Part shown: piece after piece, positions 1-25,374 of the stretch | Layout of the letters: the number at the start of each line of letters is the position of its first letter | How positions within the stretch are numbered: the stretch's first letter is position 1 | Source of the DNA: a virus | Length of the DNA stretch: 25,374 nt | Reading direction: 5' to 3' (one strand) | Virus record (IMG/VR): IMGVR_UViG_3300047408_000278 | Span: 1-25,374 of that record | Translations under genes and position numbers: made by a program | The notes under the pieces: generated by a model | Told to the model about the DNA's origin: nothing | Database searches by the model: none | The model's input: the letters and a program-made list of their open reading frames with translations, nothing else

Positions 1-498
1 GGTAGTGGTTCTGCCGCACAAGATGCTTTCGGACAATACTTTATTAGTCAATTGTATGCCTCAAATCCCAATTATTGCGATTTAGCATTAAGATATGGCG
101 ATTATTATACTCCAGTTTTACTTTTACAAAATGGTAATGGATCCGCGCTTAGTACTTATGGGTATAATAATAACACCAGTCAATCTATGGTTGGTCTGAA
201 CAAACCATTGTGTATAATTATTCGTGGTGCATCTCTTCCAGGAATTGTTTGGTCTTGGGACGTATATGTAAATGGAGTTCTTTGTATTAGTCAAGTAGGA
301 AGAACAGCCACAACTACACCAACTGCTGGATTGATAATCGGTCGAGCTCAGAACAATGGCTCATATCTAAAAATGCGCGCTTCTAATATTTTCCAATGCT
401 ACCATTCTACAGACATTCCTTTGACTGATCGTCAGATTCTCAATCTCACTCAAATTTACATGGACAAAGCGGCCTATGCATTGTCTTATGCGCCGTAA
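1..498 (+). CDS. Lectin-like minor tail / fibre protein, C-terminal part (5' truncated)
   Basis: The frame is open from the first base of the window and ends at a TAA at 496-498, so this is the C-terminal 165 residues of a longer protein. The text is rich in beta-strand-like, Asn/Gly/Tyr-rich segments and has a WSWDVYVNGV stretch followed by IIGRAQNNGSYLKMRASNIF and a late DRQILNLTQIY helix. That order is typical of concanavalin/LamG-type jelly-roll domains at the ends of phage tail proteins. It precedes other fibre genes with a 9-base gap containing AAGGAGG, so it is part of the tail-tip operon and probably contacts the cell surface. The lectin-like fold is inferred from sequence feel, not from a diagnostic motif. 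Confidence 0.55.
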   Translation, partial: GSGSAAQDAFGQYFISQLYASNPNYCDLALRYGDYYTPVLLLQNGNGSALSTYGYNNNTSQSMVGLNKPLCIIIRGASLPGIVWSWDVYVNGVLCISQVGRTATTTPTAGLIIGRAQNNGSYLKMRASNIFQCYHSTDIPLTDRQILNLTQIYMDKAAYALSYAP

Positions 499-507
499 GG
501 AGGTCAT

Positions 508-1104
508 ATGAGTGCATGGGATACTCCGCCAGGTCCGCAGGGTCCTATTGGCCCTCAAGGCATTCAAGGGCCTCAAGGTCCAACTGGTCCTGCTGGTGGG
601 TTAATGATTGCTCATAGTGAAGCGACAGTTACCGTTAATAATAATGCCGCAGAAACAGCCCTTGCAAACATTACAATCCCAGCAAATACGCTAAAAGCTG
701 GTGATGCGTTAAGATTTAGATTTTATGGTTCAATTCTACAAAACAGTGGAGGCGGTACACCAAACTTTAACTGGCGATTTGCTTTTGGATCATCTCTTTC
801 AATTGGTCCAGGATCAGTAGGTAATGTTGCTACTGCTACTAGTCATGATCGACCGTGGATTGCGGAATTCGTTGTACAGGCAGAATCCATAGCGGCACAA
901 CGAGCACATGGTATCGTTGATCAGGTAGTTGCAGCCGCTGCGACTGGCCTTGGTATATGTAATTCACTCGTTGGTACTAAATATGGCGGTGCAGAAAATT
1001 TAACTGCTGCTGTCATTGCGTCTTTTTATGTGCAAATGACTCTAGCAAGCACATTGGTTGAAACGCAATTGTATGGTTACACGGTTGAGAAACTACCATC
1101 GTAA
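508..1104 (+). CDS. Collagen-stalk tail fibre protein
   Basis: This 198-residue protein begins with about eight Gly-X-Y triplets (residues 8-31, GPQGPIGPQGIQGPQGP...), which form a trimeric collagen-like stalk in phage fibres. After residue 35 comes a globular tip with the signature IPANTLKAGDALRFRFYG and a closing LYGYTVEKLPS. The tip resembles that of the fibre at 1431-2075, which has TLPTSMQAGDHIRIRYFG and a closing LRGLTIEHL, so the two share a receptor-binding or knob domain. An AAGGAGG ribosome site sits 5 bases before the ATG. The likely role is host adsorption at the tail tip; which surface polymer it binds cannot be told. Confidence 0.75.
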   Translation: MSAWDTPPGPQGPIGPQGIQGPQGPTGPAGGLMIAHSEATVTVNNNAAETALANITIPANTLKAGDALRFRFYGSILQNSGGGTPNFNWRFAFGSSLSIGPGSVGNVATATSHDRPWIAEFVVQAESIAAQRAHGIVDQVVAAAATGLGICNSLVGTKYGGAENLTAAVIASFYVQMTLASTLVETQLYGYTVEKLPS

Positions 1105-1113
1105 GGAGGGTAA

Positions 1114-1434
1114 ATGTCAGACAAAATTGTCGTTCACAAAGGGCGAACAAATACTGTAACCGTCAACATGGGCATTGATGTCTCGGCAGATACCATCACA
1201 AGCGAAATTCGATCCGATCCAGAGCAAGATGCCGAATTGATTGCTACGTGGGTTGTTACAAAACCCAATGGTGGTTCTGATGGTATTTTACTTCTAACTA
1301 TTGACGATACTATATCTAAAAACATAACTGCTAATGGTGGGTTCATGGATTTGAAACGAATGCATGGTGGAGAACCAGTTGCCGTTTTTGACAAACCAAT
1401 TGAAGTTGATTTCAGAGGAACGGTGACTGTATGA
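1114..1434 (+). CDS. Small tail-fibre-module structural protein
   Basis: This 106-residue protein has the pattern VVHKGRTNTVTVNMGIDVSADTITSEIRSDPEQDAELIATW, ending in VEVDF-type strands. The arrangement (start with a functional operator word, strand, 'S(E)IR', 'DAxLIAxW', hydrophobic strand) is common in small immunoglobulin-like or BppU-N-terminal-like proteins encoded among phage fibre genes. It sits between two fibre genes, with AAGGAGGG upstream of its ATG and a 4-base ATGA overlap with the next gene, so it is almost surely co-translated with them. A baseplate or fibre-attachment role is inferred from position; I do not recognise a specific family. Confidence 0.6.
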   Translation: MSDKIVVHKGRTNTVTVNMGIDVSADTITSEIRSDPEQDAELIATWVVTKPNGGSDGILLLTIDDTISKNITANGGFMDLKRMHGGEPVAVFDKPIEVDFRGTVTV

Positions 1435-2075
1435 GTGAACTCAACGTTGTCTCTCGTACACAAGTCATTGTCGTCGATCCAGCGATTTATCACGTTAATG
1501 TAATTGACTCTTTGCAACTTGGTAGTGAAAGAGAAGTGGCGAGAGTTCCCGGTACTGTTCTTCTGGCTTCTGTACCAGCAACTTTTGATACTGGTGTTAT
1601 AAATGGTGGGGCAGAGCAAGTTCCTCCATGGGCCTTTACTCTTCCTACTTCCATGCAAGCAGGAGATCACATTCGAATTAGATATTTTGGTGCATTTTAT
1701 GGTGGCACAACGTTGGCATGGTATGCGCGTTTATACTTGGACGGGGTAAAATCTAATGAGATATACTATAACAGTAGTGGGTTGGTTTCTGGTCAAAAGA
1801 TTCCATTCGTCAATGACATTGATTTAATGTATCAATCAGTTTCTTCTGCTTGGGTATGGCTTAGACATAGTCATGCTGCATCAAGTGTTACTCAAGAAAC
1901 TGCAGTAGCGATTGGTTCTTCTGCAGATGGAGATAAAAACACGCTTGTTGCTTATTCAAATCCAGCAAAGAATCTTGCCGGTGCTGTTTTAACTTTTGGC
2001 TTTACTGCTGGGTCGTCAAATCCGCAAGGTCTTCATTTGCGTGGTCTTACAATCGAGCATCTCATCGCACCATGA
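1431..2075 (+). CDS. Second tail fibre protein with related tip domain
   Basis: This 214-residue protein starts in a 4-base ATGA overlap with the preceding gene. Residues 1-30 (SRTQVIVVDPAIYHVNVIDS) look like the short N-terminal attachment segment of many Gram-positive phage fibre proteins, where it is normally followed by collagen repeats. Here the collagen stalk is missing. The C-terminal ~150 residues resemble the tip of the 508-1104 fibre: an AGDHIRIRYFGAFYGG segment and a closing LRGLTIEHL. Host binding is the likely function. It could be an accessory fibre or a stalkless paralogue; the stop lies only 10 bases before the endolysin start. Confidence 0.65.
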   Translation: MSELNVVSRTQVIVVDPAIYHVNVIDSLQLGSEREVARVPGTVLLASVPATFDTGVINGGAEQVPPWAFTLPTSMQAGDHIRIRYFGAFYGGTTLAWYARLYLDGVKSNEIYYNSSGLVSGQKIPFVNDIDLMYQSVSSAWVWLRHSHAASSVTQETAVAIGSSADGDKNTLVAYSNPAKNLAGAVLTFGFTAGSSNPQGLHLRGLTIEHLIAP

Positions 2076-2085
2076 AAGGACTCTG

Positions 2086-2898
2086 ATGCGTGCGACTTGG
2101 CTTCCAGACGTTCTTCGTGATGCAGGTTTGACTGTTCGTACAGTGGATGGATGGGAAAATCGTGGCAGCGAGCTGAGCGCAATCTACGGGATCATCGGTC
2201 ATCATACTGCATCCAACAAAAACAGTGGTAACAATCCGTCCTTGGGAATCTGTACAAACGGACGTCCTGATCTTGCTGGCCCACTCTGCCAATGTCTGCT
2301 CGCTCGAGATGGATCGTATGACATCATAGCAAGCGGCAAAGCCAATCATGCTGGAGATGGTGGTTGGCCTGGCTGGCCATCGTCAGGAAACAGCAACACT
2401 CTTGCTATCGAGGCCGAGAACGATGGCATCGGCGAGTGGTGGAGTGCAGCGATCATGGATTCCTATGCAGTCGGATCAGCTGCGATACTCGAATTTCTTG
2501 GTAAGGACGAATCTGCATTCATCACGCATTTCGAATGGTGTAACCCTCCGGGTCGAAAGATCGATCCTCGTGGACCATGGATGCAAGGTGGAGGCGGCGA
2601 AGATTGGTGGAGTGGTAATTACGATGTCAATGATCGCTCGGCAGACGCATTTAGATTGAGGATCGGAGCTTCTATGGGAATGACCGCTGCACAAGAGCAA
2701 AAACTGGACAAGGTTCTCACGTTGCTCGACAACTATTTTGGAATCGATGCCGAGGGTAATGCAAAGGACATTCGGAAGAAGATCGATTATTCATATGTTG
2801 AGCTAGCAGATGAAAATCATTCCGATACGCTTGGTGGTAGACTTGTTGTCGTCGAGGAAAAGGTGGATAAGATACTTAACATTATAGCGAACGTATAG
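2086..2898 (+). CDS. Endolysin, N-acetylmuramoyl-L-alanine amidase (Amidase_2)
   Basis: This 270-residue enzyme cleaves the amide bond between muramic acid and L-alanine of peptidoglycan at the end of infection. The Amidase_2 zinc-site pattern is visible: IGHHTA (His39-His40), His88 in KANHAGDGG, His148 in ITHFEW, and K-x-D at Lys158/Asp160 in GRKIDPRG. The last ~70 residues (TAAQEQKLDKVLTLLDNYFG ... VVEEKVDKIL) are helical and coiled-coil-like and may mediate oligomerisation or wall binding. The frame stays open upstream to 1996, but that would run through the previous gene; ATG at 2086 is preceded by AAAGGA at a suitable distance and begins the conserved domain. No holin is directly adjacent. 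Confidence 0.88.
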   Translation: MRATWLPDVLRDAGLTVRTVDGWENRGSELSAIYGIIGHHTASNKNSGNNPSLGICTNGRPDLAGPLCQCLLARDGSYDIIASGKANHAGDGGWPGWPSSGNSNTLAIEAENDGIGEWWSAAIMDSYAVGSAAILEFLGKDESAFITHFEWCNPPGRKIDPRGPWMQGGGGEDWWSGNYDVNDRSADAFRLRIGASMGMTAAQEQKLDKVLTLLDNYFGIDAEGNAKDIRKKIDYSYVELADENHSDTLGGRLVVVEEKVDKILNIIANV

Positions 2899-2914
2899 TT
2901 TTGGAAGGAGGCCA

Positions 2915-3247
2915 ATGAGTTCTAAACGTCGAGCAATTCGGCCAGCAACTACAGAACAACACCGTGAAAACCAATTGGTCTCCCTTGCTATTGATCTAGC
3001 CGAGAAACAACTAGCTGAAGGAACTGCCTCCTCACAAGTAATCACTCATTATCTCAAACTTGGATCAACTAGGGAGAAACTAGAACAAGAACGACTCATG
3101 CGAGAGAATGAGCTTCTTGGTTCTAAAGTAGAAATGATGGCATCAGCGAAGCGTGTTGAGGAGCTATATTCTGAAGCGCTAAACGCTATGCGTGCCTACG
3201 CAGGTCGTGCGATGGATGAGATCGACGAAGACTATGACGAAGACTAG
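2915..3247 (+). CDS. Small-terminase-like conserved phage protein
   Basis: This 110-residue protein starts at an ATG with GGAAGGAGG upstream. It is almost entirely helical: a basic N-terminus (SSKRRAIRPATTEQ), the recognisable stretch ENQLVSLAIDLAEKQLAEGTASSQVITHYLKLGSTREKLEQER, a Glu/Lys coiled coil, and an acidic DEIDEDYDED tail. Proteins of this pattern lie just before the HNH nuclease and large terminase genes of many Gram-positive phages. A DNA-recognition small terminase subunit is therefore the best guess, based mainly on position and helical build; no clear helix-turn-helix was identified. The gene overlaps the following HNH gene by 14 bases. Confidence 0.55.
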   Translation: MSSKRRAIRPATTEQHRENQLVSLAIDLAEKQLAEGTASSQVITHYLKLGSTREKLEQERLMRENELLGSKVEMMASAKRVEELYSEALNAMRAYAGRAMDEIDEDYDED

Positions 3248-3647
3248 GTCATATTCTGAATTGAGAAAATTTAAGACGTTCAAAGAAAGATTCGATTATC
3301 TCAAACTAAATGGTGAAGTTGGTAGATCTACTTTTGGTTTTGATCGATACATCAACCAGAAGTTTTACACATCATATGAATGGAAGCAAACTCGTTACAA
3401 CGTCATTTCAAGAGATAACGGTTGTGATCTAGGTATTCCTGGGTATGAAATCAACGGAGCATTGCTAATTCATCACATGAATCCAATGACTGCCGACGAT
3501 ATTATTCATGGAGAAGAATGGATATTCGATCCACAGTATTTGATAACAACCACCCAAATAACACACAACGGGATACATTATGGAGATGAAAGAAATCTTC
3601 CGGAAGTGGTTATTGCACGTGCTAGAGACGATACTAAACTATGGTAA
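3234..3647 (+). CDS. HNH endonuclease
   Basis: This 137-residue protein carries the phage HNH pattern: FYTSYEWKQTRYNVISRD, then CDLGI, then the metal/catalytic segment LLIHHMNPMT with a His-His pair, and finally THNGIHYGD. These are the conserved blocks of HNH nucleases encoded next to terminase genes, several of which stimulate the terminase cutting reaction at packaging sites. I chose the ATG at 3234 rather than the in-frame ATGs at 3192 and 3216, because it gives the shortest overlap with the upstream gene and keeps the whole family-like region. The ribosome site there is weak (GAAG), so translation is probably coupled to the preceding gene. Confidence 0.82.
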   Translation: MTKTRSYSELRKFKTFKERFDYLKLNGEVGRSTFGFDRYINQKFYTSYEWKQTRYNVISRDNGCDLGIPGYEINGALLIHHMNPMTADDIIHGEEWIFDPQYLITTTQITHNGIHYGDERNLPEVVIARARDDTKLW

Positions 3648-3663
3648 CCGAATAGGAGCCAAA

Positions 3664-3927
3664 ATGAGCGAAGTTCACGATAAGGAAGCCCCGGACTCAG
3701 CACCTCTTCAAGAGGAAGCAAAGGTCGAAGAGGACGAAGAGACGAAAGAGAAAGAGGACGAGGACGAGGAATCCGACGATGTAGACCATTCACTTGATGA
3801 GATTGCCCAGGAAGTTCTCGATGGTAAATGGGGTCAGGGCCAAGAACAGCGTCAAAAGCTTGATGAAGCGGGGCACAATCATAACGAAGTTAATAAGGCA
3901 GTGAGTCGTCTGCGTAACAATCTTTAG
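3664..3927 (+). CDS. Small acidic protein with single CW_7 (Cpl-7-type) motif
   Basis: This 87-residue protein has two parts. Residues 1-42 are an extremely acidic, disordered-looking stretch (EEAKVEEDEETKEKEDEDEE). Residues 44-84 (LDEIAQEVLDGKWGQGQEQR, then QKLDEAGHNHNEVNKAVSRL) match the CW_7 repeat of Cpl-7 lysozyme and other phage lysins, a three-helix cell-wall-binding motif with the signature I-A-x-E-V-x-x-G-K-W-G-x-G. ATG at 3664 follows AGGAGCC; longer in-frame starts from 3580 would overlap the HNH gene. There is no enzyme domain. It lies in the head gene block, so it may be a virion component rather than a lysin. Function unknown; the domain call is by eye. Confidence 0.7.
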   Translation: MSEVHDKEAPDSAPLQEEAKVEEDEETKEKEDEDEESDDVDHSLDEIAQEVLDGKWGQGQEQRQKLDEAGHNHNEVNKAVSRLRNNL

Positions 3928-3941
3928 TTAGGAGGTGAATT

Positions 3942-4331
3942 ATGGAAGAAAGCATTCTTAAGTCGACTAAGAAAATTCTGGGACTTGCTGACAATTACAC
4001 GCCGTTTGATCTGGATGTAATTACTCACATTAATGCCGCTTTCTCCATTCTTGATCAACTTGGCGTTGGCCCAGATGGCGGATTTATGATTGAAGATGAA
4101 ACGACTGTGTGGGGTGATTATGTCGCTCCACTCAATCAACTTCATCTGATCAAGACGTATATTTTTCTAAAAGTTCGACTTCTCTTCGACCCACCGACAA
4201 CCTCGTTTCTTATTGAGGCCACAAACAATCAGATCAAAGAATACGAATGGAGGCTTAATACCTTCCGGGAATGGGAACTCGATCCAACGGATCCGATGTT
4301 AGAAGAGGAGCCAGTACCATGGAGCCGGTAA
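3942..4331 (+). CDS. Head-tail connector (gp6-like adaptor)
   Basis: This 129-residue, mostly helical protein begins MEESILKSTKKILGLADNYT, followed by FDLDVITHINAAFSILDQLGVGP, then a region ending in an EYEWRLNTFRE helix. This is the pattern of the small head-tail adaptor family related to HK97 gp6, which forms a ring under the portal. TTAGGAGGTGAATT gives a strong ribosome site. The 3' end overlaps the next gene by 13 bases. Its place upstream of the terminase and portal, rather than downstream of the capsid gene, is a little unusual but occurs in Gram-positive phages. Confidence 0.65.
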   Translation: MEESILKSTKKILGLADNYTPFDLDVITHINAAFSILDQLGVGPDGGFMIEDETTVWGDYVAPLNQLHLIKTYIFLKVRLLFDPPTTSFLIEATNNQIKEYEWRLNTFREWELDPTDPMLEEEPVPWSR

Positions 4332-4744
4332 ATGAAAACGTAAAAGAATTTATCGAGCATCATGGTGTTCGAGGAATGAAGTGGGGGGTTCGTAGAGCTA
4401 GAACTCCCAGAACAACTAGTAGAGATTATAAGAAGACAGCACCATATCGAAAGAAGAAAGCTTCTGAGCTGACTAATAAACAACTGAAGACTGCTAATGA
4501 GCGAGCTAATCTAGAAAAGAATTTCAGAAGTTTGAATCCAGGAACAGTAGCAAAAGGATCGGCTTTTGTAAAAATGGCAATAGGAGCAGCAACAACAGCC
4601 GGTACTGTTTATGCTCTTACAAGTACTCCTCTTGGGAAAGCTACTATAAATGCTGGTAAGAAAGGTGCAAAAGCTATTCTTACTAAAAAAGCGGCGAGAG
4701 TTGCTGGTAAAGCGGTTACGACAGGACAACTTAAGCTATTTTGA
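4319..4744 (+). CDS. Tagged small basic protein 1 (HHGVRGMKWGVRR tag)
   Basis: This 141-residue protein has the N-terminal segment FIEHHGVRGMKWGVRRAR (residues 11-28). It is followed by a basic stretch, a conserved-looking KKASELTNKQLKTANERANLE helix, a weakly hydrophobic Ala/Gly/Thr segment (about residues 83-105) and a very basic C-terminus. The HxGx(K/R)GM(K/R)WGxR tag recurs on different small structural-region proteins of Gram-positive phages; its function is not established as far as I know. ATG at 4319 is preceded by GAAGAGGAG; a longer in-frame start at 4271 would extend into the connector gene. A second protein with the same tag lies at 6501-6854. Confidence 0.72.
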   Translation: MEPVNENVKEFIEHHGVRGMKWGVRRARTPRTTSRDYKKTAPYRKKKASELTNKQLKTANERANLEKNFRSLNPGTVAKGSAFVKMAIGAATTAGTVYALTSTPLGKATINAGKKGAKAILTKKAARVAGKAVTTGQLKLF

Positions 4745-4761
4745 TTAAGGAGGAGATTTGA

Positions 4762-6504
4762 TTGCTATCAAATACTGCAACTCCTCTCTATTATGGTCAA
4801 TTTCGTCAACAGGTTTTAGATGGAGAAATTCCTGTTAATAGAGAAATCTCTATGGAGATGAATCGTATTGATGATCTAATCGCTAATCCAAACATTTATT
4901 ACGATGATCTCGCTGTTAATGGCTTTATCAAGTATTGTGAATTCGAACTCACACTTACTGATGGTAGCGATCTTCACCTTCTTGATTCGTTCAAGCTATG
5001 GGCTGAACAGATTTTTGGTTGGTACTTCTTCGTAGAAAGAAGTGTTTACCAACCTAACCCTGTAGGCGGTGGAGGACAGTACATCAAGAAGAAGATCATG
5101 AAGCGCCTAACCACGAAGCAGTACCTCATTGTCGCAAGAGGAGCTGCCAAATCAATGTATGGTGCTTGTATCCAAGCGTACTTCCTAAACGTGGATACCG
5201 CAACCACACATCAGATCACAACGGCGCCCACAATGAAGCAGGCCGACGAAGTGATGTCACCGGTTCGTACGGCTATCACAAGAGCAAGAGGCCCACTGTT
5301 TAGATTTCTAACAGAGGGATCTCTACAAAACACAACAGGTTCTAGAGCTCAACGGGTCAAGCTAGCTTCTACAAAGAAGGGCGTTGAAAACTTTCTTACC
5401 GGATCTTTGCTCGAGATTCGTCCTATGACTATCAACAAACTTCAAGGCCTTCGACCAAAGGTTTCGACAATCGATGAGTGGTTGTCTGGTGACATTCGAG
5501 AAGACGTAGTTGGGGCAATTGAGCAAGGAGCCTCCAAGATGGAGGATTACTTGATCGTTGCTATCAGCTCTGAAGGTACTGTTCGAAATGGTTCTGGCGA
5601 TACCATCAAAATGGAACTTGCCAGCATACTTAGAGGTGAGTATCAAGCACCACACGTTTCTATTTGGCATTACAAACTGGACGAAATTGACGAAGTTGCT
5701 GATCCTAGCACATGGTTGAAAGCAAATCCCAATCTTGGCAAAACTGTTACGTACGATGTCTATCATTTGGATGTAGAAAGAGCTGAAAAAGCTCCTGCAT
5801 CTAGGAATGACATCCTTGCAAAGCGGTTTGGTATTCCAATGGAAGGATACACTTATTTCTTTACGTATGAAGAAACTCTACCTCATAGAGCACGGGAATT
5901 TTGGGGTTTGCCTTGCGCATTGGGAGCGGACTTGTCGCAAGGAGACGACTTCTGTGCTTTTACTCTCTTGTTTCCCTTTCAAAATTATTCGTTTGGAGTT
6001 AAAACTAGAAGTTACATTACCTCTTTGACATTGATGAAGCTTCCAGGTGCTATGAGGATGAAGTACGATGAATTCATTCGTGAAGGAAGTCTTCAAGTTC
6101 TGGAAGGAACAGTTCTTGGGATGATGGAGGTCTACGAAGACCTCGAGGAATTCATTCGCACAAATGAGTATGATGTTCGTTGCTTTGGATTTGACCCATA
6201 CAATGCTAGAGAATTTGTAACTAGATGGGAAGCTGAAAACGGCCCATTTGGAATCGAGAAAGTCATTCAAGGAGCAAGAACAGAATCAGTTCCTCTTGGT
6301 GAGCTGAAGATTTTGGCCGAAGAACGTAAGTTGATCTTTGATCAAGAGCTTATGTCATTTGCTATGGGTAATGCAGTTACTTTAGAAGATACTAATGGTA
6401 ACAGAAAGCTCATGAAGAAGCGAGTTGATGAAAAGATCGATAATGTCTCTGCCATGATGGATGCCTATGTTGCTTACAAAGCAAACAAGGAGGCGTTTGA
6501 GTGA
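4762..6504 (+). CDS. terL: Terminase large subunit
   Basis: This 580-residue protein is the packaging motor ATPase and nuclease. It shows a Walker A-like motif VARGAAKS (residues 124-131), a Walker B-like STIDEW (Asp238-Glu239), and an RNase H-type nuclease domain: Asp390 in GADLSQGDD, Asp478 in CFGFDPYNAREF, and the C-terminal KKRVDEKIDNVSAMMDAY metal-binding segment. It uses a TTG start at 4762 directly behind AAGGAGGAG; this fits the spacing and no better ATG lies nearby. The order terminase, tagged protein, portal, capsid is conserved for HK97-like phages. The stop overlaps the next GTG by 4 bases. Confidence 0.93.
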   Translation: MLSNTATPLYYGQFRQQVLDGEIPVNREISMEMNRIDDLIANPNIYYDDLAVNGFIKYCEFELTLTDGSDLHLLDSFKLWAEQIFGWYFFVERSVYQPNPVGGGGQYIKKKIMKRLTTKQYLIVARGAAKSMYGACIQAYFLNVDTATTHQITTAPTMKQADEVMSPVRTAITRARGPLFRFLTEGSLQNTTGSRAQRVKLASTKKGVENFLTGSLLEIRPMTINKLQGLRPKVSTIDEWLSGDIREDVVGAIEQGASKMEDYLIVAISSEGTVRNGSGDTIKMELASILRGEYQAPHVSIWHYKLDEIDEVADPSTWLKANPNLGKTVTYDVYHLDVERAEKAPASRNDILAKRFGIPMEGYTYFFTYEETLPHRAREFWGLPCALGADLSQGDDFCAFTLLFPFQNYSFGVKTRSYITSLTLMKLPGAMRMKYDEFIREGSLQVLEGTVLGMMEVYEDLEEFIRTNEYDVRCFGFDPYNAREFVTRWEAENGPFGIEKVIQGARTESVPLGELKILAEERKLIFDQELMSFAMGNAVTLEDTNGNRKLMKKRVDEKIDNVSAMMDAYVAYKANKEAFE

Positions 6505-6854
6505 TTGACGAAGAAGAGGATATTTACGCCTTCCTTGAACATCATGGTGTCAGAGGGATGCGATGGGGAGTTCGTCGAGCTAGATCATCTACTACTAAAG
6601 CACCGAAAAAACCTTTGACTCCACAAGAGAAAGCTGTAAGAAGAAATAAGATCATTGGTGGAGCATTGCTTGTGGCTGGTGGTGCTTTATTTGCCAAAAT
6701 GATTATAGATCAACATAGCACAATGAAGGCTCGTAGTGCAGCCAATATTTACAATGCTTCGAAAAAGGTGAAAGTTGCACAACAAATAAATGATGTAATA
6801 AGTATGAATACTGGAGTAAGAACCGTCACTTTAGCCAAAGCAATTGGGAGGTGA
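6501..6854 (+). CDS. Tagged small basic membrane-like protein 2 (HHGVRGMRWGVRR tag)
   Basis: This 117-residue protein starts with GTG in a GTGA overlap with the terminase stop, preceded by AAGGAGG. Residues 10-28 (AFLEHHGVRGMRWGVRRAR) repeat the tag seen at the N-terminus of the protein at 4319-4744. A basic linker and one confident hydrophobic segment (IIGGALLVAGGALFAKMII, about residues 50-69) follow, then a basic amphipathic tail. The rest is not alignable by eye to the other tagged protein, so the tag looks modular. Position between terminase and portal suggests a head- or DNA-delivery-associated role, which is inference. Confidence 0.7.
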   Translation: MIDEEEDIYAFLEHHGVRGMRWGVRRARSSTTKAPKKPLTPQEKAVRRNKIIGGALLVAGGALFAKMIIDQHSTMKARSAANIYNASKKVKVAQQINDVISMNTGVRTVTLAKAIGR

Positions 6855-6860
6855 TCCGTC

Positions 6861-8138
6861 TTGGCGATGTTTGATCGATTTAAGAAAGCATGGAACGCCT
6901 TCCGTAGCCCAAGTCAACCTCTTGAATTCGAATATTCTAGTGCTGCTGGTGGTTCATGGTATGGACCTGGTTCACCTTCTAATCAAAGACGTACAATTTA
7001 TAGTGAACGGTCTATCATTTCAGCAATTTATATGAGAATCAGTATCGATGTGGCTGGTTTGGTCATAAAGCACATCAATGTTGACAAAGATGATCGGTAC
7101 AAGTCTGATGTAACTAGTACTCTGAATGACTGTCTTCTTTGGGAACCTAATATTGATCAATCTCCTAGGCCATTCAGACAAGACATTGTAATGACTCTCT
7201 TTGACAAAGGTGTCGCTGTGGTGGTTCCTGTCGATACCGCTGTGAGTCCACTAGCATATGAGGATTCTGTCGATATTTATAGTTTGCGTGTTGGAGAAGT
7301 TGTCACTTGGTATCCAAAACATGTAAAACTTAGCGTGTACAACGAGAATAGTGGTAAGCGCGAAGAGATTATTCTGGAAAAGAGTTTTGTAGCTATTGTA
7401 GAAAACCCTTTGTACGCTGTTATGAATGAACCGAACTCGACTCTTCAACGTTTGATCAGAAAGCTTAGTCTTCTTGATACAAACGATGAACTTGCCAGTT
7501 CTGGAAAACTAGATCTTATCATTCAGCTTCCTTATGTCATCAAATCAGAGGCAAGACGACAGCAAGCTGAAAAACGTAGAGAAGATATTGAATTTCAATT
7601 GAAGGGGAGCCAGTATGGTATTGCCTATACCGATGGCACTGAGAAGATCACCCAACTCAATCGACCTGCCGAGAACAATCTCCTAACCCAAGTGGAGTAT
7701 CTTACTAAATTGCTGTTTAGCCAGCTCGGCCTAACCGAAGAAGTCATGAATGGCACGGCGCAAGAAGAAGCCATGCTTAATTATTTCAATCGAACGATTG
7801 AACCCATTGTAGATGCCATTGTCGAATCCATGCAAAGAGCGTTCCTTGGCCCCAAAGGTGCGCAGAGTAAAGAACGCATTCGTTACTTCAGAGATCCGTT
7901 TAAGTTGGTGCCTACTAAGGACATCGCAGAGATTGCGGACAAGTTTACTCGTAACGAGATTCTTACTGCGAACGAAATTAGACAAATTATTGGTATTAAA
8001 CCGTCTGATGATCCGAAAGCCGATGAACTTGCCAACGCTAACATGCCACAACCAGCGGATCCAAACGCAGTCAAGCCACAACCTGATCCAAGCACAAACG
8101 GCAATGCGCCAAAACCTAACGTAAATTCAGGGGTCTAG
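6861..8138 (+). CDS. Portal protein (HK97 family)
   Basis: This 425-residue protein forms the twelve-fold channel at one capsid vertex for DNA entry and exit. The HK97-type portal pattern is visible: an N-terminal FDRFKKAW segment, ERSIISAIYMRISIDVA, the DIVMTLFDKGVAVVVPV strand, the clip region, the long helix TQVEYLTKLLFSQLGLTEEVM followed by EEAMLNYFNRTIEPIVDAI, and a LTANEIRQIIGIKPSDDP motif that is almost diagnostic for the C-terminus. The TTG at 6861 lies 7 bases after GGGAGGTG; the ATG at 6867 is a possible alternative two codons in. The last 40 residues are a Pro/Asn-rich tail. Confidence 0.92.
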   Translation: MAMFDRFKKAWNAFRSPSQPLEFEYSSAAGGSWYGPGSPSNQRRTIYSERSIISAIYMRISIDVAGLVIKHINVDKDDRYKSDVTSTLNDCLLWEPNIDQSPRPFRQDIVMTLFDKGVAVVVPVDTAVSPLAYEDSVDIYSLRVGEVVTWYPKHVKLSVYNENSGKREEIILEKSFVAIVENPLYAVMNEPNSTLQRLIRKLSLLDTNDELASSGKLDLIIQLPYVIKSEARRQQAEKRREDIEFQLKGSQYGIAYTDGTEKITQLNRPAENNLLTQVEYLTKLLFSQLGLTEEVMNGTAQEEAMLNYFNRTIEPIVDAIVESMQRAFLGPKGAQSKERIRYFRDPFKLVPTKDIAEIADKFTRNEILTANEIRQIIGIKPSDDPKADELANANMPQPADPNAVKPQPDPSTNGNAPKPNVNSGV

Positions 8139-8162
8139 CTCTTTTGAAAGGAATACGTCAAA

Positions 8163-9998
8163 ATGGAACCAGATTTCAGCGGTTACGCTACCAAAGCTGG
8201 ACTCCAGTGCTCTGACGGTCGAACTATCATGCCTGGCGCTTTCAAGCATCAGGACAAGATGAGAGTTCCTCTCGTTTGGCAGCATGGTCATTCCGACCCG
8301 GAGAATGTTTTGGGGCACGCCATTCTCGAGAATCGTGATGATGGAGTTTACGCTTACGGTTATTTCAATAAGTCCAGCAAGGCTTCTCATACAAAGGATC
8401 TTCTTGACCATGGTGACATTACCATGTTGTCTATTTGGGCGAATGAGCTTGTTGAACGAGCAGGTAAGGTTCTTCATGGAGCAATTCGTGAAGTTAGCCT
8501 TGTTTTGTCTGGTGCCAATCCAGGTGCTCTAATCGAGAATGTTACCATTCGGCACTCTGATGGTGAAGATACCATGCTTGAGGACGAAGTTATCATTTAC
8601 ACAGGCCTCGAGCTGGAACATGTTACTTCCGAAGAGAAGGAAGAGGAAGTAATCGAACATGCTACCGGTGATGGAGAAGAGACCATTCAAGATGTCTATG
8701 ATTCCATGACTGATAAGCAAAAGGAAGTGCTTCATTTTATGCTCGGGCAAGCTCTTGAAAGCAATGCCGGGGATTTGCAGCAAGATAATCTTGAAGACTC
8801 AACCAAAGACGATCAGGAAGGTAACAAAATGACCCGCAACGTCTTCGAGAAGGGTGATGATAAGGGAAAAGGAGCACCTGTTCTTTCCCACGCTGACATC
8901 CAGGGCATTGTTGCTGATGCGACAAAGACTGGATCGCTGAAAGCTTCAGTTGAGAATTACGCGCTTGCTCACGGCATCAATCAGATCGACACTCTTTTCC
9001 CCGAAGCTCAGGCTATGACTTCAGCTCCGGAGTTCTACACTCGTCGTACGGAATGGGTGAATTCTGTTCTCAATGGAGCACGTAAGAGCCCTTTTAGTCG
9101 AGTGAAGACTCACTGGGCAGATCTCACGTATGACGATGCTCGTGCAAAGGGTTATATTACGGGTGATGTGAAGACTGAGGAATATTACGGTACTGCTCGC
9201 CGTGAAACTAGCCCACAGACTATTTATAAAAAGCAGAAGCTTGATCGTGATGATATTCTCGATATTACTGACTTTGATGTCGTCGCCTGGATGAAGGGCG
9301 AGATGCGACTTATGCTGGACGAGGAAATCGCCCGAGCAATTCTCCTTGGTGATGGACGTACGGCAGGAGATCCTGACAAGATCTTGGAGGATCGTATTCG
9401 CCCGATCGCCAAGGACGATCCTATGTTTACAATTACAGTGTTGTGCGATCTTGCTGCTGGAACTATCTCTGACTTTGTGGACGCCATCATTCAGTATCGT
9501 CCGCTATATCGTGGAAGTGGACTTCCTACGTTGTACACCAGTGAGCATCTGATTGCCAAGACTATGCTTTTGAAGGATACTCTTGGTCGTAGAATTTACA
9601 CTTCGATGGACCAGCTTGCTGCAGAGATTCGTGTTGCCGCAATTATTCCGGTTGACATCTTTGACCCAGCAGCTGGAAATCCTCAGGCCGTTATTGTGAA
9701 CATGAACGATTATGTAATTGGTGCTGATAAGGGTGGAGAAGTCAGCATGTTCGACGACTTCGACATCGATTACAACCAACTCAAGTACCTCATTGAGACT
9801 CGTATCTCTGGTGCTTTGGTCAAGCTCAAGTCTGCGATCGTTGTCAAGCAGGGCACGTTTGTTCCTCCGCCTCCTGGCACTGGTCATATCATCGTTCCTG
9901 AGCCTCCGAATGAGCGTCAGAGCAGCCCGTCTGTTCACGGATCACTTCCTGACGATGACGGTACAGTGACAGCCAGAGCTTCTTCTGGAGAGAAGTAA
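8163..9998 (+). CDS. Fused capsid maturation protease - major capsid protein
   Basis: This 611-residue protein joins two normally separate head proteins. Residues 1-130 are an HK97-type (S78) prohead protease: LVWQHGHSDPENVLG holds the candidate catalytic His (41/43), and IREVSLVLSGANPGA holds the candidate Ser112. Residues 135-222 are acidic and helical, like a scaffold (delta) domain. Residues from about 223 onward are an HK97-fold major capsid protein, with WADLTYDDARAKGYI, RETSPQTIYKKQKLDRDDI and WMKGEMRLMLDEEIARAIL. The last ~45 residues are a Pro-rich, then acidic extension. ATG at 8163 follows GAAAGGAATA. Such fusions exist in other phages. An internal in-frame ATG at 8829 has its own strong ribosome site. 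Confidence 0.92.
   Translation: MEPDFSGYATKAGLQCSDGRTIMPGAFKHQDKMRVPLVWQHGHSDPENVLGHAILENRDDGVYAYGYFNKSSKASHTKDLLDHGDITMLSIWANELVERAGKVLHGAIREVSLVLSGANPGALIENVTIRHSDGEDTMLEDEVIIYTGLELEHVTSEEKEEEVIEHATGDGEETIQDVYDSMTDKQKEVLHFMLGQALESNAGDLQQDNLEDSTKDDQEGNKMTRNVFEKGDDKGKGAPVLSHADIQGIVADATKTGSLKASVENYALAHGINQIDTLFPEAQAMTSAPEFYTRRTEWVNSVLNGARKSPFSRVKTHWADLTYDDARAKGYITGDVKTEEYYGTARRETSPQTIYKKQKLDRDDILDITDFDVVAWMKGEMRLMLDEEIARAILLGDGRTAGDPDKILEDRIRPIAKDDPMFTITVLCDLAAGTISDFVDAIIQYRPLYRGSGLPTLYTSEHLIAKTMLLKDTLGRRIYTSMDQLAAEIRVAAIIPVDIFDPAAGNPQAVIVNMNDYVIGADKGGEVSMFDDFDIDYNQLKYLIETRISGALVKLKSAIVVKQGTFVPPPPGTGHIIVPEPPNERQSSPSVHGSLPDDDGTVTARASSGEK
8815..8831 (+). promoter_or_regulatory. Internal ribosome binding site and start for capsid protein alone
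   Basis: Inside the fusion gene, AGGAAGG (8815-8821) lies 7 bases before an in-frame ATG (8829) that begins MTRNVFEKGDD, exactly where the scaffold-like linker ends and the capsid domain begins. Starting here would give a 389-residue scaffold-free major capsid protein from the same mRNA. The site is visible in the sequence; its use is inferred. Confidence 0.55.
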
Positions 9999-10015
9999 GT
10001 AATAAAGGAGATCTG

Positions 10016-10348
10016 GTGGCTAGATTCTTTGGAGCCGTTGGTTATGGGGATTCTATAGAAACTCCGGTTAATTCTGGAGTATGGGTGGATACAATTCGAG
10101 AAGTTGAATATTACGGGGATGTAATTCGAAACACTCGAAGGTTGGACTCCGGGGAAGATCTCAATAACGATATTAATGTTGGTAACTCAATAGCTATCGT
10201 TGCTGATGACGATTATGCCATCAATCACTTCTTCAAGATCAAGTATGTACGATGGGCGGGGGAGCTCTGGACTGTGACAACAGTTGAGTCCAGACCCCCT
10301 CGTCTTATCCTGAGTCTCGGGAGTGTTTACAATGGCCCGACGCCTTGA
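10016..10348 (+). CDS. Head closure / head-tail connector protein
   Basis: This 110-residue protein starts with GTG behind AAAGGAGATC. It opens MARFFGAVGYGDSIETPVNSGVW and continues with REVEYYGDVIRNTRRLDSG, then a beta-rich region ending VESRPPRLILSLGSVYNG. The 'GVW.. EYYGDV' block followed by a 'PRL.L..G..YNG' end is characteristic of small beta-barrel head-closure (stopper) proteins encoded directly after the capsid gene in Gram-positive phages. It overlaps the next gene by 17 bases. Confidence 0.7.
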   Translation: MARFFGAVGYGDSIETPVNSGVWVDTIREVEYYGDVIRNTRRLDSGEDLNNDINVGNSIAIVADDDYAINHFFKIKYVRWAGELWTVTTVESRPPRLILSLGSVYNGPTP

Positions 10349-10637
10349 GCTCCAGGCCATCCTAACCGATATTCTGGAGTCAAATAACGTGTATTTTCAG
10401 CCACCGCCTAGTGTGCAAATGGATTATCCTGCAATTGTTTATCATCGGGACTATGAACTAACTAATCACGCAGATGACATTCCATACAAGCAGATGAAGC
10501 GTTATATGGTGACGGTCATTGATCGAGATCCTGATAGTGGCATTCCTGATAAGATTTCAGCATTGCCGCTATGTACATACGATCGATTTTATACGGCTGA
10601 GAACCTCAACCACGATGTTTACAAACTTTTCTTCTAA
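10332..10637 (+). CDS. Tail terminator / neck protein
   Basis: This 101-residue protein has the layout of tail-terminator-like neck proteins: an N-terminal helix (RRLELQAILTDILESNNVYF), then YPAIVYHRDYELTNHADDIPY, a strand QMKRYMVTVIDRDPDSG, and a short C-terminal segment with TYDRFYTAENLNHDVYKLFF. Proteins with this 'PAIVY.RD... Y..TVID.DPDS..' pattern cap the growing tail tube. ATG at 10332 follows CGGGAG at 9 bases; the GTG at 10323 is less likely. Overlap with the upstream connector suggests coupled translation. Confidence 0.7.
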   Translation: MARRLELQAILTDILESNNVYFQPPPSVQMDYPAIVYHRDYELTNHADDIPYKQMKRYMVTVIDRDPDSGIPDKISALPLCTYDRFYTAENLNHDVYKLFF

Positions 10638-10648
10638 GGAGAAACACA

Positions 10649-11308
10649 ATGCCTGGACCGCTTGTTTGGGATCTTATCGGTGATCGTTTCTACGAGACCG
10701 GTATTGATCATGGCGTTCTTTACATTCCTAACGCCACTGGAGTCTACGACAAGGGTGTTGCATGGAACGGACTCGTAAGTGTTACTGAGAGTCCTACAGG
10801 AGCAGATGCTACTGCTCAGTATGCTGACAACATCAAGTACTTGAACCTCATCTCTGTCGAAGAGTTTGGGGCCACAATCGAGGCGTTCACCTATCCACCA
10901 GAATGGGCACAGTTTGATGGTCTTGCAGTGCCCGAAGAGGGTGTCTTCGTAGGTCAGCAGCCTCGTAAGATGTTCGGCCTCTCATACCGTACCAGAGTTG
11001 GTAACGACATCGAGGGTGACTCTTATGGGTACAAGCTTCATCTTGTGTATGGAGCCCAAGCCGCACCTTCGGAGAAAGCATACAACACTGTCAACGACTC
11101 GCCAGAGGCAATTACGTTTAGTTGGGCAATCACAACTACACCAGTTCCTGTGACTGATTTGGCTCCTACTTCTCTCATTGTCGTTGATTCTGGTATTGTA
11201 GACGCAACTAAGCTCGCACTGCTTGAAACGGAGTTGTATGGGGCAGCTGCAGTAGAGCCTAAGCTTCCAACACCGGACGAAGTCATTACTATGCTTGCTG
11301 GTCCCTAA
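10649..11308 (+). CDS. Major tail protein 1
   Basis: This 219-residue protein polymerises into the tail tube. It opens MPGPLVWDLIGDRFYETGIDHGVLYI and has the tail-tube hallmarks GVAWNGLVSVTESPTG, ATIEAFTYPPEW, a FGLSYRTRVGNDI segment, a GYKLHLVYGA strand, and a PEAITFSWAITTTPVPV stretch before a C-terminal Ala/Pro-rich end. It is preceded by AAGGAGAAAC. It has higher GC and more preferred-looking codons than its paralogue at 11887-12525, as expected for the most abundant tail protein. Confidence 0.9.
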   Translation: MPGPLVWDLIGDRFYETGIDHGVLYIPNATGVYDKGVAWNGLVSVTESPTGADATAQYADNIKYLNLISVEEFGATIEAFTYPPEWAQFDGLAVPEEGVFVGQQPRKMFGLSYRTRVGNDIEGDSYGYKLHLVYGAQAAPSEKAYNTVNDSPEAITFSWAITTTPVPVTDLAPTSLIVVDSGIVDATKLALLETELYGAAAVEPKLPTPDEVITMLAGP

Positions 11309-11332
11309 TCAGTATTGATGGGAGGTCAGAGA

Positions 11333-11875
11333 ATGCTAAAGATTATTGTTCCGGGAGAGGAATACTATAACGAAGAAACAGAAGAGTTTGAAACTATCGG
11401 GGACCTCGAACTCGAACTGGAACATTCTCTGATCTCTCTGTCAAAATGGGAGTCGAAACACCAAAAGCCGTTCTTGTCCAATAACGACAAAACTCCAGAT
11501 GAAATCCTTGACTATGTCAGATCTATGATTCTAACCCCAAATTATCCCGAGGATGTATTTCAGCGATTCACTAATATACAATTCTCCAAGATCAATAGTT
11601 ATATAGAATCAAAGGAATCAGCGACTACATTTGGTGCTATGCCAGAACGCAGAGGAAGAGGAGAGATAATAACTTCGGAACTAATCTACTATTGGATGGT
11701 TGCTTTTACAATTCCATTTGAATGTGAGCATTGGCATTTGAATAGATTATTCGCGTTGATTCGCATATGCAACATAAAGAATTCCAAGCCACAAAAGATG
11801 TCTCGTAGCGAGATTGCTGCTCGTAATCGCGAATTGAATGCGCAAAGAAGAGCGCAATACAACACTCGTGGTTGA
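11333..11875 (+). CDS. Tail assembly chaperone
   Basis: This 180-residue protein matches a chaperone family that coats the tape measure during tail assembly: GDLELELEHSLISLSKWESK, then DEILDYVRSMILTPNYPEDVF, RGEIITSELIYYWMVAFTIP, HWHLNRLFALIRICNIKNS and KKMSRSEIAARNRELNAQRR-like closing residues. ATG at 11333 lies 7 bases after GGGAGG; an in-frame TTG at 11315 is not well supported. Unlike many tail chaperones there is no overlapping downstream frame with a slippery sequence that would give a frameshifted longer product: the next gene starts 11 bases after the stop. Confidence 0.82.
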   Translation: MLKIIVPGEEYYNEETEEFETIGDLELELEHSLISLSKWESKHQKPFLSNNDKTPDEILDYVRSMILTPNYPEDVFQRFTNIQFSKINSYIESKESATTFGAMPERRGRGEIITSELIYYWMVAFTIPFECEHWHLNRLFALIRICNIKNSKPQKMSRSEIAARNRELNAQRRAQYNTRG

Positions 11876-11886
11876 TAGGAGAATAA

Positions 11887-12525
11887 ATGACCGCACTCAT
11901 TTGGGATGCAATTGGTGAACATTTTTACGAAACTGGAATTAGCAAAGGCGTATTCTACGATTATGATGGTCATGGTGTTGCATGGAATGGACTTACTTCG
12001 GTTGAAGAGAACACAACACATCAAGTTCAACCAGTTTATTGGGACGGTCAAAAATTCAATGATGTTTTAACTATTGGTGATTTTTCAGCTACTCTAAAAG
12101 CTTTTACTTATCCTGATGAATTTCTTCCATACGAAGGTGTTTTTCAAGATCAAGAAGGTTTTTACATCACTGGACAAGAACCAAATAGATTTGGTCTTTC
12201 GTTTCAAAGTAAAATTGGAAATGATGTCGAAGGCATTGATCTAGGGTACAAGATTCATGTTTTGTATAACTTGACGGCAAATCCAACTCAAAAAAGTTAT
12301 AATACGATGTCGCTGGAAATTGAACCAAACGAATTCGCATGGGAAATTACCGCTATCCCCGAGTTCATTGAGAATTTCCGTCCTACAGCACATGTTATAT
12401 TTGATAGTCGAAAGATTGATTCGTCTTTACTTGCAGGTATTGAGGAATTGTTATATGGAAGTAATTATGAAGATCCACAGTTGCCTTCATTGAAAAGTCT
12501 TTCTACTTTCATCAGAGATTGGTAA
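11887..12525 (+). CDS. Second major-tail-protein paralogue
   Basis: This 212-residue protein aligns by eye along its whole length with the major tail protein at 10649-11308: LIWDAIGEHFYETGISKGVFY, GVAWNGLTSVEEN, FSATLKAFTYPDEF, RFGLSFQSKIGNDVEG, LGYKIHVLYNL, KSYNTMS, EFAWEITAIPEF. It is more AT-rich, more divergent, and differs most in the C-terminal quarter. ATAGGAGAATAA precedes the ATG. It could be a minor tube subunit, a tail-end variant, or a decorated tube ring. Lying after the chaperone rather than beside the first copy, it is unlikely to be a recent tandem duplication. Confidence 0.85.
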   Translation: MTALIWDAIGEHFYETGISKGVFYDYDGHGVAWNGLTSVEENTTHQVQPVYWDGQKFNDVLTIGDFSATLKAFTYPDEFLPYEGVFQDQEGFYITGQEPNRFGLSFQSKIGNDVEGIDLGYKIHVLYNLTANPTQKSYNTMSLEIEPNEFAWEITAIPEFIENFRPTAHVIFDSRKIDSSLLAGIEELLYGSNYEDPQLPSLKSLSTFIRDW

Positions 12526-12534
12526 AGGAGTTAT

Positions 12535-12897
12535 ATGTCGTTCAGTACGATATCTAGGTCAATATATGATTCGGCACTACGTGAAAGAATCATATCTGCC
12601 ACTACGCAAGAAGCATGGAACAACCCAGAAGCATATGACACAATATACGGAAAAGAAGTTAGAACGCTGCAAGAAAATGGTAACGCTATGGTTTGGGCTG
12701 TGTGCACTGCCACTGATATTGAAGCAGCGTATGCGTATGCTCTTCTTGCGGACAATCCAAATCCTGGTGGAGATGAAGGTGTTATTACCGATAGCATGAT
12801 TCTTTCTGCCGTTCAATCTAGATGGCCACAAGATCCTACGCCTCCCGCTCCTCCCGAGCCTCCTCCTGTGATTGACAACGAATTGCCTCCTGAATAG
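12535..12897 (+). CDS. Conserved small tail-region protein
   Basis: This 120-residue protein begins MSFSTISRSIYDSALRERII and contains WAVCTATDIEAAYAYALLADNPNPGGDEGVITDSMILSAVQ-type residues, then a Pro-rich tail (PTPPAPPEPPPVIDNELPPE). Small proteins built like this (an 'S.L..R', a Trp-Ala-containing middle and an '(D)EAVITD.MIL..VQ' end) are frequent near the tail genes of actinophages, but I know no assigned role. AAAGGAG sits only 4 bases before the ATG. The Pro-rich tail could be a flexible virion extension. Confidence 0.7.
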   Translation: MSFSTISRSIYDSALRERIISATTQEAWNNPEAYDTIYGKEVRTLQENGNAMVWAVCTATDIEAAYAYALLADNPNPGGDEGVITDSMILSAVQSRWPQDPTPPAPPEPPPVIDNELPPE

Positions 12898-12907
12898 AAG
12901 GTGAACA

Positions 12908-13285
12908 ATGATCTACGCCACAGCTCCTGGTGATTTCAAGGAAACCGAACAATTTCTAGAATTTCTACAGCGTGGCGGTATGTACAGCAATCTCGATAGT
13001 TACGGACGTCAAGGAGTTGATGCTCTTTCTCGAGCTACTCCAATAGACACTGGGGAAACTGCTCATTCTTGGGGGTATCAGATAGAGCACACACCAAGTA
13101 AAGTGTCTATATCTTGGTATAACACTCATAGAGAAAGTAACGTAAATGTCGCAGTGATCATCCAATATGGACATGGAACTGGCACCGGGGGTTATGTAGC
13201 AGGAAGAGACTATATAAACCCAGCGATTCGTCCTATATTTGATCAGATCCTAACAGATGTCTGGAGGCAGGTGACAAATGGCTAG
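12908..13285 (+). CDS. HK97 gp10-like neck / tail completion protein
   Basis: This 125-residue protein has the gp10-like pattern: an N-terminal helix (FKETEQFLEFLQRGG), GRQGVDALSRATPIDTGETAHSW, a strand with KVSISWYN, and VAVIIQYGHGTGTGGYVAGRDYINPAIRPIFDQILTDVW. The 'TP.DTG..A.SW' and 'I..GHGTG.GG.V.G.DYINP' blocks are the family signature of proteins that sit at the head-tail joint. A GAAGGTGAAC site precedes the ATG. The gene normally lies beside the connectors; here it lies after both tail-tube genes. It overlaps the tape measure start by 8 bases. Confidence 0.82.
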   Translation: MIYATAPGDFKETEQFLEFLQRGGMYSNLDSYGRQGVDALSRATPIDTGETAHSWGYQIEHTPSKVSISWYNTHRESNVNVAVIIQYGHGTGTGGYVAGRDYINPAIRPIFDQILTDVWRQVTNG

Positions 13286-16200
13286 TGTTGATGATCGAAT
13301 CGTACGAATGGAGTTTGATAACGCTGCATTCGAGCGAAAAGTAAGCACTACTCTCACCACTCTCGGGCAACTGGACAAAGCACTCAAATTTGATGGTGCT
13401 AAAGAAGGTCTTAGCGGCATTCAAGGAATGGCTGATAAATTTAATCTTGGTAGCATGGGAACGCATATTGATAGTGTTAGCAGCAAATTTCTAGCACTTA
13501 GCACAATTGCAGTTACGGCACTTTCTACCATTACTAGCAAAGCAATCTCAGCTGGTGAACGTATCGTTAAGTCTCTCGCTCTTGATGGAATTACACAAGG
13601 CTTTGGTGAATACGAATTAAAGCTTGGTTCGATTCAGACTATCATGGCTGGTACTGGTGCTAGTCTAGATGAAGTCAATAAGAAGCTAAATGAGCTTAAT
13701 ACATATTCGGATAAAACCATTTATTCGTTCAAAGACATGACGTCCAATATTGGTAAGTTCACCAACGCTGGTCTTAGTCTTGATACGTCCGTTGCTGCTA
13801 TTCAAGGTGTTGCTCAGGTAGCAGCTGTCTCCGGGGCAAATGCCGATGAAGCTTCTCGAGCAATGTACAACTTTGCTCAGGCTTTGTCGAAGGGGAACGT
13901 TCAGCTTATCGACTGGAAGTCAATTGAGATGGCCAATATGGCCACTGCTGAATTCAAGCAGCAACTCATTGATACTGCTGTAGCTACTGGCACATTGACA
14001 AAGCAAGGTAATGAGTATATTACGTCAACCGGTAAAGCAGTAACTTCCACGAAGGGATTCAACGATTCTCTCACGGATGCGTGGTTGACAACTGATGTGT
14101 TGACCACAACTCTCGGTAAGTATTCTGATCAAACAACAGAAATTGGTAAGAAAGCCTTTGCTGCGGCTCAAGATATCAAAACTTTCAGCCAGTTGATGGA
14201 TACAACCAAAGAAGCCATTGGCTCTGGTTGGGCACAAAGCTTTGAGATCTTGTTTGGTAATTTCGACGAGGCGAAGAAACTTTGGGGCAGCCTTGGTCAA
14301 TCTATTGGTGCGTTTGTTCAAAGCAGTTCTAATTCAAGAAACAAACTCCTTCAAGATTGGAAAGATCTTGGCGGACGTGGTCTACTGATCTCTTCTCTTC
14401 AAGCGGCATTTCAGAATTTAGCTAAGGTTCTAGATCCGATCAAAGAAGCGTTCCGGGATATTTTCCCACCGATGACCGGTCAGCGCTTGATGGAAATGAC
14501 AAAAGCGTTCGCAGATTTCGCTGCGTCATTGAGACCTAGCGAAAAGACTGTTGAGAATCTTCATCGCATATTTAAAGGTCTGTTCAGCATTCTCGAAATT
14601 GGTTGGGAAGTTCTTAAGCAAACTGTTAGATTCTTTGGTCAATTGTTCGACGCTATATCTGGCGCAAGTAGTGGAACATTTCTCTCCTTCTTGGCTAGAA
14701 TTGGGGATTTCTTTACTGGTCTTGCTAGGATGCTCGTTCAAGGCGAAGGAATCAAGCATTTCTTTGACGTTCTAGCTCAAGTAATCAGTGTTCCTATCGC
14801 AATCATTGGAGATCTCAAAGACAAGCTACTTGAATTCTTCGGAGTCATGGGTGATGCTGGCATAGCTGATAAAGCCGGTGAATCTTTTGGTCGAGTGAAA
14901 GATCGACTTCAAAGTCTTTCGGATACATTCGATAAAATAACTAGACTTTGGGAGCCAGTCAAGAGCGCTCTCATGAAAGTCAAGGACGTATTTGACGAGG
15001 TCTTTAACGCAGTCACTGATTGGCTATCAGAGACCACGGACAAAGTTCTCGACCTTCTCAAGAAGGGTGATTTCAATCAGATCATAGACATGCTCAATGT
15101 CGGTCTGTTTGGTGGACTTATTCTTGTTATGAACAGATTCATCAGCAAGGGCGTGAAAATCAACGCTACTCTTCAAGGCTTCTTTGGTGGTGGATTATTT
15201 GAGAAGATCGGTAAGTCATTTGATGCATTGACGGGAACACTTACGGCGATGCAAAGCAAGATCAAAGCAGAAGCTCTCATGAAGATCGCCGAAGCGATTG
15301 GTCTTCTGACAGCGTCTGTTCTTGTGTTGTCTTTGATCGATTCAGCCGCCTTGACCAAGGCGCTTCTTGCAATGTCAGTTGGCTTCGGTCAACTCATGGC
15401 TTCCTTTGCTGTTCTCAATCAAATGGAATCCACGCCAAAGAGCGCTGCGATGTTCGGTGTCATATCTACCGGATTTATTCTTCTTTCAGGCGCATTGTTG
15501 ATACTTGCTGCTGCCTTGAAGATCATGAGCACGATGAGCTGGAGTGAGATGGCTGTAGGTCTCACTGCCATGGCTGGTGTGCTTACCGTTTTGATCGTGG
15601 CGATCAAACCATTGTCGAGTATGGCTCCTCAAATGGTTATTGCAGGGGCAGGCCTAATTGCCATTGGCGTAGCTATGACCATTCTCGCTGGAGCGGTCAA
15701 GCTTTTCTCCATGATCAAATGGGGAGACATGGCCAAGGGGTTCCTCGGTATTGGCGCAGGTCTTCTCATCATAGCCGGAGCAATGAAGTTGATGCCTATG
15801 AGCGTCATTCTCATTGGTCCCGGTATTCTCGCATTGGCAGTTGCTATGAACGTACTTGCCGGTGCGATAAAGATATTTGCCACAATGTCTTGGGGTGAAA
15901 TCGGTAAGGGTCTGGCAACTCTTGCTGGGGCTCTCGTAGCTATCGGCGTAGCAATGAACATGATGCCTGCAAGCATGATCCTTACGGGACCAGCTCTCAT
16001 AGCTGTAGCAGTTGGTGTGACCATTCTAAGTGGAGCTCTCAAAGTACTTGCTACCATGTCGTGGAGTGATATTGGTAGAGGATTGACTGCTTTGGCAGGA
16101 GCTTTGACTATTCTGGCTATTGCGACTAATGCTATGAGCGGAGCAATTCCTGGGGCCATTGCTCTTGGTATTGTCTCGGCTGCTTTGGTTGTATTGGTAG

Positions 16201-17915
16201 AGGTAGTCAAGGCATTTGCAAACGTCACTTGGGATGATCTTCTCCATGGTCTAGCTGGTCTGGCTATAACTCTTGGTGTCATGGCGCTAGCTGCGATGGC
16301 CATAGAGCCAGCTATTGGTGCTCTGATGGGCCTTGGCGTAGCACTACTTCTTCTCGGTGGAGGCTTCGCTCTATTCGGTCTTGGCGTTCAGATGGTAGCA
16401 GAAGGACTTTCGCTATTCATCAGTCTTGGACCAAAAGCCGCAGATGCACTAACCGAGATGCTCAAGGGTCTTGGTAGAGCTATTCCTGCTATATTTCAAG
16501 GTTTGGCAGAGGGTGTCATTTCGTTTGCCAAGACTATTGCTGATAATGCGCCTATCTTGGTTGACGCTGTCATTGTCATTCTTAACAAATTGCTTGATGG
16601 ACTTCAGACGCTTATTCCGAAGGTACTAGTACTTCTTGGTGAGCTCATCAGCGGAGTCATAGATTATCTTGGTACCACCGGCGTTCCAAAACTTATTGAA
16701 GCCGGTCTACATATTATCATGGCGTTGCTTCAAGGTATTCGAGATCATATCGATGACGTCATTATCATCGTTGGTCAATTCATAACAAACATTCTAGATG
16801 CTTTGGCAGCAGAATTGCCTAAGATTGTTGATTCTGCCGTAAACCTTATTGTCACAGTTCTTAACAGCATAGCTGAAGCTGTTGGTAGAGTTTCTTCAAC
16901 ATTGATGTTTGGTCTTGGAATTTCTTTCATTGATGGATTCATGCAAGGAATAACACAAGCCGCAGCCAGTGGCCCAGTAAAATGGTTCACAGAACTTGCT
17001 GGAAATATTCTCACCTGGATTGGTGATATTACACATACTCTTTTGGCCGATGGTACTGGTTTGATAGCTGGTTTCCTTGGCGGAATCGTAGATAAGACTC
17101 GAGAAGTAACTTCATTCTTCACTGGTCTTGCCGCTAATATTCTCAAATGGCTCGGCGATACTTTTGGAATGCTCAAAGACGCTGGAACAAAAGTTATTGG
17201 TGGTTTCTTTGAAGGAATCAAATCTGGTTGGACGGCTGTTGCCAGTTGGTTTGATTCTGTTGCAGACATGATCAGATACCATATTCCAAATCCGCTTAGA
17301 CTTCTGTATGATATTGGTGGACAGATTGTCACTGGTTTGTTGCACGGACTTCAAAATATGTGGCACACAGTAACTGACTGGGTTGGTAATGCAGTTGAAG
17401 GGATCAAGCATACAATTACTAGTGCATTGGATATTTTGTCACCATCTAAATTCATGATTTGGGTTGGCGAAATGGTTATTGCTGGTCTTGTTCAGCCATT
17501 TGAGCGAGACACATCAATGGAGTCTAGTGTTGGTGGATTTGTTGATAAAGCAGCTAACATATTTGAAAATTCGATTGCAACCATTACTGATAGTCTTGGA
17601 ACCATATCCGAGTTCCAGCCGACAATCACACCAGTCCTTGATTTGACGGAAGTCAAGTCTGGCGCACAAAAGATCAGTGATTATATTTCAACATCACCAA
17701 TTCCTGTGACTGCGTCGTATAATCAAGCTAAAGCTATTGTTACTAGTCCGAGTAATGTCATTACTCCTCCGGTAGATCCAACTCAACCAACTGATGTCTC
17801 TAAAGTAAAATTTGAGCAAAACATCTATGCGCCCACTCAACTCTCTACGAGTGATATTTATCGACAAACTCGTAATCAAATCACGATGGCCAAGGAGGTG
17901 TTGAGCATCCCATGA
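13278..17915 (+). CDS. Tape measure protein
   Basis: At 1545 residues this is the longest gene; it sets tail length and is ejected with the DNA. Residues ~90-300 (ERIVKSLALDGITQGFGEYE, then LKLGSIQTIMAGTGASLDEV, SFKDMTSNIGKFTNAGLSLD, DEASRAMYNFAQALSKGNVQ) are the conserved tape-measure N-terminal domain. Residues ~745-1045 contain five hydrophobic repeats of about 57 residues, each starting near a Trp (755, 815, 872, 929, 985). Residues ~1050-1390 are long amphipathic helices and Trp-rich repeats (LTWIGDITHTLL; LKWLGDTFGMLKDAG). A LDILSPSKFMIWVGEM motif near 1388 is typical of tape-measure C-termini. At a rule-of-thumb 1.5 angstrom per residue this predicts a tail near 230 nm. Confidence 0.93.
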   Translation: MASVDDRIVRMEFDNAAFERKVSTTLTTLGQLDKALKFDGAKEGLSGIQGMADKFNLGSMGTHIDSVSSKFLALSTIAVTALSTITSKAISAGERIVKSLALDGITQGFGEYELKLGSIQTIMAGTGASLDEVNKKLNELNTYSDKTIYSFKDMTSNIGKFTNAGLSLDTSVAAIQGVAQVAAVSGANADEASRAMYNFAQALSKGNVQLIDWKSIEMANMATAEFKQQLIDTAVATGTLTKQGNEYITSTGKAVTSTKGFNDSLTDAWLTTDVLTTTLGKYSDQTTEIGKKAFAAAQDIKTFSQLMDTTKEAIGSGWAQSFEILFGNFDEAKKLWGSLGQSIGAFVQSSSNSRNKLLQDWKDLGGRGLLISSLQAAFQNLAKVLDPIKEAFRDIFPPMTGQRLMEMTKAFADFAASLRPSEKTVENLHRIFKGLFSILEIGWEVLKQTVRFFGQLFDAISGASSGTFLSFLARIGDFFTGLARMLVQGEGIKHFFDVLAQVISVPIAIIGDLKDKLLEFFGVMGDAGIADKAGESFGRVKDRLQSLSDTFDKITRLWEPVKSALMKVKDVFDEVFNAVTDWLSETTDKVLDLLKKGDFNQIIDMLNVGLFGGLILVMNRFISKGVKINATLQGFFGGGLFEKIGKSFDALTGTLTAMQSKIKAEALMKIAEAIGLLTASVLVLSLIDSAALTKALLAMSVGFGQLMASFAVLNQMESTPKSAAMFGVISTGFILLSGALLILAAALKIMSTMSWSEMAVGLTAMAGVLTVLIVAIKPLSSMAPQMVIAGAGLIAIGVAMTILAGAVKLFSMIKWGDMAKGFLGIGAGLLIIAGAMKLMPMSVILIGPGILALAVAMNVLAGAIKIFATMSWGEIGKGLATLAGALVAIGVAMNMMPASMILTGPALIAVAVGVTILSGALKVLATMSWSDIGRGLTALAGALTILAIATNAMSGAIPGAIALGIVSAALVVLVEVVKAFANVTWDDLLHGLAGLAITLGVMALAAMAIEPAIGALMGLGVALLLLGGGFALFGLGVQMVAEGLSLFISLGPKAADALTEMLKGLGRAIPAIFQGLAEGVISFAKTIADNAPILVDAVIVILNKLLDGLQTLIPKVLVLLGELISGVIDYLGTTGVPKLIEAGLHIIMALLQGIRDHIDDVIIIVGQFITNILDALAAELPKIVDSAVNLIVTVLNSIAEAVGRVSSTLMFGLGISFIDGFMQGITQAAASGPVKWFTELAGNILTWIGDITHTLLADGTGLIAGFLGGIVDKTREVTSFFTGLAANILKWLGDTFGMLKDAGTKVIGGFFEGIKSGWTAVASWFDSVADMIRYHIPNPLRLLYDIGGQIVTGLLHGLQNMWHTVTDWVGNAVEGIKHTITSALDILSPSKFMIWVGEMVIAGLVQPFERDTSMESSVGGFVDKAANIFENSIATITDSLGTISEFQPTITPVLDLTEVKSGAQKISDYISTSPIPVTASYNQAKAIVTSPSNVITPPVDPTQPTDVSKVKFEQNIYAPTQLSTSDIYRQTRNQITMAKEVLSIP
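15504..16400 (+). repeat. Five degenerate ~171-bp coding repeats in the tape measure gene
   Basis: Trp codons at 15540, 15720, 15891, 16062 and 16230 mark repeats spaced 180, 171, 171 and 168 bases. Each encodes roughly M-S-W-x-(E/D)-(M/I)-x-x-G-L-x-x-(L/M)-A-G-x-L, a Met/Pro turn, then GP-x-LI-x-(hydrophobic) and T-I-L-A-G-A-x-K. The DNA copies are diverged; the periodicity is clearest in protein. Confidence 0.8.
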
Positions 17916-18757
17916 AGATCACTGATATCAGTTTATATTCTAGTGGTGTTGAGACAATCAGCTTTGGGATGAGAGATCTAGATCCATCAGCTAGATTTGT
18001 TATCAGAGATATTACTGGTCTGGATGCTGAAGATCTTATTCCTGTATTTTATGGCGTTGGTATTCAATCAAATGCTAAGTTTTATCAATTTGCCATGAAA
18101 GACCGCGAAATTGTAATGCGAATCACCTTGAACCCGCTATTCAAACTTGATGAAGACTACTCAACCATCAGAGATGAGCTTTATAAAGCTATATCTTCAT
18201 CAAGAAGCGGGTTGGTGACCATTCTTTTTAGTTCCAACGGTACAGCTGTGGCAAAAGCATCAGCTCACATCACTAAATTCGAGGGTGTATATTTTACTCA
18301 ACTTCCTGAAGTGAAAATTACGTTGTCATGTGATGATCCTATGTTTAGAGCAGTGGCAACAACTGTGCTTGATCCCACTCAACTCAAGGAGACAAATCCG
18401 GTAATCGTTTCCGATGGTTTGTCAACTGCTCCGCATGGATTTTCTTTCAAAGCAAAATTTGTTGCTACATCGCCAACATTCACCATTCAAGATGATCCGT
18501 CAAATCCTGAATGGCAATTCGTCGTTACACCAGCAGGTGGTTTTCTAGTTAATGATAATTTGTTTTTCTCAAGTGAAAAATCACAGAAATATCTTTACAT
18601 CGATCGTGCTGGTGTTAAAACACATTTGATGGATAAAGTCGCTCCAACATCAATTTGGCCGCTTATATTTCCAGGGACAAATTCGTTCATTATTCCAGAA
18701 ATCTCTAAGATTGATTGGGTATATCTAGAATTTGACGCGGCTTATTGGGGGGTATAA
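17912..18757 (+). CDS. Distal tail protein (Dit)
   Basis: This 281-residue protein follows the tape measure with a 4-base ATGA overlap, the usual place for Dit, the ring at the tail end that carries the fibres. It is beta-rich: MKITDISLYSSGVETISFGM, an AKFYQFAMKDREIVMRITLN strand, STIRDELYKAISSSRSGLVT (a common Dit N-domain feature), VKITLSCDDPMFRAV, and a C-terminal jelly-roll-like half ending in SKIDWVYLEFDAAYWGV. The 'CDDP.FRA' segment is typical for the Dit/phage_tail family in Gram-positive phages. GGAGGTGTTGAGC lies upstream of the ATG. Confidence 0.82.
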   Translation: MKITDISLYSSGVETISFGMRDLDPSARFVIRDITGLDAEDLIPVFYGVGIQSNAKFYQFAMKDREIVMRITLNPLFKLDEDYSTIRDELYKAISSSRSGLVTILFSSNGTAVAKASAHITKFEGVYFTQLPEVKITLSCDDPMFRAVATTVLDPTQLKETNPVIVSDGLSTAPHGFSFKAKFVATSPTFTIQDDPSNPEWQFVVTPAGGFLVNDNLFFSSEKSQKYLYIDRAGVKTHLMDKVAPTSIWPLIFPGTNSFIIPEISKIDWVYLEFDAAYWGV

Positions 18758-18758
18758 C

Positions 18759-19892
18759 ATGGACTTGTTTAAGTTCACCATGCAGCAAGGCCATGAAACT
18801 GTCCTTCAAGGTGGCGAAGCAATAAATGGCGTTAGAAGTGTCATGTGGACGGAGCGATACAGAGGCGTCGGTGAATTTGAAATCAAAGCATTTTTGAGTT
18901 CTGGATTACTGAGTAAACTTCCTTTGGGCACATTGATATCTCATGTAAACACGCTTGAAGTGATGATGGTTGAGGATCATCAGATAACTGAAAACAAAGA
19001 CGAAGATCCAATGCTTACCATAACTGGTAGATCATTTTATGCTTTTCTAGATTTCCGTGTTGTTGGAATGATTAAATCATATCAATATCAAGATCTGGCC
19101 AGAGGAGAATATGCTATTGCTTCTGATTATACTTGGAAGCAAGCAGTTCTATTGATCAATGATTCCATTCAGAATGCGGCAACATATGGTGTTCTTGAGG
19201 AAGTTTATGGATTCACTGGGATAACAGGAACTGGTGCTCAAACAGCAAGAACGTTTAAACGTATGAATGCGCTTACAGCCGTTCTTGAATTGTTGGCATT
19301 CGACGATATAGGAATCAGAACCCTTCGTAAGAACCCATTCGGTGGGTTGGGAAGTAGTACTCAAACCAGATGGGATATTTACAAAGGCGTTGATAAATCG
19401 TCTTCTATTGTATTTTCTTGGGAGCGAGGGGATGTTATTGGCGCTGATTATTTGTGGAGCGACAGGAACATACTAAATGCAGTTTTGGCTCTAACCACAT
19501 ATTTCACTGGTGCCGCCGAAGTAGACATAAACAACAATCCATTCGGGCATTCAAACGGATATCTTCGACGAGAAGGAGTCATTGATGCAACTGATATTGA
19601 CTCGTCATATAATGGAAATCCTGTAGGAACGGTTGATCAAGCTCCGCTTGTGCAAAAGGCTGGTACTAGAGCCTATCAAGAGATTGCCGTTAGCAAACGT
19701 ATCACATTGACCAGAGTCGATATTGCACCAAATACGCAGTATATTTACCGTAAAGACTACAATCTCGGCGATTTGGTAATGATAAACGCGAATTATGGGG
19801 CAAATCAAGTTATGAGAGTGATCGAGCATGTCGAGATCGAAGATGAAAATGGACGAACCGGGCATCCAACATTAGCCATCCCTACTGCCTAA
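18759..19892 (+). CDS. ReqiPepy6 Gp37-like tail (baseplate hub) protein
   Basis: This 377-residue protein begins MDLFKFTMQQGHETVLQGGE and continues VMWTERYRGVGEFEIKAFLS, SHVNTLEVMMVEDHQIT, LTITGRSFYAFLDFRVV, later GANQVMRVIEHVEIEDENGR and a closing HPTLAIPTA. This is the pattern of the Siphovirus ReqiPepy6 Gp37-like family (tail proteins next to Dit that probably form the tail hub). ATG at 18759 follows a GGGGGG run at 7 bases; the in-frame TTG at 18732 would overlap Dit. The gene closes the recognisable tail operon; fibre genes lie at the other end of the window. Confidence 0.87.
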   Translation: MDLFKFTMQQGHETVLQGGEAINGVRSVMWTERYRGVGEFEIKAFLSSGLLSKLPLGTLISHVNTLEVMMVEDHQITENKDEDPMLTITGRSFYAFLDFRVVGMIKSYQYQDLARGEYAIASDYTWKQAVLLINDSIQNAATYGVLEEVYGFTGITGTGAQTARTFKRMNALTAVLELLAFDDIGIRTLRKNPFGGLGSSTQTRWDIYKGVDKSSSIVFSWERGDVIGADYLWSDRNILNAVLALTTYFTGAAEVDINNNPFGHSNGYLRREGVIDATDIDSSYNGNPVGTVDQAPLVQKAGTRAYQEIAVSKRITLTRVDIAPNTQYIYRKDYNLGDLVMINANYGANQVMRVIEHVEIEDENGRTGHPTLAIPTA

Positions 19893-19901
19893 GGATAACA
19901 T

Positions 19902-20120
19902 ATGTGCATATTGCTCATTTGTGGGATCATAGTTCTTACCGCGATCTCGGCAAACGTTCTTTGGCTCAAGAGGAAAACTCATGTTGGTAGCATTGTCATT
20001 ACGGAGCAATCGTCCGGTAAGAAGATATTTTCCCTCGAGTTAGACAAGGCTCCCACCGAAATCGAGCAAATGAAGACCGTTACTTTCAAAGTAGTCTCAC
20101 AAGAAGAATTCGCAGATTAA
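19902..20120 (+). CDS. Small N-terminally anchored membrane protein
   Basis: This 72-residue protein starts MCILLICGIIVLTAISANVLW, one hydrophobic segment of about 20 residues, followed by KRKTHVGSIVITEQSSGKKI and a soluble beta-rich part with LDKAPTEIEQMKTVTFKVV. The 'VG.I.I.E...GK..FSLELD..P..I..MK.V.F.V' layout is one I associate with small phage proteins at the end of tail operons; function is unknown. AAGGATAAC precedes the ATG. The promoter-like element at 20109-20137 overlaps its stop codon. Confidence 0.65.
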   Translation: MCILLICGIIVLTAISANVLWLKRKTHVGSIVITEQSSGKKIFSLELDKAPTEIEQMKTVTFKVVSQEEFAD

Positions 20121-20137
20121 ACATTTACTATAATGGG
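20109..20137 (+). promoter_or_regulatory. Conserved promoter-like element, copy 1
   Basis: TTCGC (20109-20113), ACA (20121-20123) and TATAAT (20129-20134) then GGG are arranged exactly as in the other copies at 20698, 20822, 20898, 21851, 22121 and 24417. The TATAAT ends 22 bases before the start at 20157, so this copy probably drives that gene. There is no TTGACA-like hexamer 17 bases upstream of TATAAT. Confidence 0.8.
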
Positions 20138-20156
20138 ACTACAGAAAGGAATAATG

Positions 20157-20444
20157 ATGAAGAAAATCGAGCTGAGAAAGAGCTCAGTTCTAGATGAGCC
20201 AATTACAAAGGCTCTGACTGATATGAAGACGTACGATCTTGACACCATAGAGTATCGTGCAGCTATCGAGCATCTAGAGCAACTGATGAAGATGAAAACA
20301 GAAGAACGTAGAAATCGAGTCAGTGCTGATACGATCGCGATAATTGCAGGGAACATAATGGTGGCCTTGATTATCGTCGGATATGAGCGGGGTCATGTGA
20401 TGACGTCGAAAACGATGAGCTTTGTACTCAGACCGAAAGACTGA
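20157..20444 (+). CDS. Conserved phage single-pass membrane protein
   Basis: This 95-residue protein has a basic N-terminus (MKKIELRKSSVLDEPITKAL), a helical DMKTYDLDTIEYRAAIEHLEQLMKMK region, then RVSADTIAIIAGNIMVALII, the last part being a membrane segment, and a C-terminal tail with GYERGHVMTSKTMSFVLRPK. The 'VS.DT.AI.AGN......YE..HV.TSKA..F.L.P' pattern is one I associate with small proteins of actinophages and Firmicutes phages, with no known role; a holin-like or membrane-remodelling role is possible. Among clustered ATGs I chose 20157, which gives the best distance (6 bases) from AAAGGA; 20154 and 20133 are alternatives. It ends before a strong terminator. Confidence 0.7.
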   Translation: MKKIELRKSSVLDEPITKALTDMKTYDLDTIEYRAAIEHLEQLMKMKTEERRNRVSADTIAIIAGNIMVALIIVGYERGHVMTSKTMSFVLRPKD

Positions 20445-20471
20445 AACATTCGATCTAAAAGTAGCGAACAG

Positions 20472-20509
20472 CATAGGAGTTGTGTAAATTACACGGCTCC
20501 TATGTTTTT
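20472..20509 (+). terminator. Rho-independent terminator
   Basis: CATAGGAG (20472-20479) pairs with CTCCTATG (20497-20504). The helix continues through two T-G pairs and GTGT/ACAC to a 5-base AAATT loop, and is followed by TTTTT. It lies 27 bases after the stop of the 20157-20444 gene and closes that unit. Confidence 0.92.
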
Positions 20510-20536
20510 CGCCATTTTTACTGTCATTGCAAATTT
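20508..20536 (+). promoter_or_regulatory. Possible degraded copy of the promoter-like element
   Basis: TTCGCCATT is identical to the start of the copy at 24417. AC stands at the ACA position, and TCATTG then CAAA occupy the place of TCATTG then TAAT; about 19 of 28 bases agree with that copy. The TATAAT box is lost (TGCAAA), so it is probably inactive. Confidence 0.35.
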
Positions 20537-20697
20537 TTTTGGGCTCTATAGTTCGTTCTGAGCGCTTGAAAGGGGCAGGGAAGTATATTTATCCCAGATA
20601 GGGGGTCGAGCCGCTTAGAACGGATTCTAGAGGCCTTCTCGCGATTTTGGCTATATTTGGGGTGAAAAAACCCCCGGGGAAGGTTTCCAGAAATGAT
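20537..20697 (+). other. Non-coding segment with inverted repeats
   Basis: I find no credible gene here. An 11-base inverted repeat with one G-T pair (20554-20564 with 20612-20622) encloses a GGGA/TCCC hairpin. Further on, GGGGT (20659-20663) can pair with ACCCC (20670-20674) around an A-rich loop. The segment separates the terminator at 20472 from the RNA-unit array; it may hold another structured RNA or a binding site, but no matching promoter copy is intact in front of it. Confidence 0.4.
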
Positions 20698-20726
20698 TTC
20701 GCAGGAAAAACAGTGTCTATAATGAG
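20698..20726 (+). promoter_or_regulatory. Conserved promoter-like element, copy 2
   Basis: TTCGC at 20698, ACA at 20710 and TATAAT at 20718, followed by GAG: spacing identical to the other copies. It precedes a 100-nt structured segment ending in a T-tract and no gene. Confidence 0.8.
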
Positions 20727-20823
20727 AAGAGACTAGGATTGGAGGACTAGTCTATGAACCGGACCCCGTGAGGATTCTTCGAGAATCCAAAATACGCAAG
20801 AACGACGGACCTTCTCATTTTTT
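20724..20823 (+). ncRNA. Candidate structured RNA, unit A
   Basis: Directly after TATAAT, GAGAAG (20724-20729) pairs with CTTCTC (20811-20816), which is followed by A and six T. With the last two promoter bases the match is 8 of 8. Inside are two perfect hairpins: AGACTAG/CTAGTCT (20730-20736 with 20747-20753), whose 10-base loop holds GGAGG, and GGATTCT/AGAATCC (20772-20778 with 20782-20788). There is no reading frame of note. It would give an RNA of about 100 nt if transcription starts at the G after TATAAT. I do not recognise an RNA family, and the arms do not fit a tRNA. Confidence 0.6.
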
Positions 20824-20850
20824 CGCAGAAAAAACAATTACTATAACGAG
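20822..20850 (+). promoter_or_regulatory. Conserved promoter-like element, copy 3
   Basis: TTCGC at 20822, ACA at 20834 and TATAAC at 20842 (one change from TATAAT), followed by GAG. It begins inside the T-tract of unit A, so the units are packed head to tail. Confidence 0.75.
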
Positions 20851-20897
20851 AGGGGAGGGTTAGCGACCAACTATACCTCCTCTCTCACCAGTTTTTT
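20848..20897 (+). ncRNA. Candidate structured RNA, unit B (single long hairpin)
   Basis: GAGAGGGGAGG (20848-20858) pairs with CCTCCTCTCTC (20876-20886) over 11 bases with one G-T pair, around a 17-base loop. It is followed by ACCAG and six T (20892-20897). This is essentially a promoter followed at once by a terminator-like hairpin, predicting an RNA of about 50 nt. No gene could fit. Confidence 0.58.
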
Positions 20898-20926
20898 CTC
20901 ACCGAAAAAACAAACACTATAATGAG
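20898..20926 (+). promoter_or_regulatory. Conserved promoter-like element, copy 4
   Basis: CTCAC stands at the TTCGC position (20898), ACA is at 20910 and TATAAT at 20918, followed by GAG. It has the weakest 5' block of the seven, but spacing, A-tract, ACA and TATAAT are kept. It starts within the T-tract of unit B. Confidence 0.72.
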
Positions 20927-20988
20927 GAGACGCGAATCCAGCGTGTGGCATTCAGCCAACTCAGAGAAATCTGAGCTTCTCATTTTTT
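20924..20988 (+). ncRNA. Candidate structured RNA, unit C (four-way junction)
   Basis: The segment folds on paper with almost no unpaired joints. The closing helix GAGGAG/CTTCTC (20924-20929 with 20976-20981) holds three arms: ACGC/GCGT (20930-20933 with 20941-20944), TGGC/GCCA (20946-20949 with 20955-20958) and CTCAGA/TCTGAG (20960-20965 with 20970-20975, GAAA tetraloop). Only single bases (G20945, A20959) separate the arms. A and six T follow (20983-20988). The next gene starts at 21016 with its own ribosome site, so the unit could also act as an attenuating leader. The cloverleaf outline recalls a tRNA, but arm sizes and sequence do not fit one. Confidence 0.65.
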
Positions 20989-21015
20989 ATTTTCCAATTC
21001 ATCACAGGAGAGATA

Positions 21016-21240
21016 ATGTCCACTATTCAAGAGCAGCGTGGAGGAATGGGAATCGGTACGTCCTTTGCTTGCGAGCTAGGCGTCGCCGTTCTCAGAGGTG
21101 CTCGAGCAATGGATGTCGCCCATACAGATCTTCTCGCAGCTGTCACTGCCGAGGAAGCAGCTGAAGCTGCCGAGCGCCTCGAGTTGATCATCCGCAATAC
21201 CATCATCGCGATTCGTCTGTACGACACAGCTAACATCTAA
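21016..21240 (+). CDS. Small helical protein of unknown function
   Basis: This 74-residue protein starts at an ATG behind ACAGGAGAG. The N-terminus (MSTIQEQRGGMGIGTSFACE) leads into an Ala/Glu-rich helical region: AVTAEEAAEAAERLELIIRN, ending IIAIRLYDTANI. There is no membrane segment or signal peptide. It follows RNA unit C by 27 bases, so it is either expressed by read-through of that unit or regulated by it. It is followed after 20 bases by the membrane protein gene at 21261, with AAAGGAG in between. I do not recognise the family. Confidence 0.68.
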   Translation: MSTIQEQRGGMGIGTSFACELGVAVLRGARAMDVAHTDLLAAVTAEEAAEAAERLELIIRNTIIAIRLYDTANI

Positions 21241-21260
21241 TCACTTAAAAGGAGATAATC

Positions 21261-21788
21261 ATGGAATACACACAATTGCCCCCGCCCGCTCCTATTGTCG
21301 AGAACTCTAAGCCTAAGAAAAGCCTTCCGGTCAAGATCGCTATCGGGATTGCTATTTTCTTTGGTATCAGCTGGGTTGCTAGTCTGATCACGAACATTAG
21401 CAACGCAACAGCTTCTCATTCAGCTCCAATCCCTGCAGCCACGTCACATTCGAATGTTAGCAATGAGAAGGCTGAGACTGTCGTTTGGGCGGTCACTGCT
21501 GGTCCTGCAATGCAGAAGATCGTCGACATCAGCACGGGCATCGATGAGAATTCCGATCCGTCGGTGATTCTGTCAGCTTGCCTCAAGCTCGGCGATGCAG
21601 GTCATGATCTGGCTGATGGTGCTCCTGCTACTGCCGCTGGTGATGAGGCTCGAGCAATTGAGTCGTCATTTTCCAAGGCAGCCACTGCTTGCAGTGATGG
21701 TGACTTTGAGACGGCATCTACATATCTGCATGATGCAGTTGGTCACATGAGCACTCTCACGGACGAGCTCTCGAAGATCGCTGGTTAA
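21261..21788 (+). CDS. Membrane-anchored extracytoplasmic protein
   Basis: This 175-residue protein has a Pro-rich cytoplasmic start (YTQLPPPAPIVENSKPKKS), one membrane segment (VKIAIGIAIFFGISWVASLI, about residues 24-43), a Ser/Ala/His-rich linker, and an outside helical domain of ~100 residues with two Cys: SACLKLGDAGHDLADGAPAT and AATACSDGDFETASTYLHDA. This layout is common for actinobacterial cell-surface lipoprotein-like or signalling proteins. In a phage it could alter the host envelope, for example by blocking superinfection, but that is a guess. AAAAGGAGATAATC precedes the ATG. A terminator follows the stop. Confidence 0.75.
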   Translation: MEYTQLPPPAPIVENSKPKKSLPVKIAIGIAIFFGISWVASLITNISNATASHSAPIPAATSHSNVSNEKAETVVWAVTAGPAMQKIVDISTGIDENSDPSVILSACLKLGDAGHDLADGAPATAAGDEARAIESSFSKAATACSDGDFETASTYLHDAVGHMSTLTDELSKIAG

Positions 21789-21803
21789 CATCAAAAATCG
21801 TAG

Positions 21804-21847
21804 TGAGAGGGGTGTGCTGACCACGCATCCCTCTCATTATATTTTTT
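21804..21847 (+). terminator. Rho-independent terminator
   Basis: TGAGAGGG (21804-21811) pairs with CCCTCTCA (21829-21836), extended inside by GTGTG/CACGC with one wobble. It is followed by a T-rich run ending in six T. It closes the 21016-21788 transcription unit just before promoter copy 5. Confidence 0.88.
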
Positions 21848-21850
21848 CGA

Positions 21851-21879
21851 TTCGCAGGAATTACAACGTATATAATGAG
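21851..21879 (+). promoter_or_regulatory. Conserved promoter-like element, copy 5
   Basis: TTCGC at 21851, ACA at 21863 and TATAAT at 21871, followed by GAG. It has no T-tract unit; it directly precedes the small gene at 21906, giving a leader of about 29 bases if transcription starts at the G after TATAAT. Confidence 0.8.
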
Positions 21880-21905
21880 AACCTAACTTTATGAAAGGAA
21901 GAATA

Positions 21906-22079
21906 ATGAAAGTGAGTGACAAAGGCATAATTGTGTGTCAAGAGACCGGGGAATTTCATTGGAGTTTGAAGCAGTGTGCTAAGCATTATGGCTTCAGTCC
22001 AAGAGCACTTGCCCGTCGTCTTAATGGACATGGCAGTCGTCGCAGTACTCACGGATTTTCATTCCGTAGAATGAAGTAA
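21906..22079 (+). CDS. NUMOD1-like small DNA-binding protein
   Basis: This 57-residue protein reads VSDKGIIVCQETGEFHWSLK, then QCAKHYGFSPRALARRLNGH, then HGFSFRRMK. The 'V.C.ETGE...S...AA...G.S...L.R.L.G......G..FR' layout matches the NUMOD1 / IENR1 helix-turn-helix module usually appended to homing nucleases; here it stands alone without a nuclease domain. A regulatory or DNA-targeting role is plausible. I chose the ATG at 21906, which lies 5 bases after AAAGGAAG; the in-frame ATG at 21891 would sit too close to the promoter. A terminator follows closely. Confidence 0.68.
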   Translation: MKVSDKGIIVCQETGEFHWSLKQCAKHYGFSPRALARRLNGHGSRRSTHGFSFRRMK

Positions 22080-22091
22080 AGTAATTGAAAG

Positions 22092-22118
22092 GGGGAGTCA
22101 GCAATGACTCTCCTTTTT
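22092..22118 (+). terminator. Rho-independent terminator
   Basis: GGGGAGTCA (22092-22100) pairs with TGACTCTCC (22105-22113), with one G-T pair, across a GCAA tetraloop. It is followed by TTTTT and more pyrimidines. It ends the single-gene unit 21906-22079; promoter copy 6 begins 3 bases further on. Confidence 0.9.
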
Positions 22119-22120
22119 CT

Positions 22121-22149
22121 TTCGCCAAAATAACAAGTACTATAATGGA
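22121..22149 (+). promoter_or_regulatory. Conserved promoter-like element, copy 6
   Basis: TTCGC at 22121, ACA at 22133 and TATAAT at 22141, followed by GGA. The spacing equals that of all other copies. It precedes structured unit D. Confidence 0.8.
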
Positions 22150-22250
22150 GAATTACCGAGCGGGTGTGGGAATCGATTGAAAACTCACATAACCGAATGG
22201 ATCTGGTGACAGAAGCCCTGACACACGGTGTCGGGCTTATTCTCTTTTTT
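22147..22250 (+). ncRNA. Candidate structured RNA, unit D
   Basis: GGAGAAT (22147-22153) pairs with ATTCTCT (22239-22245; one wobble) just before six T. Inside are a TGTGGG/CTCACA arm (22165-22170 with 22184-22189) and a strong AGCCC-bulge-GACAC/GTGTC-GGGCT hairpin (22214-22237). The first ~30 bases (GGAGAATTACCGAGCGG) look like the start of a serine tRNA, but there is no T-arm, no foldable anticodon stem and no CCA, so a working tRNA is rejected; a tRNA-derived origin is possible. The unit ends 27 bases before the gene at 22277 and may act as its leader. Confidence 0.55.
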
Positions 22251-22276
22251 CTTTTTTCTAACTAAAGGAGATAATT

Positions 22277-22708
22277 ATGGGTGAAAGAATTGATCGTTGG
22301 AAGAAATATGTTGCAGATAATGAAGTTAATAAAAAAGTAAAGAGTCATTTTGAAACACATAAAGAGCTATATCTTCGTGTTGCTGGTGGAGTCGCAATCG
22401 CAGGAATTACAGCTATTGTAATGAGAGATCGTCACGCCAATCTTCTTAAAGGATTGGATGGGCCCACAGGGGCTACCGTGCGTTCTCTTAACTTTTTTTC
22501 TAAAGGTGGAGATATTGTAACTACTGTTCATAATGGTGGAAGAGGACATCCCGGATTTAGAGTTCATAATTTCGAACACAATTTGGATTTTGATACGCAA
22601 GGAATAGCAGCAAGAACATTCAGCATCCCGGAAAATGTAATGTCAATGCATCTCAACAAGAAAATTCCTGATGCATATGGATTACATTTCGATCGAATCA
22701 TATCATAA
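22277..22708 (+). CDS. Membrane-associated protein of unknown function
   Basis: This 143-residue protein has a charged N-terminal helix (GERIDRWKKYVADNEVNKKV), one weak membrane segment (LRVAGGVAIAGITAIVM, about residues 33-49), then a soluble part with GPTGATVRSLNFFSKGGDIV and TVHNGGRGHPGFRVHNFEHN, rich in Asn, Gly and His. AAAGGAGATAATT precedes the ATG. It is the first gene of a run of small membrane-protein genes and follows RNA unit D. I do not recognise the family. Confidence 0.68.
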   Translation: MGERIDRWKKYVADNEVNKKVKSHFETHKELYLRVAGGVAIAGITAIVMRDRHANLLKGLDGPTGATVRSLNFFSKGGDIVTTVHNGGRGHPGFRVHNFEHNLDFDTQGIAARTFSIPENVMSMHLNKKIPDAYGLHFDRIIS

Positions 22709-22731
22709 CTTTTTAACTCAAGGAGGAAGTA

Positions 22732-22896
22732 ATGGATGAGAAGCGACTTCTCGATAAGACAATCAACGATCTCACCGTCAGGGACGGTATCAAGCTATAT
22801 TTCATCTTTTCGCTCGCCACAAGTGTGGCCTATATCATGACACATTCAAAGCCCAAATTCACGTACACCCCGAATCCTCAACCAAAGGTTAACTAA
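22732..22896 (+). CDS. Short membrane-anchored peptide (54 residues)
   Basis: This short frame has a strong ribosome site, AAGGAGGAAGTA, before the ATG. The protein reads MDEKRLLDKTINDLTVRDG, then IKLYFIFSLATSVAYIM (a likely membrane segment, residues 20-36) and a polar tail, THSKPKFTYTPNPQPKVN. Its stop overlaps the next ATG by one base (TAATG), which signals a shared operon. No family was recognised. Confidence 0.65.
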   Translation: MDEKRLLDKTINDLTVRDGIKLYFIFSLATSVAYIMTHSKPKFTYTPNPQPKVN

Positions 22897-23033
22897 TGGC
22901 TACGTACAACGTATATACTAATCCGCCCAAATCCTATGGATGCATGAGCTTTCTGTTTGATATTTTGATGGTATGTCTTACTGGAGGGCTTTGGCTCATT
23001 TGGATATTTGTAAGGGAGATGCGTAAAAGGTGA
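22896..23033 (+). CDS. Short hydrophobic membrane peptide (45 residues)
   Basis: This 45-residue frame starts at the TAATG overlap and reads MATYNVYTNPPKSYGCM, then a hydrophobic stretch SFLFDILMVCLTGGLWLIWI (residues 18-37) and a basic end, FVREMRKR. That is a single membrane helix with the positive end inside. It ends in a GTGA overlap with the next gene, so it is translationally coupled on both sides. The layout resembles short phage membrane peptides but no named family is clear. Confidence 0.65.
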   Translation: MATYNVYTNPPKSYGCMSFLFDILMVCLTGGLWLIWIFVREMRKR

Positions 23034-23782
23034 TAAATCTGACTCACATGTCAGGAGCATTCGGAAAAGGTATCAAAGGAAATTCCCCGATAATTCTTTC
23101 TGTCGCTGCTGGAGTTGGAGTCATCACAACTGCATATTTGACAGGAATAGCTTCATATCAAGCGGCGAAACTAATCAAAGCCAAGGAAGATGTGGACGGA
23201 ACACCCACTGACCGAAAGCAACGACTAATAGAACGGACGAAACTTGTCTGGAAGCTTTATATTCCCGCCGGACTTTCCACCGTCTCAACCATCGGATGCA
23301 TTGCCGGAGCGAACAGAGTCAGTTACAAAAGGACAATGGCCGCTACGACTGCACTCGCTTTCACTGAACGAGCGTACACTGAATATCGAGATAAGGTTAT
23401 CGAGGAATACGGTGCGCGTAAAGATCAGGCCATTCGAGATAAAGTTATCTCTGATCAAGTAAAGGAGAGTGCGCCTTCTCACGAGGTGCTGGTAACTGGT
23501 CCTGGTGATATTTTGTGCTGCGAGTTGTTCACCATGCGATATTTCAAAAGTGACATGGAGACATTGCGTAGATCTGTGAACAACATCAACGCCAAGATGA
23601 TGACACATGATTATCAAACGCTGAACGACTTCTATTACATGGTCAAGTTACCGTATACGTCCGAATCAGGTCGAATAGGATGGGAATCTTCAAAGCTAAT
23701 GGATTTGATATTCTCTACGACGTTAACTGAAGATGGACGTCCTTGTATAACGTTCGAATACAACTACACAAAGATATTATAG
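23030..23782 (+). CDS. DUF6353-type phage membrane protein
   Basis: This 250-residue protein has two membrane segments, IILSVAAGVGVITTAYLTGI (about residues 21-40) and LYIPAGLSTVSTIGCIAGAN (about 76-95), a long helix with ALAFTERAYTEYRDKVIEEY, and a conserved soluble end: CCELFTMRYFKSDMETLRRS, LNDFYYMVKLPYTSESGRIGW-like residues and LTEDGRPCITFEYNY. This is the pattern I know as DUF6353, found in phages of Gram-positive bacteria with no known function. The GTG at 23030 overlaps the previous gene by 4 bases; the ATG at 23048 is an alternative. The membrane topology puts a large C-terminal domain on one side. Confidence 0.78.
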   Translation: MINLTHMSGAFGKGIKGNSPIILSVAAGVGVITTAYLTGIASYQAAKLIKAKEDVDGTPTDRKQRLIERTKLVWKLYIPAGLSTVSTIGCIAGANRVSYKRTMAATTALAFTERAYTEYRDKVIEEYGARKDQAIRDKVISDQVKESAPSHEVLVTGPGDILCCELFTMRYFKSDMETLRRSVNNINAKMMTHDYQTLNDFYYMVKLPYTSESGRIGWESSKLMDLIFSTTLTEDGRPCITFEYNYTKIL

Positions 23783-23858
23783 GAGGTGATGCGAAGGACA
23801 AACAACGTCCTGTACGGCGGCCTAGACCTTTGCCGCACGACGAATCGGAGAAGAAAGA
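23781..23858 (+). other. Leader with orphan perfect Shine-Dalgarno sequence
   Basis: AGGAGGTGAT (23781-23790) is a perfect match to the 16S rRNA 3' end but has no start codon at a usable distance: ATG 23789 is only 2 bases away and opens a 51-codon frame of unconvincing composition. Two short hairpins follow (AGGAC/GTCCT and GCGGC/GCCGC). The next real gene starts at 23859 with its own site. Confidence 0.4.
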
Positions 23859-24416
23859 GTGCAGAAAGCACTGTGCTTAGCCTTGGCAGTGGGTGTCGCT
23901 GCCTTTGTCCCTACTCCAGTATCAGCTCAGAGCATTACTTCTGACCCAACTACTACGGATATTCCGAACGTCACTGTTGCAGTTACAATCCCTACTACGA
24001 CTACCATTCCGCCAACCACAACTACCACCATGGCGCCGACAACTACAGTGCCAGCAGTCGATCCAGCGGTGGTCAACTACGTGTTACGAACCACTCCACC
24101 AAAGGAATTGATTGAGTATTACTGGCGAGATACACCAGATGTGAGCACAATGCTCAGAATTGCTGGTCATGAATCAGGCCTCGGAAAGAGAAAACGTGAC
24201 GGTACCATTGTCACATTCGAGGCTTGTGCAGCAGATAATCCCGGTTCATCAGCAGCCGGGCTTTTCCAGACGATGGGATTTCACAAAGCTCTAGCAGAAA
24301 GCATGGGTCTTTCGTGGGCCAACATAGCAGGTCCCGATTGTCTGGATGACGTTCTTTTAGCAAAGCAATTATACAATCATGGCAAGGGTTTGGGGAATTG
24401 GAAGGGGGCTTACTAG
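23859..24416 (+). CDS. Secreted lysozyme-like / transglycosylase-like enzyme
   Basis: This 185-residue protein starts with GTG behind CGGAGAAGAAAG. Residues 1-23 are a signal peptide (MQKALCLALAVGVAAFVPTP, then VSA before QS, a good signal peptidase I site). Residues 26-68 are a Thr/Pro-rich linker. Residues ~95-185 look like a lysozyme-superfamily domain: MLRIAGHESGLGKRKRDG, with Glu105 as the likely catalytic acid, NPGSSAAGLFQTMGFHKAL in the typical 'S..GLFQ' place, and Cys123/Cys161 that could form a disulfide. It would cut peptidoglycan from outside the membrane. It could serve lysis without a holin, host-wall remodelling, or exclusion. The domain seems short and may lack the last helices. 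Confidence 0.75.
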   Translation: MQKALCLALAVGVAAFVPTPVSAQSITSDPTTTDIPNVTVAVTIPTTTTIPPTTTTTMAPTTTVPAVDPAVVNYVLRTTPPKELIEYYWRDTPDVSTMLRIAGHESGLGKRKRDGTIVTFEACAADNPGSSAAGLFQTMGFHKALAESMGLSWANIAGPDCLDDVLLAKQLYNHGKGLGNWKGAY

Positions 24417-24445
24417 TTCGCCATTAAAACAATCATTGTAATGGA
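24417..24445 (+). promoter_or_regulatory. Conserved promoter-like element, copy 7
   Basis: TTCGC at 24417, ACA at 24429 and TGTAAT at 24437 (one change), followed by GGA. The spacing is again identical. It lies right after the stop of the secreted enzyme gene and precedes structured unit E. Confidence 0.78.
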
Positions 24446-24514
24446 GGAGAGTGAGCTCGAGTTTTATTGACTCGATGAAAGGTGGAATCCCAAGAACTCT
24501 CCTCCATTTTTTTT
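24443..24514 (+). ncRNA. Candidate structured RNA, unit E
   Basis: GGAGGAGAGT (24443-24452) pairs perfectly with ACTCTCCTCC (24496-24505); with the last two promoter bases the match is 12 of 12. It is followed by A and eight T (24507-24514). An inner arm TCGAGT/ACTCGA (24457-24462 with 24470-24475) has a 7-base loop. The outer helix has the strongest terminator-like character of the five units. The gene at 24531 begins 16 bases after the T-tract. Confidence 0.65.
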
Positions 24515-24530
24515 CTCAGAAAGGAACCAA

Positions 24531-24965
24531 ATGCTAGTCCGTGAAATCAAATACGATAATTTTGACGGTGAAGAAGAAACAGGTAAGTATTATTTTCATA
24601 TGACTCGTACAGAATGGATCGAGTTGAACGCAGAATATGAAGGTGGTTTGGATGGCGCCTTCAAGAGACTTTCTGAGACAAAAGATCTCAAGGGAATCAT
24701 TACTCTATTGAGAACAATCATTCTCAAATCATACGGCATTAAATCAGATGATGGCAAACGATTCATCAAGAATGACAAAGTTCGTGAGGATTTCACTCAG
24801 GAACCAGCGTATGACGTTTTGTTCATGGATCTAGCCACAAACGAGGATGCAGGTCTTAATTTCATTAGAGGACTTATGCCAAAAGACTTGTTGCCAGAAC
24901 TGGACAAGGAAATAGCTAAGGCTAAAACAGCTGCAGCACTCAGTGTCGTGGAACCCAAGGAGTAA
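24531..24965 (+). CDS. Conserved phage protein, tail-assembly-chaperone-like
   Basis: This 144-residue protein reads MLVREIKYDNFDGEEETGKY, YFHMTRTEWIELNAEYEGGL, IITLLRTIILKSYGIKSDDG, KRFIKNDKVREDFTQEPAYD and VLFMDLATNEDAGLNFIRGL. This set of blocks (beta start, 'T..E...L......G', 'I..L..IILKSYG.KS.DG.RF.K', 'F.QT.AY...FM.LATD...A..F..G..P') is one I associate with small proteins of Gram-positive siphoviruses, often labelled tail assembly chaperone; the assignment is not firm. It is unusual to find it outside the tail module, behind its own promoter element. AGAAAGGAACC precedes the ATG. Confidence 0.62.
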   Translation: MLVREIKYDNFDGEEETGKYYFHMTRTEWIELNAEYEGGLDGAFKRLSETKDLKGIITLLRTIILKSYGIKSDDGKRFIKNDKVREDFTQEPAYDVLFMDLATNEDAGLNFIRGLMPKDLLPELDKEIAKAKTAAALSVVEPKE

Positions 24966-24966
24966 T

Positions 24967-25374
24967 ATGGATTATCGAGGCAACACTGATAAAGGAAGAG
25001 AAGAAAAAAAACCAGAGAAGCAAATCGAAAGAGTTGTAACTGGAGAAGTTATTCAGAAGCCGAAGGGCATTGGCCGGAAGTTCAGGGATATTTTCCTCGG
25101 TGGAGATTTGAGGGCTTCTACACGATTTGTTGTTGGAGACGTTCTTCTTCCTGCTCTAAGAAATCTAATCGTTGATATGACCTCGAAGGGTATTGAAAAG
25201 ATCGTGTATGGCGATTCAGTATATACTCGTCGTCCTACAGAGTATCGTCCAAGAGTGTCATACAATAACCCAATTTTGAGGGATCCAAGAGATCCAAGAT
25301 CTAGAGCGTTTCTCCCAGATCAACCGAGTCCATATCGTGTAGTGAGGCGAGAGAGCAACGATTTCATTCTAGCA
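24967..25374 (+). CDS. Conserved phage protein of unknown function, N-terminal part (3' truncated)
   Basis: The frame runs open from ATG 24967 to the window end (136 residues so far). It begins one base after the previous stop (TAATATG), so it is translationally coupled to it. Residues 1-30 are charged (MDYRGNTDKGREEKKPEKQI, then ERVVTGEVIQKPK); then IGRKFRDIFLGGDLRASTRF and VVGDVLLPALRNLIVDMTSK form a helical core, followed by GIEKIVYGD, a Tyr/Arg/Pro-rich stretch and RDPRDPRSRAFLPDQPSPYR. The 'VVTG.V..KKK..GRKF...F.GGD...V......DVL.PA....I.D....GIE...YG' pattern suggests a conserved phage family with no known role. No ribosome site is obvious besides coupling. Confidence 0.7.
   Translation, partial: MDYRGNTDKGREEKKPEKQIERVVTGEVIQKPKGIGRKFRDIFLGGDLRASTRFVVGDVLLPALRNLIVDMTSKGIEKIVYGDSVYTRRPTEYRPRVSYNNPILRDPRDPRSRAFLPDQPSPYRVVRRESNDFILA

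Follow-up and report, generated by a model that had tools for sequence, protein, structure and literature searches.

A candidate promoter class of two-barrel phage RNA polymerases and putative self-terminating small-RNA genes in a viral genome fragment

Results

Five units in the window, as we call the whole 25,374-nt stretch of viral DNA analyzed here (IMG/VR record IMGVR_UViG_3300047408_000278), each consist of a promoter, a folded RNA that closes on itself and a run of T. Judged from their sequence, these units probably encode small non-coding RNAs, each some 50–105 nt long, made by a phage polymerase. We also lean toward a wider proposal, namely that the promoter represents a new class belonging to single-chain two-barrel phage RNA polymerases, with variants across phages of Actinomycetota and Lactococcus phages. 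In such promoters the start would be the first base 3' of TATAAT. They would serve genes and also arrays of self-terminating small RNAs that form the terminator stem with their 5' end, in cassettes that contain tRNAs, numerous phage-specific RNAs and at least one new RNA family with covariation.

Five promoter-linked folded RNAs in the window

The first-pass annotation had described the units as opening right after TATAAT and closing with the complement of their first bases followed by T. Indeed, in all five the 3' end pairs back to the base after the −10 element and a T-run lies 3' of it. Two details vary among the units: the first base directly follows TATAAT in units 1, 3 and 4, TATAAC in unit 2 and TGTAAT in unit 5, and the gap between stem and U-run, an intrinsic-terminator criterion, is 0–1 nt in units 1, 3, 4 and 5 and 5 nt in unit 2. 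All features given below lie on the plus strand.

Unit 1 (20724–20823) follows a promoter at 20698–20723 that matches the motif exactly (TTCGCAGGAAAAACAGTGTCTATAAT; logo of 435 sites). Its GAGAAG (20724–20729) pairs with CTTCTC (20811–20816), after which come an A and six T; this closing helix encloses interior hairpins and reaches 9 bp when AAT/ATT is counted. The promoter of unit 2 (20822–20847), with TATAAC, has its TTCGC overlapping the T-run of unit 1. Unit 2 itself (20848–20897) is an 11-bp hairpin in which GAGAGGGGAGG (20848–20858) pairs with CCTCCTCTCTC (20876–20886) with one G-U, and its six T stand beyond ACCAG rather than abutting the 3' arm. Unit 3 (20924–20988), behind a variant promoter at 20898–20923 (CTCACCGAAAAAACAAACACTATAAT, with CTCACC where TTCGC is expected), is a four-helix RNA made of a closing helix and three hairpins; GAGGAG (20924–20929) pairs with CTTCTC (20976–20981) with one G-U, and an A and six T follow. 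Unit 4 (22147–22250; promoter match at 22121–22146) is a branched RNA of about 100 nt in which GGAGAAT (22147–22153) pairs with ATTCTCT (22239–22245), inside a run of six T. Its closing helix is the weakest of the five, with an outer G-U and two G-C pairs only. By eye, the 5' part of unit 4 resembles tRNA-Ser. In unit 5 (24443–24514), which follows a motif match with TGTAAT at 24417–24442, GGAGGAGAGT (24443–24452) pairs with ACTCTCCTCC (24496–24505), followed by an A and eight T; the helix extends to 13 bp when AAT/ATT is counted.

Folding z-scores were −5.7, −3.4, −3.2 and −4.1 for units 2 to 5, and only −1.1 for unit 1. When tested for a terminator-type helix, four of the seven intergenic motif copies passed, compared with 0.44% of all plus-strand positions, which exceeds chance; unit 4 fails this test on G-C content. 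The earlier view that the closing helices are selected is supported, and so is the claim that the units hold no coding content. Neither ARAGORN nor RF00005 found a tRNA in the window, and no Rfam family reached its gathering score there. Loose-threshold Rfam matches were rejected as microRNA-like chance matches on perfect hairpins, plus two other weak ones. A nearest-relative DNA search with the window gave no match, and no homologue of units 1, 2, 4 or 5 was detected.

Many actinophages carry several same-strand copies of the promoter motif

The promoters belong to a T-rich 27-bp motif, TTCGCA-N6-ACA-N5-TATAATGAGA, found as one-strand repeats in many actinophages. In the logo of 435 sites, the upstream conserved element is TTCGCA, 14 nt 5' of TATAAT, plus ACA. 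The window contains seven matches, all on the same strand, and the control none. The two copies outside the five units, at 20109–20134 and 21851–21876, precede ordinary genes (start at 20154, and an ORF from 21891 or 21906, respectively) without a hairpin. Among viral contigs, the forward motif occurs in at least 120 stretches with up to four copies apiece, and the reversed motif in 64 stretches with a single copy apiece. A Shine-Dalgarno sequence (SD) and start codon lie within 60 nt at 331 of the 435 sites. Lactococcus phage 1706 carries 11 promoter-like sites of a variant motif on a single strand (controls, 0). The literature searched, with subscription papers largely outside it, held no prior description of the motif, of these actinophage promoters or of the small RNAs.

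The motif accompanies a two-barrel RNA polymerase

A single-chain two-barrel RNA polymerase, phrog_4291, is present in 36 of 49 motif records and in none of 30 reversed-motif records, while 26 of 30 polymerase-bearing records contain the motif within one mismatch; these are raw record counts in which phylogeny is ignored. All 21 motif records above 50 kb and 12 of 14 between 40 and 50 kb encode the polymerase, and motif and polymerase share a strand in every case. The 13 motif records with no polymerase match include two above 40 kb and may be fragments. In this polymerase family the core LSGADFDGD, with the DxDxD active-site motif, is invariant. An AlphaFold model of the relatives' polymerase (pLDDT 79) matches QDE-1, RDR2 and P74-26 gp62 with E-values of 1e-8 to 1e-6 (Foldseek against QDE-1, 1e-8); in the relatives, active-site motif and fold both agree with a two-barrel assignment. 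Gp75 of Lactococcus phage 1706 is a homologue of the actinophage enzyme. The 25-kb window itself has no polymerase gene; very likely, its phage carries the gene outside this fragment.

Conservation of the RNAs and the genes that follow them

Homology and covariation were found for unit 3 and for a sister RNA family that occupies cassettes of this kind. A homologue of unit 3 lies at 8374–8433 of contig L017, 85% identical over 55 nt and with compensatory changes. A scan of viral contigs with the unit-3 core returned 43 stretches, of which only L239 comes from the L017 contig, the other 42 having been set aside as unrelated by source without individual inspection. In the sister family, which occurs in Gordonia phages, Rhodococcus phages and environmental phages, 14 of 18 pairs have changed on both sides, 98.8% of cells are paired, and none of 500 shuffles reached the covariation score; it had no Rfam match at E up to 1. 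A possible GGG/CCC pseudoknot was noticed in it by eye. The closing helices of the window had earlier been called covarying. Compensatory changes in the unit-3 homologue and the sister family bear this out for RNAs elsewhere, but five unrelated RNAs in one genome are only suggestive, and for them the word is loose.

The earlier annotation left a choice between small phage RNAs and attenuators. As riboswitch-like leaders, the folded RNA and T-run would end most transcripts until a signal admits the polymerase into the next gene. We regard this as a possible but clearly less probable explanation. The cassette block begins after an ordinary intrinsic terminator, recognized from sequence at 20472–20509, that closes the upstream gene. 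After units 3, 4 and 5, a gene starts within about 20–35 nt and has a Shine-Dalgarno sequence and no obvious second promoter. Three of the five units are placed as attenuators would be, and many relatives show the same arrangement. The genes are a small ORF with SD AGGAG and without its own promoter (21016–21240), an ORF at 22277–22708 and a tail assembly chaperone-like ORF (24531–24965; PF23803). Units 1 and 2, and most sister-family RNAs, are instead followed by a new promoter. Moreover, the gene behind the unit-3 RNA in the window is not the one behind it in L017, where the homologue of ORF 22277–22708, which follows unit 4 in the window, sits after the unit-3 homologue. No alternative antiterminator pairing was identified, although the search was not systematic. 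The small-RNA reading is the stronger of the two and the attenuator reading the weaker, since what follows unit 3 and the sister-family RNAs varies between genes or is another promoter.

A probable transcription start directly after TATAAT

Terminator-type helices of at least 9 bp occur at 28 of 435 motif sites, against 4.65 in swap controls; depending on the helix cut-off, 28–47 of the 435 sites, a minority, have one. Their starts cluster at −3 to +2 relative to the TATAAT boundary, with just two at 5 or beyond and no excess at 7 nt downstream. Directly beyond the 3' arm, 27 of 41 cases have five or more T within 8 nt, compared with about two of seven in controls. Such T-richness argues against the idea that these are 5'-stabilizing hairpins of mRNAs, in which a first-base helix would guard the message against 5' decay, with a T-run of no consequence. 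This idea would suit L072, L075 and L115, which have just a 25–33-nt hairpin at the first base, then an SD and a gene; the conserved, branched RNAs of unit 3 and the sister family keep no fixed gene partner, and we consider the idea improbable for the units.

At 14 sites, a Shine-Dalgarno sequence starts within 7 nt of TATAAT. Since the helices begin there and some of these sequences abut TATAAT, the base after TATAAT is probably the transcription start; the two features together would place the 5' end beside TATAAT, not 6–9 nt downstream of the −10 element, which would not fit sigma-70 spacing. The earlier pairing of promoter and structured RNA stands, with the amendment that a host sigma-70 identity of the promoter is improbable, given the helix register and the polymerase association. 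With sigma-70, transcription would start about 7 nt downstream and the helix would form only in read-through RNA, ending transcription that arrives from upstream, so that the promoter would sit within a terminator. In its favor, TATAAT matches the −10 hexamer perfectly and discriminators are commonly purine-rich, but there is no TTGACA at 17 nt, a consensus scan did no better than with shuffles, tandem units would be redundant, and the motif goes with a phage polymerase and has a variant in a Lactococcus phage. We judge this reading slightly less probable still than 5' stabilization. Decayed tRNA genes, relics in these phages' tRNA slot, would suit the tRNA-like genes in like cassettes of ReqiPepy6, ReqiPoco6 and L120 and the tRNA-Ser-like stretch of unit 4 seen by eye, but are very unlikely, since ARAGORN and Rfam detected no tRNA in the window and since unit 3 and the sister family, unlike relics, are conserved with covariation.

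Discussion

In the small-RNA reading that we prefer, the phage polymerase would start at the base after TATAAT, copy the folded RNA and stop or slow at the T-run. The cause, we propose, is pairing between the 3' arm and the 5' end of the same RNA. A single helix would thus be both the terminator stem and a clamp on both RNA ends, a double role that the acceptor stem may play in tRNA-bearing cassettes. Where there is a downstream gene, it would be expressed via read-through; for the RNAs themselves, action in trans is most likely. The motif offers a concrete candidate for the sequence by which single-chain polymerases, relatives of the cellular enzyme, locate promoters in the absence of sigma factors, and it occurs in isolated, sequenced phages of Gordonia, Rhodococcus, Streptomyces, Arthrobacter and Lactococcus. 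Many unannotated small RNAs are indicated in these phages, including one strongly covarying family.

YonO of SPbeta, gp64 and gp96 of P23-45 and gp66 of crAss-like phi14:2 are single-chain two-barrel phage RNA polymerases, and the relatives' polymerase is like them in its DxDxD core and its fold match to QDE-1 and P74-26 gp62. Among P23-45-type phages, the promoter motif of the virion polymerase is missing where the polymerase itself is missing (PMC10770324), an association like that seen in the actinophages. For YonO, the authors left the recognized promoter sequence still to be determined (PMC5467207). The two-barrel polymerase literature that we found does not report the actinophage motif, whose enzyme is a predicted polymerase.

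Promoters of T7-type single-subunit polymerases have a long motif, repeated gene by gene, with a TATA element directly at a purine-rich start. The actinophage motif is alike in this layout, whereas its sequence differs and the polymerase fold is unrelated. In ReqiPepy6, tRNA-OTHER (41206–41278) has the same promoter and a closing helix that reaches to within 2 nt of TATAAT, is continuous with the acceptor stem and is followed by a T-rich end; the five window units, in contrast, are not recognized as tRNAs. Finally, the units resemble bacterial small RNAs with intrinsic terminators in being short non-coding transcripts that end in a helix and U-run, but differ in using the 5' terminus as the terminator stem and in their phage-type promoter.

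Structured RNA units behind a shared promoter

As the first-pass annotation had claimed, base-by-base reading located a closing helix, in which the bases just after the TATAAT-type element pair with a 3′ arm, in each of the five plus-strand units (units 1 to 5: 20724-20823, 20848-20897, 20924-20988, 22147-22250 and 24443-24514). The description of a T-run directly after the 3′ arm failed for unit 2, where ACCAG intervenes; a G-U pair also occurs in each of units 2 to 4. Units 2 to 5 fold clearly better than shuffled sequences; unit 1 does not (z −1.1). A strict helix test was passed by 4 of the 7 intergenic promoter copies versus 0.44% of all plus-strand positions, and unit 4 fails it on G-C content. 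The five units are best read as self-terminating small-RNA genes under a phage-type promoter. The leading alternative is attenuation, since genes follow units 3 to 5.

Conservation of unit 3 and a covarying sister family

Selection on the closing helix, also proposed from the window's sequence, was borne out in other phages. Unit 3 has a homologue in another phage (L017, 8374-8433; 85% over 55 nt), in which the closing helix stays paired and hairpin pairs are replaced jointly, C-G by A-T and T-A by C-G. By eye, the gene after this homologue corresponds to window ORF 22277-22708, unlike in the window, where 21016-21240 follows unit 3. A second homologous structured-RNA pair, matching at 83% over 81 nt, follows the shared promoter in ReqiPepy6 (L146:48455-48550) and in a Gordonia phage (L027:10143-10280).

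Pairing is likewise maintained in a sister family of approximately 106 nt, found in the same cassette type in Gordonia, Rhodococcus and environmental phages. A covariance model placed it at 15 loci, including intergenic ones at L144:31537-31642 and L146:41327-41450 and in sequences L061, L089, L011, L012, L014, L137 and L214-L219, and did not find it in the window. Changes on both sides were seen in 14 of 18 pairs, and 98.8% of alignment cells were paired versus 25-37% in slid controls, a figure somewhat inflated by fitting the alignment to the model's structure. By eye, the closing helix changes in step (GAGAGG/CCTCTC, GAGAAG/CTTCTC, GAGACCCGG/CCGGGATTCTC). At least part of the query matched 53 GenBank records, many in the promoter stretch alone. 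The family is absent from Rfam and carries no annotation in the records inspected; it is a new covarying RNA family, possibly with a GGG/CCC pseudoknot. In Gordonia phage Fazel, a tRNA-like sequence (L217:2940-3010; no ARAGORN call) appears to precede the sister-family RNA immediately, with no promoter separating the two.

In total, 44 closing-helix cassettes were listed, the weak ones possibly by chance; some contain tRNA-like genes (ReqiPepy6 41206-41280, ReqiPoco6 and sequence L120).

Promoter motif and probable transcription start

The motif TTCGC-N7-ACA-N5-TRTAAYG occurs in seven plus-strand copies in the window and in none reversed. One copy, with one mismatch (22397-22423), falls within ORF 22277-22708 itself, and in the L017 counterpart of this gene the corresponding position (8519) matches the motif exactly; this may reflect an internal promoter or a shared coding constraint. 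Across viral contigs, the forward motif was found in at least 120 stretches, often in 2-4 copies each, versus 64 stretches for the backwards motif, always in single copy. The logo of 435 relaxed sites reads T-rich from −39 to −26, TTCGCA, A/T-rich bases, ACA, TATAAT, G (91%), A, G/A, A; since sites were preselected on TTCGC, ACA and TATAAT plus G or A, evidence independent of that choice comes from the remaining positions alone. Of the 435 sites, 331 are followed within 60 nt by a Shine-Dalgarno sequence with a start codon, so the motif is mainly a gene-by-gene promoter, of which small-RNA cassettes would be a minority use.

Transcripts must include the 5′ arm if the closing helices act as terminators. 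At 28 of the 435 sites, a helix of 9 bp or more adjoins a T-run, versus 4.65 after swapping downstream parts. Numbering the base after TATAAT as 0, the outermost helix base lay at 0 in 10 sites and at −3 in 9, the latter where pairing of AAT extends into the T-run by one base; others fell between −6 and +2, and only 2 sites at 5 or beyond. In 14 genes, the Shine-Dalgarno begins within 7 nt of TATAAT (e.g. AGGAGG immediately 3′). Helix register and Shine-Dalgarno positions are both indirect evidence that transcription starts with the base after TATAAT or a little upstream of it, which would be incompatible with sigma-70 spacing.

A candidate polymerase

The window, an IMG/VR virus record of 25,374 bases, encodes a terminase most similar (81-83%) to those of Streptomyces and Gordonia phages and a tail protein of the ReqiPepy6 Gp37 family. 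A DUF6353 protein (23030-23782) belongs to a family present in 237 phage records, many sharing the window's genome layout.

Relatives encode a conserved protein of approximately 900 residues matching phrog_4291 (E=0), a family named RNA-dependent RNA polymerase; the gene lies near the right genome end in annotated phages. The LSGADFDGD core is invariant, and helix-turn-helix matches occur at both ends. This polymerase is present in 36 of 49 motif-bearing records, including all 21 over 50 kb, and in 0 of 30 reversed-motif records; conversely, 26 of 30 polymerase-bearing records carry the motif. Where both occur in motif-bearing records, they always share a strand. From these relatives we infer that the window's phage has the polymerase, its gene lying outside this fragment; the likeliest reader of the promoter is this two-barrel enzyme of the phage itself.

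A EHHGVRGMKWGVRR-type tag occurs in each of two window ORFs, 4271-4744 and 6501-6854. It resembles the N-terminal HYGILRxSGRYPWGSG tag of the polymerase in relatives, and the shared tag may serve packaging into the virion or ejection.

The AlphaFold model of one relative's polymerase (L052; pLDDT 79) best matched QDE-1, RDR2 and P74-26 gp62 in the PDB (E 1e-8 to 1e-6, with modest TM-scores near 0.3), and the phi14:2 virion polymerase at E 0.011. Lactococcus phage 1706 has 11 variant-motif sites (TTTTACA-N5-TATAGTA) on a single strand, with none in controls; two start structured units (L343:21070-21200 and 25730-25810) whose first base pairs with the 3′ arm before the T-run. The first contains a tRNA-like sequence without an ARAGORN call. 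The ReqiPepy6 annotation names 1706 gp75 as homologue of its polymerase and labels gp75 a structural protein, which raises the possibility that virions carry the enzyme.

Follow-up and report, generated by a model that had tools for sequence, protein, structure and literature searches.

A compact RNA of about 60 nt, here called unit C, is predicted on the plus strand of the window (the whole 25,374-base IMG/VR virus record analysed here), and folding together with comparison among relatives showed it to be, as judged from the DNA, a selected RNA with promoter and terminator signals, arranged as a four-way junction in which nearly all bases are paired and no free ends are left. The reading we favour, with a probability of roughly 0.45, is that unit C forms a small RNA gene of its own whose product would act in trans as a stable decoy or inhibitor, presenting two constant loops to a host partner. 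The window comes from an actinobacterial phage and carries its head, terminase and tail genes, the terminase being 81-83% identical to those of Streptomyces and Gordonia phages. Behind these begins a run of small genes, many of which have a promoter to themselves, and unit C stands at the start of this run. The elements of unit C and the ORF behind it are listed below.

20902 to 20923, + strand: promoter element CCGAAAAAACAAACACTATAAT, placed by pattern matches, weight matrix, and the conserved TATAAT and upstream ACA
20924 to 20929, + strand: 5' strand of the closing helix, GAGGAG, pairing with 20976-20981 (paired in 100% of cells in the five members)
20930 to 20944, + strand: arm 1, a 4-bp stem (20930-20933 / 20941-20944) with the 7-nt loop GAAUCCA (GAANCCA in the family)
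20945, + strand: single joint G, from RNA folding
20946 to 20958, + strand: arm 2, a 4-bp stem (20946-20949 / 20955-20958) with the 5-nt loop AUUCA (ANUCA in the family)
20959, + strand: single joint A, from RNA folding
20960 to 20975, + strand: arm 3, a 6-bp stem (20960-20965 / 20970-20975) capped by GAAA, from folding and alignment
20976 to 20988, + strand: intrinsic terminator, made of the closing helix 3' strand CUUCUC (20976-20981), an A, and the T-tract (20983-20988)
21016 to 21240, + strand: 74-aa ORF (MSTIQ...) directly after unit C, with RBS

Fold and conservation of unit C

The first-pass annotation had claimed a closing helix, three arms and a GAAA cap with single joints at 20945 and 20959, and refolding returned this four-way junction base for base. 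The energy of positions 20924 to 20988 was -24.4 kcal/mol in comparison to a mean of -14.2 kcal/mol for shuffled controls (z = -3.9), with 1 of 200 shuffles folding as well, in agreement with the claim that such packing is unlikely by chance. With two extra 5' bases (20922 to 20988) the z value was -4.1 and none of the 200 shuffles was as good; the opposite strand of a 51-nt part of unit C gave no special fold (z = -0.6).

Relatives of unit C were gathered through the neighbouring DUF6353 gene and by DNA pattern, and the unit was found in four related viral contigs (L194:5172, L195:5519, L196:5768 and L342:10988). In the alignment of five members (the window and the four contigs, all from related phages), 99% of the paired cells across the four helices are still paired, and both sides have changed in 7 of the 20 pairs. 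The covariation score was 0.42 in comparison to 0.25 after shuffling, with 0 of 500 shuffles as high, and it was at most 0.145 when the pairing partners were slid. One pair of the closing helix has changed on both sides, and G-U changes are also seen within it; a stem pair of arm 1 varies between CG, UA and AU while the loop stays conserved; arm 2 has two compensatory pairs; and arm 3 has three, with a GNRA cap in four of the five members. All three arms and the closing helix are kept in the four contigs, so the architecture first claimed holds among relatives as well, and each of the five members, folded singly, yields the same cross. The DUF6353 neighbour protein of the relatives shares only 55-63% identity with that of the window, which indicates that the phages bearing unit C are not near-identical.

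A covariance model run over about 2.4 Mb of loci placed only the five members above noise, with weak matches sharing the closing helix alone, and unit C is present as a single copy per phage record. No match was found in 296 actinobacterial genomes; three DNA patterns in viral contigs and one in genome contigs, used to find wider homologues, gave matches that on reading were due to chance, without promoter and T-tract; and in a distant blastn of one member against cultured phages the promoter part alone matched. Many other relatives are without unit C and have a different RNA unit in their gene array instead.

The GAANCCA and ANUCA loops and the GC pairs adjoining them are almost invariant among the five members, while the fourth base of loop 1 and the second base of loop 2 vary freely. 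Since the stems are free to vary and the two loops are nearly constant, unit C most likely acts in trans via its loops. The seeds of kissing RNAs typically combine constant loops with stems that vary, and the two loops might base-pair with a target mRNA, making unit C an antisense small RNA. We consider this very unlikely, because no loop complement longer than 8-9 nt was found in the windows or loci of the five phages, and the two freely varying loop positions also argue against it.

Promoter, start site and terminator

The conserved promoter element claimed upstream of unit C was recovered as a recurring motif, the pattern AAAAACA-N4-CTATAATGAG having six matches in the window (at most 3 mismatches) in comparison to 0.13 expected, and the T-tract was found as well. 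The consensus is approximately CARAAAAAACAnnnnCTATAATGAGA, the copy of unit C scores 33.3 with a weight matrix built from 65 sites, TATAAT and the upstream ACA are conserved among the aligned members, and the promoter is present in 107 stretches of viral contigs.

The closing helix begins exactly at the first base after TATAAT. A -10 TATAAT of the sigma70 type would start transcription at about 20930 and exclude the closing strand, whereas the helix implies a start about 6 nt upstream. The unit could therefore be a terminator or insulator only, in which the RNA from its own promoter starts at about 20930, lacks the closing strand and reads on, transcripts arriving from upstream form the complete helix and terminate, and the arms are filler. 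The position of TATAAT (20918-20923) agrees with such a start, and leaving out the closing strand weakens the fold (z = -2.3). Filler, however, would not need conserved arms and loops with compensatory changes; in other units, closing helices of up to 28 bp begin at that same base; and a +7 start would cost the tRNA-shaped units part of their acceptor strand, which starts at about +4 or +5. On these grounds an insulator seems quite unlikely, and the pairing pattern and the G-U changes in the closing helix say that the closing strand belongs to the RNA. A search of 16 related records for a T7-type RNA polymerase gave no match, although it detected the T7 control. This leaves two possibilities, initiation immediately behind TATAAT by some other polymerase or factor, or processing of longer transcripts.

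Sister units and the wider class

The census of the class covered the window and 80 related loci (81 loci), in which 285 distinct promoter copies are followed by an ORF and 74 have none behind them. In 58 of the 74 ORF-less units a helix runs from the base after TATAAT to the T-tract, while the shuffles gave 12.35 such units on average and never more than 20, and the helix match drops when the downstream halves are swapped between units. Unit C shows the shared promoter, the absence of an ORF and the helix from the base after TATAAT to the T-tract; on these comparisons it is a member of a large class of interchangeable, putative phage RNA genes that has so far gone unannotated. No description of these self-terminating units was found in the open-licence literature searched. 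The other units of the window, for which no homologues were detected, are as follows.

20702 to 20823, + strand: unit A, promoter, structured RNA of about 94 nt with an 8-bp closing helix, T-tract (z = -2.0)
20826 to 20897, + strand: unit B, promoter, 39-nt hairpin RNA with an 11-bp closing helix, T-tract (z = -4.9)
22125 to 22250, + strand: unit D, promoter, multi-arm RNA of about 99 nt closed by GAGAAU/AUUCUC, T-tract (z = -3.1)
24425 to 24514, + strand: unit E, weaker promoter copy, RNA with a 13-bp closing helix, T-tract (z = -3.3)

A further promoter copy, together with a closed structured RNA and its T-tract, was seen at 22398-22495, nested in frame in the small membrane-protein ORF 22277-22708, with counterparts at L193:5535-5630, L192:5535-5640 and L194:5325-5430; the nested RNAs of the window and L193 share a fold though both inner hairpins differ in sequence. 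At 20515-20700, after the phrog_5818 gene and its terminator, lies a conserved non-coding element that about ten relatives share. Its inverted repeats include GTTCTAAGC..CTCAGAAC and CCTCT..AGAGG, and it has the core CCCCGGGG; it gave no consensus RNA fold and may be a DNA site, for instance an end, an origin or a place of recombination. The small ORF 21891-22079 has a weak NUMOD-like (homing endonuclease DNA-binding) match with E = 2.7e-4, under the Pfam cut-off.

Diverse RNA types fill the same arrays, among them tRNA, tRNA-shaped RNAs and tandem identical hairpins. A tRNA-Ala is found inside such arrays in ReqiPepy6 (L190:3900-4005) and ReqiPoco6 (L204:3190-3285), annotated as 'tRNA-OTHER' with anticodon AGC and lying between a class promoter and a T-tract, its acceptor stem extended by the flank pairing GGAAAG/CTTTCC. 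In Gordonia phages, a tRNA-shaped RNA (L393:2679-2758, L398:2881-2960 and L420:2718-2800) has a UA linker, a D-arm, the T-arm GGUUCGAUCC and an extended acceptor, with GCAA or ACAA capping the anticodon stem, and is thus a tRNA without an anticodon loop. This RNA with its four-base anticodon-stem loop has whole or partial blastn matches in 36 Gordonia phage records, and among the matches listed no annotated feature lies under it. An RNA family of about 110 nt (29 sequences), found in arrays including those of Gordonia and Rhodococcus phages, occurs at sites such as L191:5733, L355:4749, L396:588, L418:2299, L105:3847, L135:1959, L410:4497 and L372:4500; it carries the motif GACACGAAUG, one of its hairpins is a canonical tRNA T-arm in some members, and the GGG of its 3' hairpin UUUUCGAUGGG could pair with the ACCC behind. 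The loci holding this family gave no gathering-level Rfam match except a separate tRNA. In the tandem-hairpin units (L346:4719, L379:4443 and 4554, L344:3909 and 4198, L351:3597, L385:5864, L408:4078 and L403:7715), two or three near-identical hairpin copies lie within a closing helix, and the hairpin differs per phage; these units look like multivalent sponges or antitoxin mimics.

It had been suggested from the outline of unit C that it might be a tRNA mimic without tRNA sequence. The absence of tRNA sequence was borne out, as unit C has no ARAGORN or Rfam tRNA match (nor a match to any Rfam family), but the mimic found no support. Like tRNAs and tRNA-like structures, unit C has a closing stem and three arms with the third stacked directly on the closing stem, and the tRNA shape of sister units also speaks for mimicry. 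However, GAANCCA, ANUCA and GNRA stand in place of the D, anticodon and T loops, the linkers are 0/1/1/0, and the T-loop UUCRANY on a 5-bp stem, the D-loop GG, the U8A9 linker, the 7-nt anticodon loop and the 3' CCA are all lacking, while the tRNA-Ala of ReqiPepy6, within the same class, is positive in the tRNA test. We thus regard a tRNA mimic proper as extremely improbable for unit C; the idea was nevertheless close, other units in the same arrays being true tRNA or tRNA-shaped.

Mode of action and meaning

A cis-acting leader is the main rival to a trans role, because an ORF without any other visible promoter and with an RBS comes shortly after the T-tract. Unit C would then control the promoterless ORFs 21016-21240 and 21261-21788, whether by attenuation, as a leader that binds a ligand, or in the manner of a put RNA. 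No promoter was seen between unit C and the 74-aa ORF, the terminator lies directly before RBS and ATG in five of the five members, and many sister units also lie just before an ORF. The ORF behind unit C, however, differs among the five phages (the 74-aa ORF, two IKxHK-type membrane proteins, a WLIW-type protein and another ORF), so that the conserved downstream gene looked for in a riboswitch or cis leader was not found and a gene-specific leader is unlikely; the ligand-binding leader put forward in the first-pass annotation is unlikely as well, unit C preceding unrelated genes in different phages. In addition, sister units follow one another in tandem, every one having a promoter and a terminator to itself, and a tRNA gene is among them; no competing fold was seen among the best structures. 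The put sites of HK022 are two stem-loops in a leader which let polymerase read through terminators; they resemble unit C as structured RNA soon after a promoter (an early promoter for put), but unit C ends in its own terminator. Overall a cis role appears unlikely, and a trans-acting set fits better than gene-specific leaders, given how varied the units are and that they are placed in tandem and exchangeably.

Cluster A mycobacteriophages (L5, D29 and StarStuff) have abundant small non-coding RNAs of unknown function, reported to be stable (PMC5712189). Unit C is like them an ORF-less, non-coding actinophage element with a strong promoter, but the cluster A RNAs come from a genome-end region of about 500 bp with no evident stem-loop terminator (PMC5712189), whereas unit C is about 60 nt long, self-terminating and a conserved cross. 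In phage PhiTE, a host toxin is blocked by pseudo-ToxI, an RNA of the phage that mimics the antitoxin, which is a precedent for mechanism only (PMC3475682). The ToxI mimics are repeated, as are the tandem identical hairpins of some sister units, but they are repeated pseudoknots (PMC3475682), in contrast to unit C, a single four-way junction with no repeat. As a single cruciform, unit C likewise lacks the tandem pseudoknot repeats of type III toxin-antitoxin RNAs, and a search for the ToxN family in 24 records gave no match, nor did its control. Bacterial Y RNA (YrlA) was tried and rejected, with no Rfam match and no TROVE protein in 24 related records in a search that detected its control, and defence-gene neighbours, also considered, gave no support.

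Of the functions suggested in the first-pass annotation, the decoy for a host factor is the one that we prefer. In this reading as a trans-acting decoy or inhibitor, the phage promoter would start an RNA of about 60 nt at or just before G20924, and the six bases at its 5' end would pair with the six that close the helix ahead of the T-tract, a single helix thus sealing the 5' end and serving as terminator. The loops GAANCCA and ANUCA would be presented in trans to a partner, in all probability a nuclease or RNA-binding protein of the host, which unit C may titrate or inhibit in a counter-host role, as one item in an interchangeable RNA set carried by these phages. The tandem identical hairpins in these arrays would suit titration. 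It is possible, though doubtful, that these actinophages carry a swappable library of small self-terminating RNAs serving as decoys for factors of host defence or control, including the tRNA-shaped RNAs without anticodon loop, the tandem hairpins and unit C.

Phage annotation covers proteins and tRNAs, and a search for other small RNAs is rare; here one promoter motif and a closing helix reveal dozens of unannotated, predicted actinophage RNA genes. Several units occur in cultured Gordonia and Rhodococcus phages, so that their function is directly testable. The RNA-decoy library, if true, would be to RNA what the anti-defence islands of other phages are to protein, and if the units are decoys, their variety would indicate host RNA-binding factors important in infection.
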